Positions 1 to 64,000 of a stretch of DNA of 64,000 nt are shown here, in pieces; position 1 is the first letter of the stretch; every line of letters begins with the position of its first letter. This DNA comes from Magnetovibrio blakemorei (GTDB taxonomy: Bacteria; Pseudomonadota; Alphaproteobacteria; Rhodospirillales; Magnetovibrionaceae). Position numbers and translations under genes: made by a program. The notes under the pieces were generated by a model that worked only from the letters and a program-made list of their open reading frames with translations, was not told the origin of the DNA and ran no database searches. Location: positions 13,313 to 77,312 of the forward strand of contig NZ_MCGG01000011.1 of NCBI RefSeq assembly GCF_001746755.1, written 5' to 3'.

Positions 1-307
1 GCGAGGCGGAGATCATGACCCCGAAATCCGCGCGCAACGAACGAGTCAGCATCGCCACCGCCGGAGTCGGCACCGGGCCTGCCAGCACCACATCCATGCC
101 GCACGACAAAAAACCGGAGGTCAACGCATTTTCGATCATATAACCGGACAAACGTGTGTCCTTGCCAATCACCACCCGATGGCGATGATCACCGCGCTTA
201 AAATGCAACGCCGCCGCTTGGCCAACCATCAAGGCGGTCATGGCGGTCATGGGATGAATGTTGGCGGTGCCGCGAATGCCGTCGGTGCCGAAAAGCTTAC
301 GTGTCAT
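1..307 (-). CDS. glmM: Phosphoglucosamine mutase, N-terminal part (runs off window)
   Basis: GlmM converts glucosamine-6-phosphate to glucosamine-1-phosphate, in the cytoplasm, on the way to UDP-GlcNAc for peptidoglycan and LPS. The first 102 codons are present. The family signature FGTDGIRG lies at residues 6-13, GKDTRLSG at 48-55 and PVPTPAVA at 79-86. The window stops at the second Ser of the ISAS motif, which by alignment to E. coli GlmM is the active-site phosphoserine (Ser102). It is the first gene downstream of folP on the same strand, an order typical of proteobacteria (ftsH-folP-glmM). No frame problem is visible. Confidence 0.96.
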
Positions 308-421
308 GGTGTCATCTATGGCTAAGAATCAAAAAAAGGAATCAAAGAAAGGAATCGGATTTTAAATCAAGTGCCCTTAAATGGGGGTAAATTTTCATTA
401 CCGTTCTTTTCAGGTTAAATG

Positions 422-1249
422 TTAATGCACTCGGGCTATGGCGGTGTAGACATCCAAAGCCTGTTTGGTTTCAGCGACGTCGTGAACGCGCATGATGTTT
501 ACGCCCTGCTCAATCCCCCACAGCGCCGTTGCGATGGACCCGGCCAGGCGTTTCTTGGCCACGGCTTCACCAGAAATCTCGCCGATAAAGCGTTTGCGCG
601 ACACCCCCAACACCATCGCCATGTCCAAATGACGATAGGCGTCCAGGTTTTTCAGAATTTGCAGATTGTGGGCGGTGGTTTTGCCAAAGCCGATACCGGG
701 ATCAAGCGCCAAACGCGAACGCTCAATGCCCGCGGCTTCGCAGACTTGCACCCGTTCGGTCAAATACGCCAGCACTTCCCGGGGGGCGTCGTCGTACTCG
801 GGCGCCGTTTGCATGGTGCCCGGCGTGCCTTGCATGTGCATCAAAATAATGGCTGCCGTTGAGCGTGCCGCAACGTCTAAAGAGCGCGCATCCCCCGTCA
901 GCGCGGTGACGTCATTGATGATTTCTGCGCCCGCCGCCAGGGCCGCTTCCATCACCAGGGCGTGGCGAGTATCGATGGACACACACGCGCCTGCCTCACA
1001 CAATCGGCTGATGACTGGAACGGTACGGCGGATTTCTTCGTCAAGGCTGACGGGCTCAGCGCCGGGGCGGGTGCTTTCACCGCCCACGTCGATGATGTCG
1101 GCACCATCGCGCATCAAGTTGAGCCCCCGCTCCACCGCGTCATCGAGGCTAAACGCATCGCCGCCATCGGAAAAGCTGTCGGGAGTCGCATTAACGATGC
1201 CCATGATCAACGGGCGGTCCAACGCAAACCCTGCAAATACTTTGGTCAT
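422..1249 (-). CDS. folP: Dihydropteroate synthase
   Basis: FolP condenses 6-hydroxymethyl-dihydropterin diphosphate with p-aminobenzoate to give dihydropteroate (folate synthesis, cytoplasm); it is the sulfonamide target. The 275-residue length is normal for this TIM-barrel enzyme. Family motifs are in order: MGIVNATPDSFSDGG at residues 16-30, GGESTRPG at 56-63, SIDTR at 91-95, DPGIGFGK at 183-190, SRKRF at 217-221 and RVHDV at 254-258. The ATG start leaves the first beta strand intact. It lies between ftsH and glmM on the same strand, with a stem-loop separating it from ftsH. Confidence 0.97.
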   Translation of the reverse strand: MTKVFAGFALDRPLIMGIVNATPDSFSDGGDAFSLDDAVERGLNLMRDGADIIDVGGESTRPGAEPVSLDEEIRRTVPVISRLCEAGACVSIDTRHALVMEAALAAGAEIINDVTALTGDARSLDVAARSTAAIILMHMQGTPGTMQTAPEYDDAPREVLAYLTERVQVCEAAGIERSRLALDPGIGFGKTTAHNLQILKNLDAYRHLDMAMVLGVSRKRFIGEISGEAVAKKRLAGSIATALWGIEQGVNIMRVHDVAETKQALDVYTAIARVH

Positions 1250-1264
1250 GATCCCCCTTAAAGC

Positions 1265-1313
1265 ACAAAGCCCCGCCTGATGATCACAGCGCGTGATCGA
1301 GACGGGGCTTTGT
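1265..1313 (-). terminator. Stem-loop between ftsH and folP
   Basis: An 11-bp perfect stem (ACAAAGCCCCG paired with CGGGGCTTTGT) encloses a 27-nt loop, between the ftsH stop and the folP start. On the minus strand the T tract after it is weak and interrupted, so it may be a partial terminator or an mRNA-stabilising hairpin rather than a full stop. Confidence 0.6.
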
Positions 1314-1330
1314 CGCTGTCTTTTTAAGTC

Positions 1331-3285
1331 CTAGCCTTCCGGCTGCGGAGCGGCCCCGATGCCGCCAGAAGAGGCATCCTTCTTTTCTTTTGCCGCACCC
1401 TTGCCAGACGTCGGCACAGAGGCTTTGCGCCCACCGTCCGACGGCGTATCGTCCGGATCGGGACGATGGATGGCGATCCCATTGACCAATCCATTGACCT
1501 CTTCGCCGGACAAGGTTTCGTATTCCAACAAAGCCTGAGCGACCGTTTCCAGTTGATCTTTATGATCGGTCAAAATCTGCCGAGCGCGGCCTTCGGCCTC
1601 GTCGATCAATGCGCGCACTTCTTCGTCAATCAAATTGGCGGTTTTTTCGGACACGTTCTTGTGCTGCGTCACGCTGTGACCCAGGAAGATTTCTTCGTCG
1701 TTATCGGAATAGCGCAGCGGTCCCAACTTTTCGGAAAAACCAAACTCGGTCACCATGCGGCGCGCCATGCCAGTGGCCTGTTGGATGTCATTGCCGGCCC
1801 CGGTGGTGATGTTGTCCACGCCGAAGATCAATTCTTCCGCAATTCGACCACCAAACATCATCGCCAGTTTGGATTTCAACTGCACGCGAGAGAACGTGTA
1901 TTGATCGCGTTCCGGCAGACTCATGGTCACACCCAACGCACGACCGCGCGGAATGATGGTGACCTTGTGCAAGGGATCGGATTTGGGCATGTGAATACCG
2001 ACCAAGGCATGACCCGCCTCATGATATGCGGTCAGCTTCTTTTCGTCATCCGTCATCACCATGGAGCGACGTTCGGTGCCCATCATAACTTTGTCTTTAG
2101 CGGCTTCGAAATCGGCCATGGTCACGACTCGCTTGCCGGAACGAGCTGCCAGCAAGGCGGCTTCGTTCACCAAGTTGGCCAAGTCAGCGCCGGAAAATCC
2201 GGGTGTGCCGCGGGCAATGGTGCGCGCCACAACGTCGGGAGCCAACGGCACCTTCGCCATATGCACTTTGAGAATTTTCTCACGGCCCAAAATATCGGGA
2301 TTGGGCACGGTGACCTGACGATCGAAACGACCGGGACGCAACAGCGCCGGGTCCAACACATCGGGACGGTTGGTGGCCGCGATCAAGATCACGCCTTCGT
2401 TGGATTCAAAACCATCCATTTCGACCAGCAACTGGTTCAAAGTCTGTTCGCGTTCATCATTGCCGCCGCCCAGGCCTGCGCCACGATGGCGACCCACAGC
2501 GTCAATTTCATCGATAAAGATGATGCACGGCGCGTTCTTCTTGCCCTGTTCGAACATGTCGCGCACACGTGATGCACCGACACCAACAAACATTTCAACA
2601 AAATCGGAACCTGAAATGGTGAAGAATGGCACATTGGCTTCACCCGCGATGGCTCTCGCCAACAGGGTTTTACCCGTGCCCGGAGGGCCCACCAAGAGGC
2701 AGCCCTTGGGGATCTTGCCGCCAAGACGTTGGAATTTTTGAGGGTCTTTCAGGAAGTCGACGACTTCTTCTAGTTCTTGCTTGGCCTCATCAATGCCCGC
2801 GACATCTTCAAACGTCACCCGGCCTGTTTTTCGGTCAGCAATTTGGCCTTGGATTTGCCAAAGCCCATGGCTTTGCCACCGGCACCGCCCTGCATCTGCT
2901 TGAACAAGAAAATCCACACCCCGATCAAGATCAAGAACGGGAACCAAGACACCAACATACCCATCAGCGAGAACTGGCCGTCTTCGGACGGAGCCGCCTT
3001 GATACGCACACCGGCCTTGGTCAAGGTCGAAACCAACGCAGGATCGTCCGGGGCGTAACTGGTGAATGCGCGCCCGTCGGACATCATGCCCGTCACCGCC
3101 GTACCCGTTTTTCCGGACTTAATGGTGACTTCACGAACTTCGCCGCTGGCGACAGAGTCCAAAAGGTCCGAATACGTGAGGGAGGTCTGGTTGGCCTGTT
3201 GTTGCGAGCCTTGAAATAAATTAAACAAGGCAAACAGCAAAAAGCCGATGATGACCCAGAACACGATGTTTCTGCTAAAATTCAA
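1331..3285 (-). CDS. ftsH: ATP-dependent zinc metalloprotease FtsH, frame broken by a 1-base indel
   Basis: Membrane-anchored AAA+ protease that degrades misfolded membrane proteins and regulators such as RpoH and LpxC. The start is TTG at 3285, with AAGGAA about 6 nt upstream. Membrane segments are at residues about 7-24 and 113-128. The first frame ends at a TGA at 2815-2817, just after LLTEK; the next frame resumes at once with [11 protein letters not shown]. Joined, the product is 651 residues, the usual length. It has Walker A GPPGTGKT (200-207), Walker B IIFIDEID (255-262) and the zinc site HEAGH (422-426). The break lies in an A5 tract of the coding strand (2827-2831), where one extra A restores the frame. 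FtsH is essential or nearly so in many bacteria, so a sequence error is the likeliest cause. Confidence 0.93.
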
Positions 3286-3437
3286 GGTCGGTTCCTTACC
3301 TGATGCTCATACGAGCGAAATCTTTGTAAAAATCACAACGACGAGGCCACTATAGCACGATAAAAGCCACATTCGACTAAGATCACACCAATTACGACCG
3401 AACAGTTGGCTCAATCTTTAAAAAGCCCGCACAACGC

Positions 3438-4625
3438 TTACTCAAGCCTCTGCGCCGTGGCTTTCAACGCTCCTTGGATGTAAGACGTTTGCCCGCTGGG
3501 GGCAAGGGCGGTTTCGCAATTAATTACCGCTTTTTGATGGTTTTTAGCGCTGGTGCGAGGGCCTTCCGCTGAGACCCTAAAGCCCGCCGCCCCATTTTGG
3601 ACGGTACGGCGCACCTCGCACCCCGCCAATGTTCGGGCGGGATCTGTTTTCACACTGCCCTTGTGACGCGCCATCCAGCCCAGCAAACGGGTCATTTTGT
3701 CCGGGCTTGGGCCATAACGCCCACCGCCCACCTCTGCCAACAGTCGCGCCAATGCAAGGCTCTGCACGGCTAGGGGAGCCGCCAAAAAGGGTTTTGCCGC
3801 AATCCGTTTTACGCAATCACCCGACACGCTTGTGCTCATCACGTCTTCAGCCGCCCTTTCCAAGACATCCCGCACCCGAGCAATGGCCCTGGCCGCCCCG
3901 GCCAAGCGGGCCGCTGAAACGCCTTCTCCTTCAAGGTGCGCCAACAAGTGACGCGTGCGCACCCGTTCAAAGGCGAGATTCGCGTTAGACGGGTCTTCTA
4001 TCCATTCTTGGCCCTGAGCGCGCAAGGTTTCACGCAATTGGGCTTTGGACACCGCCAACAGCGGACGCACAATCTGAACACTGCCCCCCGTCTCACCGGA
4101 CACATGAAGGGGCACATGACGCACCCGCGCCATGCCCGCCAAGCCCAACAAGCCGGAGCCTTTTTTCAATCGCATCAGGACCGTTTCGGCCTGGTCTTCT
4201 TGGTGATGAGCCAGCAAAAGGTGGCGAATGCCGTGGCCCGTGCACCACTGGGTCATCAATGCATAGCGCGCATCGCGGGCGCGTTCCTGCACGCGGCTGT
4301 GCACGACCGCACCGTCTGTCCAGGGGAGGATATGGTGTTCCAGACCCCAGGCGTTCAACCATGCGCCAACCTGCTGGGCCTCCGTATCTGAGCCTTTGCG
4401 CAAGCCATGATCAACCGTTAAGGCAATGACTTTGACGGCGTTTTCCTGGCCCCAGTGATGGGTCAGTAAAGACAAAGCCAGACTGTCGGCACCTCCGGAA
4501 ACCGCCACGCAGATTTGACGGGGGTTAGCAAGGGCGGGCGTTTCGAACGAGAGACCACACGCCGCCATCAGCCGAGCAAACGCTTCTGGCTCAAGTCCTA
4601 AGAACTGATGTGGGCCGTCTGGCAT
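3438..4625 (-). CDS. tilS: tRNA(Ile)-lysidine synthase
   Basis: TilS uses ATP and lysine to convert C34 of the CAU-anticodon tRNA-Ile to lysidine, so that the tRNA reads AUA instead of AUG. The N-terminal PP-loop ATPase motif SGGADS is at residues 43-48. It is followed by VDHGLRKGS (about 72-80), and LLLAHHQEDQAETVLMR sits further in, as expected for the family. The length is 395 residues. The C-terminal domain is divergent and Lys/Ala-rich. It lies between cpoB and ftsH on the same strand, the common alphaproteobacterial order (pal-cpoB-tilS-ftsH). Confidence 0.95.
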   Translation of the reverse strand: MPDGPHQFLGLEPEAFARLMAACGLSFETPALANPRQICVAVSGGADSLALSLLTHHWGQENAVKVIALTVDHGLRKGSDTEAQQVGAWLNAWGLEHHILPWTDGAVVHSRVQERARDARYALMTQWCTGHGIRHLLLAHHQEDQAETVLMRLKKGSGLLGLAGMARVRHVPLHVSGETGGSVQIVRPLLAVSKAQLRETLRAQGQEWIEDPSNANLAFERVRTRHLLAHLEGEGVSAARLAGAARAIARVRDVLERAAEDVMSTSVSGDCVKRIAAKPFLAAPLAVQSLALARLLAEVGGGRYGPSPDKMTRLLGWMARHKGSVKTDPARTLAGCEVRRTVQNGAAGFRVSAEGPRTSAKNHQKAVINCETALAPSGQTSYIQGALKATAQRLE

Positions 4626-4655
4626 CCGTTCCTCAATGCGCGATTGAGCGCGCCG

Positions 4656-5794
4656 TTATTGGCATTTGAGACGCTTGGTTTCGCGGTTAAGGGCTTTTTC
4701 GATGCTCGGTTTTAAGTCCGTATATTCTTTACGCAACTTGCCGAACGTCGCACAGGCCTCTTCGGGTTTGTCCAAGCTCGCCATGGCCATGCCCAGTTTC
4801 AACAGACTATCGGGCGCTTTGGAGCCATCGGGCGCGGTTTTATAGGCTTGGAAAAATGTCTGTGCCGCATCCATATAATTGTTGCGCACATAGTACGTTT
4901 CGCCCAGCCAATAGCGCGCATTGCCCACCAGAGGATCGGTGCCATGTGCGCCAATAAATTCTTTCAGCGCGGCCTCGGCTTCGTCATAACGCGCTTGGCT
5001 CATCAGTCCAAAAGCATATTGATAGCGTTCGCGCGGCGTGCCGGCAGGCAACACGGAACCGGCCACAGCGGGTGGCGTCGCGGCGTCCAGTGTTTTCGGC
5101 GTCGAAGACGCTGCGGCCCCGGCCCCAGCCCCTCCAGAATCGGCCTCACCATCTGGCTCAACCACCTGTTCGAGTTTGTTTTTGGAAACACTGCCCAAAG
5201 TGCTGATCGCTGATTTGGGTGGCGTATAGACACCGTTTTTATCCACCGTGCCCCGTTCGCGTGAGGCGCTCATCTCCGTTGGCGGAGGCATTTCCCCAAC
5301 TTTGGATACGCCGCCAATGGACGGGGCCGTGGAAACACCAGGCCGCGTTGGCTCTAAGCCACCCAGAGCGGGTTGCCCCCCGCAGGCTGTGTACCTTCCA
5401 AACGACTAAAGCGCGCATTCAGGCCCTGAACCAAGGTATCTAGGCGTTCCGTCAGTTGATCGATGCGATAAGACATGGATTCCGCCTGCCCGGTGGCTTG
5501 ACGAACTTCGCCTTCCAGGGCCGACAACCGCACGGTGAAGCGCGACAAAGCGCCTTCGTTCGGGTTGAAGTCCAGGGCGGAGGCATTTTGTGATGCTGCG
5601 GCTGATTGATCACTCGTTTGCGAGGCAGATTGGGGTGTTCGGGCGATCTGGCGGTTCAAGGTGCGGATATCGCGCTCAAGTCGCTCCATACGATCCAACA
5701 AAATTTGCATGTCCGTGCTTTGTGCCCAAACCGGCGTCACGGGCCAAGCAAGGGCTGCCAACAGCACCGCCCCGACAAGGCTCCGTTGTGTCAT
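4656..5794 (-). CDS. cpoB: Tol-Pal coordination factor CpoB/YbgF, frame broken by a 1-base indel
   Basis: Periplasmic CpoB links Tol-Pal constriction to PBP1B peptidoglycan synthesis. The upstream frame starts at 5794 with a signal peptide ending VWA-Q (a longer start at 5851 is possible, and neither has a clear SD). It continues as a coiled-coil trimerisation helix and ends at a TAG at 5354-5356. The downstream frame holds a proline-rich linker and the TPR domain (YQYAFGLMSQARYDEAEAAL region). The two join as one protein of about 379 residues if one G is added to the G6 run on the coding strand (5376-5381); the linker then reads PAGGQPALGGLEPTRPG. The TPR part shows no sign of drift, which favours a sequencing indel over a real pseudogene. 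Confidence 0.9.
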
Positions 5795-6131
5795 GTGGAG
5801 GGAAAGGGTGTCCCAAAGAGAGCGAGAAAAGCGAAAACCATATGCGATCATGCGGGCAATCCGATTGTTGTATCTTATGCGTTCAAATTGACAAAAGCCG
5901 TGCCTTTATAGTGCTATGGGCACAAAAGTCTACGCCACAAGGCCACAAGCGAGGTCATGGGCGTGATCATGGGCGGCATTTTCGGCGAAATTAGGGCACA
6001 AAAAGCAAGGGCTCAAAGAGAAGGGGCGCCCGCCCATACCCGGACATACCGGATCGGACAGACACCCCAACACTTACTTAAACACCCGACAGGTTCGCAC
6101 TCATAAAATTGAATGCAAAATTGCCGTTGGC

Positions 6132-6617
6132 TTATTTAACAACCGTAACGGAACGGCGGTTTTGAGCCCATGCCGCTTCGGTGGATGCAGGGTCAACCGG
6201 ACGTTCTTTACCATAAGAAATGGTAGAGATACGCGTTGACGGTACATTCAACGTCATCAGGTAATCAGCAGCGGCATTTGCGCGACGATCACCCAGTGCA
6301 AGGTTGTATTCACGTGTGCCGCGTTCGTCACAGTGACCTTCGATGGTCACGTTAACGTTGCTGTTGGCAAGCATCCACGCAGCTTGTTTTTGCAATGTCG
6401 CACGTGCTTCTGCCGTCAATTCATAACGATCGAAAGCAAAGAACACACGGTCACCGACATTGACCCTTAAGTCATCGGCAGAACCCGGCATGATTTTCGG
6501 CTGAGAAGTCGTAGCTGAACCATCGCCGGACGTCGAAGCCGTTTCAGAAGTCGGAGCGGTGCCGCAAGCAGCGACCACGCCCGCAACGGCAATCAGGCTC
6601 ACAATTTTGAAACGCAT
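6132..6617 (-). CDS. pal: Peptidoglycan-associated lipoprotein
   Basis: Outer-membrane lipoprotein that binds peptidoglycan and TolB and holds the outer membrane to the wall at the septum. The start at 6617 is chosen because GGGAGAT lies a few bases upstream and it opens a lipoprotein signal (lipobox VVAAC, lipidated Cys18). A low-complexity Ser/Thr linker leads to an OmpA-like domain with IEGHCDERGT and ALGDRRA, which carry the family residues that grip diaminopimelate. It ends with the usual NRRSVTVVK strand. The length is 161 residues. It lies downstream of tolB after a 230-bp gap. Confidence 0.96.
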   Translation of the reverse strand: MRFKIVSLIAVAGVVAACGTAPTSETASTSGDGSATTSQPKIMPGSADDLRVNVGDRVFFAFDRYELTAEARATLQKQAAWMLANSNVNVTIEGHCDERGTREYNLALGDRRANAAADYLMTLNVPSTRISTISYGKERPVDPASTEAAWAQNRRSVTVVK

Positions 6618-6847
6618 TGGTATCTCCCATTCATTGGAGTGCCCTTTAAAAAGGGCGGAGGTGATATGTTGAACACTCAATATGCGCCGTTTCCGGCACA
6701 CAACGAGCATTCATGTACGGTTATCCAAGACATACTGGCTCTTGGTGGACCATTCGCTGATCCATGACTGTATCTATGGTTAATCCTTAACTCATTCGTA
6801 ACTGACCACTGGAATTATTAACTTTTTCCATATGGGACTATATGCCG

Positions 6848-8200
6848 TTAGTTGTTGTGAATCAAGGGGGACCATGCTGGATCGGATGCATCTTCTGGTG
6901 TTATGACTTCGCGTTCGTTGTGTCCGGTAATATCGATGGAGTAAATACGCGTTTTTCCGCCCCGTCCATACTGGTCGCTGGGGTCTTGGCGAAAGAACAT
7001 CAAGACCCGCCCATTGGGTGCCCACGTGGGCGCTTCAACCAAGAATCCCTTGGTTATCAGCCGTTCTCCGGCCCCGTCGGGACGCATCACGCCGATATAA
7101 AACTCACCGTTATAGATCCGGGTAAAGGCGATCAAGTCGCCGCGCGGCGACCACACCGGGGTGGCGTATCGGCCCTTTTGAAAACTGATACGGGTGGGAT
7201 CCGCCCCACTGGACGACATCACATACAACTGCTGCGACCCCGAACGGTCCGAGTTAAACACCACTTTTTTTCCATCCGGTGCCATGGAAGGCGACGTATC
7301 GATGGCAGAATGGTTGGTCAATTGACGCACCGAACGGGTGGCCAAATCCATGACGTAAATTTCTGAATTGCCCGCTTTGGACATGGAAAAGATGACCGAC
7401 TTTCCATCCGGGGAGAAACGCGGCGCAAAGGTCATGCCCGGAAAATCACCTAAAATTTCATGACGGCCGCTGTCGATGTTGAAGATGTAAACCCGCGGCA
7501 CGCCCTTAAAATAGGACAAATAGGTGATTTCTTGCAGAGTCGGTGAAAACCGAGGGGTCAAAACCAGGTCTGTGCCGGTTGTCAAAAACTGATGGCGTTC
7601 GCCGTCTTGATCCATAATCGCCAAACGTTTGACGCGTTTGGTTTTGGGCCCGGCTTCCGCGATATAGACAATACGGGTATCAAAATAGCCGCTTTCGCCG
7701 GTGATGCGTTTGTATATGGCATCCGAGACGATGTGCGCGACACTGCGCCAATTGCTGGGAATGGTGAAATACGCCAAGCCCACCATTTGCTTTTCTGCCA
7801 ACACGTCCCACAGGCGAAATTCAACCCGCAAACGCCCATCCACGGTCATTTCGACCCGTCCTTGCACCAACGCCTGGGCGCTGATGATGCGCCAATCGCC
7901 AAAACGCGGCAGTACGTTCAAACTGGCCACATCTTGAATGAAGGCTTTTGGATCGATGGGACGAAACAATCCAGAGCGTTCCAAATCCGCCGCGATGACG
8001 CTCGCAATGTTGGCGCCGAATTTCTTTTCCCCTTGGCCTTCGCCATAAAAATCCGTGACCGCCAAAGGCATCGGTTCAGCCACCCCGCGGGTGATGTCGA
8101 TTTCCAACTCGGCGCGCGCCTCAACAGCGACGAAAATCGTCGCCAAAAACGCAAGTGCGCAGGCAGAACAGGCAAAACGGGCAAAAAATCTATGTGTCAT
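6848..8200 (-). CDS. tolB: Tol-Pal periplasmic beta-propeller protein TolB
   Basis: TolB is the soluble periplasmic partner of Pal and TolA. The 450-residue protein has a Sec signal peptide (cleavage after EARA, about residue 30), an N-terminal alpha/beta domain, and a C-terminal WD40-like propeller. The propeller shows repeated blades such as [29 protein letters not shown] and [12 protein letters not shown]. The ATG overlaps the tolA stop in an ATGA arrangement, so translation of the two is probably coupled. Confidence 0.97.
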
Positions 8201-9111
8201 AAACCGAGCATATCCCTAGGATCAAAGGTGAGCTTCATATTTTTCCAACGGTCGAACTTTTCAAGAGGCAGTCTAAACGGTTGGCAGCGAGGGTCCAGTG
8301 TTGCGCGCAAAGCACTTTCGGCCATGGTGCGGTAAAACGGGTCACTGCCCATCCGCGCTTGGTCCAAAATACGCGCCTGCTGCACGGTACCGTCGGGATT
8401 CATCGCCAAACGAATAGAAATAATCATGGTTTGAGCATCTTTCGCCCCGGCCGGCATATTCCAACACCGCTGGATCTGCTGGCGGACCAAATCGATTTCG
8501 CTGATGGTCATTTCCGGGCCGACATCGGTGCGCGCTTTATCGCTTTCCAAAGCATTTTCCATCATCGACGCAAAATCACGTTTGGGTTTGGCCTTGTCGT
8601 CTTCTTTCTTGTCCTCGCGCGGCGCAGTCTTCAGCTCTTCCAGCGTTTTCAGCACCGACGCAAACTGATCGGGCGCTTTGGGCTTGCGCGGTGGAATGGG
8701 CGTGGGGGCACGTTTTTTACTTTCGACTTTTTTCGGCTCTTCCTTTGGTTCCGGTTTGGGCTTGGCCTCTTTTTTCGGTTTGGGCTCCGGGTTGACGATC
8801 AAAGCGGCCTTTTCTTCCACCGGTTCGGGCACGGGTTCCGGTGCCGGCGGCTGTTCGACCGAGCCTTTCGGCGCGGGTGGCGGTGAGGGCGTCGTGGGCG
8901 TCGGTTCCGGCTCGGCCTTCACCTCTTCCTTTTTCGGTTCCGGTTTTTTCGGTTTGGTCGGCAAATTGGTTGCGTCGCTAACCGTTACGATTTCCACCGT
9001 AATGGGAATATCTTTGAAGTCGTCCCGGGTGTGAAACGACGGCAAGCCAACGTAAGCCATGACCACCAAGGCCACGTGAAACAAAACCGAAAAGGTGACA
9101 TTGCGAAACAA
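8197..9111 (-). CDS. tolA: Inner-membrane energy-transducing protein TolA
   Basis: TolA spans the periplasm and carries proton-motive-force-driven movement from TolQR to TolB-Pal. There is one N-terminal membrane helix (about residues 5-22). A long Pro/Lys/Glu-rich stretch (about 50-160, with many PKP, PEP and KKE steps) follows, then a compact C-terminal domain containing CWNMPAG and [14 protein letters not shown]-like elements. The 304-residue length is usual for alphaproteobacteria. It sits 12 bp after tolR and overlaps tolB by 4 bp. Confidence 0.95.
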
Positions 9112-9123
9112 GTCGAGCTGCCC

Positions 9124-9603
9124 CTATTTCTTTTTCTTTTGCGCGGTTGGTTTCGGCGTGGCCGAACCATGCTGTTGGGTGGTGATCAGCGCCACCTTGG
9201 AAAAGCCCGCCGCGTTGAGAACCCCCATCACCTGCATGACGCTGCCGTAATCGACATTGGCATCCCCACGAACAAAGATTCGCACCTCGGGATTGTTGTT
9301 GGAAATGGCCTGCAAGCGCGGCACCACGGCGTCCAGTTCCATTTGCGTGTCTTGGACGTAGACATTGCCGTCTTTGTCGATGCTGACCGCCAACGGCTCA
9401 TCCGAGCCTGCAATGGCTTTGGCTTTGGTTTTGGGCAGATCCACCTGTACGCCTACGGTCAACAGCGGCGCGGTGACCATGAATATCACCAGCAAGACCA
9501 GCATCACGTCCACCATCGGCGTGACGTTGATGTCCGCCATCGGCGGGCGACGTTTCGCGTGACCGAAGGTGTGACGTTTGGAGCCTTGAAGCATTCCAGC
9601 CAT
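9124..9603 (-). CDS. tolR: Tol-Pal stator protein TolR
   Basis: TolR pairs with TolQ to form the proton channel that drives TolA. The ExbD/TolR signature INVTPMVDVMLVLLVIFMV lies at residues 25-43, with the essential membrane Asp at position 32. A periplasmic domain follows, containing VRGDANVDYG. The product has 159 residues and ends in a Lys-rich tail (KKKK). It is separated from tolQ by 5 bp and lies in the order tolQ-tolR-tolA-tolB-pal. Confidence 0.96.
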   Translation of the reverse strand: MAGMLQGSKRHTFGHAKRRPPMADINVTPMVDVMLVLLVIFMVTAPLLTVGVQVDLPKTKAKAIAGSDEPLAVSIDKDGNVYVQDTQMELDAVVPRLQAISNNNPEVRIFVRGDANVDYGSVMQVMGVLNAAGFSKVALITTQQHGSATPKPTAQKKKK

Positions 9604-9608
9604 GAACG

Positions 9609-10340
9609 TTAGCCCTTATCTTCCATTTGGCGCGATAAAATGGCCGAAAACTCGACCGCAAAACCATCCAAACGGCTGGTGTAGCGTTCCAAATCACGCG
9701 ACAGCTTGTTGTAGGCCAACACCGCCGGAATGGCCGCAAGCAGACCCAGAGCCGTGGCGAACAGCGCCTCCGCAATACCCGGTGCCACCACCGCCAAGGA
9801 GGTATTTTTAGACACCGCAATGGACTGGAACGAATTCATGATGCCCCACACCGTGCCGAACAACCCAACGAACGGCGCGGTTGAGCCCGTGGACGCCAAA
9901 AACGTCATGTAGCGTTCGACCCGTTCCATTTCGCGCGAGACGGTGATGTGCATGACGCGCTCGATCCGCTCCGCCAAGGACGTACTGGCCAGGCTGGATT
10001 TCACATGGCCTTTTTCAGTGGCGCGGCGCCATTCGCGCATGGCCGACACAAACACGGCCCCCATGGGGTCCTTTGGCTGGTTACCGATGGCGTCATATAT
10101 GACGTCGAGACTTTGCCCAGACCAAAAGTTTTTTTCAAAGCTGTTGGCCTGACGATTCAGTTTTTTCAGACTGGTCATTTTTTCAAAGATGATCGCCCAG
10201 CACCAAACTGAAGCCACCACCAGCATCAATATGACGCTCTTGACCACCCAATCCGCTCGTAAAAACAACGACATCATGGAAAAATCGGGGGCGCCAACAG
10301 ACCCGCCAAGGGTCACTGCATCGATAACACTGCCTTCCAT
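9609..10340 (-). CDS. tolQ: Tol-Pal proton-channel protein TolQ
   Basis: TolQ is the multi-pass stator subunit of the Tol-Pal system (MotA/TolQ/ExbB family). The product has 243 residues with three membrane helices (about 30-52, 145-170 and 185-205). The conserved segment FVGLFGTVWGIMNSFQSI is followed by APGIAEALFATALGLLAAIPA, both diagnostic of the family. It is the second gene of the ybgC-tolQRAB-pal-cpoB run. Confidence 0.96.
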   Translation of the reverse strand: MEGSVIDAVTLGGSVGAPDFSMMSLFLRADWVVKSVILMLVVASVWCWAIIFEKMTSLKKLNRQANSFEKNFWSGQSLDVIYDAIGNQPKDPMGAVFVSAMREWRRATEKGHVKSSLASTSLAERIERVMHITVSREMERVERYMTFLASTGSTAPFVGLFGTVWGIMNSFQSIAVSKNTSLAVVAPGIAEALFATALGLLAAIPAVLAYNKLSRDLERYTSRLDGFAVEFSAILSRQMEDKG

Positions 10341-10363
10341 AGTTTGGTCCCAGTCCTCTTAGA

Positions 10364-10804
10364 TCAATTGGAGTTTTCGAAGGTTCGCAGAAGATTGCGG
10401 GTTTTTTCGGGCAATCTTTGCGCGCCACCAGATAATTTCATACAGCCGATTTTGATGCGTATGCGCACCAACACCTCGTCACCACGCATAACCAACTGAA
10501 CGCCGTCGATCGACGCCCCGCCGACTTTAGTCAGAGACAAATGAATTTCGAGTAAATCATCGAGCTTGGCAGGCGATAAATATTCCGCTTCCACCTTGCG
10601 CACGACCAGAGCAATTTCGTCCTGTTCTTGCAAAGTTGAATTTTCGATGCCCAGATGACGCAGCATTTCCGAGCGCGCGCGCTCGGCGAATTTCAGGTAA
10701 TTGGCGTAATAAACCACCCCGCCCGCATCCGTGTCTTCGTAATAGACTCGCACCGGAAAGATGAACGTGGTGCCTTCTACGCGTCCCGCCATATCAGCCG
10801 ACAT
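10364..10804 (-). CDS. ybgC: Acyl-CoA thioesterase, YbgC/hotdog family
   Basis: Hotdog-fold thioesterase always linked to tol-pal genes; it acts on short or long acyl-CoA or acyl-ACP, depending on species. The catalytic Asp lies in [19 protein letters not shown] near the N-terminus. Several in-frame ATG codons are available. The start at 10804 is chosen because GAGG lies 9 nt upstream, but 10792 or 10813 are also possible. With the chosen start the gene overlaps the end of ruvB by 11 bp, linking the ruv and tol operons. Confidence 0.9.
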
Positions 10805-11876
10805 CCGCATCATCCTCAAGGAGGTTCAATTGGCTGACGACTTTGGGGGCTTTCAGACCCAAATGATTATAGGCCTGGGCGGTCAACATCCGGCCACGCG
10901 GACTGCGCATCAAAAAACCTTGCTGGATCAAATAGGGTTCGATCACGTCTTCGATGGTGTCGCGCTGTTCGGACAAGGCGGCGGCCAAGGTTTCCACCCC
11001 CACCGGACCACCGCCGTAGTTGTCGGCGATGCACGACAGATAGCGCCGATCCATATTGTCGAGCCCGGCTTTGTCCACATCCAAGCGCTGCAACGCGCCA
11101 TCGGCGGCCACCGCATCCACGACCGCGCGTCCGGCGACTGTGGCGAAATCACGCACTCGACGCAACAAACGCCCGGCGACCCGCGGTGTTCCCCGTGAAC
11201 GTTTGGCAATTTCCATCGCCCCGTCTTCGGTCATTTCGATGCCCAGCAACTGGGCACCGCGCTGCACGATGCCGACCAGTTCTTCTGGTGAATAAAATTG
11301 CAGCCGCAACGGAATGCCAAAGCGATCGCGCAGCGGCGTCGAGATCAAACCCGAGCGGGTGGTGGCCCCGATCAGCGTGAACGGCGGCAGGTCGATACGC
11401 ACCGAGCGTGCGGCAGGGCCTTCGCCGATGATCAGATCCAGCTGAAAGTCTTCCATGGCCGGATAAAGAATTTCTTCAACCACCGGATTGAGGCGATGAA
11501 TTTCATCAATGAACAACACATCGCGGGGCTGCAAATTGGTCAAAATCGCGGCCAAATCGCCAGCTTTGGCCACCACCGGGCCGGACGTGGCGCGAAACCC
11601 CACCCCCAGCTCCCGCGACACAATCTGCGCCAAGGTGGTTTTACCCAAACCGGGCGGACCGTAAAACAAGGTGTGATCCATGGATTCAGCGCGTTCCCGC
11701 GCCGCCTGGATAAACACCGCCAGATTTTCACGGACTTTGTGTTGGCCGACGAATTCTTCCAGTGACGTTGGGCGCAGGGCGTAATCCGCGCCATCGCGCG
11801 CGCCCGCTTCGGGGGCTAATAGGCGCCCATCTTCGTCGCGTTCGCCGTCGTACATCAGATCTTCATCATCGCTCAT
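10794..11876 (-). CDS. ruvB: Holliday junction branch-migration helicase RuvB
   Basis: RuvB is the hexameric AAA+ motor that, with RuvA, drives branch migration of Holliday junctions. Seen in order: Walker [10 protein letters not shown], Walker [10 protein letters not shown], sensor 1 [10 protein letters not shown], and the C-terminal winged-helix part ending [15 protein letters not shown]. The 360-residue length is slightly longer than E. coli because of tails. The start overlaps ruvA's stop by 4 bp. Confidence 0.97.
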
Positions 11877-12511
11877 CGGCCGTGATCCTTAGGTCCCAAC
11901 TCGGCCAAGCCGCCTTTGATCAAGACTTCAACGCCCGCGCCCTCGCCCGCTTTCGACGCCGCATGACTGACGGCGGTGAGCGCATCGGACGGTGAGTAGC
12001 CCAGATTTACCAGCGCCGATACCGCATCGCGCAGGGCATCACTGGTCGCGCCGCTGGGCGCGGAAACGGAAGCTTTTACCCCTTTGAGGCCCGCACCCGC
12101 GCCCAAGGCCAGAGCTGCGACTTTGTCTTTGAGCTCGGTGACGATGCGCCCGGCCAGTTTAGGACCGACACCGTTGGCGCGCCCCACTTGGGCTTTATCC
12201 TGGGCAGCGATGGCATGGGTCAGTTCATCGGACGACAGCACCGACAAAATCGCCAGCGCTACCTTTGCGCCCACCCCTTGCACGGTGGTCAGCAACTTGA
12301 ACCATTCGCGCTCACCGGTATCGACAAAGCCATACAGGTGGATGTGGTCTTCACGCACATGGGTTTCGATGTGCACCGTCGCCGCTTCGCCAACGCCCAA
12401 TCGACCCAGGGTGCGCGCCGAGCAAAACACCAAATAACCAACGCCGTTGACGTCGACAATGGCCCAGCCATCACCCACTTCTTCAATGAGGCCTTTCAGC
12501 AGAGCAATCAT
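11873..12511 (-). CDS. ruvA: Holliday junction DNA-binding protein RuvA
   Basis: RuvA tetramers bind four-way junctions and load RuvB. The start at 12511 ([12 protein letters not shown]) matches family N-termini and overlaps the ruvC stop as ATGA. The 212-residue product has the OB fold, the tandem helix-hairpin-helix with [12 protein letters not shown] and [18 protein letters not shown], an Ala/Gly-rich linker, and a C-terminal RuvB-binding UBA-like helix bundle ([12 protein letters not shown]). Confidence 0.96.
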
Positions 12512-13011
12512 CGCCCGCCCCCCGCTGCGTTGATGCGCGATTGGGTTTCCGTGAGGTGGGCATGACAAATCGCCACCGCCAAGGCATCCGCCGCGTCCGG
12601 CCCGCCGCCGCCCGAACCGGGCAGCAAGGTTTTAACCATCATCTGGACTTGTTCCTTGGCTGCATGGCCTGCGCCCACAACGCTTTTTTTCACCATGTTG
12701 GGGGTGTATTCCCCCACCGCCAAGCCAAGACGCGCCGGAACCAACAACGCAATGCCGCGCGCTTGACCCAACTTTAAAGTGGACGTTGGGTTTTTGTTGA
12801 CGAAGGTTTCTTCGACTGCGGCTTGTTCCGGTTTCCACAATTCAATCACCCGAACCAAGCCGTCGTGCAGTTCCATCAAACGATCCGCCAGCGCCGCCTT
12901 TGGGCTGGACGTGATGGTGCCTTCGGCGACGAAGCTCAAACGATTGTCCCGCGCATCAATGACGCCCCAACCGGTGCGTTGCAATCCCGGATCGATGCCG
13001 ATGATGCGCAT
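12508..13011 (-). CDS. ruvC: Holliday junction endonuclease RuvC
   Basis: RuvC nicks Holliday junctions symmetrically. The start at 13011 gives the family N-terminus [16 protein letters not shown] with catalytic Asp7; AAGGGG lies about 12 nt upstream. The second acidic residue sits in AAVEETFVN, and the C-terminal pair in [12 protein letters not shown]. The product has 167 residues. An upstream in-frame TTG would add 8 residues but is less likely. Confidence 0.96.
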
Positions 13012-13047
13012 GCGTCTTCGTTCCCCTTCAAACAACCCTTCAGAGCC

Positions 13048-13794
13048 TCAAGCGCTCAACTTTGCCAGAACCTCATCGGACACGGCAAAATTGGACGATA
13101 CGCTCTGCACATCATCGTTGTCTTCCAGCACGTCGATCAGTTTGAACATGGTGGAAGCCGCTTGCTCGTCCAAATCGGTGGTCATGTTGGGCTTCCAGTC
13201 CAAACGCGCTTCCAGCGGATCGCCGAACTTTTCCACCAAGGCATCGCGGACAGCGGCAAAATCGTCGGGTGCGGTGCTGATGGCATGGCTTTCATCGTCC
13301 GATTCCACGTCCGCCGCACCGGCTTCAAGGGCGACTTCAAACATGGTGTCGGCGTCGGCGACGGACAGCGCGTATTCAAGGTAGCCTCGGCGTTCAAACA
13401 TAAAGCCGACCGAACCCGTTTCGCCCAAATTTCCACCATGCTTGGTGAAGGTTGAACGAACTTCAGACGCGGTGCGGTTGCGGTTATCGGTCAACGCTTC
13501 GACGATCACCGCCACACCGTTCGGGCCATAGCCTTCGTAACGCACCTCTTCATAGTTTTCACCGTCGCCGCCTTCGGCCTTTTTGATGGCGCGATCAATG
13601 TTGTCTTTGGGCATATTGACCGCACGCGCGGCCAATATGGCACCGCGCAAGCGCGGGTTCATCGCGGGGTCCGGCATGCCCATTTTTGCCGCAACAAAAA
13701 TTTCACGGGCATGCTTTGCAAAAACCTTGGCACGCTTTTGATCCTGCGCGCCCTTGCGGTGCATGATGTTCTTAAACTGGGAATGGCCTGCCAT
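13048..13794 (-). CDS. yebC: YebC/PmpR family protein
   Basis: YebC-family proteins are DNA-binding regulators in some species; recently some members have been tied to relief of ribosome stalling at polyproline. The start at 13794 ([18 protein letters not shown]) is the invariant family N-terminus. The longer in-frame extension upstream has no family counterpart. The 248-residue product contains [20 protein letters not shown] and the conserved [14 protein letters not shown]. It is the first gene of the yebC-ruvCAB block. Confidence 0.95.
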
Positions 13795-14184
13795 GACTGA
13801 ATGCCTTAGAAGCTGTTGGATAAAGATGTGGCGAATCTCACCCGTCTTATATAGCACATGGGTGAGGAACAAACGTTAGCGGACTTTCTAAGGCTCTCGG
13901 CGGCGAAGAGCAAGTCACCCGTGGCAAAAAGCCACACCAGGACTGACAGATTTACGACGGAACGGGCCACAACAATTCAACACATGAGATTTGTCATTAC
14001 AGCCTTGAAAATCTTTGCTATATGTATATGACATATGGATTATATTGGAATTGTTTTTAAGTGCGCGAAGTACGGCGCACTTGAAGATAACAAAAGACAT
14101 CCGGAACGGGGAGTTCACGGTTGTCCACAAGGCACATAAATGGGCGCCAAACCTAAAGTGCCTTGGGGTTAAATGGGGGAATTC
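13795..14184. other. Divergent intergenic region
   Basis: A 390-bp gap between yebC (minus) and an exported-protein gene (plus). It holds an A+T-rich stretch around 14010-14060 rich in TATA/CATATG steps, a plausible promoter zone for either direction, but no clear -35/-10 pair can be assigned. A short stem (TGGC-AAAAA-GCCA, near 13923) is present. No gene is seen. Confidence 0.5.
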
Positions 14185-14739
14185 ATGCTCAAACGATTCA
14201 TCATCGTTTCGCTTGCCATCGTCACCAGCTTGGCAAGCGGGATATCCAGTGCCGCCGAACAGGACGCAGGTCCGGTTGGTCAATCCGACACCATCCGATT
14301 GACAACAAACAATCTTTCCCGTGTTTGGCAAAACATCAATGAAATCATTTTGGTTTTGTCCGCCAACATTGCCCTTGAAGACGAATGGATCCAAGGGCTG
14401 CGCGATTTAAAGCCCAATCCCAGCGTGGACACATCCGTTGGACCCAAAGGGGCCATGACCGCGTTTCGCAAAAAGCTGGACGTTCTTTTAACATCCAACG
14501 ACCTTGCCCCCACCCCATCACCTTCGAGTGATGCTGATGACATCAGCGCCTTGTATGTGGATTCCGGCATGTTGCTGGACAACTTGGTCTATTACCTGAT
14601 CCATTCAGACACCTTGGCCAGTGTATCCATTTATTACGGCGGCGAAGACATTCACGGCGCGACCGACAAAGATGTGTTGGCCGAAATTGACTTAGCCAGC
14701 CAACGCCTAGATGCCCTGATCAGCGAAAGTGGGCTTTAG
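14185..14739 (+). CDS. Exported protein of unknown function
   Basis: Not recognised. The start at 14185 is preferred over 14173 because GGGGGA lies about 5 nt upstream and a signal peptide begins at once (MLKRFIIVSLAIVTSLASG, cleavage near SSA-AEQ). The mature part of about 160 residues has no Cys and no membrane segment. It appears helical and acidic, with pairs of amphipathic helices (NNLSRVWQNINEIILVLSA) and a Pro/Ser linker (PTPSPSSD). It lies 100 bp upstream of a chemoreceptor gene on the same strand and could be co-transcribed, but nothing links the two functionally. Confidence 0.75.
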   Translation: MLKRFIIVSLAIVTSLASGISSAAEQDAGPVGQSDTIRLTTNNLSRVWQNINEIILVLSANIALEDEWIQGLRDLKPNPSVDTSVGPKGAMTAFRKKLDVLLTSNDLAPTPSPSSDADDISALYVDSGMLLDNLVYYLIHSDTLASVSIYYGGEDIHGATDKDVLAEIDLASQRLDALISESGL

Positions 14740-14839
14740 TCCTAACCCTTTCATTGCTGCCCCCCCTGCGCACTAGGGGCCCCCATCCTTAGCCCACTGT
14801 GCAGTCAAAACGAACCTCTAGCCCAAGAGCGCCAGACAG

Positions 14840-16525
14840 ATGAGCCATCTTAAAATCAGCACCATCGGCATGATCATATCCGTATTTCTTGCCCTATCCG
14901 CCGTCGCGATTGTCGCCAGTTCTCTCGCCACCTCCAATCAAGTCGGACAAGCCGGCGGAGCCTGGCAAGCATTCGAGGCAGGGCCATCACGCAAAAGCGC
15001 ATATCTCAGCGCCGTCAACAAGGCGCTTGGTTTTGGCGGCATGCTGCATCAATACAAGGATTATCTGCTGGGCAAAGACCGGCAGCAAATTGTTCAATTC
15101 AATGTCAAAATTCGCGAAATTCGCGTTGCATTGGATGCTTATGAAGCCGTCGGCGTAAACCCAACCGAACAAAAAGCCTTGCTCGACATTCTCGGCGTCA
15201 TCAAGGCTTATGGGGCGGCCATGGACAAAACCGAACAGATGGTGAAAAACAGTTTCCAAGCCGACGAAATCGCCCGCGCCATCATCATTGACGACAGCCC
15301 GGCCATCCACGGCATGGACACCTTAGTTGCCGAGATCGATAAGTCACGCACCACCAGCGCCCGGGTGGTGAATTCCGCCGTTTCTCAAGCCAGTTTTCTT
15401 GCCGAAACATCGTCGATCGTCGTCGGCATTGTGTTGCTGGCCTTGCTGGCGGCGATGGTTTGGTTCACCCGTTGGCGTCTTGGCGCACCCTTAAAATTGC
15501 TCAGCGAAACCATGTGCCAACTGGCCAAAGGCGACACCGGCGTTGACGTTCCCGCCCATGGCCGACGCGACGAAATCGGTGAAATGGCGCGGACCGTCCA
15601 GGTCTTTAAAGACAGTATGATCCACAACGAAAAAATGGCCGATGAACAACACACCGAAACCCAACAAAAAGAACAGCGTCGCTTAGCCTTGGAAGCCGTT
15701 GCCCAAACGTTTGAAAACAACATCTCTAACGTTCTGGTTGAACTCTCCAAGATGTCGACTTCATTGGAAGACACCTCCTCTTCCATGAGCACCATTGTCA
15801 ATGACGCTTCCAGCAAGGCCTCAACCATCACCTTGTCGGCACAACAAGCCTCTTCCAATGTGCAGACGGTGGCCAGCGCCGCAGAACAGCTTTCCAGCTC
15901 CATTTCTGAAATCGCCCACCAAGTGTCTCAATCCACCGAGATTGCCTCAACCGCTGTCATCGAGGTCTCTCATGCCAACGACAAGGTTATGGGGCTGGCC
16001 AATGCGGCACGTAAAATCGGCGAAGTGGTGGCGCTGATCACCGACATCGCCGACCAGACCAATTTGCTGGCGCTGAACGCCACCATTGAGGCCGCGCGAG
16101 CGGGCGATGCGGGTAAAGGTTTTGCCGTGGTGGCGTCGGAGGTTAAAAACTTGGCCAACCAAACCACCAAAGCAACCGAAGAGATCACCACGCAAATCAC
16201 CGGCATCCAAAGTGCCACCGATGAAGCCGTGCACGCCATTGAATCCATCGGCGGCACCATCAACACCATCAATGAATTCACCTCCGCCATTGCTGCGGCC
16301 GTTGAAGAGCAAGGTGCGGCCACCCAAGAAATTGCCCGCAATGTTGAATTGGCGGCAGAACGCACAACAACCGTCACCTCCGATATTTCAGACGTCAACG
16401 CCAGCGTGACCGAAACCGGCCACGCCGCCAAACAGGTGCAGCAAGCCGTGCACGCGCTGGGCGGACAATCCAATGAGCTGAAAAATGTGGTGCAAGGCTT
16501 CCTCAACGACGTCAAGGCGGCTTAG
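14840..16525 (+). CDS. Methyl-accepting chemotaxis protein
   Basis: Transmembrane chemoreceptor that would control CheA kinase. The 561-residue protein has TM1 (about 9-29), a periplasmic helical sensor of about 160 residues, TM2 (about 191-212), and a HAMP linker ([19 protein letters not shown] region). The cytoplasmic signalling hairpin has its tip [20 protein letters not shown] followed by [15 protein letters not shown]. There is no C-terminal CheR-tethering pentapeptide. The ligand cannot be predicted. It stands alone from the che genes at the far end of the window. Confidence 0.94.
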
Positions 16526-16559
16526 AGAGAAGCTGCTAAAGATAGAAAGATGTCTGCAA

Positions 16560-16781
16560 TTAGGACAGGTAAGCGACGCTGATTTTGATCGCTTTTTCGA
16601 TATCAGCCAAGCGCGCCAGCAACGGTTCAACCGCCGGGCATCGGCACCCACAATTGCGCGGATCGTCATAGTTTAAAGCGATCTGTTTTTGTTGCGGATC
16701 GGTGCATGACATGCACAAATCATATGAAATTTCCGTACTCAGTTGAAGGCGCAAAAAGTCCAAGGTTTCTAAATTCGCCAT
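16560..16781 (-). CDS. Small Cys-rich protein of unknown function
   Basis: Not recognised. The 73-residue product starts at 16781, with GGGACG about 7 nt upstream. It has five cysteines: an early CxxC pair (DLCMSCTD), then a CGCRC cluster. This spacing suggests zinc or Fe-S binding but matches no family I can name. The rest is helical (LARLADIEKAIKISVAYL). It is convergent with the chemoreceptor gene and sits downstream of the ymdB start on the opposite side of a short gap. A longer in-frame start at 16841 is less likely. Confidence 0.7.
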   Translation of the reverse strand: MANLETLDFLRLQLSTEISYDLCMSCTDPQQKQIALNYDDPRNCGCRCPAVEPLLARLADIEKAIKISVAYLS

Positions 16782-16901
16782 GCCAACGTCCCTTATGCCA
16801 GTAGACCTGCTTGCAACAAAACCGTAACGCCGATTTTGCACATAAATAGCACAAAAATAATTTTAGAGCAGTGCTCATTTTGGCAAGACAAAATGTAGAG
16901 A

Positions 16902-17714
16902 TTAGAGGGGCATAATTTCCATCAACCTGCCGCCAACCCGAACGGGCGTGACCTGGGTGGCCAAGCCGGTGGCGTCATCGCTTTCCACATAGACAGCGCA
17001 AAGTGTGCCTTCTCCCGATGCCGGTTCAAGGCGTTGCTTGGGCATCTTGGTGGTGAACCGTTCGATGGCCGGGCCTTTGGTCATGCCAATCACGGAATTG
17101 TAGTCGCCGCACATGCCCGCATCGGTTTGATAGGCCGTACCGCCGGGCAGAATTTGTGCATCCGCCGTTGGGATGTGACTGTGAGAGCCCACCACCAAAG
17201 ATGCCCGTCCGTCGAAAAAATGCCCCATGGCCATTTTTTCACTGGTGGCTTCGGCGTGAATATCAATCAGCACGAAATCCACCGTATCGCCGACGCGTTT
17301 GTTCAACATGGCGCGCGAAACCGACGCGAACGGATCGTCCAGCGGGTCCATAAACAACCGTCCCATGGCCTGGATCACGACAACTTTTTTGCCGCCCACG
17401 CTTTGAAAAACGCCCATACCCTGACCGGGCGTGCCTTCGGGATAGTTTACAGGACGCAGCAAACGCGGTTCCGTTTCGATGTAATCAATGATTTCGCGCT
17501 GGTCCCAGGCATGGTTTCCGGTGGTGATCACATCGGCACCCGCTTCGAAAAACTGATCGCAAATGGCCCCGGTGATGCCAAACCCGTGAGCCGAGTTTTC
17601 GCCGTTGACGACCACAAAATCGAGGCTCAAATCTTCGCGCAGACGCGGCAAATGATCCAGAACCGCTTTGCGTCCCGATTTCCCAACCACGTCGCCGATG
17701 TACAAAACCTTCAT
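16902..17714 (-). CDS. YmdB-family metallophosphoesterase
   Basis: Homologous to Bacillus YmdB (TIGR00282), a calcineurin-type phosphoesterase reported to act on cyclic mononucleotides. The metal-binding motifs are intact: IGDVVGKSGR (near residue 6), VNGENSAHG, TTGNHAWDQ, DIHAEATSEK and VGSHSHIPTAD. The 270-residue length is usual. The start at 17714 overlaps the stop of the upstream formyl-THF cyclo-ligase gene as ATGA, so the two are translationally coupled, a pairing common in alphaproteobacteria. Confidence 0.92.
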   Translation of the reverse strand: MKVLYIGDVVGKSGRKAVLDHLPRLREDLSLDFVVVNGENSAHGFGITGAICDQFFEAGADVITTGNHAWDQREIIDYIETEPRLLRPVNYPEGTPGQGMGVFQSVGGKKVVVIQAMGRLFMDPLDDPFASVSRAMLNKRVGDTVDFVLIDIHAEATSEKMAMGHFFDGRASLVVGSHSHIPTADAQILPGGTAYQTDAGMCGDYNSVIGMTKGPAIERFTTKMPKQRLEPASGEGTLCAVYVESDDATGLATQVTPVRVGGRLMEIMPL

Positions 17715-18301
17715 GTTACGTTTATCGCTTCTTTTTCGGTTATGATCCAATCCAGGCGCTGGTCATAAGAGTCTGTTGGAACTTCGTCAACTTCTTGGGC
17801 GCTATAGGCAACGCCGATGGCGGTGCAGGTTCCGGTTTTGCGCAACCGCTCCAGGGTGCGATCATAATAGCCACCACCCCACCCGAGGCGAAAACCGCGC
17901 CGATCAAACGCCAGCAACGGCACCAAAACAATATCGGGGCGCATCAAAGGCGCGTCTGTTAAAGGGTGATACGTGCCGTGAGAGCCTTCGACCAAAGGCT
18001 CATCAGGCCGCCAAGCGCGAAACCGCAAGGACCGGTCCTGGGCAACCACTTCAGGCAAGGTCACCAGCACACCGATGCGGTCCAGCGCCACCAGGGCCGG
18101 ACGAACGTCCATTTCACTGGCCATCGGCCAATACCCGGCCATGATGACCTCATGGCCGTAGCCATCGGCAACTGCAGCCCACGTTTTCAAAAGATGCTCG
18201 AAAAAACCACGAATTCCGTCATCGCCATGTTGCCCAGAAGCCTTTGCGCGAACCGCTTTAAACTGCTCGCGCAAAGCATGCTTAGGACTTAACGATGTCA
18301 T
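17711..18301 (-). CDS. 5-formyltetrahydrofolate cyclo-ligase
   Basis: MTHFS (YgfA/Fau family) converts 5-formyl-THF to 5,10-methenyl-THF with ATP. The 196-residue product has N-terminal basic helix LREQFKAVRAKA, the YWPMASEMDVRPAL block, and the ATP-binding signature FRLGWGGGYYDRTLERL. It lies directly downstream of the 6S RNA and zapA, the conserved ssrS-ygfA linkage of proteobacteria. Confidence 0.95.
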   Translation of the reverse strand: MTSLSPKHALREQFKAVRAKASGQHGDDGIRGFFEHLLKTWAAVADGYGHEVIMAGYWPMASEMDVRPALVALDRIGVLVTLPEVVAQDRSLRFRAWRPDEPLVEGSHGTYHPLTDAPLMRPDIVLVPLLAFDRRGFRLGWGGGYYDRTLERLRKTGTCTAIGVAYSAQEVDEVPTDSYDQRLDWIITEKEAINVT

Positions 18302-18387
18302 AGAATATCCGAATGTCTCAGGTCTGGACCCTCAATAAAAAGGGCAAAAAAGCGGACGGCGCCGCGACAACCGTGGGCGTTTGCAAT

Positions 18388-18522
18388 CCTCTGTGGCCTG
18401 CTAGTGCAGGTGGGCACCATGTATCGAACCCAGGAGTTCGACAGGGACAGCTCCCGATGAAGACTTATAGCCCCAGGGAATGTCGATACCTCACGCGTTG
18501 GGCAGCCACCGTCCTATACAGA
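18388..18522 (-). ncRNA. ssrS: 6S RNA
   Basis: Regulatory RNA that mimics an open promoter and binds sigma-70 RNA polymerase. It lies in the conserved position between zapA and the formyl-THF cyclo-ligase gene, on their strand. The terminal stem can be drawn: TCTGT near 18520 pairs with ACAGA near 18390, GGTGG with CCACC, and GGTATCGA with TCGATAC. Between them sit TCCCTGGGGC, a central region with GGGAGCTGTCCC, and CCTGGGTTCGA, which resemble the alphaproteobacterial 6S pattern. The ends are approximate. An R-loop-like TTCGA string here is not a tRNA. Confidence 0.85.
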
Positions 18523-18524
18523 AC

Positions 18525-18890
18525 TTAAGCGCGTTCGACGGTTTCCGCAATGGTTTCGATGCGCGCCGCCAAGGCGTCCAGTAAGTTCGCCAAACGGTCT
18601 TCATCGAGAGAGGGGGGAGCCGCCTGAGGTGGTGTGGTCGATTGCATGGCTACGGCCTCCAAACGACTTTGCAGCGCCGCGATTTCACTTTGTGCAACGG
18701 CCACATCATCAGCCACCAACAAGCCCGCCATAGCCAGCAGACGGGCCTCTCCAGCCTGACCAATGGCCCCAACCAACTCGCCAACCTTGGCATCAACGAC
18801 ACCGGCCAACGTTAAGATGTGCGGCTCTTGCCCGTCTTCACAGGCAATGTCATAGGACTGATGATTGATTGTGATGGAGACTTTGGCCAT
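18525..18890 (-). CDS. zapA: Cell division protein ZapA
   Basis: ZapA bundles FtsZ filaments at mid-cell. The 121-residue product opens with the family globular head (VSITINHQSYDIACEDGQEPHI), followed by the long C-terminal coiled coil. There is a Pro-rich break (TTPPQAAPP), then a final Leu-rich helix. It sits 5 bp after a small coiled-coil gene and directly before the 6S RNA. Confidence 0.93.
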   Translation of the reverse strand: MAKVSITINHQSYDIACEDGQEPHILTLAGVVDAKVGELVGAIGQAGEARLLAMAGLLVADDVAVAQSEIAALQSRLEAVAMQSTTPPQAAPPSLDEDRLANLLDALAARIETIAETVERA

Positions 18891-18895
18891 CCGCC

Positions 18896-19159
18896 CTACC
18901 TCGCCATCATGGTTTTAAATTGGCCGATGGTGCCATCTAATTTCTCAACAGATGCACTAACGATTTCTCGCAACTCATTGTTTTCCCGCAATAACTCTTG
19001 AACTTGATCATGCAACTCAGCCTGTTGAGGATGCGCCAGATTCCGCCCCGCCATTGCCATTTCCAAACGATCAATGGCTTGTGCCAAGCGGTTTTCTGCG
19101 ATTTTTAGGCGATTTTCACGGTCGGCGAGAGCGTCGTTCACGGGGCAAAAGACCTTCAT
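18896..19159 (-). CDS. Small coiled-coil protein upstream of zapA (DUF4164-like)
   Basis: An 87-residue, almost wholly helical protein with heptad-like spacing (RENRLKIAENRLAQAIDRLEM, then VQELLRENNELREIV). Proteins of this size and type commonly precede zapA in alphaproteobacteria and are filed as DUF4164 or SlyX-like; the exact family is uncertain. It is probably in one transcript with zapA (5-bp gap) and so may act in division. No SD is visible before the chosen start; a GTG six codons in is an alternative. Confidence 0.8.
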   Translation of the reverse strand: MKVFCPVNDALADRENRLKIAENRLAQAIDRLEMAMAGRNLAHPQQAELHDQVQELLRENNELREIVSASVEKLDGTIGQFKTMMAR

Positions 19160-19586
19160 GTGGAAGTTGAGGAACCGTCAGGTGAACATAAGCATTTAGA
19201 GCATGGATCGTCAACCACTTCAGAGGCTTATCAGCCCCCCTTTAAGCAACACATGTAAAAGCCAAGGTTTTACATCAACGCGCGTCCCCCAACGCCATGC
19301 CGATCTTGCAACCCTACCCCCCGAACACCACCCCTTGACGCCTACCCCTTTCCCGCGCCATTGTGCGGACCTCACGAAATTCTGCGAGATAAGAAACGGT
19401 ATAAACTCATATAAGGTCGTCAGGCATTTCAACACTCTAGTCGGAACCGCCCCTTCCCACCAACCCGCAAGGGTAGGCAAGACGCAACCCGGCGGGGTGT
19501 TATGGGTTCTCAGCCCTTATGTTAGACAATGCTCAACTACATCTTATCTCCATACACAAAAACAAAATTTTAGGGAGCTTAACTAA
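19160..19586. other. Divergent regulatory region upstream of gap, with an 8-bp inverted repeat
   Basis: A 427-bp gap between the zapA operon (minus) and gap (plus). The clearest element is a perfect inverted repeat ATGTAAAA-N7-TTTTACAT at 19253-19275, the size of a dimeric repressor site. A+T-rich TATAAA/CATATAAG hexamers lie at about 19400-19425, a plausible -10 zone for gap. The strong SD of gap is AGGGAG, just before its start. No gene is seen in the gap. Confidence 0.55.
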
Positions 19587-20591
<1,005 letters not shown>

Positions 20592-20610
20592 GACCGTATT
20601 ATCGACAAGA

Positions 20611-20639
20611 AAGCGGAGCCTCATGGCTCCGCTTTTTTT
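20611..20639 (+). terminator. Rho-independent terminator after gap
   Basis: A 10-bp stem (AAGCGGAGCC with GGCTCCGCTT), 4-nt loop TCAT, then a T7 tract. It lies 20 bp after the gap stop and 28 bp before thiE. Confidence 0.92.
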
Positions 20640-20667
20640 GTGTTTCAAAACAAGGTAAGCTCACCCC

Positions 20668-21309
20668 ATGACCTGCCGACTTTACCTCATCACGCCGCCG
20701 GCCTTCGATCCTGAAGCCTTCCGCCCGGTCTTTGCCCAAGCGCTGGATGGCGGAGATGTCGCGTGTGTGCAATTGCGTCTCAAAGGTCCCAATTGCACGC
20801 CCGTTGAGCGCGAAGATGTTCGCCGGGCAGCCAAAATCTTGATGCCCGAAGCGCAAAGCCGCGATGTGGCCTTTCTCATCAACGACGATGCCGAACTGGC
20901 CGCCGAATTGGGTACCGACGGCGTTCACGTCGGTCAAGACGACTTAAGCGCCAAAGCCGCACGCGCCATTGTCGGCAAAAATGCCATCGTCGGGGTGACC
21001 TGCCACGACTCTCGCCATTTGGCTATGGAAGCCGCCGAAGCGGGGGCCGACTATGTAGCCTTTGGCGCGTTTTTCCCCACCACCACCAAAATCCCAAAAA
21101 CCCAAACTGACCCCGAAATTCTTGAGATTTGGAGCGCGATGACCACCGTACCCTGCGTTGCCATAGGCGGCATTACACTGGACAACGCCCGGGTCCTTAT
21201 CACTGCAGGCGCAGACTTCTTGGCGGTTTCATCGGCGATCTGGGATCATCCCGACGGCCCCCAAGCGGCCGTGCGCGGTTTTAACACGCTCTTACAATCA
21301 TCAACTTGA
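20668..21309 (+). CDS. thiE: Thiamine-phosphate synthase
   Basis: ThiE joins HMP diphosphate and thiazole phosphate to give thiamine phosphate. The 213-residue TIM-barrel carries the substrate-binding motifs [45 protein letters not shown] and CVAIGGIT in the family order. No TPP riboswitch is seen between the gap terminator and the start, so regulation by thiamine is not evident. In many alphaproteobacteria a ThiE-like gene follows gap-pgk-fba, which explains its place here. Confidence 0.92.
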
Positions 21310-21394
21310 TGACACGCATGGACAAAATTACAAAAAACTGACATTTTGACCCTATAACTGAACGAAACCACCCGACGCCAAAAGGCCCGCTCAC

Positions 21395-22205
21395 GTGAAT
21401 CAAGTCTCAGATTTTGGAAACTCCATCGCTGATCTGCACAACAGCGCCGGGCGCATTACCCGCGGTCTGGAAAGCATAGTTGCGGCCATCGACAACATTG
21501 CCGAAGACAATGCCCAATTCATCAACGATCCAAATTCCGCGCCTGCCGGTGCCGAAGGCGACGCCATTCGCGAATTGCTTTCGAATATCCGCAAGCAAAT
21601 CGCCGAGGTGGTTGATCACGGTCACAGCTTTGAAAGCAAAATCGCAAAGTATTCAAACGATCTGACCGATCTAACGCGGCAATTGGACCAGAGCAAAAAA
21701 GCCGCCATGCTGGACCCCATCACCGGCATCGGCAACCGCCGCCGGTTTGAATCGAGCCTCAAAGACATCCTCTCCCACTTGACCGATTTTAATGGCAAAG
21801 TCTCGGTTTTGCTGGCTGACATCGATCACTTTAAGAATGTCAACGATACTCTGGGGCACACGGTCGGAGATCAAGTGTTACGTTTGGTTGCCAGCAACTT
21901 CGTCTCCAATTTAAAGGGCGGTGACGTGGTGGCGCGCTGGGGGCGGCGATGAATTTGCCGCTATTTTGCCCAACACCAGCTTGGAAAACGCCCTGACCGT
22001 GGCCGAAACCGTACGCGAATCCATTTCAAAGCGGTCTTTGAAAAACACCGAAACCGGGGAAACCATGGGCAAACTATCGCTCTCCATCGGGGTTTCCACG
22101 TATCGTCAAGGCGACAACGCCCATAAACTGATTTTTCGCGCTGACCAAGCGCTCTACGAAGCGAAGCGCCTGGGGCGCAACCGCTCTGTTCCTGAAAACG
22201 ACTGA
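21395..22205 (+). CDS. GGDEF diguanylate cyclase, frame broken by a 1-base indel
   Basis: Would make cyclic di-GMP from two GTP. The start is GTG at 21395 with AAAGG about 10 nt upstream. An N-terminal helical region of about 100 residues leads into a GGDEF domain (DPITGIGNRRRFE, LLADIDHFKNVNDTLGH). The first frame ends two codons into the active-site loop; the second frame supplies GGDEFAAILPN, LSIGVSTY and ADQALYEAKRLGRN. A G5 run at 21939-21943 should be G4: removing one G gives ARWGGDEF and one 269-residue protein. Both halves are fully conserved, so a sequencing indel is likeliest. No RxxD inhibitory site is obvious. Confidence 0.88.
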
Positions 22206-22306
22206 TAGCCATTGCCTCGACACGCCGTGAGTGTTAGCTTCCGCGCGCTTAGGTCGGCATTGCGTTTGGCCTCAAGCTTTGTCTCAGCTCATTCGACGGT
22301 GAAGTC

Positions 22307-22876
22307 ATGAAGATCAACGGAAACGCCATCCGCCCCGGTATGGCCATTGAACACCAAGGCCGCCTTTGGCGCGCAGTCAAAATCCAACACACCATGCCCG
22401 GCAAGGGTGGCGCGTTTGCTCAGGTCGAACTGAAAGACCTGGTGAGCGGCACCAAGCTGAATGAACGTTTCCGATCTTCTGAAACGGTCGAGCGGGTGAC
22501 ATTGGAACAGCGTGACTATCAATATCTGTACACCGACGGCACCACCTATACCTTCATGGACACCGAAACCTACGAACAAATCGAACTCGACGCCGACATG
22601 ATTGGCGAAGACCAAGTGCCCTATCTGCAAGAAAACATGGGCATCACGGTGGAAAGCCACGGCGAGACCCCCATCGGCGTAAAGTTGCCCGCGACCGTGG
22701 TGCTGGAAATCGTTGAATCCGACGCGGTGGTCAAGGGTCAGACGGCATCAAGCAGCTATAAACCTGCGACCTTGAGCAATGGCGTGCGCACCCTGGTGCC
22801 GCCGTTTATCACCACCGGCACCCGCGTGGTCATCAACACCGAAGACGGTTCATACGTGGAACGCGCAAAAGACTGA
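22307..22876 (+). CDS. efp: Translation elongation factor P
   Basis: EF-P rescues ribosomes stalled at consecutive prolines. The 189-residue three-domain protein has the modification loop TMPGKGGAF with Lys33, so it belongs to the Lys-type group (modified by EpmA/EpmB where those exist; neither gene is in this window). Domains II and III are intact ([13 protein letters not shown]; the C-terminal [19 protein letters not shown]). Several proline-rich proteins encoded nearby (TolA, the 24-kb OmpA-like protein, the AMIN/TPR protein) would be natural clients. Confidence 0.97.
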
Positions 22877-22926
22877 TTGGTCTTTTGTAACTTCCAACGA
22901 CTGCGAAGACTGTAAGGACATACCCC

Positions 22927-23718
22927 ATGGCCCATCCCCGCTCGGCCCTTTTGAACGTCATGACCGCCGCCGCGCAAAAAGCGGCACGCCGACTGACGCG
23001 CGACTTTGGCGAAGTTGAAAACCTCCAAGTCTCCAAAAAAGGCCCTGCGGATTTTGTCTCCAACGCCGACAAAAAGGCCGAAGACACGCTGGTCAAAGAA
23101 CTGCAAAAAGCCCGCCCCGATTATGGCTTCATCTTGGAAGAAGCCAACAATATCGAGGGCAAGGATTCATCCAACACATGGGTGATTGACCCCCTGGACG
23201 GCACCACCAATTTTTTGCACGGCATTCCGCATTTCGCCATCTCCATTGGCTTGCTGCGCGACGGCGAACCGTTTGCCGGCGTGGTCTACAACCCCATAAC
23301 GGACGAAATGTTCTGGGCGGAAAAAGGCCAAGGGGCGTTCCTCAACGGACGGCGTCTCAGGGTTTCGGCGCGCGCGCACCTTTCTGAAGGCCTGTTTGCC
23401 ACCGGATTGCCGTTTTTGGGCAAAGAAAAAGATGGTGAGCGATTTATGCAGCGGGTGAACGCCGTAACGACCCTTTCCGCAGGCGTACGCCGTTTTGGTT
23501 CCGCAGCGCTGGATTTGGCCTATGTTGCGGCAGCCCGGTATGACGGCTATTGGGAAAGCGGTTTGCAAGCCTGGGACATCGCTGCGGGGATTGTCTTGGT
23601 GCGCGAAGCCGGTGGTTTTGTCACCGATATGGACGGCAAACGAAAAATGCTTGAAAACGGCTCCGTCATCGCCGCCACGGACAAAATGCACGAACCGTTG
23701 TTCAACTTGATCAAATAA
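22927..23718 (+). CDS. suhB: Inositol monophosphatase family protein (SuhB)
   Basis: Mg-dependent phosphatase; SuhB also binds RNA polymerase in the rRNA antitermination complex of E. coli. The 263-residue product has the metal-binding residues in FILEEANN (Glu71/72), IDPLDGTTNFLHG (Asp88, Asp91) and QAWDIAAG near residue 219. It lies 50 bp after efp on the same strand, an efp-suhB pair common in Rhodospirillales. It is probably one transcript with efp. Confidence 0.94.
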   Translation: MAHPRSALLNVMTAAAQKAARRLTRDFGEVENLQVSKKGPADFVSNADKKAEDTLVKELQKARPDYGFILEEANNIEGKDSSNTWVIDPLDGTTNFLHGIPHFAISIGLLRDGEPFAGVVYNPITDEMFWAEKGQGAFLNGRRLRVSARAHLSEGLFATGLPFLGKEKDGERFMQRVNAVTTLSAGVRRFGSAALDLAYVAAARYDGYWESGLQAWDIAAGIVLVREAGGFVTDMDGKRKMLENGSVIAATDKMHEPLFNLIK

Positions 23719-23770
23719 GACCCGTTCTTCCCGTTACCGACGCACGCGAGCTGTCGGCGAAGCTGTTGTC

Positions 23771-23818
23771 AAAGCAGTTGCCAAAGCAGTTGCCAAAGCA
23801 GTTGCCAAAGCAGTTGTA
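23771..23818. repeat. 12-bp direct tandem repeat, about four copies
   Basis: The unit AAAGCAGTTGCC is repeated three times perfectly with a fourth copy ending in TA instead of CC. It is in the spacer after suhB. Because the unit is a multiple of three it would code for a repeat in any frame (for example SKQLP... or AKAV...), but no gene with a start and an SD covers it. Likely slippage expansion. Confidence 0.85.
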
Positions 23819-24010
23819 TGAGCCCAAACGCGTTGTTATGGTGGTGCTTCATGGGGACGCTGCGATTCGCGCGCATTTGCGTTTGCGTTTGCACATCCTC
23901 TGGTAAGACAGGTCCGTTAAGACAAGTACGGTAATAAGATTGGCAGTGTCCCGTTTTAAGCCTCCCGTTTTGGGAGCGGGATGCTCACCCGACCCGGGAG
24001 ACTGAGTACG

Positions 24011-25459
24011 ATGCACAACCGCCGCCAAAACGCCACCCTGACCCTGCCCCATGCAAAATGGGGGGTGAGGACAAAGTCGCACCTGGCCACAAGCGTCTCT
24101 TTGGGCGCCTGTTTACTGGCCCTTGGCTTGTGCCTTCAGTTCCCTGCGCCCGCCGCTGCCCAACAAAGCCCGATTGTGGATCTGACGGATCCGTACGTGA
24201 GTGTCGATTTGTCTGTCTTGAACGACAGTGGTTTGAATGCCCGCCTGGGGACCCCCGGCATGCCCACGCCAAGACAAATGCAGGGACATACATCCGACCA
24301 AGTTCTCGGACAAATACCCGCAACCGGGCTTACCGCCAGTGGTTCACAACCTCCCGGCTTAGCCACACCTGTTTCCGAACTGTACGTCAAACCAACACGG
24401 CGTTTTAAGCTGCCCGAACAGACCAAGGCCCTTGAAAGCACCTATGCCCAGTCTTCTGATGTCCAGTCTTCTGAACAAGAGACGGACAATGAGGTTGCCG
24501 ACAACACACCGTCCGAAACGCCTGTTGTCGCAAAATCAGACACCGAGAAGCCTGCACCACAATCGGCACCTGCCAAGACCGTGAGCGCCCCGCCCGCCCC
24601 GCCCTCTTTACCGGAAGCGGCTGAAATCGCAGATATTCTCCCCCCACCCGAGGCCAAGGAGGCTGCCCCCATCGCGCCGCCAGCCGCGAGCCCTGCCAAG
24701 CCTGTTGCTGAAGCGAAACCGGCACCCAAGCCTGCCCAGGAAATGGCCGCTTTAACGCCACCACCACCACCCAAGCCGACCCCTGCCCCTGCGGCAGCCG
24801 TGGTCACGGCTCCGGTTGAAGAACCTGTCCAAAGCGCACCTCAGGACACGACGCCAACCGTTGAAGATGCCCCTAACAAGCCCATCGCGTTAAAAACGCC
24901 AACGCCAAACGTTGAAGCACCTCCTGCAGAACCGTCTCCTGCGCCGGTCGATAGCGCCGTAGCCCTTAAAGACACGGCTAAAGACACAGCAGATACGACG
25001 CAGGCAATACCGATGCCACCGCCTGCTGCACCTCAGGGAGAAACCTCCAACGCCTTGGTTATGCCTTTGCCGCCGAAGACCGAAGCCCAAGCTGAGGCTG
25101 CAAGTGACGTTGCATCGCTGCCGTCTGCATCGCAAACGCTGAGTGACGGCGACAGCTTACGCATTGTTTTTGACGCCGACTCATCAAAGCTCCCCAAATC
25201 GGCACGGGATTCTTTGCTGGACATGTCGACCAAGATGAGTGCCAGCGAAACCTTGCGTCTCCAATTGCTGGCTTATGCAGGCGACGCCAATACCTCAGCC
25301 AGCGCCGCACGACGCTTGTCTTTGTCGCGGGCTTTGGCAGTGCGTTCATTCTTGATTGAAAACGGCGTGCGCTCGACCCGCATCGACGTGCGCGCCCTGG
25401 GCAACAAGTCCTCCGATGCCGTCTCCGAACGTGTTGATATTACGGTGATTGAGCGCTGA
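24011..25459 (+). CDS. Proline/alanine-rich exported protein with C-terminal OmpA-like domain
   Basis: An envelope protein of about 482 residues. A signal peptide ends near APAAA-QQS. A long low-complexity region rich in Pro, Ala, Lys and Glu (about residues 130-360) follows, then a C-terminal OmpA-like domain (DSLRIVFDADSSKLP, ARRLSLSRALAVRSFLIENG, VSERVDITVIER) expected to bind peptidoglycan. The usual GHTD-type Asp motif is replaced by AYAGDAN. GGAG lies 10 nt before 24011; an in-frame ATG at 23981, whose GGGAG falls in a CTCCC-GTTTT-GGGAG hairpin, is an alternative start. It precedes the ExbB-like and MotB-like genes by about 120 bp and probably belongs with them. Confidence 0.8.
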   Translation: MHNRRQNATLTLPHAKWGVRTKSHLATSVSLGACLLALGLCLQFPAPAAAQQSPIVDLTDPYVSVDLSVLNDSGLNARLGTPGMPTPRQMQGHTSDQVLGQIPATGLTASGSQPPGLATPVSELYVKPTRRFKLPEQTKALESTYAQSSDVQSSEQETDNEVADNTPSETPVVAKSDTEKPAPQSAPAKTVSAPPAPPSLPEAAEIADILPPPEAKEAAPIAPPAASPAKPVAEAKPAPKPAQEMAALTPPPPPKPTPAPAAAVVTAPVEEPVQSAPQDTTPTVEDAPNKPIALKTPTPNVEAPPAEPSPAPVDSAVALKDTAKDTADTTQAIPMPPPAAPQGETSNALVMPLPPKTEAQAEAASDVASLPSASQTLSDGDSLRIVFDADSSKLPKSARDSLLDMSTKMSASETLRLQLLAYAGDANTSASAARRLSLSRALAVRSFLIENGVRSTRIDVRALGNKSSDAVSERVDITVIER

Positions 25460-25580
25460 CCCTCCATAAATCATCCCCGTCACCTCATCTCCCTCATTTA
25501 GGCAAAATTCATGCTTATCGTTTGCCGTAATTTTGACATAGCCATCAAAGACATTGGCCCCATGGAGACTGTGCAACACC

Positions 25581-26780
25581 ATGGAAACTGAACAGATGTC
25601 CAATCCCCATCGTTTTTTATTCCGTATGGCTTTATTTCTTTCCGCGGTTGCGGTCGCCATCGGTGCAGTCTACCAACCCCTTCTCAACGCCTTTATGGCC
25701 AACGCCCCCTTGAACGGCTTGATCATCGGGGTGTTTTTATTGGGCATGGCTTATAACTTTCGCCAAGTAATTCAACTTGGTCCCGAAGTATCCTGGATTG
25801 AAGACTTTCGCGAAAGCCATTCTTTGGGTGCACAGCGCCCCCACATCGCGTCTTCATCGCAGCCCCCCAAGGCGACCAAAAAGCTTCGTCCTCCGCGCCT
25901 GCTGGCGCCGTTGGCGGCGATGGTTGCGGGTCGTAAAGAAATCAAACTCAGCGCCATGGCCCTGCGCTCGGTGCTGGACGGCATCGCCAGCCGCTTGGAC
26001 GAACAACGCGATATTTCGCGCTATACCATCGGCCTGTTGGTGTTTTTAGGCCTGTTGGGCACGTTTTGGGGCCTGCTGGACACGTTGAGCGCCATTCGCA
26101 ACGTCATCGCCAACATTCAAATCGGTGGCGGCGGTGATATCACATCTATGTTTGATGAGCTCAAACGCGGTCTTGAAGCCCCCTTGGCGGGCATGGGCAC
26201 GGCGTTTTCCAGCTCTCTGTTCGGCTTGGCCGGATCGTTGGTGTTGGGCTTTTTAGACTTAACCACGGGCCAGGCGCAAAACCGCTTTTACACCGAATTG
26301 GAAGACTGGCTAGCCAGCTTGGCAAAACTGTCGGGCGGCACGCTCAGCGCCGACGGCGACCAAACCGTTCCCGCTTACGTCGAAGCGCTTTTGGAGCAAA
26401 CCGCCGAAAGCCTGGAAAATCTGCAACGCACCATGGCGCGCGGCGAAGAAACCCGCATCCATACCTCCGAAGCACTGAACCTGTTATCGGAAAAGATGAG
26501 CACCATCACCGACTTCATGCAGACCGAACAGGTCATCATGAAAAAGCTCGCCGAAACCCATATGGACTTAAAACCCGCCCTGGAACGCATTGCTGGCGGG
26601 GACTTGATGACGGGCGGCAAGGACGGCATGGATGACGCCACCCGCACCCACATCCGCAACATCGATTTGGTGCTTTCGCGCATGCTTGAAGAAAGCCGCA
26701 CCGGGCGCGAAGAAATGGTCAGTCAAATGCGCAGCGAAATCAAACTGCTCGCCCGTACCGTCGCCGGTCGCGGCGAATAG
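25581..26780 (+). CDS. MotA/TolQ/ExbB-like proton-channel protein
   Basis: A 399-residue membrane protein of the MotA/TolQ/ExbB superfamily. Two helices come near the N-terminus (about 14-36 and 42-60). A cytoplasmic stretch follows, then YTIGLLVFLGLLGTFWGLLDT and GMGTAFSSSLFGLAGSLVLGF, the paired segments that line the ion channel in this family. The C-terminal 130 residues form a long helical tail (ESLENLQRTMARGEETRIHTSE). The start at 25581 (ATG, GGAG 12 nt upstream) is preferred over a TTG at 25554. Its partner begins 20 bp downstream. It is distinct from TolQ and from a flagellar MotA (shorter loops, long tail). Confidence 0.85.
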   Translation: METEQMSNPHRFLFRMALFLSAVAVAIGAVYQPLLNAFMANAPLNGLIIGVFLLGMAYNFRQVIQLGPEVSWIEDFRESHSLGAQRPHIASSSQPPKATKKLRPPRLLAPLAAMVAGRKEIKLSAMALRSVLDGIASRLDEQRDISRYTIGLLVFLGLLGTFWGLLDTLSAIRNVIANIQIGGGGDITSMFDELKRGLEAPLAGMGTAFSSSLFGLAGSLVLGFLDLTTGQAQNRFYTELEDWLASLAKLSGGTLSADGDQTVPAYVEALLEQTAESLENLQRTMARGEETRIHTSEALNLLSEKMSTITDFMQTEQVIMKKLAETHMDLKPALERIAGGDLMTGGKDGMDDATRTHIRNIDLVLSRMLEESRTGREEMVSQMRSEIKLLARTVAGRGE

Positions 26781-26800
26781 CGCGAGGAGGACTCCCCACC

Positions 26801-27889
26801 ATGGCCGCCCTATCGCGCCGCAATCGCAATCGCGCCGATATATGGCCGGGCTTCGTCGATGCCTTGGCATCGCTTTTGATGGTCATCATCTTTTTGCTGT
26901 TGGTATTTGTACTGGCGCAATTTTTCTTGGGCGAAGCGCTTTCGGGGCGCGACTCGGCGTTGAAAAAACTTGACCGTGAAGTGGCCGAACTGGTCGATAT
27001 GCTGGCCCTGGAACGCAACGCCAATACCAAACTGCGCAGCGACGTCAACCGCATGTCGGGGGAACTGCAAGCCAGCATTTCCGAAGGCGACCGACTGAAA
27101 CTTGAAATCGAAGACGGCAAGGCAGAGGTTTCTCGTCTGGTTGGCGACGTGGTTAAGCTGGAAGCGCTGAAAAAGCAGCTGGAAGCCGATATCGGCAAGC
27201 TTGCGACCGAAATCGACGAAAAGGATAAGGCGCTGCTCGCCGAACAAGATCTATCCGAAAGTGCACGTGCTGAAGTCGCCATGCTCAACGGCCAAATGGG
27301 TCAACTGCGCGACCAAATGGCGGCGCTCAACAAAGCCTTGGGGGCTGCGGAAACCAAAGCCAAAGACCAAAACGCTCAGATCGTATCGTTGGGCAAAAGG
27401 CTGAACGCCGCGCTGGCATCCAAAGTGATGGAGCTGTCGGCCTATCGGTCCGAATTTTTTGGCCGGTTGGCAAAAATTCTCGGCGCACAAGAAGGCATCG
27501 AAATCGTCGGCGACCGTTTTGTGTTCCAATCCGAAGTCCTGTTCGCCAGCGGTGAAGCGGAACTCAACATCGGGGCATACGATCAATTGCGCGGTTTGGC
27601 GGGAACGATCATTGACCTGCAAGTCCAAATCCCCGCGGACATCGATTGGGTGCTGCGGGTTGACGGCCATACTGATCGGGTTCCCATCCGCAATCTACAA
27701 TTCGCGTCGAACTGGGAGCTCAGCTCGGCCCGCGCCATTTCCGTGGTGAAGTTCCTCATTGAACAAGGCGTGCCTGCCAAACGTTTGGTGGCTGCGGGCT
27801 TTGGCGAATACCAACCGCTCACCACCGCCACCGATCCCACGTCCCTGACCCGCAACCGCCGCATTGAGTTGAAACTCACCCAGCGCTAG
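26801..27889 (+). CDS. MotB/OmpA-like protein with long coiled coil
   Basis: A 362-residue partner of the ExbB-like protein. One N-terminal membrane helix carries the stator-type Asp (GFVDALASLLMVIIFLLL, Asp20). A coiled coil of about 130 residues follows (SALKKLDREVAELVDML onward). A C-terminal OmpA-like peptidoglycan-binding domain has RVDGHTDRVP, NWELSSARAISVVKFL, GFGEYQP and NRRIELKLTQ, all key residues present. The SD GAGGAGG precedes the ATG. The layout (MotA-like plus MotB-like with long stalks) resembles the ZorAB pair of Zorya defence systems. No nuclease or helicase gene follows, and such pairs are common house genes in alphaproteobacteria, so a cell-envelope role is likelier. Confidence 0.85.
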   Translation: MAALSRRNRNRADIWPGFVDALASLLMVIIFLLLVFVLAQFFLGEALSGRDSALKKLDREVAELVDMLALERNANTKLRSDVNRMSGELQASISEGDRLKLEIEDGKAEVSRLVGDVVKLEALKKQLEADIGKLATEIDEKDKALLAEQDLSESARAEVAMLNGQMGQLRDQMAALNKALGAAETKAKDQNAQIVSLGKRLNAALASKVMELSAYRSEFFGRLAKILGAQEGIEIVGDRFVFQSEVLFASGEAELNIGAYDQLRGLAGTIIDLQVQIPADIDWVLRVDGHTDRVPIRNLQFASNWELSSARAISVVKFLIEQGVPAKRLVAAGFGEYQPLTTATDPTSLTRNRRIELKLTQR

Positions 27890-27982
27890 GGCAGTCCCTA
27901 GACCATATAGTTTTGAAACGCTATAAAGTGACCAGCATTTCATTGGCCCTTATAAAAAACGAGGCAAAAGAAAATTAGCGCC

Positions 27983-29242
27983 ATGTTCATTTTGTTTATC
28001 ATCGTTTTCATCGACTTGGTCGGCTTCGGCATTATCATTCCGCTGTTGCCGTTTTATGGCGAACACTTTCAGGCCGATCCATTCACCGTTTCTCTGATCA
28101 TGGCCACCTATTCACTGGGCCAATTTGTCGCCGCACCGTTTTGGGGCCGTTTAAGCGACACCATTGGGCGACGTCCGGTGCTGATCATCAGTTTGTTTGG
28201 CGCGGTGCTGTCCTACATCTGGTTGAGCTTCGCCACGACCTTGTGGATGCTGTTCGCTGCGCGCCTTGTCGGCGGTTTGATGGCGGGCAATATTTCCACG
28301 GCATTTGCCTACATCGCCGACATCACCACTGTCGAAAATCGCGCCAAGGGCATGGGCCTGGTGGGCGCAGCATTCGGCCTGGGCTTTATCGCAGGACCGG
28401 CCATCGGCGGCATTCTGGCCGGACCGGATCCGCTGACCGCAGATTTTCAGACCCCCGCGTTGGTCGCCGCCGCCATGTCGTTCATTGCGTTCGTGCTGAC
28501 CATCGCCATGTTGAAAGAATCTCTATCCGCAGAGGTCCGCGCCCACGCCAAAAACACCCCCCGCCCCAATCGCTTTGTACAAATGAAAGAGGCCCTGGGT
28601 CGTCCCGGCATTGGTCTTTTGATCACCATTTCATTCTTGGCCACCTTTGTTTTTGCAGGCATGGAAACCACCTTTGCCATGTGGTCACACCGCCAGTTGG
28701 GCTGGGGACCAGAACAAAACGGCTATCTATTTGCCTTTGTCGGCGTCATTGCCGCCTTCATCCAAGGCGGTGCGGTGGGTCGTCTCAGCAAAAAGTTTGG
28801 CGAAGGCAACTTGATCGTTCAAGGTGCCGTCGCCCTGGCGGTGGGCATGATCATGATTCCGTTCTGCACCTCTGTCGTCCCTCTGATGGCCGCCATGGTC
28901 ATTGTGGCTTATGGCTTCAGCATCATCAATCCAGCGCTGAACAGCATGATCTCTTTGCGTTCCGGCAACACCGAACAAGGTATGATGATGGGCGTGGCAC
29001 GTTCCGCCACCACCATGGCGCGGATCATTGGCCCGGCCTGGGCCGGCATCTTGTTCGCCCAGCTGGGCAAAGAATGGCCCTATTACGCGGGCATGGTGTT
29101 GATGGTGTTGGTGGCTTACCTGGGGCTGAGATCGCTGAAAGACAATCAACGTGCCAAAGCCCACGCGATGGAGACCGCCGCCTTTGAAAGCGCAAACGGT
29201 GCCCCGCTCAAGGACGAAGACCCGCGCTCGCCCATAGACTAA
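27983..29242 (+). CDS. MFS transporter, TetA-like (DHA1)
   Basis: Drug:proton antiporter-type permease, 419 residues, 12 predicted membrane helices. Motif A between helices 2 and 3 is GRLSDTIGRRPVL, and the N-terminal Asp in VFIDLVGFGIIIPLLPFY matches the tetracycline/multidrug branch. GLGFIAGPAIGG is the antiporter motif in helix 5. The substrate cannot be told from sequence. The gene stands alone, 93 bp after the MotB-like gene. Confidence 0.9.
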   Translation: MFILFIIVFIDLVGFGIIIPLLPFYGEHFQADPFTVSLIMATYSLGQFVAAPFWGRLSDTIGRRPVLIISLFGAVLSYIWLSFATTLWMLFAARLVGGLMAGNISTAFAYIADITTVENRAKGMGLVGAAFGLGFIAGPAIGGILAGPDPLTADFQTPALVAAAMSFIAFVLTIAMLKESLSAEVRAHAKNTPRPNRFVQMKEALGRPGIGLLITISFLATFVFAGMETTFAMWSHRQLGWGPEQNGYLFAFVGVIAAFIQGGAVGRLSKKFGEGNLIVQGAVALAVGMIMIPFCTSVVPLMAAMVIVAYGFSIINPALNSMISLRSGNTEQGMMMGVARSATTMARIIGPAWAGILFAQLGKEWPYYAGMVLMVLVAYLGLRSLKDNQRAKAHAMETAAFESANGAPLKDEDPRSPID

Positions 29243-29375
29243 AAAACGGATTATAGGGAGGGTTTACAAGGCTTCTGGCCGCTGTCGATCTGGCTCTTGT
29301 GTAGGGCAGCCTTCCCCGACAATTTCGTGATCGCCGGATCATCCCGGCGTCAAAAGTCTAAAGACCGGAAAAGCT

Positions 29376-29702
29376 TCAAGACAGGGACACCTGTTCGCCC
29401 GCGATTTGACTGAATTCGGTGTTCAGCACCTCCATCAAAGTCTCCCCACCCCGCGTAGACAACCACGCCCCAATCGCCTCGTCGAAGGCAAAATGCGCCG
29501 CCCCGCTGATCGGCGAAGACAGCCAAATCTGCAGGTTTGGGGCATGCTTGTTGACAACGTAGGCGCGCCCATCTTCCAACTCGACCGTCAAAATGCCGTT
29601 GTCGAAATCCACATCCGCATCATCACCGATGGCATCGTCAATGGCCTCAAACAGCGATTCGAGGGTTTTTGCGGCAAGCTCTTCAAAGGCACTGGCATCC
29701 AT
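29376..29702 (-). CDS. cyaY: Frataxin-like iron-sulfur assembly protein CyaY
   Basis: Small acidic protein that modulates IscS activity and binds iron. The 108-residue product begins with the acidic helix (FEELAAKTLESLFEAIDDA) and ADVDFDNGILTVEL. The core strand NKHAPNLQIWLSSPISGAAHF matches the family Pro-Leu/Asn-x-Q-I-W-L-S-S-P-x-S-G hallmark. Isc genes are not in the window. A small CGCCGG-CCGGCG stem lies between it and the convergent transporter gene. Confidence 0.93.
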   Translation of the reverse strand: MDASAFEELAAKTLESLFEAIDDAIGDDADVDFDNGILTVELEDGRAYVVNKHAPNLQIWLSSPISGAAHFAFDEAIGAWLSTRGGETLMEVLNTEFSQIAGEQVSLS

Positions 29703-29932
29703 GATTTATGTGTCCTGATGTTATGAGTTTTGCCCCCCTGTCTCATAGCAAATCTCAGAAACATTGTCCCGCTGAGATTGCCACTCTAACTTTTCAGGCA
29801 AGGACAAAGTCTCGAACGTTGCGAGGCAGCATTGGGGAAGGTGCCAACATTTTTTTGGTCAATACCTCACACCGTGCAACCCAATAGTTAATTTTTTTTG
29901 GTACTTGTTGCAGAGAGTACGCACTTTAAAAA

Positions 29933-30793
29933 TTATTTCAGCACACTTTTTCCCTGGCTTACCTGATCGACAATTTTTACAAAATTGTCATCTTCCTCAA
30001 AGCCGAAGTGAGTGCTATCTGTTTCAATTACAACAACATTTTTACCCTTTTTAATCAGCTTATCATAATACGTTTGAGCCACAATCGTTTTAACATTTGT
30101 ATCGTTTCGACCCGTAACAAGATAAATGGCCACATCGTTGCGAATGCCTGCAATAAACTCATCTGCGGATCTATTATTTACACCGTAGACTGGATCCAGC
30201 CACTGCCGTTTATTATCGGGGTAAGTCGTATCTAACCACTGATTCTGGTTATAGGGTCCCGCTAATAAGAGGGCGCTGTTGATTTCAACATCGGGATGTT
30301 TGCCAAGAATCGTTGCGATTATCCCTGCACCACCTGAACGAGCAATGACAGTCGTGTGTTTCGGCTTGTAATGTTGAATCAGGCGATTAATTGCGATCGC
30401 AATGCTATCAACATTTTTCTGCAGCACACATATGGTTTTGGTGCAACTATCCCCCGTTGAGGCCAAACCGTTTGTTAAGTTATGTCCTGGCCTCGCGATG
30501 GCAATTTTATGGGCCTGATTTAATCCAACACTGTTTTTTGCCATAAGCTTGTTGAAATCTCGATCTGCCGGACGCTTGTATATATTATCGCCGTGAAGAT
30601 AGAGTACCAAATAATCCGAATTCCCCGCTGTTGTCTTTAAGGCAAGACATTCTTTACCCGCACTGACAGCCGTAACAAAATCTTCATTCGCACAGCCGCC
30701 TTCCGGCCCTTTTGGCAGGGACATTGCACAACCCGTGAGTAACAAAAGGGCGAAGCTGAGAGCAAAAATATCCTTAAAAACACCGATTCCCAT
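29933..30793 (-). CDS. Putative alpha/beta-hydrolase lipoprotein
   Basis: A 286-residue lipoprotein: start at 30793 with GGGGAAA a few bases upstream, then a signal with lipobox LLTGC. An alpha/beta-hydrolase pattern follows: VLYLHGDNIY (HG oxyanion motif), nucleophile elbow VIARSGGAG, an Asp near LVTGRNDTN, and a late His in DSTHFGF. The substrate is unknown. The DNA is clearly richer in A+T than its neighbours and uses AT-ending codons, which suggests recent acquisition. It stands alone. A TTG at 30835 would give a longer but less likely start. Confidence 0.75.
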   Translation of the reverse strand: MGIGVFKDIFALSFALLLLTGCAMSLPKGPEGGCANEDFVTAVSAGKECLALKTTAGNSDYLVLYLHGDNIYKRPADRDFNKLMAKNSVGLNQAHKIAIARPGHNLTNGLASTGDSCTKTICVLQKNVDSIAIAINRLIQHYKPKHTTVIARSGGAGIIATILGKHPDVEINSALLLAGPYNQNQWLDTTYPDNKRQWLDPVYGVNNRSADEFIAGIRNDVAIYLVTGRNDTNVKTIVAQTYYDKLIKKGKNVVVIETDSTHFGFEEDDNFVKIVDQVSQGKSVLK

Positions 30794-30972
30794 TGCTTTC
30801 CCCGAGATTGGTTTATGATAATGCTGCAAGTTCAAAATAATTCCCTAAAATAGCCACCTAAACGCGAGCACAGGAGGTTAACACTGCCTCTGCATGCACC
30901 ACAAGGGGCGCTTTTCACAAAGAAATGACAAATAAATCGCGATATAGGCGTATGGGGCCTTGCATCGTTCCC

Positions 30973-30994
30973 AGCGCTTGGTTATATAAGCGCT
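30973..30994 (+). promoter_or_regulatory. Inverted repeat in the rpmE leader
   Basis: AGCGCTT-N8-AAGCGCT, a perfect 7-bp inverted repeat ending 20 nt before the rpmE start. It could be an mRNA hairpin near the SD (TTTGGAG) or an operator; an autoregulatory role is only a guess. Confidence 0.5.
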
Positions 30995-31014
30995 CCCTAT
31001 TTTGGAGTTGAGTG

Positions 31015-31239
31015 ATGAAACAAAACATTCACCCTGACTATCATGAGATCACTGTTGAGATGACTGATGGCAGCACCTTTAAGACCCGCTCTACGTACGG
31101 CAAAGAAGGCGCGACCTTGAAGCTTGACATCGATCCGAAGACCCATCCGGCTTGGACTGGTGTTCATCGTCTCAATGATAGCGGCGGACAGCTTGCTAAG
31201 TTTAACAACCGTTTCAAAGGCTTGGGACTTAAAAACTAA
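31015..31239 (+). CDS. rpmE: 50S ribosomal protein L31
   Basis: L31 bridges the subunits at the central protuberance. The 74-residue product [14 protein letters not shown]...HPAWTG is the long alphaproteobacterial form. It has no cysteine, so it is the zinc-independent (C-minus) type. The ATG at 31015 is preferred over the GTG directly before it; GGAG is 7 nt upstream. A hairpin terminator follows the gene. Confidence 0.95.
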
Positions 31240-31269
31240 GTCCTGTCTGAAACGCGTCTATGGTTTTCA

Positions 31270-31298
31270 GGGGTGCCAGTGTCATGCATTGGTGCCCC
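31270..31298 (+). terminator. Hairpin after rpmE
   Basis: A 12-bp stem (GGGGTGCCAGTG with CATTGGTGCCCC, three G-T pairs) with 5-nt loop, 30 bp after the rpmE stop. The T tract is poor, so termination may be partial. The remaining stretch to 31540 contains no gene I can support; a 29-codon ORF from 31473 overlaps the cyclase start but lacks an SD. Confidence 0.65.
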
Positions 31299-31540
31299 TA
31301 TCCATGTGCACATTTTAGACGTAGTGTTTGATGTGTATTTGCCGCGAGCCCATTCTCCTGCAAAATCCCTCGCCTAAGAAAAATGGTCCGTTTCTCAAAA
31401 ATACTTTTTTGTTTAGAATCCCACACTTAGTAATCCTATAGTATGTTGAGGAAGTACGGTTGGGTAAATATTGATGAACGTAACCGAAGGAGCATGCGAT
31501 TGCAGCACGCACGCACCCGACGACGCTTTGGACCTTAGTG

Positions 31541-33544
31541 ATGGGAAGTTCAACCAGCTATGAAGTCCAGGTGATGCAGGGAGGGAAGTGGCGTATTCAT
31601 GCGCAGTTCCCACCGTCTGGTCGCGACGACGCCATAGACGAGGCCAAAACCCTGGAATCCATGCCGGGGTTGGCTGGCGTTAAGGTCGTGCGCGACAACT
31701 ACGATGACCGCACAGGCCTGCACAGAGAGCATGTGGTCTACAAACACGTTCCAGAAAAAACGGTGGCGGCATCAACGCCTGGGGGCGGCGCGTCTGGGGG
31801 TGGTGGCAAATATGCCCACTATTTGGCCCGTGCTGAGGCCAATAAATCCGCAGATATTGATTTTGGCGATCAGTTGGTCAACCCGCCCCCCCGCAAAACC
31901 TCCCGCATGGGGGTGTTCACCAAACTCATGTTGGTTTTGCTGATGTCCATTGCCATCGCGGCGGTGGTTGTTTTGCTGGCGAACAACATGCTGCCCTATA
32001 AAAAGATTGCCGGATTGCGCCTGTACGGCCCGACCCGTTCCAACATCATGATCGCTATCACGATCTGCACGTTTCTGGCCTCCGTCTTAATTTCCTATTT
32101 CGCCTTTATGCGGCGCGATGAATTGGATGTGCCGAACTTGGAAATTCAAGAGCGGCTCAAAAAGCAACTTGAAGCCAAGCGTCAAGCCGACGCCGAAAGG
32201 GCTCGCAAGAAAGAAATTGAAGATGCCCGCCAAAGACAGGCGGATGAGGAAGCCGCAAGAGCGGCCAAAGCGGCAAAAGACCAAGCCGATCGTGAGCGCG
32301 CGGAGCAAGAGCTTGCGGCCCTTGCTGAACAACAGAACGACACAGAACAAGAGTCTGCCGAACCGGAACCGGAACCCGAGCCTGAACCTGAGCCCGAGCA
32401 AAAAGAAGAAGAGTTTTCAAACCTGTCGCCCGTCGCCGAAGCACAAAAGGCCGTATTGATGGGCTTTTTCGGCGAGGCCGTGCGCGCACTGCCCCCCGAA
32501 ATGCGCAAAATGGACAGCTACAACCGCTTTGGCGTGAACCTCTTTCTTGCCGGCGCCGCCGAAAGCTTAGGGGGGGCTCGCAATTTGGATGGGGAAAGCA
32601 TCGCAGAAATTCTTGCCAGCACGTTGGGCATTATGGGCCTCAAACCCGAACACGCCCAAGCGTTCGCGAAGCGTTACGAAGACTATTTGCTGCAAGACGC
32701 CCGCTATATGGCGATGTTCCAATCCGGTCGCCAAACCATGGGCGCATTCCTTGACGGCGATAAAGAAACCCCCGCCAAGCTCACCGAATTCCTGAACGAG
32801 TGGAACAAACCCAAGGCCCCCGAAGACCCCGAAAAGGAAGTGGTTGTGATGTTCACCGACATCGTCGGCTCCACCGCCATGACCCACGAAAAAGGCAACC
32901 TGGCCGCCCAAGAAGTGGTGCGCGCCCACAACCGCGTGGTCCGTGATGCCCTGTCGAAAACCGGCGGGCTGGAAATCAAGCACACGGGCGACGGCATCAT
33001 GGCCTCGTTCCAAAAGGTCGCCGATAGTCTGCTCGCCACCCAGCAAATGCAGATGATGATTGAGATGCACAATCAACAAACCCCTGACATTCCGTTGAAA
33101 GTTAAGATCGGCATCAACGCGGGCCGCGTGGTGATGGAGGAAAAAGACCTCTACGGCGTCACCGTGCAAATGGCGGCGCGCATCGTCGACAAAGCCAAGG
33201 CCGATCAGATTTTTGTCTCCGACACCGTCTATGGCATGGCCAAAGGCGGCAGTTGGCGCTTTGTCCGCCGCGGGCCTTACTACCTCAAAGGCATCGACGG
33301 CCCGGCTTATCTGCAAGAACTGGTGTGGGACGATAAAGTCGATACCGCCACGGTTGAAGCCGCCGCCCGCGCGGAACGACCCCAGTTGGAGCAGCTCTAT
33401 ACCGCCGCCAGTGGCCTGCCCCTGCCCGGCCAAGCCGCCCCTCAGGCTGAGGCTCCCGCTGCACAGGCTGCTACGGCAGCTCCTGTGGCAGTTCAGGCTC
33501 CAGCAGCCGCACAGCCTGCTCAGGTGCCGCCTCGGGCCTCCTGA
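31541..33544 (+). CDS. Membrane class III adenylate/guanylate cyclase
   Basis: A 667-residue membrane cyclase. Parts in order: an N-terminal domain of about 70 residues (YEVQVMQGGKWRIHAQFP), a Gly-rich linker, TM1 (about 128-150), TM2 (about 168-187), and a Lys/Ala/Glu-rich coiled coil. An acidic EPEPEPEP run and a helical domain follow. The catalytic domain spans about 433-600: VVVMFTDIVGST (metal Asp), LEIKHTGDGIMASF (Lys for the base, second Asp) and DLYGVTVQMAARI. In the last motif Gln stands where the textbook catalytic Asn is, a change seen in many bacterial cyclases. The tail is Ala/Pro-rich. Start at ATG 31541, just after an in-frame GTG; the SD is weak. Confidence 0.88.
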   Translation: MGSSTSYEVQVMQGGKWRIHAQFPPSGRDDAIDEAKTLESMPGLAGVKVVRDNYDDRTGLHREHVVYKHVPEKTVAASTPGGGASGGGGKYAHYLARAEANKSADIDFGDQLVNPPPRKTSRMGVFTKLMLVLLMSIAIAAVVVLLANNMLPYKKIAGLRLYGPTRSNIMIAITICTFLASVLISYFAFMRRDELDVPNLEIQERLKKQLEAKRQADAERARKKEIEDARQRQADEEAARAAKAAKDQADRERAEQELAALAEQQNDTEQESAEPEPEPEPEPEPEQKEEEFSNLSPVAEAQKAVLMGFFGEAVRALPPEMRKMDSYNRFGVNLFLAGAAESLGGARNLDGESIAEILASTLGIMGLKPEHAQAFAKRYEDYLLQDARYMAMFQSGRQTMGAFLDGDKETPAKLTEFLNEWNKPKAPEDPEKEVVVMFTDIVGSTAMTHEKGNLAAQEVVRAHNRVVRDALSKTGGLEIKHTGDGIMASFQKVADSLLATQQMQMMIEMHNQQTPDIPLKVKIGINAGRVVMEEKDLYGVTVQMAARIVDKAKADQIFVSDTVYGMAKGGSWRFVRRGPYYLKGIDGPAYLQELVWDDKVDTATVEAAARAERPQLEQLYTAASGLPLPGQAAPQAEAPAAQAATAAPVAVQAPAAAQPAQVPPRAS

Positions 33545-33566
33545 CGCATTTTTTTTCGATTTCCCC

Positions 33567-33595
33567 CTTGCACGCAGAAAATCATCTACCTAACT
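33567..33595 (+). promoter_or_regulatory. Putative RpoH (sigma-32) promoter of hsp20
   Basis: CTTG at 33567-33570, an 18-bp spacer, then CCTAACT at 33589-33595. This resembles the alphaproteobacterial RpoH pattern CTTG-N17/18-CYTATnT. It would start transcription near 33600, giving a leader of about 147 nt before the hsp20 start, the size expected for a ROSE element. Confidence 0.6.
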
Positions 33596-33599
33596 CAAC

Positions 33600-33746
33600 T
33601 TTGCACCCCGGACGCTTTTGCCGGACCTTGTTGGACGCCGCTAAGCGGGTTCATTCCCGGTAAAAGCACGAGGTGCAAGCATGAACCGGAGCCTCGCCGA
33701 TGATCGGGACGCTCCATAACCTGAGTTGCTCAATAGGAGAACCATT
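33600..33746 (+). promoter_or_regulatory. ROSE-like RNA thermometer in the hsp20 leader
   Basis: The leader folds into hairpins that end on the SD. The final one pairs TTGCT (33726-33730) with AGGAG (33735-33739) across a CAAT loop. TTGCT fits the UYGCU consensus of ROSE thermometers, which puts a G opposite a G of the SD. Two stems precede it: CGAGG/CCTCG (33669-33696) and CCGA-TGA-TCGG (33697-33707). ROSE elements melt at heat-shock temperature and are typical of alphaproteobacterial small heat-shock genes. The 5' end is inferred from the promoter. Confidence 0.75.
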
Positions 33747-34208
33747 ATGCGTACAGTCGACTTTACCCCCATCAATCGTTTTGCCGTTGGTTTTGATCGC
33801 ATGCAGCGCCAGCTGGAAAGCATGGCCCACCTGGACGAAGCCACCAGCGCCTACCCGCCCTACAACATCGAAGTTTTGGCGGAAGACGCCTACCGCATCA
33901 CCATGGCGGTTGCGGGCTTTGCCATGAGCGATCTCGACATCACCGTGCAAGACGCGCAGTTGACCGTTGCCGGACGGGTCGAGCGCAGCGAAGCCCCGGT
34001 CGAATACCTCCATCGCGGCATCGCCACCCGGGCGTTTGAGCGCCGCTTTGAGCTGGCCGACCACATCAAAGTTACCGGTGCGGTCATGGACAACGGCCTG
34101 TTGCACATCGATTTGAAGCGCGAAGTGCCTGAAGCCTTGAAACCGCGCAAAATCGCGATTGAAGCCTCCGCTCCCCAGCGCAAAGCGATCGAACAAAAAG
34201 CCGCTTAA
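33747..34208 (+). CDS. Small heat-shock protein, Hsp20 (IbpA-like)
   Basis: ATP-independent holdase of 153 residues. The start at 33747 (MRTVDFTPINRF) has AGGAGA 6 nt upstream; the in-frame ATG at 33726 would lie within the leader hairpin. The alpha-crystallin domain runs from YPPYNIEVLAEDAYRITMAVAG to the GLLHIDLKREVPE strand, and IAI near KPRKIAIE serves as the C-terminal IXI anchor. IbpA-type members in alphaproteobacteria are usually controlled by ROSE elements, and one is seen upstream. Confidence 0.94.
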   Translation: MRTVDFTPINRFAVGFDRMQRQLESMAHLDEATSAYPPYNIEVLAEDAYRITMAVAGFAMSDLDITVQDAQLTVAGRVERSEAPVEYLHRGIATRAFERRFELADHIKVTGAVMDNGLLHIDLKREVPEALKPRKIAIEASAPQRKAIEQKAA

Positions 34209-34250
34209 GGCGGATGCTTTGAGGGCTTAAAATTCTTACACACACATCCC

Positions 34251-34282
34251 AAAACGGCGCGATCTGCGGATCGCGCCGTTTT
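34251..34282. terminator. Bidirectional terminator
   Basis: A perfect 14-bp stem (AAAACGGCGCGATC with GATCGCGCCGTTTT), loop TGCG. It serves hsp20 on the plus strand and the small membrane-protein gene on the minus strand. Confidence 0.92.
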
Positions 34283-34307
34283 CTGTGCAAAGTGGTGGGT
34301 TGGTGCC

Positions 34308-34451
34308 TCATTGGGAACGCGCCAACTGTCTCAAGATCAACAGATCAATTTTGACAATGCCCCAGATCAAAAATGCAGCAAGAGCGGCGGCTATAGCTCC
34401 AGCAGAAAATGATGGAAGCGCACTCAGAGAAAATATAAGCGGTAGCGACAT
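34308..34451 (-). CDS. Small membrane protein, 47 residues
   Basis: Not recognised. The ATG at 34451 is preceded by a near-perfect SD, GAGGAGG, 5 nt upstream. The product begins MSLPLIFSLSALPSFSAG and has one hydrophobic helix (GAIAAALAAFLIWGIVKI), then DLLILRQLARSQ and a TGA. A strong terminator lies 26 bp past the stop, so this has the parts of a complete small transcription unit. A hydrophobic helix with a short basic tail is typical of regulatory small membrane proteins, but no function can be given. Confidence 0.72.
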   Translation of the reverse strand: MSLPLIFSLSALPSFSAGAIAAALAAFLIWGIVKIDLLILRQLARSQ

Positions 34452-34948
34452 GATAACCTCCTCGGGTTAAGATTGAGAACTTAACCAGGATTATGACGCA
34501 ACCTTCATGAACCCGCTTTGAACGCGCGGTTAAGCCACTATTCAGCCAGCAGCGACGCCGCATGTGAGTCCGACAGGGAAAGACGCGGTTTTTTGCTCAC
34601 GGCGCACACCTTATTCGAAATGGGTTTGGGGCCGAAACGCATAAAGGGCCACCTTTCGGCAGCCCCTTAAAACGATATTCTAAAACGATCACTGAGCCCT
34701 GTTAAACTCGCCGTCTTATTTTTTGTGCGCAGACAATATCATGCAAATGGACGAGGTCAAGGTGAGAAATGCAGTTTGCCCCCCAAAAGGGTCAAAAAAA
34801 CGCCACCCCAATGAGGCGGCGTGAGTTTAACAGGGAGGTTGTCGGCGGCGGTGTGCGGATCGCCTCTCCGACCCTTAAACGCTACAGCAACGGCGTTAAA
34901 AGTGCGTTAACACAGGAACAAGCCCTTTTAAGTTGCACACCCCCCCGT
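34452..34948. other. Intergenic region with a minus-strand terminator
   Basis: A 497-bp stretch without a supported gene. Its clearest element is a minus-strand terminator at 34794-34821: a 7-bp stem (CGCCGCC with GGTGGCG), then T7, which ends the DUF1192 transcript. A second GC-rich stem with a GAAA loop lies at about 34646-34672. The remainder shows no ORF with an SD. Confidence 0.7.
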
Positions 34949-35131
34949 TCAGCTCTTAAAAAAGGCATCGGCACCCGCGCGGGCGGCATGTTTGGCGGAG
35001 ATGACGGCCTCGGCGCGCTCGATTTCCGCTTTCAGCCCCAGGATGTATTCGCCGATGGCTTCGATGGACAGCTCATCTAAATCTTTTTGCCCGACCTTGG
35101 CCTTGCGCGGTTCCAAATCATCCGTATCCAT
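34949..35131 (-). CDS. DUF1192 family small protein
   Basis: A 60-residue protein with the DUF1192 pattern: MDTDDLEPRKAK, LSIEAIGEYILGLKAEIERAE, then an Ala-rich helix. The family is small, acidic, alphaproteobacterial and of unknown role. The start at 35131 is preferred because AGGAGG stands 8 nt before it; the ATG two codons earlier would be too close. It diverges from the quinone oxidoreductase gene, a conserved neighbour in relatives. Confidence 0.9.
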   Translation of the reverse strand: MDTDDLEPRKAKVGQKDLDELSIEAIGEYILGLKAEIERAEAVISAKHAARAGADAFFKS

Positions 35132-35219
35132 GTGCATCTCCTCCTTGTCAATGCGTGCGCCATGATCATACTAGGACGAAGCCCTCCCCGGAAGACTCTA
35201 GAATAGGTGATGAGACTCC

Positions 35220-36236
35220 ATGCCCCACACGCTGCCCCAACACATGAGCTGCATCGAACTTGGTGACGCCAAGGGTGCCGATTCCCTGACCTTGACTGAA
35301 CGCGCCCTGCCCCAACCCGGACCGGGCGAGGTTTTGATCAAGATCGCCGCCGCCGGCATCAACCGCCCCGACCTGCTGCAGCGCGACGGCTTGTACCCCG
35401 CCCCGCCGGGGGCCAGCGACATTTTGGGTCTGGAAGCCGCCGGTGAAATTGTGGCGCTGGGCCAAGGCGTCAGCGGTTTGAGCCTTGGCACGCCCGTCAC
35501 GGCCTTGCTCAGCGGCGGCGGATACGCCGAGTATGCCACGGCCCACCAAGGCGCGTGCTTGCCCATCCCAGACGGCTTGTCGCTCATTGAGGCTGCGTCG
35601 CTGCCGGAAACGTACTTCACGGTGTGGAGCAACCTGTTTGATCGTGCCCACCTCAAGGCCGGAGAAAGCTTGCTTGTGCATGGCGGCACCAGCGGCATCG
35701 GCACCACCGCCATTCAAATGGCCCGCCAATTGGGGGTGCGCGTGATCACCACGGCGGGCAGCGCGGAAAAATGCCAAGCGTGCTTGGACCTCGGCGCTGA
35801 GCAAGCGGTGAATTACAAAGACCAAGACTTTGTCGAACAGGCTCGGGCGTTCGGCGCCGTGACGGGACGGGACAAGGGCGTCGACGTCATCCTCGACATG
35901 GTTGGCGGCGATTACGTGGCGCGCAACATCAAATCCCTGGCCCCCGATGGGCGGTTGGTCAACATCGCCTTTTTGCACGGCTCTGAGGTCACCTTGAACC
36001 TGATGGCGGTGATGCTCAAACGCCTGACCCTGACGGGTTCAACCCTGCGCGCCCGCGATCCCGCGTTTAAGGCGGCCATTGCCGAAAACCTCCAAAAAAC
36101 CGTCTGGCCGTTGCTGACGGATGGCTCGATAAAGCCCGTCGTTCACCAGACTTTTGCCCTGAAGGACGCCGCCAAAGCCCATACGTTGATGCAAAGCAGT
36201 CAACATATCGGCAAAATCGTGCTGAGCATGGACTAA
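35220..36236 (+). CDS. NAD(P)H:quinone oxidoreductase, PIG3-like
   Basis: Zinc-independent medium-chain dehydrogenase/reductase of 338 residues. Family features: AAAGINRPDLLQRDGLYPAP, GLEAAGEIVALG, and the NADPH-binding VHGGTSGIGTTAIQMARQLG. The structural and catalytic Zn ligands of alcohol dehydrogenases are absent. Probable one- or two-electron reduction of quinones. The gene diverges from DUF1192 and lies upstream of trcR on the same strand. Confidence 0.93.
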   Translation: MPHTLPQHMSCIELGDAKGADSLTLTERALPQPGPGEVLIKIAAAGINRPDLLQRDGLYPAPPGASDILGLEAAGEIVALGQGVSGLSLGTPVTALLSGGGYAEYATAHQGACLPIPDGLSLIEAASLPETYFTVWSNLFDRAHLKAGESLLVHGGTSGIGTTAIQMARQLGVRVITTAGSAEKCQACLDLGAEQAVNYKDQDFVEQARAFGAVTGRDKGVDVILDMVGGDYVARNIKSLAPDGRLVNIAFLHGSEVTLNLMAVMLKRLTLTGSTLRARDPAFKAAIAENLQKTVWPLLTDGSIKPVVHQTFALKDAAKAHTLMQSSQHIGKIVLSMD

Positions 36237-36335
36237 GATCAGCACAGGGCCGCAGACGTGGCCTTTTCCTTCAATTGATAAAAACTTTCGCAAACAGTTT
36301 ACCCGCTTGGGTTTTTGGGATAAACAGAGGTCACC

Positions 36336-36370
36336 GCAGCCCCCTTGATTGGGGGTTGCACCGTTTTTGG
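36336..36370 (+). terminator. Stem-loop between qor-like gene and trcR
   Basis: A 9-bp stem (GCAGCCCCC with GGGGGTTGC, one G-T pair) with a 6-nt loop, followed after a few bases by T5. It is likely a terminator of the oxidoreductase gene; because it ends only about 15 nt before the trcR start, it might also act as a leader attenuator. Confidence 0.6.
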
Positions 36371-36385
36371 ATAAGGAAAATCAGT

Positions 36386-37069
36386 ATGTCGAAGCCTTTG
36401 ATGCCCAAGGCGACGGCCGTTTGGCTCGTTGAAAACACTGCCCTTTCTTTCGAACAGGTCGCCGATTTTGTCGGTCTGCACGAATTGGAAGTTCAAGCTA
36501 TCGCCGATGGTGAAGTGGCGGTGGGCATGCAAGGTGCCGACCCCATTGCGTCGGGCGAACTGACCCAGGCCGAAATTGACCGCTGCCAAGCCGACCCCAA
36601 CGCCCAGTTGAAAATGGCCAAAGCCACCCTGCCCATGCCCAAAGCCCGCGGCAAGGGTGCACGCTACACGCCGGTGTCCAAACGCCAAGATCGCCCGGAC
36701 GCCATCGCATGGCTGCTCAAGCACCACCCCGAACTGACCGACGCACAAATCTCGCGCTTGATCGGCACCACCAAGCCCACCATCAAAACCATTCGCGAAC
36801 GTTCACACTGGAACATCAACAACATCAAACCGCAAAGCCCGGTGGGCATGGGCCTGTGTAACGAAGCCGACCTGGAAAAGGTCGTCGCCATCGCTCGCGC
36901 CAAAGCCGGCACCACCCACGTGCCCATTTCTGACGCACCGCAGATGCCCGCAGAACCGTTGCGCGAACCCAAACTGCCGACCATGGCCCCCGGCCCCAAA
37001 GCCGAAGAAGAAGCCCACCACACCGTCGAAAGTGTGTTCGGCCCGGCCAGCAAAAAACGCGAAGACTAA
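36386..37069 (+). CDS. trcR: Cell-cycle transcriptional regulator TrcR (DUF1013)
   Basis: A 227-residue DUF1013 protein. The start at 36386 (MSKPLMPKATAVWLVENT) is the conserved family N-terminus, with AAGGAAA upstream; the longer in-frame extension is noise. Two helix-turn-helix-like units are seen: LSFEQVADFVGLHELEVQAIADG and LTDAQISRLIGTTKPTIKTIRERSHWN-like sequence (about 125-150). The C-terminus is Pro/Glu/Lys-rich. DUF1013 proteins are alphaproteobacteria-specific, and the family is annotated as a CtrA-linked cell-cycle regulator; CckA is encoded 5 kb away. Confidence 0.9.
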   Translation: MSKPLMPKATAVWLVENTALSFEQVADFVGLHELEVQAIADGEVAVGMQGADPIASGELTQAEIDRCQADPNAQLKMAKATLPMPKARGKGARYTPVSKRQDRPDAIAWLLKHHPELTDAQISRLIGTTKPTIKTIRERSHWNINNIKPQSPVGMGLCNEADLEKVVAIARAKAGTTHVPISDAPQMPAEPLREPKLPTMAPGPKAEEEAHHTVESVFGPASKKRED

Positions 37070-37090
37070 TCCGGTCCTTCAAAGCCCAAC

Positions 37091-37120
37091 AAAAAAGGCC
37101 GCATTCCGCGGCCTTTTTTG
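37091..37120 (+). terminator. Rho-independent terminator after trcR
   Basis: Stem AAAAAAGGCCGC with GCGGCCTTTTTT around a 4-6-nt loop (ATTCC), ending in T6. It lies 21 bp after the trcR stop and is symmetrical enough to work both ways. Confidence 0.92.
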
Positions 37121-37146
37121 TTGTGTCACCCTCTGGAAACGACAAG

Positions 37147-37178
37147 CAAAACGGCGCGCCCTTGATGGACGCGCCGTT
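37147..37178 (-). terminator. Terminator of the rpsF-rplI operon
   Basis: Stem ACGGCGCG/CGCGCCGT with an 11-nt loop, followed on the minus strand by TTTTG, 45 bp past the rplI stop. Confidence 0.8.
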
Positions 37179-37222
37179 GTGTTTGGTGACAGCGTTGGTT
37201 AACGCCCGAAAGGGAAAAAGGC

Positions 37223-37842
37223 TTATTCTTCGCCAGCTTCACCCGCGTCGCCTTCAACGTCAGCGTCGTCATCGGCACCGCCAAATTCTTCAGCTGCAGC
37301 CGCTTTTTGCTCAGCAAGAATGGCATCGGCGACATCCGTGTCGTCGTCTTCATTTTTGTTGACGGCATGGCCGGTCGAAGCCTGAATTTGGGCTTCGTCA
37401 GCAGAACGTGCAACGTTGGCCGTTACGGTCGTGGAGACTTCCGGGTGCAGGCTTACGGACACGGTGTACAGGCCCAAGGTCTTAATCGGGTGCTCAAGAT
37501 TGACTTGACTACGTGCCACGGTGAAACCGGCATCGGTCACAGCAGCCGCGATGTCACGGGCGTTAACGGAACCGTACAGGTGACCAGCTTCGCCAGCTTG
37601 ACGGATCAAGACGACCGACAGGCCAACCATTTTCGTCGCCACGGCATCAGCTTCTTCACGTTGTTTGAGGTTTTCGGCTCAAGTTGAGCGCGTTGGGTTT
37701 CAAAACGCTTTTTGTTCTCAGCCGTTGCACGCAAAGCTTTTTCGCGCGGCAGCAAGAAGTTACGGGCAAAACCGGGTTTGACGTTGACGATATCGCCCAT
37801 CTGACCCAGCTTCTCAACGCGTTCTAACAAAATGACTTCCAT
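37223..37842 (-). CDS. rplI: 50S ribosomal protein L9, frame broken by a 1-base indel
   Basis: L9 binds 23S rRNA near the L1 stalk and helps maintain frame. The start at 37842 ([13 protein letters not shown]) has GGAGGAA upstream. The first frame runs to RAQLEP and then turns to nonsense, while another frame continues [22 protein letters not shown] and the rest of the protein. Near 37676-37682 the coding strand reads GAGCCG where GAGGCCG would keep the frame, so a single G appears missing. Repaired, the product has 206 residues with both globular domains, the central helix, and an acidic Glu/Asp-rich C-terminal tail. A consensus error is likeliest. Confidence 0.92.
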
Positions 37843-37889
37843 TTTTAATTCCTCCGGCCCCTTTGGGAGCGGTCTAGTGTGAGTAGTAG

Positions 37890-38867
37890 TTAAGCGGACG
37901 GATCCATTCGGCTTTTCAGCCCCACCCACTGTTCCAAAATTCCAAGTCCCGCAATCACCAGGGCAAACCAGCCCGTTAAGATGACGATCACGTAAACCAA
38001 CCCGAGCAACGCACCCGGAAACGAGACAAAACTCGCAAGCTTATGCACCACAGCAAGGCCTAAGAAAAAGAACGGAACGGCCAGCACAAACACGAGGCTC
38101 CGACCGATGTATCCAATTTCCCCCGACATCAGCAACGCCACCAGCGCCGCCCCAACCAAGGCCCAACTTAACCAATCGGGGAGTTTGAGCTCCCTCAACT
38201 GAGGACTGGGGCGAATGTTGCGCCCGCCCTTGGCCACAAGCCCTTGGGCTATGACCATATTCACCAGCAACACATTGACCCACATCGCCGCCGTCATTCC
38301 GGCAAACAGAGGCGCCAAAGCCATTACCGCTTGTTGCAAGACATCTTCGCCTTGCGGTCCGGCGAAGGCTTTCGCCATCTCCGCCAACGCTTGGTTCACA
38401 AATTCTTCCAACCCGCCGCCGGTCAACAAAGAGCCGATGACCACCAACGCGCCCCCCATGGCCGTCAGAACGGCAATGAGTGAACCTGCTGGAAACCACC
38501 CCGTATCGCTGGGTGGTGTTCCACCATGTGCCCGTTCCTTGACCAGAGAGGCTGATTGTCCCTCTGACACGTCCCAAACGACCCCATGGGGGCCAGTGAG
38601 GCTGAGACGCACAATCACCCAAATGGGCAAAGCATACACCACGCCATAAACCAGCCCCGAATACGGGCTGGCCAACCCCATGACCATCACGGCGCTTGCC
38701 GCTGCGATCAGGGCTGCACGAGTCCCCAGTGCCAGCCCCACACAAACCAGGGGCAACGGGTGCACTAAGGAAAGAAAGAAAACGGCAATGGAAGCCCCAG
38801 ACAAAGATGCCAAGGCCAACATGCCGCTCACAATCCCGGCTGCAATGGCAAGAAGCTTATGATTCAT
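37890..38867 (-). CDS. DUF2232 multi-pass membrane protein
   Basis: A 325-residue protein with about eight predicted membrane helices and a charged loop near residue 105. DUF2232 proteins of unknown function sit between rpsR and rplI in many alphaproteobacteria, as here. The hydrophobic pattern ([38 protein letters not shown]) fits a S-component-like or MreD-like fold, though this is only an impression. It is co-transcribed with the ribosomal genes. Confidence 0.88.
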
Positions 38868-38918
38868 GCCGTTGTGCTGAGGGTGCGCTCATAACACCCT
38901 CGGCAATGCTCCAGACTC

Positions 38919-39146
38919 TTAGCGAATGATGTAAGGCAACAGGCCGATGTAACGCGCGCGTTTGATCGCAATCGCCATTTCACGCTGTTTCTTCGCAGAA
39001 ACGGACGTGATGCGGCTGGGAACGATCTTGCCACGCTCAGAGACGTAGCGGCTCAAAAGCTTGGTGTCGCGAAAATCGATTACCGTCGCGTTTTCACCCG
39101 AAAACGGGCAAGATTTACGGCCACGAAAAAAAGGACGACGTGCCAT
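38919..39146 (-). CDS. rpsR: 30S ribosomal protein S18
   Basis: S18 binds the 30S platform together with S6. The 75-residue product [18 protein letters not shown], then [21 protein letters not shown] and [13 protein letters not shown], is typical. The ATG shares its A with the rpsF stop (TAATG), so translation of the two partners is coupled. Confidence 0.97.
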
Positions 39147-39598
39147 TATTCTTCTCCCTTGCTTTCAGATGCTGCGTCAGCATCGTTGAAACGCGGACGA
39201 TCATCACGACGCGGACGATCATCACGGTCGTCACGACGCGGGCGATCGTCACGACGCGGACGGTCGTCACGGCTGGATTTAGCCACCAAAATCGCGCTCG
39301 GTTCCATGTCGATGGCGTCGATGCGCAAGCTCAGGCTGCGCAAGACGTCTTCGTGCAGACGCAACTGACGTTCCAGCTCAAACAAAGCTGCAGCAGGGGC
39401 ATCCATGGTCAACTGGAAGTAATGACCTTTGCGGTTTTTGTTGATTTTGTAAGCCATGGAGCGAAGGCCCCACTGCTCGGTCTTTTCGACCTTGCCACCA
39501 TTGTCGTTAACGACGGCAGTCATCTGTTCGGTCAAGGCTTCTACCTGTTGGGTAGAAAGGTCCTGACGAGCGATGATAACGCTCTCATAAAAAGGCAT
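39146..39598 (-). CDS. rpsF: 30S ribosomal protein S6
   Basis: S6 forms a heterodimer with S18. The 150-residue product has [15 protein letters not shown] and [19 protein letters not shown], then LRLDHEDVLR-like sequence. The last 40 residues form a repeated RDDRPRRDD tail, longer than in many relatives and strongly charged. The SD GGAAGGAGAG stands before the ATG. It is the first gene of the operon, behind a structured leader and a good promoter. Confidence 0.96.
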
Positions 39599-39620
39599 AT
39601 TTGCTCTCCTTCCGGATTAT

Positions 39621-39670
39621 CTCAGCCCCTCAATGTCTTCAATGCCTTTAGAAGACGGGGCATAGCTGAG
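39621..39670 (-). promoter_or_regulatory. Structured rpsF leader (possible S6:S18 autoregulatory RNA)
   Basis: A long interrupted stem in the rpsF 5' leader: CTCAGC/GCTGAG at the base, a TATG bulge, CCC/GGG, then GTCTTC/GAAGAC closing a 10-nt loop. A known leader motif bound by the S6:S18 dimer feeds back on this operon in many bacteria and carries a CCG in a bulge or loop; CCCCG is present here, but the exact motif match is untested. Confidence 0.6.
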
Positions 39671-39704
39671 GGACGTCCCGCAGCAAGGAGCTATGAAGCG
39701 GCGC

Positions 39705-39732
39705 AATATACAGGGAAATCCACCGATTGCAA
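39705..39732 (-). promoter_or_regulatory. Sigma-70-type promoter of the rpsF operon
   Basis: On the minus strand, TTGCAA (-35, at 39732-39727), a 16-bp spacer, and TATATT (-10, at 39710-39705). Transcription would start near 39698 and give a leader of about 100 nt that includes the stem-loop at 39621-39670. Confidence 0.7.
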
Positions 39733-39820
39733 GGGGTCTAAGGGCAAAACCTCAAATGAGCCAAAGGTCCTGAATTCCAGGAGCCAGGCGTATGGAAAGA
39801 TGGATGGCTTCGTTGGGCCG

Positions 39821-40486
39821 TTAACCCACCTGTATGGGCTTACGTCCGCGTTTGGCGGGGCGCAGGGTCCGACCCAGTTTCAGTTCAAGCTTATCGACAA
39901 ATGCCTTACCGCCCAGCGGTCGACCGGTGCTTTTGTGCGCCCTGAACGCCTCCAGCATGGTCGGATCGTCCTTGCCGCGCAACAGGCCCGGCCAATCAGA
40001 ACAGCGTTTGAGCAACGGGGCGACCTTGACCAAGTCGTCGTCTTGGCCTGAGATGTGGGCGCGGGCGCTGCTCCACGCATATTGGCGGGCGCTGCGCACC
40101 AGCTCGGCCTTAACCGGATTGCGTTCCACATAGGCCGCTGCGGACAACAGATGGGCGTTGTCCATGGGGAAGGACGAAAAACGCCCTTGCCACAAATATC
40201 CGCTCCACTTTTTCCGCGCGTTGATGTGCAGGGTGTAACGTCGATGCGCTTCGCCCACCGCGCGGGCAAGGCTTGTTGCGGTCTTGGGCACCAAAATCAT
40301 ATGCACGTGGTTGGGCATCAAACAATACGCCCACACCTGAACCCCACACTTGGCACACCATTCCGCCATCAAGGCTTTGTAGACTTCATAGTCTTCGTCA
40401 CAAAAAAAGGTGTCCTGGCGCCGATTCCCCCGCTGGGTCACATGATGGGGAACACCAGGAACAACCACACGGGCCAAACGCGCCAT
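39821..40486 (-). CDS. REP-associated tyrosine transposase (RAYT), Y1/IS200-like
   Basis: A 221-residue single-domain Y1 transposase. Catalytic features: metal-binding HUH-type PNHVHMIL (His60, His62), tyrosine in SAAAYVERNPV (about Tyr119), the family block GYLWQGRFSSFPMD (96-109), and N-terminal VPHHVTQRGNRRQDTFF. Such genes are usually domesticated single copies linked to REP palindromes, not active insertion sequences. No terminal repeats or target duplication are visible around it. Confidence 0.92.
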   Translation of the reverse strand: MARLARVVVPGVPHHVTQRGNRRQDTFFCDEDYEVYKALMAEWCAKCGVQVWAYCLMPNHVHMILVPKTATSLARAVGEAHRRYTLHINARKKWSGYLWQGRFSSFPMDNAHLLSAAAYVERNPVKAELVRSARQYAWSSARAHISGQDDDLVKVAPLLKRCSDWPGLLRGKDDPTMLEAFRAHKSTGRPLGGKAFVDKLELKLGRTLRPAKRGRKPIQVG

Positions 40487-40761
40487 AAAAACACTCCCTC
40501 ACGTCTGCAAACGGACTTCAAACCGCAGCAACTCTAGTGGAATCCACAGCATTGGGCAAACAATAGAGATTATGTCCCCCTCAGGAGGCGCGGCAATCCA
40601 GAGGACGAGTGTAGGGAAAGCCATGACGACATTCTCAAGTTCGTCATCGCCGATGTGGACACCTTTACCCTGATCAGTGTGGCAACGCATTTGGTCGCCA
40701 AGCGACAACGCAGCAGCGTTTCACCCATTAAGCTAAATCCGGGAGCATAATCCGTAATCTG

Positions 40762-40986
40762 TCAGGCCTGCGCCCGAGACATTGAAAAAACAAGCGCAAC
40801 GTTGGCAAACGCAGATTCGCGCCCAGAGGCCGAAACAGAATGCTCATCATGCTCAATAACGCGTCCCTCACCGTGACAGGTGGGGCACGAAACAAGTCCG
40901 TGGGCATGAGCATGGGAATGACCGGCGGGCAAATCATCTGCGTAACGCCAGCCTGACGTACAATCGGGGCAATGTTTGATTTTCAT
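40762..40986 (-). CDS. Small double-CxxC (zinc-ribbon-like) protein
   Basis: Not recognised as a named family. The 74-residue product has CPDC (6-9) and CPTC (34-37) pairs with a GEGR turn after the second, as in DnaJ-type zinc loops. A His-rich HSHAHAH run lies between them (23-29). The C-terminal third is plain. A good SD (AAGGAG) stands 9 nt before the ATG, so it is probably real. The gap from 40487 to 40761, between it and the transposase gene, holds nothing I can support. Confidence 0.7.
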   Translation of the reverse strand: MKIKHCPDCTSGWRYADDLPAGHSHAHAHGLVSCPTCHGEGRVIEHDEHSVSASGRESAFANVALVFSMSRAQA

Positions 40987-41087
40987 GGCTATGGCTCCTT
41001 TCTGGATCCTAGACCTTGCGCGAGAAGTGCCGTGTTCTGAGCACCGAAAGGATCAAAGCCCCTCCGAACCTCGCGCAAACGAGAAAA

Positions 41088-41110
41088 TGTGTACTCAAAA
41101 AGTGTACACA
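41088..41110. repeat. Inverted repeat, operator-like
   Basis: TGTGTAC-N9-GTACACA, a perfect 7-bp inverted repeat in the spacer about 100 bp upstream of the zinc-ribbon gene. It has the size of a dimeric repressor site. Confidence 0.5.
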
Positions 41111-41153
41111 AAAAGGATTAACACCCCCTTAACCATAAAAGCGTGATGTCATT

Positions 41154-41187
41154 GCGCGGGCCTCCACGGATGTGTGGAGGCCCGCGC
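41154..41187. terminator. Perfect 14-bp palindromic hairpin
   Basis: GCGCGGGCCTCCAC pairs with GTGGAGGCCCGCGC around a 6-nt loop (GGATGT). It lies 29 bp past the stop of the minus-strand gene at 41216. There is no T tract on either side, so it is either a Rho-independent terminator of atypical form or a REP-like palindrome; a RAYT gene is 0.7 kb away. Confidence 0.6.
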
Positions 41188-41215
41188 GGATGGTGATGCG
41201 GATGGTCTGCTTGCC

Positions 41216-41776
41216 TTAAATAGCGCCGCTGAATTCGCGAACGGCGGCGTTGGTTTTGGCGCTGGCGGCAACGAAATCGAGGGTTTCGCCTTTGAACGAC
41301 AGCTCCCCGCGCGCGGCCGCAACGGTGATGATTTTTTGTTCAGGGCTTTGGCCCTTCAGGTCCGACTTTTCGATGTACAGGCGGTCCATCAATTCGTTCC
41401 ACACCAAGCCTTCGGACATAGGAATGCAGGTGAAGGTGACGCCGTCCAAGGTGACCTTCATCGGCTCATCGATGTTGACGCAATAGATGACCGCGGTGGC
41501 GCCGTCGGCGAAGTCTCCCGCGTAACGCGCCGCAAAAGGTTCCAGGGTGTTCAGGTCTTCGAGGAAACCGGCAAAAAACGAAATCTTGCCGCCGTCGGCC
41601 AACAAGACAACTTGTTCGATCATTTTCTTCGGCGGGTTGCGCGTCTGAGACGCTTCGTGCATCTCGCCAAATTCAATCACCAAGTCGCCGCGAAAGGCTT
41701 CAATTTGATCCCCGGCCAGTCCACTGACATTCGACAACCAAATCAGTCCGTTGGCCTTATAGCTTTCCAATAACAT
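41216..41776 (-). CDS. Protein of unknown function
   Basis: Not recognised. The 186-residue product has no signal peptide or membrane segment. It begins MLLESYKANGLIWLSNVSGL, with GGGAAACAAG before the ATG. It alternates beta-like hydrophobic strands (KISFFAGFLED, TAVIYCVNIDEPM, FTCIPMSEGLVWNELMDRL) with charged turns. It ends with an Ala-rich helix (DFVAASAKTNAAVREFSG). It is the last gene before a strong palindrome and is preceded by a 33-codon gene. Codon use matches its neighbours. Confidence 0.75.
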   Translation of the reverse strand: MLLESYKANGLIWLSNVSGLAGDQIEAFRGDLVIEFGEMHEASQTRNPPKKMIEQVVLLADGGKISFFAGFLEDLNTLEPFAARYAGDFADGATAVIYCVNIDEPMKVTLDGVTFTCIPMSEGLVWNELMDRLYIEKSDLKGQSPEQKIITVAAARGELSFKGETLDFVAASAKTNAAVREFSGAI

Positions 41777-41958
41777 CTTGTTTCCCTATTCATCAAAAAA
41801 TGTCGCCTTTGCGACAAAAAAGGTCATTCGAGCAGGGAAGTGCAAAAGCGGGGCCAACTTTGCGGGCAGGTAAAAAAGCCACGCACCTGAACCTCGCCTA
41901 AGGCAGATGCATGGAAAGAAAAGCAGCGTGTATAAACGTCTAAATGGTGGAAAGGCCC

Positions 41959-42060
41959 TTAAGCGCGGGCATATTGCTCTTTGGCCTTGGTCAGCAAATC
42001 GGCAATCAGAACCATCAGAGAGGCGCGTTCGAGAACCTTTTTTTGATCGAGCAGTTTCAT
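41959..42060 (-). CDS. Very small protein, 33 residues
   Basis: Not recognised. Downstream of cckA on the same strand. Two adjacent ATG codons (42063 and 42060) follow GAGGG 3-6 nt upstream. The product, MKLLDQKKVLERASLM then VLIADLLTKAKEQYARA, is a single amphipathic helix with a regular Leu/Ala face and charged back. No membrane segment. Its SD, helix regularity and place between two same-strand genes make it plausible, but it is short. Confidence 0.5.
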   Translation of the reverse strand: MKLLDQKKVLERASLMVLIADLLTKAKEQYARA

Positions 42061-42149
42061 CATTTACCCTCTAAACATGTTCTATGTTGGAGGCTCAATT
42101 TCTCACAGGAAAATGAATTTTCCCTTAAACGTTGATCTGGGCGCAGGCG

Positions 42150-44921
42150 TTACTCGGCCAACACGCTTTTGACTTTGGCGGCCAGATCTTTCAGGGAGAA
42201 CGGTTTGGGCAAGAAGGCAAAACCGCTGTTCGATTGAATGCCGCCGGGGATCACATTTTCGGCAAAACCTGAAATCAAAATGACTTTCATATCTGGCATT
42301 TCTTGGCGCACGAACTGCACCAAGGTGTGACCGTCCATGCCCGGCATGACCACGTCGGTGACGATCAAATCAATTTTTTGGTCTGTGGCGTTGATCACTT
42401 CCAAGGCCTCTTCGCCGTTGGCGGCTTCCAACACCGTATAGCCTTTGTTGGTGAGTGCGCGCGATCCGAACATGCGCACGGCGTCTTCATCTTCGACCAA
42501 CAAGATGGTGCCGACGCCGGTGAAGTCGCCGTCGCCGCCATCGCGTTCCGCCTTCAATTGGGGTTCTGCATCTTGTCCTGACAGATCGGATTTGCGGTGG
42601 GCTTTTTCAAGCCGCCCGGTGTGGACATCTGATACTACGTCTTCGATATAGCGCGGCAGACACACGGTGAACGCGGCCCCTTCGCCCGGGGCGCTGTCAA
42701 CGAACACATGCCCGCCCGTCTGGTGCACGATGCCATAGACCGTGCTCAACCCCAACCCGGTGCCCTCGCCCACTTCTTTGGTTGAGAAAAACGGCTCAAA
42801 AATGCGTCCGATGTCTTCTTTGCGAATGCCTTCTCCGGTGTCGATCACATCCAGGCAGATGTAATCGCCGGCGGGAACCAGCTCCATGCCGCGCTGGGTG
42901 GGCTCATTCAACGACATGTTGGAGGTGCGAATGGTCAAAGTGCCGCCGCCCGGCATGGCGTCGCGCGCATTCACCGACAAATTCAAAATGACTTGATCAA
43001 ACTGGGTCGGATCAACACGGATGTAGCCCAAGTCGCGGCTATGTTCAATGTTCAGCTCGATGGTGGGGCCGATCAAACGGCTGAGCACTTCGGAAAGTTC
43101 TGAGAGTTTTTCCTTCGCATCGACCCGCTGGGGTTCCAGCGTCTGTTTGCGCGAGAACGCCAACAATTGGCGCACCAACGAGGTTGCCCGCACCGCATTT
43201 TGACGAATTTGATTGATGTCATTAAAGGAAGGATCGTCCGGCCCGTGACGGGTCAGCAACAAATCCGAGAAACCAATCATGGCAGTCAGCAGATTGTTAA
43301 AATCATGCGCGATGCCCCCGGCCAATTGACCGATGGATTGCATTTTTTGACTTTGCGCGAATTGCACTTCGAGATGCTTGTGCTCGGTCGTATCGATGAA
43401 ATGCACGATCAAGCCGGTGACTTCCCCAAAGGCGTCTTCCATCCGCGAGGCATAAAGCGATGCAGTCACTTCGCGACCGCCGACCGCGGGCATGCGCACT
43501 TCAATATGAGCCGCACGCATAATGCCCATCACCACTTTGGACAACTGACCACCAACATCGCCCCGGTCTTCTTTCACCAATCGCTCAGAAAACGGCAAAC
43601 CCAGCACATTGTCCCGGTGCAGGCCCAACATTTTGAAGAAGGCGCCGTTGGCGTCGGTGATGTTGGCCTTCATATCCAAAAGAGCAATGGCCACAGGGGC
43701 CTCGTCAAACAACCAGTACAGCCTGCGGGCGATGTCCGTCAGGTCTTCGTCGTCTCCGGGATGCGCGCTGACAGCGGTTTGCAAAGCGGGTTGTTTTTTA
43801 ACCAAATCGCGCACCACAATGGAGCGGGTGTACAGCAGTTCCCCACCGTCGCTCATGCGCCCCGACTGCAACAAAAAGGCCTTGAAGGCGTCCCCGTCGC
43901 GCGGCTGCAAAGTGACTTGGCCGTTGTCACCGTTGTCGTCGGGATCGTCGTTGGCGATCAGTTCAGTGACAAACTCGGCAAAGCCGATCCCTTGGTCGCG
44001 AATGTCGCTCAACTCAATACCCAGCCACGAACATAACGTTTCGTTGGCATAAACCATCCGCCCGGTGCCATCGACCGAGAAAAAGCCCACCGGCAAATTA
44101 TCCAGCAAATCGGCCAACAACGCTTCTTCCGCACGCCGAACCTCGTCCAATTCACGTCGCGCGGTGACGTCTCGGGCCGTCCAACACACCAAACCACTGG
44201 TGCGCTTGCCCGCCGGACGTGCGTTCAACTGCCACCAATGGGTTCCCCCACCATGCTTGTTAAAAGCCAGTTCTGAGCGATCCTTGGCACCACCGGACGC
44301 GGCGTTCATCATCCGCTTTACGGCAACCGGTGCATCTCCGTCATGCTCAAAAAAACGGAGCGCGTTGGGGATTTCCGCTGCGGCATTGGACTGAAACAGC
44401 GTTCGAAAACCCTGGTTGGCGTACAAAATACGCCCCTCGGCATTGGTCAGCATCAAGGGCTCGCCGGCTTCTCCGGCAATCATATAAACCAATGCGGCCT
44501 CGTCATCGGTGCGGGAACGCCGTCCCAGGGTCCATGCGAACACGCCGCCGAACAGCGCCCCCAAACCAAGCATCAGTGGACCAACCAAAGCCTCCTCAAG
44601 CCCCAGACTTTGCGGCGCAATCACCCCAGCCTCGACAGCAATGTTCAGGCCGACAAACACCAACGCGGGCAGCCCAAACGCCAGCGGGTGAAGACCACGT
44701 GAGGGGCGAAAGCGCTTTGCATCCGGCCCTAAAGTCCCATGAGCCAAAGGCCCTGGAGTTGATGGCCCTTTGCCCAATGACTGTCCCTGGGGTGCGCGCA
44801 CGACATCCACCGGCGGCAGCTCGAGGCTCTCACCCAAAGGCTCCGGCGCACCGTCTTGGGCACCCGTTACCTGGCCTTCTTCATCCAAAGGTGCGTTGTC
44901 TTCAACGGATGGTTTGTTCAT
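42150..44921 (-). CDS. cckA: Hybrid histidine kinase CckA
   Basis: CckA phosphorylates ChpT and so controls CtrA in the alphaproteobacterial cell cycle and flagellar hierarchy. The 923-residue protein has a disordered acidic start, two membrane helices (about 80-102 and 112-135) and PAS domains at about 150-270, 275-395 and 410-520. HisKA follows with QLAGGIAHDFNNLLTAMIG (His near 539), then the ATPase with NLSVNARDAMPGGG, DTGEGI and GEGTGLGLS, and a C-terminal receiver (DLIVTDVVMPGMDG, Asp near 857). The ATG at 44921 is preferred over a TTG two codons earlier. It overlaps the flhB stop by 20 bp. Confidence 0.94.
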   Translation of the reverse strand: MNKPSVEDNAPLDEEGQVTGAQDGAPEPLGESLELPPVDVVRAPQGQSLGKGPSTPGPLAHGTLGPDAKRFRPSRGLHPLAFGLPALVFVGLNIAVEAGVIAPQSLGLEEALVGPLMLGLGALFGGVFAWTLGRRSRTDDEAALVYMIAGEAGEPLMLTNAEGRILYANQGFRTLFQSNAAAEIPNALRFFEHDGDAPVAVKRMMNAASGGAKDRSELAFNKHGGGTHWWQLNARPAGKRTSGLVCWTARDVTARRELDEVRRAEEALLADLLDNLPVGFFSVDGTGRMVYANETLCSWLGIELSDIRDQGIGFAEFVTELIANDDPDDNGDNGQVTLQPRDGDAFKAFLLQSGRMSDGGELLYTRSIVVRDLVKKQPALQTAVSAHPGDDEDLTDIARRLYWLFDEAPVAIALLDMKANITDANGAFFKMLGLHRDNVLGLPFSERLVKEDRGDVGGQLSKVVMGIMRAAHIEVRMPAVGGREVTASLYASRMEDAFGEVTGLIVHFIDTTEHKHLEVQFAQSQKMQSIGQLAGGIAHDFNNLLTAMIGFSDLLLTRHGPDDPSFNDINQIRQNAVRATSLVRQLLAFSRKQTLEPQRVDAKEKLSELSEVLSRLIGPTIELNIEHSRDLGYIRVDPTQFDQVILNLSVNARDAMPGGGTLTIRTSNMSLNEPTQRGMELVPAGDYICLDVIDTGEGIRKEDIGRIFEPFFSTKEVGEGTGLGLSTVYGIVHQTGGHVFVDSAPGEGAAFTVCLPRYIEDVVSDVHTGRLEKAHRKSDLSGQDAEPQLKAERDGGDGDFTGVGTILLVEDEDAVRMFGSRALTNKGYTVLEAANGEEALEVINATDQKIDLIVTDVVMPGMDGHTLVQFVRQEMPDMKVILISGFAENVIPGGIQSNSGFAFLPKPFSLKDLAAKVKSVLAE

Positions 44922-45993
44922 TTCCAACCGAATTATTTCCCTTCAAGCGCATCACATAACCGATAATTTCTGCCACAGCTTGGTAGTGTTCGACGGGAAT
45001 CTCTTCGTCCAATTCTACCGCAGCATACAAAGCACGGGCCAATGGTGGGTTTTCAACAATTGGGATATCGTTCTCTTCCGCGACTTCCCTAATCCTAAGT
45101 GCCAGAGAATCAACGCCTTTAGCAAGCAACTTCGGGGCCTGCATGTTGTCCATTTTATATTCCAAGGCAACCGCGAAGTGGGTTGGGTTGGTGATCACCA
45201 CGTCAGCGTTAGGCACATTACCCATCATACGCTGTTGAGCGCGTTTGGCGCGTATTTGTCGAATCCGCGCTTTAACGTGCGGGTCGCCTTCCGTATCTTT
45301 GTGTTCGTCTTTAATTTCCTGACGGCTCATTTTCATGGATTTGTTGAATTCAAATTTTTGATACGCAAAGTCCAAGGCCGCAACCACAAACATCACCATC
45401 AAGGCCCCAGCCACGATGCTCAAGACCACAACATACATACGATCCAAGATGGCCAGAATTTCGAAGTCCGGCATGACGGCAAAGTCTGTCATCGACGGCA
45501 CCGCCATGGAATATGAGACGTACCCTAAAATTGTGAGCTTAAACAGGCCTTTGAGAAATTCGATAACCGAGCGCGCGGAAAACATCCGTTTAAAACCGGC
45601 CATCGGTGATATTTTTTTAAAATCGGGCATAATTTTACTGGGCGCGAAGATTACGCCTGACTGGCCCACATTGGAAATGATGGCCAGCAAGATCAGCATG
45701 CCGAAAAAGGGCGCCAGAATGAGACCGACTTCAAAGGAGATCTCTCCCAACATCTTAGGCAAGATGCTGGGGCTTAATTCAATATCTTCAACATGTTCAA
45801 AGATACCCGCTATATAAATCGTTGTCCGCGACATCATCCAAGGTGCGAGCAACGACAAGCCCGCCCCGGCCCCCAGCAACACGGCCCAGCTTTTGACTTC
45901 CTGCGAAGATCCCGTCTGGCCCTTTTCACGGGCCTTTGCTAGTTTTCGGTCTGTTGGCTCTTCTGTCTTTTGTGAGTCGTCTTCGTCTGACAT
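44902..45993 (-). CDS. flhB: Flagellar export-gate protein FlhB
   Basis: FlhB is the substrate-specificity switch of the flagellar type III exporter. The 363-residue protein has a basic N-terminus (TDRKLAKAREKGQT), four membrane helices, and a cytoplasmic domain with the autocleavage motif NPTHFAVALEYK at about residue 269. The C-terminal part, VDSLALRIREVAEENDIPIVENPPLARALY, is canonical. It is followed with overlap by cckA and preceded by fliR (34 bp). The last residues differ from most relatives, being Lys/Gly/Asn-rich. Confidence 0.97.
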   Translation of the reverse strand: MSDEDDSQKTEEPTDRKLAKAREKGQTGSSQEVKSWAVLLGAGAGLSLLAPWMMSRTTIYIAGIFEHVEDIELSPSILPKMLGEISFEVGLILAPFFGMLILLAIISNVGQSGVIFAPSKIMPDFKKISPMAGFKRMFSARSVIEFLKGLFKLTILGYVSYSMAVPSMTDFAVMPDFEILAILDRMYVVVLSIVAGALMVMFVVAALDFAYQKFEFNKSMKMSRQEIKDEHKDTEGDPHVKARIRQIRAKRAQQRMMGNVPNADVVITNPTHFAVALEYKMDNMQAPKLLAKGVDSLALRIREVAEENDIPIVENPPLARALYAAVELDEEIPVEHYQAVAEIIGYVMRLKGNNSVGNEQTIR

Positions 45994-46027
45994 AAAATCC
46001 CTATATCACCCGCGCCCAAGAACCAAT

Positions 46028-46795
46028 TCACCCCCAAGAGGGGACGAAGCTCATCAGGTTATCATTGAAGAAGCGCAAGAACACCAACATCATGGTACTC
46101 AAAGAAAGCATAAACAAAGCAAGTTGCATGGCGATTTGAATGGGCATACCAAAAAAGAACACCGGCAATTGAGGCATCAACCGTCCCATAATGCCAAGAC
46201 CGACATAATAGGCAAGGCCCGCAACGATCAAAGGGGACGAGATTTGTACGCCAATGCGAAAACTATCGGCGATTATTCGTGCAAAATATTCGCTGATGTC
46301 GGCCACGACAATGCCCTCGGCCGGAACAAAAATGCTGTAACTGTCAACAATCGCTGTCAACATCAAATGATGGGTGTTGGTGACAAAAATCATCGTGATC
46401 GCCACGGTGCTGAGAAACGTCGCTAAGATGGAACTTTGCTGCTCTGCGACCGGGTCCATCACAAAGGCGTTGGCCATGGAGGCCAACATTGCCATCAACG
46501 TGCCCGCCGTTTGCAGCGCCCCCAAAAACACACGCGGGATCATGCCGAGGAAGGCTCCCGTCAAAACTTCCGACGTGATAAGCAAAGCCAGAGCCGATGT
46601 TGTCGCAGGTTCCAAGGGCAATATCGGCTGCAACACCGGCGTCACAACAAGGGTCACCAACAAGGCGAAAGTCAGACGGATCGGCATGGGGACTTGTTGA
46701 GATCCAAAACCGGGCATCACCGAAAAAGCAACACCAAGGCGCGCAAAAATCAACAGAAAGGCAAACAGGTTAAGGTTGATCAGTTGGCTCAGCAT
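46028..46795 (-). CDS. fliR: Flagellar export-gate protein FliR
   Basis: FliR is part of the FliP5-FliQ4-FliR1 export channel. The 255-residue product has six predicted membrane helices. Conserved points: FARLGVAFSVMPGFGSQQVP at the N-terminus, GAFLGMIPRVFLGALQTAG, and LPVFFFGMPIQIAMQLALFML near the C-terminus. It lies 15 bp after fliQ in the same transcript. Confidence 0.96.
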   Translation of the reverse strand: MLSQLINLNLFAFLLIFARLGVAFSVMPGFGSQQVPMPIRLTFALLVTLVVTPVLQPILPLEPATTSALALLITSEVLTGAFLGMIPRVFLGALQTAGTLMAMLASMANAFVMDPVAEQQSSILATFLSTVAITMIFVTNTHHLMLTAIVDSYSIFVPAEGIVVADISEYFARIIADSFRIGVQISSPLIVAGLAYYVGLGIMGRLMPQLPVFFFGMPIQIAMQLALFMLSLSTMMLVFLRFFNDNLMSFVPSWG

Positions 46796-46810
46796 CGCCG
46801 CCTCTCCCCC

Positions 46811-47077
46811 CTATCCCATGACCGAGATACGGTCAAACAAGGTCAGAGAGTACTCAATCAGCGTGTTCATCATGTAAGGCAAAAACACAATAATCGCGAT
46901 AAAAATGACGATAATTTTAGGAACGAATGTGAGGGTCATTTCCTGAATGGTGGTGAGCGCTTGAAACAAAGCAATGACCAAGCCAATACTCAACCCAGCC
47001 AACATAATAGGCCCGGACGTTTCCAAAACGACCCACAAGGCGCTGTGCGCAATATCCAAAACATCAACTTGATTCAT
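46811..47077 (-). CDS. fliQ: Flagellar export-gate protein FliQ
   Basis: An 88-residue protein with two membrane helices; four copies surround the FliP-FliR gate. Family pattern: SALWVVLETSGPIMLAGLSIGLVIALFQA, then TTIQEMTLTFVPKIIVIF. It lies between fliE and fliR; the gap to fliE is 83 bp. Confidence 0.96.
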   Translation of the reverse strand: MNQVDVLDIAHSALWVVLETSGPIMLAGLSIGLVIALFQALTTIQEMTLTFVPKIIVIFIAIIVFLPYMMNTLIEYSLTLFDRISVMG

Positions 47078-47160
47078 GGTTGCGGCTCACTCACCCTCAT
47101 CAATACGCCTGTGAGACCCGCCACACAAAGCCCCTCGGCTCAGTGCCAAACGACGCTGAC

Positions 47161-47493
47161 TTACATGGGCATCCGGAGAATCTCTTTATAAGCATCCACG
47201 ACCTTGTCACGGATCGCAACAACCGTCTGCAAGGTCATTTCCGCTTCGCTCACGGCCGTCACCACATCGGTCAAATTGGCTTGATTTTGCACCCCTTGAA
47301 TGGCCAATTGCTCACTGGTTTGCCCCAGCTTTTCGGCTTGACCCAAATAGTTCGATACCAACGACGAGAACCCCGATTGCCCCGCTGTTTGGCCGTCTTG
47401 TTGAGGGATGGTGTTGGTCGCAATACCGGACTGCTGAGCCTGGTTGTACAATTGAGTGGCCTTCGCAATGTTTATGAGGGGATCGATAGCCAT
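47161..47493 (-). CDS. fliE: Flagellar hook-basal body protein FliE
   Basis: FliE joins the MS ring and export gate to the rod. The start at 47493 (MAIDPLINIAKATQLYNQA) has TTGGAG about 8 nt upstream; an in-frame start three codons earlier is less good. The 110-residue product ends in the conserved DVVTAVSEAEMTLQTVVAIRDKVVDAYKEILRMPM. It is in the order flgB-flgC-fliE-fliQ. Confidence 0.95.
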   Translation of the reverse strand: MAIDPLINIAKATQLYNQAQQSGIATNTIPQQDGQTAGQSGFSSLVSNYLGQAEKLGQTSEQLAIQGVQNQANLTDVVTAVSEAEMTLQTVVAIRDKVVDAYKEILRMPM

Positions 47494-47529
47494 GACTCGC
47501 ACTCCAATTTAGTTTTATACAACAGATAC

Positions 47530-47940
47530 TTAACGCAGCAGACCGATGGTTTGCTGGAGCATTGTCTTGGATGATTTAATAACGTTTAGGTTGGCCTCGT
47601 AAGAACGCTCAGCTTCGCGCATATCCATCATTTCCACCAAGGAATTGACGTTGGGCGCCATCACATATCCATCCGCACTGGCCGCGGGATGCGACGGATC
47701 GTAGCGTTTTTCAAATTCAGATTGATCCGTTTTGATCCGGTTCACGCGCACGGTGTCCGCGCCAATGGTGCGATCGAGTTCATTGCGAAACGTCACAATT
47801 TTACGCCGGTAGGGCAGCCCACCCGGATCCGTTGGCAGAGAATCGGCATTGGCTATGTTTTCCGACACCACCCGCAAACGGGTTCCCTGGGCTTTCATAC
47901 CCGCGGCGGAAATGCGCAATGTTTTCAGCAGATCGTCCAT
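47530..47940 (-). CDS. flgC: Flagellar proximal rod protein FlgC
   Basis: FlgC is a proximal rod subunit. The 136-residue product has the N-terminal rod-protein motif LRISAAGMKAQGTRLRVVSENIANADS and the C-terminal GYVMAPNVNSLVEMMDMREAERSYEANLNVIK. It follows flgB by 83 bp. Confidence 0.97.
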   Translation of the reverse strand: MDDLLKTLRISAAGMKAQGTRLRVVSENIANADSLPTDPGGLPYRRKIVTFRNELDRTIGADTVRVNRIKTDQSEFEKRYDPSHPAASADGYVMAPNVNSLVEMMDMREAERSYEANLNVIKSSKTMLQQTIGLLR

Positions 47941-48023
47941 TTCGTCCTTCTAAGTCCTTATCGATGAGAGCAAATCATCCCGGCGTCCGAGGTCTCATCG
48001 CTCATGAGCCTTCCAAAACGTCC

Positions 48024-48431
48024 CTAACGCCCCTTACCCAAGGCGATTGTGATCATCCCCATATGCTTGCGGTAAAGCTCGTTGGTCAGTTGAAATTGCG
48101 TTTGCGTTTCACCAATTTTGCCCATCTGCTCTTCCAACACGACGCCGTTGCCGTCCGGAGACGTTTCGTAAGGCGTTTGATTGACCACCAGATCAAAAGG
48201 CGAAGCGCTGCGGCTTGCCCCCGTCATATGCTTTGGATTGGTGGTAACCGGGTTCAGTATCGTCGTCTTGTTTTGCACCATATCTTTGAAACTAAAGGCT
48301 TTAAGGTCTTTTGGCTTGTAGTTTGGCGTGTCTGAGTTCGCCACGTTTTGGGCCAAAACCTCTTGGCGACGGGTGAGCCAGCTCATCCGTCCTTTGACCA
48401 GTCCAAACAGTGTAAGTTTGTTGAGTTCCAT
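48024..48431 (-). CDS. flgB: Flagellar proximal rod protein FlgB
   Basis: FlgB is the most MS-ring-proximal rod subunit. The 135-residue product has MSWLTRRQEVLAQNVANSDTPNYKPKDL and the C-terminal TNELYRKHMGMITIALGKGR. It is the first gene of the flgBC-fliEQR-flhB-cckA transcript. Its upstream region (48432-48716) faces the fhlB set. I looked for a sigma-54 promoter there and found only poor matches. Confidence 0.97.
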   Translation of the reverse strand: MELNKLTLFGLVKGRMSWLTRRQEVLAQNVANSDTPNYKPKDLKAFSFKDMVQNKTTILNPVTTNPKHMTGASRSASPFDLVVNQTPYETSPDGNGVVLEEQMGKIGETQTQFQLTNELYRKHMGMITIALGKGR

Positions 48432-48716
48432 ACCTTCAATCCACCAACAAACGCCAAAAACCGGCGTCGTTCAAATCACTTCGCCTCATGAGGTTGATAC
48501 TGCAACCTCGAGTGGCAAACCCATTCTGGACTCTGCTTGTCCCCTTCTGGAACGAAAAACCTTGTTCAGTGAGTCTCCCTCAGACCATTTAAGATTCAAT
48601 GAATCCCCCTCAAATACACACGCATTCCGATTCATTGGCGAAAATGAAAAAGAGATTCAGAGGATGTTAAGTGCCGTATGTCAGGCTTGCGAACCTCCTC
48701 ATATGAGAATCGAGAG

Positions 48717-49058
48717 ATGACTGAAAACGCAAAGCCGCCAGGTGACAACAAAGACGCTGAAAAAGTTGCCGTCGCGCTCACTTACAAGCCCACTGATGAC
48801 CAAGCGCCGCGCGTGGTGGCGAAAGGTCAAGGCTGGCTGGCGGCGCAAATCATCGAAGTGGCCGAAGCCAACGGTATCGAAGTGCGCGAGGACGTCAATT
48901 TGGCGCAGATTTTGGCCCAGGTGGACGTGGACAGTGAAATCCCCCTGGAAGCCTTCACCGTCGTCGCGGAAATTCTGTCTTATATTTATGAAAAGAACAA
49001 ACAGTGGCCCCAAGGCATAGTTCCGAACGGTGTCACAAAACCAAGAGGTGGCTCATGA
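48717..49058 (+). CDS. FlhB C-domain-like protein FhlB
   Basis: A 113-residue cytosolic homolog of the FlhB C-terminal domain (FhlB/YlqH family). It has VALTYKPTDDQAPRVVAKGQGWLAAQIIEVAEANGI and then LAQILAQVDVDSEIPLEAF, TVVAEILSYIYEKNK, which parallels FlhB from its cleavage site on but lacks NPTH. Related proteins can partly replace FlhBC in export switching. The start at 48717 is preferred over 48678; the SD is weak. It diverges from flgB and overlaps the next gene by 4 bp. Confidence 0.9.
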   Translation: MTENAKPPGDNKDAEKVAVALTYKPTDDQAPRVVAKGQGWLAAQIIEVAEANGIEVREDVNLAQILAQVDVDSEIPLEAFTVVAEILSYIYEKNKQWPQGIVPNGVTKPRGGS

Positions 49059-49366
49059 GCGATGAGGAATTGATCCGCGAAGAACTGGAAAAAACCGCCA
49101 GCCTGATATCTGGAGCGCGCCGCCTGATGGCCGAGGGGAGACATGTGGACCTCAGCGCCATGGAGGATCGCGTGCGCGCCATCACCCAAGCCATTACCGC
49201 CGCCGCCCCCAAAGTTGCCGCCGGTTACAGAGACCATCTTGAAGCCCTCATGCAAGCCTTAGAGGTTTTAGAAACCGACTTGCAAAGTCACCATGAAGCG
49301 CTGCAAGACGGCTTGTCCGCCATTCGTCAACGGGAAGCCCATGATGCTTACAAACCGAAGAAATAA
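49055..49366 (+). CDS. Small coiled-coil protein in the flagellar cluster
   Basis: Not recognised. The 103-residue, nearly all-helical protein starts at 49055 (MSDEELIREELEKTASLI); its ATG overlaps the fhlB stop as ATGA, so the two are coupled. It reads LISGARRLMAEGRHVDLSAMEDRV, then LEALMQALEVLETDLQSHHEALQDGL. The size, charge and place resemble flagellar chaperones (FlgN/FliT types) but no specific family match can be claimed. Confidence 0.75.
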   Translation: MSDEELIREELEKTASLISGARRLMAEGRHVDLSAMEDRVRAITQAITAAAPKVAAGYRDHLEALMQALEVLETDLQSHHEALQDGLSAIRQREAHDAYKPKK

Positions 49367-49522
49367 TAGCCTTCAAGGTATTGAGCTCAATTCTCCCAAT
49401 ATGGCGAATCGATGAGTTTTTCAGCCCCTCGTCCAAGCCTTACCCAAAAAAGGATCAAATGGCTCAACGGCTTGAAGGCAAAGCATTTTCTCTAACCCTC
49501 AGAACGTTTATGGTTTGCCCCT

Positions 49523-49897
49523 ATGGATTTTACAAGTTACATACGATTTGTGTTTGCCCTGCTATTCGTTTTGGGCCTTATCGGCGTACTGACAGTTGTC
49601 TTGCGCCGCTATGGTCTTGGCATAGCCTCAGCACAAATCCGCAAGGGTCAAGACCGACGTCTGCGTTTGGTTGAAGTGCTGCCCATCGACGGAAAGCGCC
49701 GGGCCATTCTCATTCGCCGTGACGACGTTGAGCATCTGGTGATTTTGGGAGCGGAATCCGAAACCCTGATTGAAACGGGCATTCCGGCGTCTCAAATGCC
49801 TTCTTCCCCGGTGCCTTCATCTGCGGAACCTTCCGCACGGACACCCGCGCAATCGTTCGCAGAAACTCTAGATCAGGCGGGGAGCCCAAAGACATAA
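49523..49897 (+). CDS. fliO: Flagellar biosynthetic protein FliO
   Basis: FliO helps assemble the FliP ring of the export gate. The 124-residue product has an N-terminal membrane helix (YIRFVFALLFVLGLIGVLTVVL). A short basic domain RRLRLVEVLPIDGKRRAILIRRDDVEHLVILG follows, the FliO hallmark, and a Pro/Ser-rich tail. The stop overlaps the fliP ATG (TAATG). There is no strong SD; context decides the start. Confidence 0.93.
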   Translation: MDFTSYIRFVFALLFVLGLIGVLTVVLRRYGLGIASAQIRKGQDRRLRLVEVLPIDGKRRAILIRRDDVEHLVILGAESETLIETGIPASQMPSSPVPSSAEPSARTPAQSFAETLDQAGSPKT

Positions 49898-50691
49898 TGA
49901 AACCCTTTGCCCTCAGCCGCAAACTCAGCGCCCCCCTCATCAAGTCGCTGCTGTTGTTAACGATCTTCACCGTTGCCCTCGCTACGCTCGTCAGTTTGAC
50001 CACATTTGATGCCTTTGCCCAAAGTGTGACCTTGGACATGGGGCCGTCCCCGGGCGCATCGACCACCGGACGGATTATTCAGTTGGTTTTGCTGATGACG
50101 GTTTTGACGTTGGCACCGTCAATCCTCATCATGATGACCTCGTTCACACGCATCGTTGTGGTGCTATCCTTTTTACGCAACGCGCTGGGTACTCAGCAAA
50201 CACCGCCCAACCAGGTGCTGATTTCGCTGGCGTTGTTTATGACCTTGTTCATCATGATGCCGACCTTTCAGACCACCTATGACGAAGCGCTTCAGCCGTT
50301 GATCGATGGCTCGATTGATGAAACCCAGGCCTTCAACCGGGCGCTGGTGCCTTTCGAAACCTTTATGATGAAACATGTGCGCGAACAAGATTTGGGCCTG
50401 TTCGTGGATTTGGCGGGCTTAAAGGCCGAACAGGTCGCGCAAAACATGCCCATGCGGGTGCTTATCCCGGCGTTTATGATTTCAGAGCTTCGACGCGCGT
50501 TTGAAATTGGCTTTTTGGTGTTTGTGCCGTTCCTCATCATCGACATGGTGGTGGCTTCGGTTTTGATGTCGATGGGTATGATGATGCTGCCACCGGTCAT
50601 GATCGCCTTGCCCTTTAAGATCATCTTTTTTGTCCTCGTCGACGGCTGGTACATGATCGTCGGATCGCTGGTGCGCAGTTACGGCGCATAG
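49897..50691 (+). CDS. fliP: Flagellar export-gate protein FliP
   Basis: FliP is the main pore subunit of the flagellar exporter. The 264-residue product has a cleavable signal (cleavage near DAFAQS), then PSILIMMTSFTRIVVVLSFLRNALGTQQTPPNQVL, the conserved core. MPMRVLIPAFMISELRRAFEIGF and VASVLMSMGMMMLPPVMIALPFKIIFF near the end are also typical. It is translationally coupled to fliO. It is the last gene of the plus-strand flagellar set. Confidence 0.97.
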   Translation: MKPFALSRKLSAPLIKSLLLLTIFTVALATLVSLTTFDAFAQSVTLDMGPSPGASTTGRIIQLVLLMTVLTLAPSILIMMTSFTRIVVVLSFLRNALGTQQTPPNQVLISLALFMTLFIMMPTFQTTYDEALQPLIDGSIDETQAFNRALVPFETFMMKHVREQDLGLFVDLAGLKAEQVAQNMPMRVLIPAFMISELRRAFEIGFLVFVPFLIIDMVVASVLMSMGMMMLPPVMIALPFKIIFFVLVDGWYMIVGSLVRSYGA

Positions 50692-50845
50692 CTTAAAACG
50701 CACGCAAAACGCCTCATTTTGTGCTATAATCGCCTCCAGAGCAGCCGTGTGAGGTTGCTCCGGGTTTTGGGTGCCGTATGACTCAATTTTTTCCATTCAC
50801 AATGCGGCCCCCGGCCCTAGTTTTCTCAAATAAGAGGAGGCTGTT
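50692..50845 (+). promoter_or_regulatory. hsp20 promoter and possible SD-masking leader
   Basis: Upstream of the second hsp20. A TATAAT box lies at 50725-50730, and a weak RpoH-like pattern CTTA-N16-CCTCATT at 50692-50718. The leader has two hairpins. The first is an 8-bp stem GAGCAGCC/GGTTGCTC (50739-50760). The second pairs TTCTC (50823-50827) with GAGGA (50834-50838) across a 6-nt loop and covers the SD. Hsp20 leaders often act as thermometers, but this one lacks the ROSE TTGCT at the SD. Confidence 0.55.
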
Positions 50846-51424
50846 ATGTCGGTTAAAGTGAAAAAAAACGAAAAAACCCTGCCCCAATCGACAGAGTCCA
50901 AAACGCCCTCTTCGCAGCTCAGCGCCCATCCCCTTTTGGCGCTTCGTGAAGAGGTTGATCATCTGTTTGACCGGTTCTTTTCGGGTTTTGCCCTCGGACC
51001 GTTCAGCGATATGGGGCGGAACGCTATGCGCACGGAACCGTTCCGTCGTCTTGAAGACGCCTTTTCAGGCTTGAGCCCGTCTTTGGGCAACCTTACCATG
51101 AAGGTGGACATCCACGAAACCGATGGCGTCTATTGCATTGATGCTGAAATGCCGGGTTTTGAAGAAAAAGACATTGAAGTCAGTGCCGATGACCATGTGC
51201 TCACCATCACAGGGAAAAAAGCCGAACAGAAAAAAGAAGATCGGGAAAACTATCATGTCAGCGAACGTCACTTTGGATCGACGTCGCGGCATTTCCCCAT
51301 CCCTGAGACGGCCAATCTGAGCAAGGCTGAAGCTGATTTCAAAAACGGCGTCTTGCACATCAAAATGCCGATGAAGGCCGTGGTCAAAGCCAAAGCGACC
51401 AAAATCCCGATTAAATCAAGCTGA
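50846..51424 (+). CDS. Small heat-shock protein, Hsp20 family (second copy)
   Basis: A 192-residue holdase different from the first copy: a long charged N-terminal arm (VKVKKNEKTLPQSTESKT), LREEVDHLFDRFFSGF, and an alpha-crystallin domain (VDIHETDGVYCIDAEMPG, KDIEVSADDHVLTITGKK). The C-terminal KIPIK carries the IXI-like anchor. It belongs to the HspC/class A-type branch rather than IbpA. The SD AGAGGAGG stands before the ATG. A terminator follows. Confidence 0.94.
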   Translation: MSVKVKKNEKTLPQSTESKTPSSQLSAHPLLALREEVDHLFDRFFSGFALGPFSDMGRNAMRTEPFRRLEDAFSGLSPSLGNLTMKVDIHETDGVYCIDAEMPGFEEKDIEVSADDHVLTITGKKAEQKKEDRENYHVSERHFGSTSRHFPIPETANLSKAEADFKNGVLHIKMPMKAVVKAKATKIPIKSS

Positions 51425-51432
51425 TCGGTGAC

Positions 51433-51459
51433 GACAAACCCGGCGATGCCGGGTTTGTC
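51433..51459. terminator. Bidirectional terminator between hsp20 and speE
   Basis: A 12-bp perfect stem (GACAAACCCGGC with GCCGGGTTTGTC) with a 3-nt loop GAT. The stem overlaps the last bases of the convergent speE stop codon, so the speE terminator begins inside the gene's stop. Confidence 0.88.
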
Positions 51460-52306
51460 ATTTACGCATCAAATCGAGGATGAATTGAGGCAGCGCAAAC
51501 GCCGCCTTGTGAAGGTCCGGCGTGTAGTAGCGACATTTGATCTGTGCCGCAGCAAAACGCGCCCGCAAGGTTTCCACGTCCACGTGACGCAACCCAGCGT
51601 CATCGCTGGCCCATCCCAGCGTCATAAAGCCACCGATGTAGGTTGGCACAACGGCCGTATAAAAGCTGTTGTCCGCAAAAGACTTCGCCATGCGCTGATA
51701 GGTGTTGGTCACCTCATCGCCTTGAAAAAACGGTACGCCATTTTGCGTGACCAAGACACCGCCTTCTTTTAAGCAGCGATGGCAATCGGCGTAAAAACTT
51801 TCCGTAAATAACACTTCACCAGGCCCAACAGGATCGGTTGAATCGACGATCACCACGTCAAACCGTTTGTCCGTTTCGGCCACAAACTTGACCCCGTCGG
51901 TGATGATCAAATCCGTGCGCGGATCACTGAAGGCACCATTGGAAATGTCTGGGAAGTGCTCCAAGCTCAAATCCACCACCGCGCGGTCAAGCTCCACCAA
52001 GGTCGCGTGTTGTACCGACGCATGGCGCAACGTTTCACGCAAGATGCCTCCATCGCCACCACCAATGATCAAGACATCCTTGACATTGCCCTTGGCCAAG
52101 AGGGGCACGTGGGTGAGCATTTCATGATAAACGTGCTCGTCGCGCGTGGTGACTTGAACAATGTTGTCCAACGCCATCACGCGACCAAAAGTCGGCGTTT
52201 CGAAGATCACCAATTCTTGGTGTTCGGTCTTTTCGTGGAAAATGATGCGGGTGATATCGAAGCTCTGCGAATATCCGTTGTGGAGGATTTCGTCGAAACG
52301 CTTCAC
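51458..52306 (-). CDS. speE: Polyamine aminopropyltransferase (spermidine synthase)
   Basis: SpeE transfers aminopropyl from decarboxylated SAM to putrescine. The 282-residue product has the dcSAM-binding GGGDGGILRETLRH, the catalytic-loop VDSTDPVGPGEVLF, and VYHEMLTHVPL. It overlaps the upstream speD by 4 bp (ATGA), so the decarboxylase and the synthase are made together. Confidence 0.96.
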   Translation of the reverse strand: MKRFDEILHNGYSQSFDITRIIFHEKTEHQELVIFETPTFGRVMALDNIVQVTTRDEHVYHEMLTHVPLLAKGNVKDVLIIGGGDGGILRETLRHASVQHATLVELDRAVVDLSLEHFPDISNGAFSDPRTDLIITDGVKFVAETDKRFDVVIVDSTDPVGPGEVLFTESFYADCHRCLKEGGVLVTQNGVPFFQGDEVTNTYQRMAKSFADNSFYTAVVPTYIGGFMTLGWASDDAGLRHVDVETLRARFAAAQIKCRYYTPDLHKAAFALPQFILDLMRK

Positions 52307-52773
52307 TTGATCACGCCTCGCTTATGCGCGGACACGTCCATGCTTTTGGGCTGCAGGGCCTTTTTAATGGACGGCAGAGCATCGTGCGGGTCGCAATCGC
52401 CGCACATAAAGATATCGATCGCCGCATAGGCTTTTTCCGGCCACGTGTGAATCGAAATATGGCTTTCCGCCAAAACCACCACACCAGACACGCCAGAATA
52501 AGGTGAAAAGTGATGGAAGTGGCTGTGCAAAATGGTTGCACCCGCATCCCGCGCCCCTTGGCACAAGGCGGCTTCGATGATGGTCGGGTTGTCGAGATGG
52601 ATTGCATCCCACACTTCGACCAACACATGGTTGCCCGCGTAGCGGACGCCATCGCGTTCGATGAAATAATCTTTGGTATTGTCGATAACGGGATAAAGCG
52701 TCTGGGGTTCGGCCTGTGGAGTGGTGGCGTCTTCCAGGTTGATATCGAATTCGGCAAGTGCGTGGCTGTTCAT
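52303..52773 (-). CDS. speD: S-adenosylmethionine decarboxylase proenzyme
   Basis: SpeD supplies decarboxylated SAM for spermidine synthesis. The 156-residue proenzyme self-cleaves before Ser104 in AESHISIHTWPE to form the pyruvoyl group. The catalytic Cys pair lies in FMCGDCDP (124, 127). The SD GGGGGAG precedes the ATG. It has an N-terminal extension of about 40 residues compared with short SpeH forms. It forms an operon with speE. Confidence 0.95.
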   Translation of the reverse strand: MNSHALAEFDINLEDATTPQAEPQTLYPVIDNTKDYFIERDGVRYAGNHVLVEVWDAIHLDNPTIIEAALCQGARDAGATILHSHFHHFSPYSGVSGVVVLAESHISIHTWPEKAYAAIDIFMCGDCDPHDALPSIKKALQPKSMDVSAHKRGVIK

Positions 52774-52934
52774 CAGCGCTCCCCCAAACTAGAGTAACCC
52801 GCCTCTTAGTCATACCCAACATTGACGGAGCGCGCTTGATACGTGAAAGCGCTTGAAGGTTCAAGATAATTTTGTTGCTTGAAGAAAAAAATCTCTCTTG
52901 CAACGTCCCAGATGCCAACTGTAGGGCCGCATGC

Positions 52935-55900
52935 TCAATACAAAGAGCTTAACTGCCCGTCTGCCACGCGTTGGCGGTAGACCTCCATAAAACCTTGGAA
53001 ATTTTCAACATTTTTAACAATGGGCTCAAGCCCCCGATAATCGATCAAGCCTGTTTCCGGGGGCTCGGCAATCAATTTGAAGGCATCGGCAAAACTGGTT
53101 TTGGCCATGGCCGGACCATACATGTCAAGCAACCGCACGATGGCCACCTCATTACCGCTGAGCGTGTTGGCGATGGCCAAAGACAGCACGGCTGCCGCCT
53201 GGACTTCATCGAGTGGCTTGCGCGGTTTTACGCCCATAAGCTGGGTCATCTTGTTCAATGATTTAGAGGCGTTTTTCCAATCACCGGCGCGCCAATAAAT
53301 GTTGGACCGGATCATCTCCGCCTCTTGGCTGCTTTCAGGGTTCAGCAATTCGAGTGCGATTTGTGGCTGCTCCAAACCAATATGCGCCTGGGCGCGCAGC
53401 AGCACGCGCTGGCTCTCCAAGGCGTCAGGCAGTTTGGAGACTTGTGTTTTGTCGAGGCTCTCGATCGCCTTGTCATACTGTCGATCAAACAAGTAAATCA
53501 AAGCCAAACGCGCACCAACACGGGCTTTTTCTTCGCCTTTAAGACGAAATTCAATTTGAGCTTCCAAAAGGTCGGCGGCGCGGCTCAGCAAATCCACCCC
53601 CACCAACCGATCCGCCAAGCGGCGGATCATCTGGTCCCCCAAGGCCCCCGGCGGTGTCAATTCGCGGAACTCATCATACAACGCAATCGCCGTAACCGGC
53701 GGCAACACATCGGCCCCATTTTCCATATAGAGCATATTGAAGGCGTCGCTCATTTGTTTGGTGATCAAGTTGCTGTCGGGATTGTCCGGAAAATAAGTGG
53801 CCGCTTGGCGCAGCGTGCGTAACCCTTCGCGGTAAAGCTGTTGGTCCAAATACAAGGTGCCCAAGCGGTGCAAAAGCTTAAATTCAAATTCATCGCCCCG
53901 CCAAACAAAGCGCAATTTTTCATATTCTTCGATGGCATCCTTGGGCGTAAAGTGTCCTTGGCGCAGCAGCAATTCGGTACGGGCGACGGCAGCTTTGGCG
54001 CGTGAGGGACGGTGACGCCCTTCCATGGCACGTTCCCAATCTCCAATCGCCCCATCAAAATCGCCACTGACTTCCTTCAACTTACCCGAGACGTAATCGA
54101 TCTGATCTTGCTGCGCACGACTCGGATTGTCCAGGTTAAGCACTTCCAAATATTGCCCCGCCTGTTTAACATCGCCCAACTCGACCGCAGCTTGTGCCAC
54201 CCACAACGCCGTCGGAATCTTCAGCGATTTGGGATACGGCTGGGTGATGGAGCCGGTTTTGCGCAGTTCATAGGCGACGTCGGGCAAATGGCCTTCTTCG
54301 GCAACCACCGCCGCACGCCAGAACGTGGCTTCGTCATAAGGGTCGAGATTGGGGTTGTTCAAATCCGTGCGGGCATCATCCAAGCGCCCCATCATCCAAC
54401 TGGCGGCCCCTTTCATCATCAAGTATTCTGGATCCGCTGCGTATTCGGGTTCGACCCGGACCATTTCAGACAGCACGCCCAAGGACTCGGCCTCAAAACC
54501 ATTGGCGAAATAAAACTGCGCCAAATCATGTTGGGTTTGCTTTTTGATGCGATCATTTTTGGCAAAGGCGACTTCCCTTTGTAAGTCTTGTTTGGTTTTG
54601 GTAAACGATTGCAAATCCGGTCGTTTCCATTTTTCCAAGTCCAAGACCCGGGTCATGGGCCGCAATGAGCCCATGCCTGTGCTTGACGCCAATTGCTGCT
54701 GCAATTCGACATTGGCTTTTTCTTCGGCGCTCACACTGGAAATTTGCAAGGTTCCGGTGCTGGTGATTTCCACACCTTGGCGCAACGGTCGCACGCGCAA
54801 ATCATCCGACAGCGGCTTGATCACGACGCCTTGCTTTGAAGGCAACAACTGCACTTGCGGATACGACCATATGCGCGACACTCCGTGCCCCAACGGGATC
54901 ACCGGTATAACCACCAAGTTGTCGCCCACTTCGGGATCGCGAAAAGCAATGATGTTTCCCGGTTCGGGAACCGACACGAACAAACGCGCACCCAAGGGCG
55001 AGTCCGGCTGAGCATCGGCTTGCAATGGTGCGCTGGGAATCAGCGGCTGAGGTGCAAATTCCAAAATCCAAGCCAACCCGGCGCGTTTGATATCAGGGTT
55101 CACGCTTTCCGCGGTGGTCATCCGCAAAACCGCACCGTTGCGCGATGGCACCTGTTCAACCGCCGTGATCAGAGCCGCGCCGTCTTTAAGCAAGGCTTGG
55201 GTGTCGATGGTAGCGCGTTTGTCGAAGACCACCCACAGATCACCCGCACGGCGAAACACCGCCGCGCCGACGGGTTCATCCCAGTTAAACTTCAAGGCCA
55301 CGACGCCTTCCATGATCGAGCTGGCCTGGGCGCGGGTTTGCACCGGAGCTTGCTCAGGGGCCTGTTCAGAAGCCTGTCCAGAAGCTTGCTCTGTAACTTG
55401 GTCGGGAGCCTTCAACTCCAAGGGCATTGCCTTGGTTTCAGGGGATGTGTCTGCCGCTTGAGGCTGGACCGCGGGGGAGGTGGCGGCTTGTTCGACGGCA
55501 GCAACCGGTGCAGAACGGGGCGCAGGAGGTTGATCCCCCCCTTGCACCGCTTGTGCGGGGGACTGAGCCGGCGCAGGTGTCGCGGCCGCCTGCGTCCCCG
55601 GAGGATACACATCAACGATGACTTTGGGGCCACTGGTCGAAGTCTTGATATCTGAAGTGGCCGCCACCTTTAAGGTAACGCTGAGCTTGCCGCCCTGAGT
55701 AGAACTTTCAGCGCCTTTGACATTGCGAATGTTCCCGCTGGCCAAGCGGTTGAGGTTAACCTGCCCAGGATTGGAAAATTGAAGTGTGGCCTTGTCTGCT
55801 GAGCGAACAAGATCAAACGTCGTCGTGCTGGGCCAATCAAAAACGATCCGGGTATAATCTTTGTGCACCCCCGTGCGCACGCCGATGGTCGGCCCATCCC

Positions 55901-56318
55901 CTGGTGCTGTGGACGCGGTTTTGGACACGGCAATGGCCGCCGTCTCGGCCTTGGTGGCGCTGACGATGTCCACCACCACCGAGGAGCCGCTGTCATAACT
56001 GCGCACCGAAAAATCACCCCGAACGCGCAACACGACCGTTGCGTCATTTGGCGCAGCTTCAGTGGCCGTTACCAATTGCCCCAGACCGCGCATAATCGGG
56101 CGCAGATCCGCTTGTATGGGGCGTGAAAAATTCACCACCAAACGATTGCCATCACGAACCGCTTGATGACCAACGGGCTGTGGCCAACGAAATGTAATGC
56201 GACCATAACCGTCGCCCTGGCTGGTGCGCACCTGAACTTGATCAGCCCCAGCGGGTGACGTGAGCAACAGGCTCCCCAGCACAAACATCACGCTGAATAT
56301 GGCACCAAAGCGCTTCAT
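52935..56318 (-). CDS. Large periplasmic protein with AMIN-like and TPR regions
   Basis: A 1127-residue exported protein (signal cleaved near PAGA-DQ). Three tandem AMIN-like beta modules lie in the first 420 residues: about 26-125, 145-240 and 335-420, with RITFRWPQPV, RIVFDWPST and ALKFNWDEPV as matching strands. A Pro/Gln/Ala-rich linker separates the second and third modules. From about residue 560 to the end it is alpha-helical, with TPR-like pairs (FYFANGFEAESLGVLSEMV, LHRLGTLYLDQQLYREGL). It shares a TGATG overlap with motB upstream. AMIN domains target peptidoglycan, so it may anchor or organise the stator; its function is untested. Confidence 0.85.
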   Translation of the reverse strand: MKRFGAIFSVMFVLGSLLLTSPAGADQVQVRTSQGDGYGRITFRWPQPVGHQAVRDGNRLVVNFSRPIQADLRPIMRGLGQLVTATEAAPNDATVVLRVRGDFSVRSYDSGSSVVVDIVSATKAETAAIAVSKTASTAPGDGPTIGVRTGVHKDYTRIVFDWPSTTTFDLVRSADKATLQFSNPGQVNLNRLASGNIRNVKGAESSTQGGKLSVTLKVAATSDIKTSTSGPKVIVDVYPPGTQAAATPAPAQSPAQAVQGGDQPPAPRSAPVAAVEQAATSPAVQPQAADTSPETKAMPLELKAPDQVTEQASGQASEQAPEQAPVQTRAQASSIMEGVVALKFNWDEPVGAAVFRRAGDLWVVFDKRATIDTQALLKDGAALITAVEQVPSRNGAVLRMTTAESVNPDIKRAGLAWILEFAPQPLIPSAPLQADAQPDSPLGARLFVSVPEPGNIIAFRDPEVGDNLVVIPVIPLGHGVSRIWSYPQVQLLPSKQGVVIKPLSDDLRVRPLRQGVEITSTGTLQISSVSAEEKANVELQQQLASSTGMGSLRPMTRVLDLEKWKRPDLQSFTKTKQDLQREVAFAKNDRIKKQTQHDLAQFYFANGFEAESLGVLSEMVRVEPEYAADPEYLMMKGAASWMMGRLDDARTDLNNPNLDPYDEATFWRAAVVAEEGHLPDVAYELRKTGSITQPYPKSLKIPTALWVAQAAVELGDVKQAGQYLEVLNLDNPSRAQQDQIDYVSGKLKEVSGDFDGAIGDWERAMEGRHRPSRAKAAVARTELLLRQGHFTPKDAIEEYEKLRFVWRGDEFEFKLLHRLGTLYLDQQLYREGLRTLRQAATYFPDNPDSNLITKQMSDAFNMLYMENGADVLPPVTAIALYDEFRELTPPGALGDQMIRRLADRLVGVDLLSRAADLLEAQIEFRLKGEEKARVGARLALIYLFDRQYDKAIESLDKTQVSKLPDALESQRVLLRAQAHIGLEQPQIALELLNPESSQEAEMIRSNIYWRAGDWKNASKSLNKMTQLMGVKPRKPLDEVQAAAVLSLAIANTLSGNEVAIVRLLDMYGPAMAKTSFADAFKLIAEPPETGLIDYRGLEPIVKNVENFQGFMEVYRQRVADGQLSSLY

Positions 56319-57028
56319 CAGTTGCCCTCGACGGTGGGGAAGACGACGATGTCGACGCGGCGCCCCAACTTGGCACGGTCTTCCGCATCGATGTCCGGCA
56401 ACTGCGCAAATCGGCTATCGGCATAGCCAAAGGCAATGATATCGTCTGTATATCCTGATTGGCGCAAAACGTTTGCAACAGCGGAAGCGCGCGCAACCGA
56501 CAATTCCCAGTTGGTCGAAAAACCGCTTTCTTTCGACGGTTTTGCCGGATCCGTATGGCCGTTCACGCCAACCTGATTGCCCACATTGCGCAACAAGCTT
56601 CCCAAAGTGAACAGGGCCGAGCGGGCTTCGTCAGGCATTTGTGCTTTGCCCGACGGAAACAACAAGTCACCCGGCAAGGCCACCACCAAACGGTCATCAA
56701 GCAGCATAATCCTAGAAAACTTGAGCAGCTCATCCCCTTCTACGCCGCGCTGTAAAACACCGGACAGATAGTCCAAGTCGGTCGCTTGGCGACGAAAAAT
56801 GGTGCCGATGTTAAATTCCGCCGTGGCCGCCGCCACGGTGGTCAACTTACCCGGATTCAACGTCTGGGTCAGGGTATCGGTCATCGCATCCCATTTATCC
56901 ATCTGCACCGACGACATGGAATACAACAACACAAAGAAGGTCAGCATCAGCGACACAAGGTCGGCAAACGTGATCATCCACGCCGCTTTGGGGCCTTCTG
57001 AGAGTTGGGGCAATTCTTCGTCTTGCAT
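56318..57028 (-). CDS. motB: Flagellar motor stator protein MotB
   Basis: MotB anchors the stator to peptidoglycan and carries the ion-binding Asp. The 236-residue product has MITFADLVSLMLTFFVLLYS with Asp23 in the FAD position. The OmpA-like domain has VNGHTDPAKPS, NWELSVARASAVANVL, IAFGYADSRF and GRRVDIVV, all key residues present. No motA gene is in the window, so its partner must be elsewhere. It lies between the MotB paralog and the AMIN/TPR gene, overlapping the latter. Confidence 0.92.
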   Translation of the reverse strand: MQDEELPQLSEGPKAAWMITFADLVSLMLTFFVLLYSMSSVQMDKWDAMTDTLTQTLNPGKLTTVAAATAEFNIGTIFRRQATDLDYLSGVLQRGVEGDELLKFSRIMLLDDRLVVALPGDLLFPSGKAQMPDEARSALFTLGSLLRNVGNQVGVNGHTDPAKPSKESGFSTNWELSVARASAVANVLRQSGYTDDIIAFGYADSRFAQLPDIDAEDRAKLGRRVDIVVFPTVEGN

Positions 57029-57056
57029 GTGAAAGCGATTAGGAGCGCATCAAGCG

Positions 57057-57761
57057 TTATTGAGCGCGTTTTAACCGATCCTCCTCAGAAAATTTCAATT
57101 TGGTCTTCTCAACGTCGCGGGTGTAAAACCAGATCATCACTTCACCGACATGTCCGGGACGGATTCCAACCGCGATACTGTCGGGCGGAATGCCGCGGGC
57201 GTTCATTTCTTCGGCAAAGGCCCCGGCGCGGCGGACCTCCAACGTTTCTTCTGTGGCCATGGTTTTGCCATCTGACGCCGTCGGTGCGCCGATGACAAAT
57301 TCCAAATCATAGCGCAGGCCCGCCGGACGGTTGGACAGCGCCGCCACGGTGCGATCCAGCAGCGGGAACATCGCCGAGCGAATGCCCGCTTCGTCTTTAA
57401 AAAACAAGCTGTCGGATTTCATCACCAAACGCATCTGACGTCCGGGCTGAACCGTTTCAACCTTATCGACCCCCAACGCGGTTGAAAAAATACCCGTAAC
57501 CTGTTGTTGGAATTCCTGGCCCGCCAAGACGTCTCCGTCCTTTGAAATAAACGTTTGCAAATCAGCAGAGGGCGGCACGATAGAGGTGAACGCACTGGAG
57601 AGGCTATCCATCACTTTTTTTGACTTGGTATCTTCAACCTTGGAAATTGTGACCAGCAAAATGAAGAAGGCGAGCACCACCAAGTACAGCCCAAGAAACA
57701 AGGCGACGGTGTTCGATTCCCCATCAGGAATCTTTCTGATCTCATCGTTCGCAGTGCCCAT
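57057..57761 (-). CDS. MotB-like paralog without the ion-binding Asp
   Basis: A 234-residue protein with a MotB layout: short N-terminus, one membrane helix (NTVALFLGLYLVVLAFFILLV), and a periplasmic domain. Aligned to MotB next door, FADLVSLMLTFFVLL becomes FLGLYLVVLAFFILL, so Asp23 is replaced by Gly24. In the C-terminal domain the GHTD and terminal NRRV motifs are also lost, though VRRAGAFAEEMNARGIPPDSI keeps the fold trace. It is probably a structural or regulatory stator partner, not a channel. The start at ATG 57761 is preferred; a TTG at 57770 lies upstream. Confidence 0.8.
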   Translation of the reverse strand: MGTANDEIRKIPDGESNTVALFLGLYLVVLAFFILLVTISKVEDTKSKKVMDSLSSAFTSIVPPSADLQTFISKDGDVLAGQEFQQQVTGIFSTALGVDKVETVQPGRQMRLVMKSDSLFFKDEAGIRSAMFPLLDRTVAALSNRPAGLRYDLEFVIGAPTASDGKTMATEETLEVRRAGAFAEEMNARGIPPDSIAVGIRPGHVGEVMIWFYTRDVEKTKLKFSEEDRLKRAQ

Positions 57762-57775
57762 GGCGGACAATGACC

Positions 57776-58579
57776 CTAGTCAAAACTAGCCAAAAGATCA
57801 TCAATCTCAGCCTGGCTTTTGGCCTTAGCGCCTAGCTGAGGACCCTCAAGAAGGTCAGCGTCAGTGAGTGTCGTTTTTGCCTCAGATTTTGGCTTGGTGG
57901 TTTTGTTTTTAACCTTGGGGGCAATCAATTCATCGCCCAGCGCCAACACCAATGCATCAATGCGGTCTTCGATGTTTTTCAACGCCGTAACCACCTTCCC
58001 GATACGCTGGCCCGTGATGTCTTGAAACGTGCAGGCTTCGTAAATGCTGGTGGTGGCGTCCATCAGTTTCGCGCCGACCTCATCCGTGACATCGCCCATC
58101 ACCCCTTCGACCAGTTCGCAGCTGTCCATAATCGTGTTTGTGGCCGTTGCGGTGGCTTCGATGATCGCGTCCAGTTCATCGGTGGCGCTGAGTAAAAATT
58201 CATCTTTGACATCATGGGGGGAAATGGCTGCAATTTCGCGTTTTGCCGCATCAATATATGCCGCGAGACGTTCCAACTCGTCATAAACGTCCGCGATCTC
58301 TGCCGACCTGCGCCCCGAGGCTATGGAGACAAAAGAGCTTTTGGTTTTGCATTTTGCAGGGCGAACGCCTGCAAGAGATTGGGCCGTCGGGGTTTTCTTG
58401 GTTTTACCCGTTCCCGCTGCTTTACCGGATGCCTTTAGTGCTTTCAATTTAACATTGGCACGCTTTACATCAGCCTTTGCACCAGCCTTAACGTCCGCCT
58501 TAGCACTCGTTTTGGTGCTGGCTTTGCGTGTGGCCTTTGGCTTTTCAGCCGTGGCCGTTTTCGACTTGCGTCCGGCCAT
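57776..58579 (-). CDS. cheZ: CheY-P phosphatase CheZ, with a basic N-terminal tail
   Basis: CheZ dephosphorylates CheY-P and keeps the flagellar signal short. The 267-residue product has the catalytic helix ACTFQDITGQRIGKVV, with Asp187 and Gln191 in the positions of E. coli Asp143 and Gln147. A C-terminal CheY-binding helix AEIDDLLASFD is also present. The first 60 residues are a Lys/Ala/Thr repeat-like tail (KSKTATAEKPKATRKASTK) not found in E. coli CheZ. The SD AAGGAG precedes the ATG. It lies between cheY and the MotB paralog. Confidence 0.92.
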   Translation of the reverse strand: MAGRKSKTATAEKPKATRKASTKTSAKADVKAGAKADVKRANVKLKALKASGKAAGTGKTKKTPTAQSLAGVRPAKCKTKSSFVSIASGRRSAEIADVYDELERLAAYIDAAKREIAAISPHDVKDEFLLSATDELDAIIEATATATNTIMDSCELVEGVMGDVTDEVGAKLMDATTSIYEACTFQDITGQRIGKVVTALKNIEDRIDALVLALGDELIAPKVKNKTTKPKSEAKTTLTDADLLEGPQLGAKAKSQAEIDDLLASFD

Positions 58580-58599
58580 GACGGGCTCCTTACACGTCC

Positions 58600-58992
58600 T
58601 CAGAAGTCACCAAGCACGCTGACCATTTTAGATTTCAAGGTGGCTGCATTGAACGGCTTCACAATGTAGTTGGAAACCCCAGCCTCTTTCGCCGTAATGA
58701 CGTTTTCGGACTTGGATTCAGCGGTCACCATAATAAACGGGATATGCTTGAGCTTATCGTCTGCACGCACATGACGCAGCAATTCGATGCCGGTCATAGG
58801 CTCCATGTTCCAATCGGAAATGATCAAACCAAACTTACCGCCTGAATCTTTAAGAATTTCAAGCGCTTGCGTCCCATCTGTCGCTTCTTCAACATTTTCA
58901 AAGCCAAGTTGGCGAAGAAGATTCCTGATAATCCTAAGCATGGTCTTGTAATCATCCACGATCAGAACATTCATGTTCATGTCGACAGCCAT
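58600..58992 (-). CDS. cheY: Chemotaxis response regulator CheY
   Basis: Single-domain receiver that, when phosphorylated, binds FliM and CheZ. The 130-residue product has Asp13-Asp14, the phosphoacceptor Asp60 (IISDWNMEPMTGIELL), Thr90 and Lys112 in place. The start at 58992 has GGAG 8 nt upstream; the later ATGs would be too short. It opens a cheY-cheZ-MotB paralog-motB-AMIN/TPR operon, apart from the main che cluster, which is not here. Confidence 0.95.
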   Translation of the reverse strand: MAVDMNMNVLIVDDYKTMLRIIRNLLRQLGFENVEEATDGTQALEILKDSGGKFGLIISDWNMEPMTGIELLRHVRADDKLKHIPFIMVTAESKSENVITAKEAGVSNYIVKPFNAATLKSKMVSVLGDF

Positions 58993-59291
58993 GTGAACAC
59001 TCCATTTTCCGGCCGGCTATGGCCTCAAACCCGTGAGCCGCACCTTGTTGTGCACTCAGTTAATAACATAAATGGCAAACCGTTAGTTTACCGTTACCAA
59101 ATAAAACATCAAACTGGCAAATACCCCATACACGTAAGCAGCACGTGGCAAAACTAAATACTGACACACAACCGACGCACCCACAAAGGGCCCGAAGGGA
59201 AAGAACGACGTGCTGCAATATACTTAGGTAAAGGAGTCGCGCCCAGTTCGCAACCTTTTAGAATATGCCCCCAGCGTTTTTCACAACCTTT
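58993..59291. other. Promoter region upstream of cheY, with a spaced inverted repeat
   Basis: A 299-bp gap between motE and cheY. A perfect 9-bp inverted repeat, GCAGCACGT (59138-59146) and ACGTGCTGC (59218-59226), is separated by 71 bp, which suits a looped operator or a long-stem RNA. No convincing sigma-54 or sigma-70 pair was found. No gene is seen. Confidence 0.5.
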
Positions 59292-60179
59292 TCACCCCCC
59301 TACAGCCCCCGGTTCGGGTAACTTGCGCAAGGCATTCAGCTCAACCGTCACTTCGCGAGCCCGAACGGGATTCATTTTTGCCATGATCGGGGCGAGAGAA
59401 CGCTCTTTCATCCGTTCCGCCACTTGAAGCAAAACGTCCATTTCCAGATCTTCAAAAATCAGCGCCGCATCCTTAGGCTTCATGCTTTCGTAAATTTTCA
59501 CCAAACTCATCAATTTAGCATCTTGCTGGTCATCATACGTCTTAATGAGGCTCTCAATCGTCGCCTGCAAGGCCTTGAAATCAGATATTTTTTGGTCAAT
59601 TCTCGATTCCGCAGCCGCCAAAAGGGCTTCACGGGTTTCCAACTCACGGCCACGCGAATCAATCTCGACGCGCCGTTCAGCCAACTTTTGCAACAAATCG
59701 ATTTCCGATTGGGTCAACAAGGTCGGATCATCCGCCAGCATCCTTGCGGCGACGGCGGCACGATCTTCTTCGCTCATCCCTCCGCCACTGCCGCCACTGG
59801 TTCCACCACCCGTGTCCGCATCCCCCCCATCATTGACCTGCAATTCAGATGGAACCGCTCCTGGCGCTGGTACAGAAGCGCCTGTCGGCGGTGTTTGAGC
59901 GGCGGTTTGCGCAATCGCTTCGGTGCTGCTGACCGAAACCGTGCCATTGAAAAAGCTGTCGAAACCATCCCAAATATCGCCCACACGGACCGTCAGGGTC
60001 AGCGTGCAAAAAAAGATCACCATCGGCAACAGGCGAATTTTCACCACCACCCGGCGCAAAAAGCTGGGTTCTTTGCGGGGCTGATCGTCGAAATCGAAAT
60101 CAGGAACGCCCTGGTCTTCCGAATGCGCCGGGCGCCGAATGGGGTTTATTTTACCGATGCTCATCGCTTTTTGTGCCAT
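59292..60179 (-). CDS. MotE-like flagellar protein
   Basis: A 295-residue inner-membrane protein with one helix (about 45-63), a Pro/Gly-rich linker, and a long coiled coil (RIDQKISDFKALQATIESLIKTY). The C-terminal MgtE-N-like fold contains LVKIYESMKPKDAALIFEDLEMDVLLQVAERMKERSLAPIMAKM. That C-terminal pattern marks the MotE family, a chaperone for MotC in Sinorhizobium; a MotC candidate is not seen here. It is last in the fliL-fliM-DUF6468 run. Confidence 0.88.
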   Translation of the reverse strand: MAQKAMSIGKINPIRRPAHSEDQGVPDFDFDDQPRKEPSFLRRVVVKIRLLPMVIFFCTLTLTVRVGDIWDGFDSFFNGTVSVSSTEAIAQTAAQTPPTGASVPAPGAVPSELQVNDGGDADTGGGTSGGSGGGMSEEDRAAVAARMLADDPTLLTQSEIDLLQKLAERRVEIDSRGRELETREALLAAAESRIDQKISDFKALQATIESLIKTYDDQQDAKLMSLVKIYESMKPKDAALIFEDLEMDVLLQVAERMKERSLAPIMAKMNPVRAREVTVELNALRKLPEPGAVGG

Positions 60180-60207
60180 ATCCGTGGTTTAACATTTCAC
60201 GCCAACA

Positions 60208-60999
60208 TCATTTCATCGAACTGAGCGCTTTAAGCAACTCACGTGCCGCGTCTGTATCGCCGATGGAACCAGGTTCGTCGGCGAGCAAACGATCACCCAA
60301 CAATTTATCGTTGGGCTTTAAGCCACCCAAGCCTCCACCCAAGCGCTGGGTCGGGGAACCGGAAGGGCCCTGAGACTGGGGTTGATCCGAAAGAGGTCCT
60401 GGGTGCCCACCGCTAACGCGCGGCTTTGAAACAGATGGATCGACAGCGTTTTCAGGCCTGGACGGTTTGTTTTTAGATGCAAACATATTGCCACCGGCCC
60501 GTTGAGAGGGGGATTTTTCCGGAGTTCTGGTCGGCATTCTGTCGGCGTTCCTCTCGGAACGACCATTTGTCCGCCCCCCGCCTTGGGGGGCAGAGGCGGC
60601 GCGAATGGCCTGTTCAATCAAACGGCCGTCACCTTCGATTTCATCATCCATATCCCGATCGTTACCCTGCATCCGGTCTTGACCAAAGGTCTTGGCCGGG
60701 CGCCCCGCGGAGACCATCTGGTCTGCGGCGCGTGATCCGCGCTCCACCAAATAGGCAAGATCGTCGCGCAACACTTCGGCCTTATCCACTTCGGCTTGCA
60801 AAGCATCGCTTGACCCCTTGAGTTCGCGGATGCTGTCGTGGGCCTTGTCGGTGGCTTCGGCAAAGATCTTGGCAAGTTCTTGAAGTTCGTTTTTGTCGTT
60901 ACGCAATTGAGCCAAACGCTGGTTCAGACGCACCGCATAGATGATCGTCAGCACCAACAACAGCGCGATGATAACGTTAAGTATGAACGCAATTTGCAC
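60208..60999 (-). CDS. DUF6468 protein between fliM and motE
   Basis: A 263-residue protein with an N-terminal membrane helix (AFILNVIIALLLVLTIIYAV), a coiled coil of about 70 residues (ELQELAKIFAEATDKAHDSI), and a long Gly/Pro/Arg-rich disordered tail. DUF6468 proteins are found between fliM and motE in Rhodospirillales, as here; the function is unknown. The start is GTG at 60999 with GAGGT upstream. Confidence 0.8.
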   Translation of the reverse strand: MQIAFILNVIIALLLVLTIIYAVRLNQRLAQLRNDKNELQELAKIFAEATDKAHDSIRELKGSSDALQAEVDKAEVLRDDLAYLVERGSRAADQMVSAGRPAKTFGQDRMQGNDRDMDDEIEGDGRLIEQAIRAASAPQGGGRTNGRSERNADRMPTRTPEKSPSQRAGGNMFASKNKPSRPENAVDPSVSKPRVSGGHPGPLSDQPQSQGPSGSPTQRLGGGLGGLKPNDKLLGDRLLADEPGSIGDTDAARELLKALSSMK

Positions 61000-61044
61000 G
61001 TTTACCTCACGAGCGCTTTCACGCCTTCCCTCTTTGGGTTTTCA

Positions 61045-62202
61045 TCAGTCAATTTTCGGTTTTTCATAACGACCATCAATGCGAATGGCGATTTGATCGC
61101 CTCTTCGCCCCATACGCCCAAGATACATGGGAACATCACCGCATAATAGCATGACTTGCGATTGCGGGGTTGCCCCAAGATCGATGTGCGAACCTTTTTT
61201 CATATCAAAGACATCGCCCAAGCGCATGGTTTGGGTATCGAGAACCGCTTCCAGTTCAACCTCGGTCATCCACAGCTCTTCGGCCAAGTGAGTTTCCCAG
61301 ATGCTGTCACGGCCAAACTTTTCACCCATGAACATTTGCAGCAGCAACTCGCGAACCGGCTCCAAGGTCGCATAAGGCAGCATCAGCTCCATCTGCCCAC
61401 CACGATCTTCCATGTCAATGCGCAGGCGCGCCACGATGGCGGCGTTGGAAGGCCTTGAAATCGTTGCAAAACGAGGGTTTGTTTCCAGGCGATCAAAACG
61501 GAACGTAACCGGCGACAGCGGCTCAAACGCCCCCGACAGATCAGACAAAACCACATGCACCATGCGTTCAACCAAGGATCGTTCAATGGTGGTGTAAGGA
61601 CGGCCTTCGATACGCATCGCCGCCGTACCGCGGCGTCCGCCCAGCAAAACGTCAACGATGGAATAAATCAGCGAAGAGTCCACCGTCAAAAGACCGTAGT
61701 TGTCCCATTCCTCGGCTTTAAACACTGACAACATGGCCGGCAATGGAATGGAGTTCAGGTAGTCGCCAAACCGAATTGAGGTGATGTTGTCGAGCGATAC
61801 TTCGACGTTGTCGGAGGTGAAGTTTCGCAACGACGTCGACATCAGACGCACCAGACGGTCAAAAACGACTTCCAACATCGGCAAGCGTTCATAAGACACC
61901 AAGGCCGAATTGAGGATGGCCTGAATGCCCGATTTTTGATCGCCGTCGTCCTGCTCATCGTCAAAACCGAGCAGACTATCAATTTCATCTTGGTTGAGAA
62001 CGCGGGTGGATTCACGTGGCGCGGCACCGCCACCGCCGCCACCGCCGCCGCCATCTCCGGAATCCAGCATGGCAGCCCATTCGGCGGCGAGATCGTCCCC
62101 ATCGTCACCACCACCGCCGCCATCGGCATCATCTCCGCCCATGGAGGCAGCCCAGGCATCAGCCATGGCATCTTGGTCAACGTCGTCACCGGGCGCAGTC
62201 AT
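61045..62202 (-). CDS. fliM: Flagellar motor switch protein FliM
   Basis: FliM is the C-ring subunit that binds CheY-P. The 385-residue product has the CheY-binding motif LNQDEIDSLLGF at about residues 68-79. A 65-residue Asp/Gly-rich tail precedes it (with GGGGGGGGG and repeated DAD/DGD), so CheY docks behind a longer flexible arm than in E. coli. The FliM core follows, with LEVVFDRLVRLMSTSLRNFT, a GGXG-like SYLLGGR-type segment, and a C-terminal SpoA domain (TMRLGDVFDMKKGSHIDL). It lies between fliL and DUF6468. Confidence 0.95.
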   Translation of the reverse strand: MTAPGDDVDQDAMADAWAASMGGDDADGGGGGDDGDDLAAEWAAMLDSGDGGGGGGGGGAAPRESTRVLNQDEIDSLLGFDDEQDDGDQKSGIQAILNSALVSYERLPMLEVVFDRLVRLMSTSLRNFTSDNVEVSLDNITSIRFGDYLNSIPLPAMLSVFKAEEWDNYGLLTVDSSLIYSIVDVLLGGRRGTAAMRIEGRPYTTIERSLVERMVHVVLSDLSGAFEPLSPVTFRFDRLETNPRFATISRPSNAAIVARLRIDMEDRGGQMELMLPYATLEPVRELLLQMFMGEKFGRDSIWETHLAEELWMTEVELEAVLDTQTMRLGDVFDMKKGSHIDLGATPQSQVMLLCGDVPMYLGRMGRRGDQIAIRIDGRYEKPKID

Positions 62203-62227
62203 GATCTCTGCCTAACCTTTACCCGTC

Positions 62228-62779
62228 CTATTGGACAAGCATTTCCTTAAACAATACGTCGTTGACCTTGGCGGGAGCCACGGCCACGCTAACACGTTTC
62301 AATAATTCTTCTCGCAACCGATACATACCGGCCGAACCTTTTAAGTCTTCAACCCTGAGCTCACGCAGGTAGATTTGAAAGTTATCAATGATGCGCGGCA
62401 TCATTTGTTCAACGACGGCAATATCACTGGGACTTTCCAATTCCAAGCTGACGCGAATTTTCAAATAAACCGACTTTCGCCCACCCGTATTGATGTTCAC
62501 CAACATCTCTTCTAAATCGTAGAAGACCGCATCTCCGGAGATCACCTTGGCCTGGTCCCCCTCTGGGGCATGAGCCGCATTTTCTCCGCCGGACAGCATA
62601 TCGATAACCGGCTGCAAAAGACCGGTGAAATAGGCCGCGGCGGCACCACCCAATATCAGTACCAGCACAGCGGCCACGACGATCAACAAGCGTTTCCGGC
62701 CGGAGCCACCATCTCCGCCTTCCTCTTCGCCTTCGGCACCGTCGTCGTCTAGATCTTCTTCTGGCTCTTCGTCGGCCAT
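62228..62779 (-). CDS. fliL: Flagellar basal body protein FliL
   Basis: FliL forms a ring around the stator and raises motor output. The start at 62779 (MADEEPEEDLDDD) has GGAGA upstream; an ATG 15 codons earlier lacks an SD. The 183-residue product has an acidic Glu/Asp/Gly-rich N-terminus, one membrane helix (LLIVVAAVLVLILGGAAAAYF), and a stomatin-like periplasmic domain (VNINTGGRKSVYLKIRVSLE; GMYRLREELLKRV). It is the first gene of fliL-fliM-DUF6468-motE. Confidence 0.93.
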   Translation of the reverse strand: MADEEPEEDLDDDGAEGEEEGGDGGSGRKRLLIVVAAVLVLILGGAAAAYFTGLLQPVIDMLSGGENAAHAPEGDQAKVISGDAVFYDLEEMLVNINTGGRKSVYLKIRVSLELESPSDIAVVEQMMPRIIDNFQIYLRELRVEDLKGSAGMYRLREELLKRVSVAVAPAKVNDVLFKEMLVQ

Positions 62780-63265
62780 GCCGTCTCCGCGTCTTGCGTT
62801 CACTCGTTCAATCAGGGCTTCCATGCAGGCGCGTTACACGCACATGAAGCTCCCACCTGCGCCCCAGCCCGCACCTGGGCAGAGCCTTAAGATACCTCAG
62901 CTCATCACAATACGGTGCGGATGGTTAACAAGGGGTTGATCTCTTCAACAAAACCAAGGGGTTCCCCCCCATGTGCTCAAGGCCCTTAAGCGCCCCGGTT
63001 CCATATTTTGGTGCGAATCCGGATCTCAACCGTCCTTTAGCCATCCTACGCCCACCGACACAAAAACGGCAAGTTCTGCCGGGCATGGCCTGCCGACACA
63101 CCCTTTCTACCCCCGAAACTCGCCCCTAAAACACCACGCAACGCATTGTTATTGAACAATTTTATGTTTTGGCACAGTCCCTGCATACAGTTATGGCAAA
63201 GGCAGCGCTGCTCACGCAGTGACATAAAGCCAAACGGAACACGATCAGAACCAAAGGCAAGACAG
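62780..63265. other. Divergent region between fliL and flgF
   Basis: A 486-bp gap containing no gene I can support. Its main elements are the sigma-54 promoter of flgF and a small ATTGTT-ATTG-AACAAT inverted repeat at 63145-63160, just upstream of it. A GC-rich inverted stretch with CCCC/GGGG runs lies near 62950-63000, but no clear hairpin is formed. Confidence 0.55.
63170..63186 (+). promoter_or_regulatory. Sigma-54 (RpoN) promoter of flgF
   Basis: TGGCAC at 63170-63175, a 5-bp spacer AGTCC, then CTGCAT at 63181-63186. This matches TGGCAC-N5-TTGCW with one change (C for T), including the GG and GC pairs at -24 and -12. It lies 80 bp before the flgF start, and the 6-bp inverted repeat at 63145-63160 could be an activator or IHF site. 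Confidence 0.75.
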
Positions 63266-64000
63266 ATGGAAACTACATCATATATTGCGTTGTCACGCCA
63301 AGGTGCATTACGCCGGGAATTGAGCACCATCGCCAACAACTTGGCCAATATGAACACCACCAGCTACAAAACGGAGCGGGTGATGTTCGTTGACCACTTG
63401 GAGCGCTCCAAATCGGGTGACTTTATCGCCGACCAAAAACTGGCCTTCACCCGGGACGTCGCTTCGTATCGGGACTTAAACGCGGGCCCCATCGAGCAAA
63501 CCAGCAACCCCCTCGACGTCGCCATCCATGGCAAGGGCTATTTTGTCGTCCAAGACCAAACCGGGGCCCAGCAATACACCCGCAACGGCAGCTTCCGCCT
63601 CGACAACTCCGGTCAATTGGTTACGCAGTCAGGCTTGCCCGTTTTGACCGACGCAGGGACACCGCTCTTTTTTGCCCCCGAAGACAACAACATCACCGTG
63701 ACCGGTGACGGAACCATATCCACGCAGAACGGCCCAGTCGGCAAACTGCAAGTTGTCGTCTTTGACAATGGCCAAGACCTTGTCCCCAATGGCAACGGTC
63801 TCTACACCACGACGGCAACACCACAACCTGCGGCAAATCCTGAGGTGGTCCAGAACGCCCTGGAAAAATCCAACGTCGAAGGTGTTATGGAAATGACCCG
63901 CATGATCGAGGTGAGCCGTCAATACAAAGGGGTACAAACCCTGATGGAAAAAGAAGACGAGCGCATTCGCAAGGCCATCAACGAACTGGCCAAATTCGGC
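63266..64000 (+). CDS. flgF: Flagellar proximal rod protein FlgF (runs off window)
   Basis: FlgF is a rod subunit. The reading frame is open from the ATG at 63266 to the window end (245 codons). The N-terminus has SYIALSRQGALRRELSTIANNLANMNTTSYK. The D1 region has NPLDVAIHGKGYFVVQD and YTRNGSFRLDNSGQLVT. The C-terminus, NVEGVMEMTRMIEVSRQYKGVQTLM, is the standard rod/hook end. It is therefore nearly complete; only a few residues and the stop are missing. The flgG gene would normally follow. Confidence 0.95.
   Translation, partial: METTSYIALSRQGALRRELSTIANNLANMNTTSYKTERVMFVDHLERSKSGDFIADQKLAFTRDVASYRDLNAGPIEQTSNPLDVAIHGKGYFVVQDQTGAQQYTRNGSFRLDNSGQLVTQSGLPVLTDAGTPLFFAPEDNNITVTGDGTISTQNGPVGKLQVVVFDNGQDLVPNGNGLYTTTATPQPAANPEVVQNALEKSNVEGVMEMTRMIEVSRQYKGVQTLMEKEDERIRKAINELAKFG

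Follow-up and report, generated by a model that had tools for sequence, protein, structure and literature searches.

In the 64,000-nucleotide stretch of the Magnetovibrio blakemorei genome analysed here (the window), a flagellar operon encodes, immediately before a normal motB, an intact MotB-like protein that lacks the ion-binding aspartate and is referred to below as PAR. Our findings suggest an undescribed motor unit in which two unlike MotB chains provide one ion site rather than two. On the strength of sequence comparisons, we lean towards the view that PAR is an obligate third stator subunit, which pairs with MotB inside the MotA ring to give a heterodimer with a single ion-binding site. 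The case for the fuller picture, a MotA5:MotB1:PAR1 stator in which the single site would halve the number of ions per ring turn, ancient and widespread in Alphaproteobacteria and with a counterpart in another class, seems to us evenly balanced.

Results

The genes concerned lie closely spaced on the minus strand in the order fliL-fliM-DUF6468-motE-cheY-cheZ-PAR-motB-TPR/AMIN. The genes fliL (62228–62824; Pfam 8e-20) and fliM (61045–62202; Pfam 1.5e-66) are followed by a gene for a DUF6468 protein at the pflI position (60208–60999; PF20072, 2.7e-15) and by motE (59292–60179), a homologue of the E-ring protein with a weak MgtE_N match and a match to a FlbB collar model at 2.1e-6. Two optional members of the cassette come next, a cheY-like response regulator (58600–58992; Response_reg 3.5e-28) and cheZ (57776–58579; CheZ 5.8e-12), which lies just upstream of PAR. 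PAR itself (57057–57761), recognized by its ORF, Pfam, profile and AF2 fold, comprises 234 residues from an ATG at 57761, or three more from a TTG at 57770 (ORF 57057–57770). A gap of 28 bp separates it from motB (56318–57028), whose 236-residue product carries Asp23 (56960–56962) and the GHTD peptidoglycan site, and is supported by Pfam matches to MotB_plug (3.5e-16) and OmpA (2e-11) as well as by its AF2 fold. The last gene (52935–56318) shares one base with the end of motB and encodes a large periplasmic protein of 1127 residues, MotK/MotC/PflA-like according to its Pfam TPR matches, a weak AMIN-like match and the gene order, which agrees with that described for motK and CC_2058 (PMC10954123, PMC13023049). 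Both the PAR and motB frames are intact, and the helices quoted by the first-pass annotation in describing an intact, Asp-less MotB paralog beside MotB were correct. Elsewhere in the window, inspection by eye of the ORF list revealed a second pair of MotA/ExbB-like and OmpA-type membrane proteins (25554–26780 and 26801–27889), with the helix FVDALASLLMVIIF and its Asp kept, of a kind listed as PRK09039 peptidoglycan-binding protein.

Profile comparisons and the modelled structure indicate that PAR is a MotB-fold protein. Its match to Pfam MotB_plug lies around the cut-off of 24 bits, at 23.8 bits for the window protein and 25.6 bits, above the cut-off, in the genome search. The profile of the PAR alignment matches the solved MotB structure 6ysf at 3.4e-9, and hhalign against the neighbouring MotB family gave an E of 1.2e-12 over most of the PAR length. 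The AF2 model (pLDDT 83.6) consists of one long helix and then a domain of OmpA-like fold, for which Foldseek retrieved the periplasmic structures of Salmonella and H. pylori MotB with E about 1e-6. No FliL family domain was found in PAR by Pfam, fliL being a separate gene of the operon. With one N-terminal helix and an OmpA-like fold, PAR does not have the make-up of MotK, MotC and PflA (signal peptide, AMIN, TPR), and its identity with MotK, MotC or MotE is ruled out, as these correspond to neighbouring genes (PMC10954123).

Alignment of 126 PARs and their MotBs placed the transmembrane helix of PAR at residues 20–43 (57642–57713) and its Gly27 (57690–57692) opposite MotB Asp23. This position is occupied by Ser in 62 PARs, Gly in 45, Ala in 16, and by Asn, Asp or a gap in one each, counts that are not fully independent since the named and class samples may repeat species. 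Ser, Gly or Ala thus stands in 123 of the 125 aligned PARs in place of the protonatable Asp typical of MotB, which is present in all 124 readable neighbouring MotBs. The loss is neither a sequencing accident nor recent decay, and a pseudogene or frameshift is ruled out by the intact, conserved frame. The helix around the site is almost purely made up of large hydrophobic residues, so the small residue points to a specific constraint rather than to drift, and the FF motif is invariant in both PAR and MotB chains, bar one Ile. The peptidoglycan-binding residues were previously described as lost; this holds for the Asp of GHTD and for RRV, but the Arg of the site, which aligns with MotB Arg180, is kept in 118 of the 126 sequences.

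The sole PAR with an Asp helix (G091, L148 5501–6259) resembles in that helix the neighbouring motB, from which it probably acquired it by exchange; it comes from a deep lineage represented in the sample by a single genome of its order. At nine loci, from several marine Rhodospirillales (L068, L072, L077, L093, L094, L098–L100 and L102), the Asp-bearing partner MotB has GYSDE, GFSEE or similar in place of GHTD, and peptidoglycan anchoring may there have been taken over by another part.

The first-pass annotation proposed to look for a fixed pair in relatives, and numerous families of Alphaproteobacteria proved to have one; the culturable strain Terasakiella pusilla DSM 6293 is among the carriers (L061). 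Among the named genomes, motB directly follows PAR at 65 of 66 loci, the other (L083) ending at a contig edge, and the TPR gene comes next in nearly every locus where the contig extends that far. Distant families of the class contributed 60 regions; PAR is present in 59 of these, with motB adjoining in all but L139, where the contig ends, and the sixtieth (L170) is an ordinary motA-motB. PAR and motB are therefore adjacent at all loci that a contig end does not interrupt, and in 48 of 123 measurable pairs they overlap by 4 nt, which points to coupled translation. The PAR profile matches 100 of 378 good genomes of the class, which together with the 59 regions rules out a pair limited to the vicinity of this genus; no PAR match was found in plasmid records. 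At one locus (L147, G310) PAR, motB and the TPR gene are each broken up, suggestive of assembly errors or of joint decay.

Cassettes were also fetched from 18 genomes with DUF6468 but no strong PAR match there, and from G262, which turned out to have a divergent PAR-motB pair. Two of the 18 cassettes are truncated at a contig end (G035, G038), and G088 carries a divergent pair outside the flagellar cassette (L281), moved as a unit and with a 4-nt overlap. The other 15 lead from motE or cheY/cheZ to the TPR gene without an intervening PAR or motB; in one of them (G294) a 4.5 kb gap at that place has no match to either. All 17 sampled PAR-less genomes, 15 of them with an otherwise intact cassette, also lack the cassette motB. 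As 15 cassettes keep motE and the TPR gene without the pair, the scaffold genes outlast PAR, which the cassette MotB does not. PAR is conserved at more than 100 loci and missing only together with motB.

Three further MotA-MotB pairs and a single orphan motA are present in the source genome, the orphan within fliF-fliG-fliH-fliN-motA-flbD-flhA. A MotA of this fliN-motA-flbD type (47–66% identity) occurs in 30 of the 31 genomes whose cassette includes the pair, the exception being G106 (95% complete). The 30 MotA loci returned, from 29 of these genomes and G088, are all adjoined by flbD, with fliN on the opposite side where the locus reaches. Of the 18 genomes whose cassette lacks the pair, G088, that of the relocated pair, is the only one with this MotA. 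The dedicated MotA is consequently found in 31 of 32 pair-bearing and 0 of 17 pair-less genomes (Fisher 2.8e-12, relatedness ignored). Three genomes (G231, G126 and G120) have one MotA match and no MotB_plug proteins other than PAR and MotB, so that the dedicated MotA, PAR and MotB seem, from these searches, to be their only stator.

The core of the E. coli MotB dimer is formed by positions 31, 34, 38, 41 and 45 (PMC10659934). Mean volumes at the first two are smaller in MotB than in PAR (104 vs 161 and 144 vs 191 cubic angstrom), those at 38 and 41 are equal in size, and at 45 MotB is the larger (189 vs 130 cubic angstrom). Three size-complementary positions (31, 34 and 45) are what a mixed coiled coil would show, although a PAR homodimer of different geometry could likewise account for the PAR core residues. 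Pairwise covariation between PAR and MotB revealed nothing clear at a Neff of 94, and correlations in volume at the core were weak, some of them positive and some negative.

A comparable arrangement, motA-motB'-motB-fliL-fliM, is found in a different class of the phylum, where it occurs in one family and its relative (L211–L216, L218–L220, L222 and L223). In motB' the Asp is replaced by Glu or Gln, and the helix pattern resembles that of PAR (size differences, r 0.80). PARs form one clade (100/100) in a mixture-model tree, which groups them with motB' (98/95) without rejecting a clade of PAR and MotB (p 0.17); FastTree groups PAR with its MotB (0.98), and a tree built without the helix leaves the branching order of PAR, MotB and motB' unresolved. 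One ancient origin of PAR and motB' or two parallel origins are both possible and compatible with the trees. Tandems of motA-motB-motB with Asp in both copies were also seen in other families of the phylum (L217 and L228).

Discussion

Among the readings offered by the first-pass annotation, the mixed MotB dimer is the best supported, if short of proof, given that PAR is inherited together with a particular MotB and a particular type of MotA, and given the complementary cores and the motA-motB'-motB operon. A MotB:PAR heterodimer is our best guess since the MotA ring has room for two B chains. We propose that PAR pairs with the neighbouring MotB inside a pentamer of the dedicated MotA encoded in the fliG-fliH-fliN-motA-flbD operon. 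The ion-binding Asp would then reside on the MotB chain only, while PAR would complete the axle with its own helix and add an OmpA-like periplasmic domain of its own, degenerate at the peptidoglycan site. Rather than bind peptidoglycan, this domain may make contact with scaffold proteins from its own operon, namely MotE of the E-ring or the TPR/AMIN protein. Should the 5:2 rotary model prove correct, about 5 ions would pass through such a stator per MotA turn versus 10. In E. coli it is harmful for a single MotB chain to lose its Asp, which counts against a one-Asp axle. Both aspartates are assumed to need protonation for rotation (PMC10659934), and an axle with a single Asp would accordingly require a modified cycle.

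The main rival, though in our judgement an unlikely one, is that PAR sits outside the MotA ring and, as an adaptor or assembly factor anchored in the membrane, tethers the stator to FliL, to the E-ring of MotE or to the TPR/AMIN scaffold; the assembly factor suggested earlier survives in this form, ranked below the mixed dimer. The operon also encodes FliL, MotE and the MotK/PflA-like TPR protein, the binding partners of MotB2 in C. sphaeroides include MotK and MotE (PMC10954123), and an adaptor would fit a protein that has lost peptidoglycan-binding residues yet keeps the OmpA-like fold. However, the 15 sampled genomes that keep motE and the TPR gene do without PAR, and an outside anchor would have no need for the MotB-specific FF core of the helix or for the small residue in place of the Asp, both of which are preserved. 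Because PAR tracks the dedicated MotA and MotB, and not MotE and the TPR protein, it appears to be a stator subunit rather than a scaffold part.

It is improbable, and clearly less likely than an outside adaptor, that PAR homodimers or mixed dimers make up an ion-inactive stator serving as brake, plug or reserve, with torque tuned by titration of MotA. Loss of the Asp should indeed render a MotA:PAR homodimer unit inert, and coupled translation would fix the ratio of the two proteins. An optional regulator should nevertheless sometimes be lost, and the sampled cassette MotB never occurs without PAR, which is kept wherever MotB is, even where both are the only B-type proteins; a dedicated brake, as first suggested, thus loses ground where the pair is the sole detectable B-type stator set. 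That PAR is a decaying duplicate without distinct function, as its faster evolution than MotB (long branches) and the loss of two motif classes might suggest, has next to no probability and is already contradicted by intact frames, fixed positions and strict synteny over more than 100 loci, with PAR absent only together with motB.

Our search of the openly accessible literature found no description of an Asp-less or paired MotB partner. Like MotB/PomB, the B subunit of MotA5MotB2, PAR has one N-terminal transmembrane helix with FF, followed by an amphipathic helix and an OmpA-like periplasmic fold, but it has neither the ion-binding Asp nor the GHTD or RRV motif and always stands beside a normal motB. 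In Aquifex aeolicus two MotB proteins, MotB1 and MotB2, share an operon with one MotA; in the helix the two share 97% identity, and as a chimera in E. coli either one functioned with MotA by itself (PMC4525482), whereas the PAR helix is diverged and lacks the Asp. The gliding machinery of Myxococcus also combines two MotB-like proteins with one MotA-like protein, and heterodimerisation is there an open question as well; unlike PAR, both AglQ and AglS keep the Asp, and the system is not flagellar (PMC9389320). MotK/MotE of the Cereibacter sphaeroides Fla2 system and MotC/MotE of Sinorhizobium occupy the same operon neighbourhood as in the window (PMC10954123, PMC13023049); PAR is neither MotK nor MotE, and the C. 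sphaeroides operon has motA2 and motK but no second MotB (PMC10954123). PAR shares with CP1-4 of Rhodobacterales fla1 the character of an undescribed alphaproteobacterial flagellar protein, but is ruled out as one of them, since the parts of that report available to us place CP1-4 only in Rhodobacterales fla1 clusters and describe no MotB-like nature (PMC11974857).

Should the heterodimer exist, a natural one-Asp stator would provide a direct test of the rotary cycle, including step size, ions per turn and the need for both sites. Models of the 5:2 rotary motor treat the two MotB chains as equivalent, with their aspartates taking turns. A one-site stator would represent a gear change akin to the carboxylate loss in rotor subunits of V-type ATPases. 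PAR adds an undescribed, strictly conserved motor component to many Alphaproteobacteria, including magnetotactic and marine lineages, where it stands beside the recently recognised E-ring and scaffold proteins.
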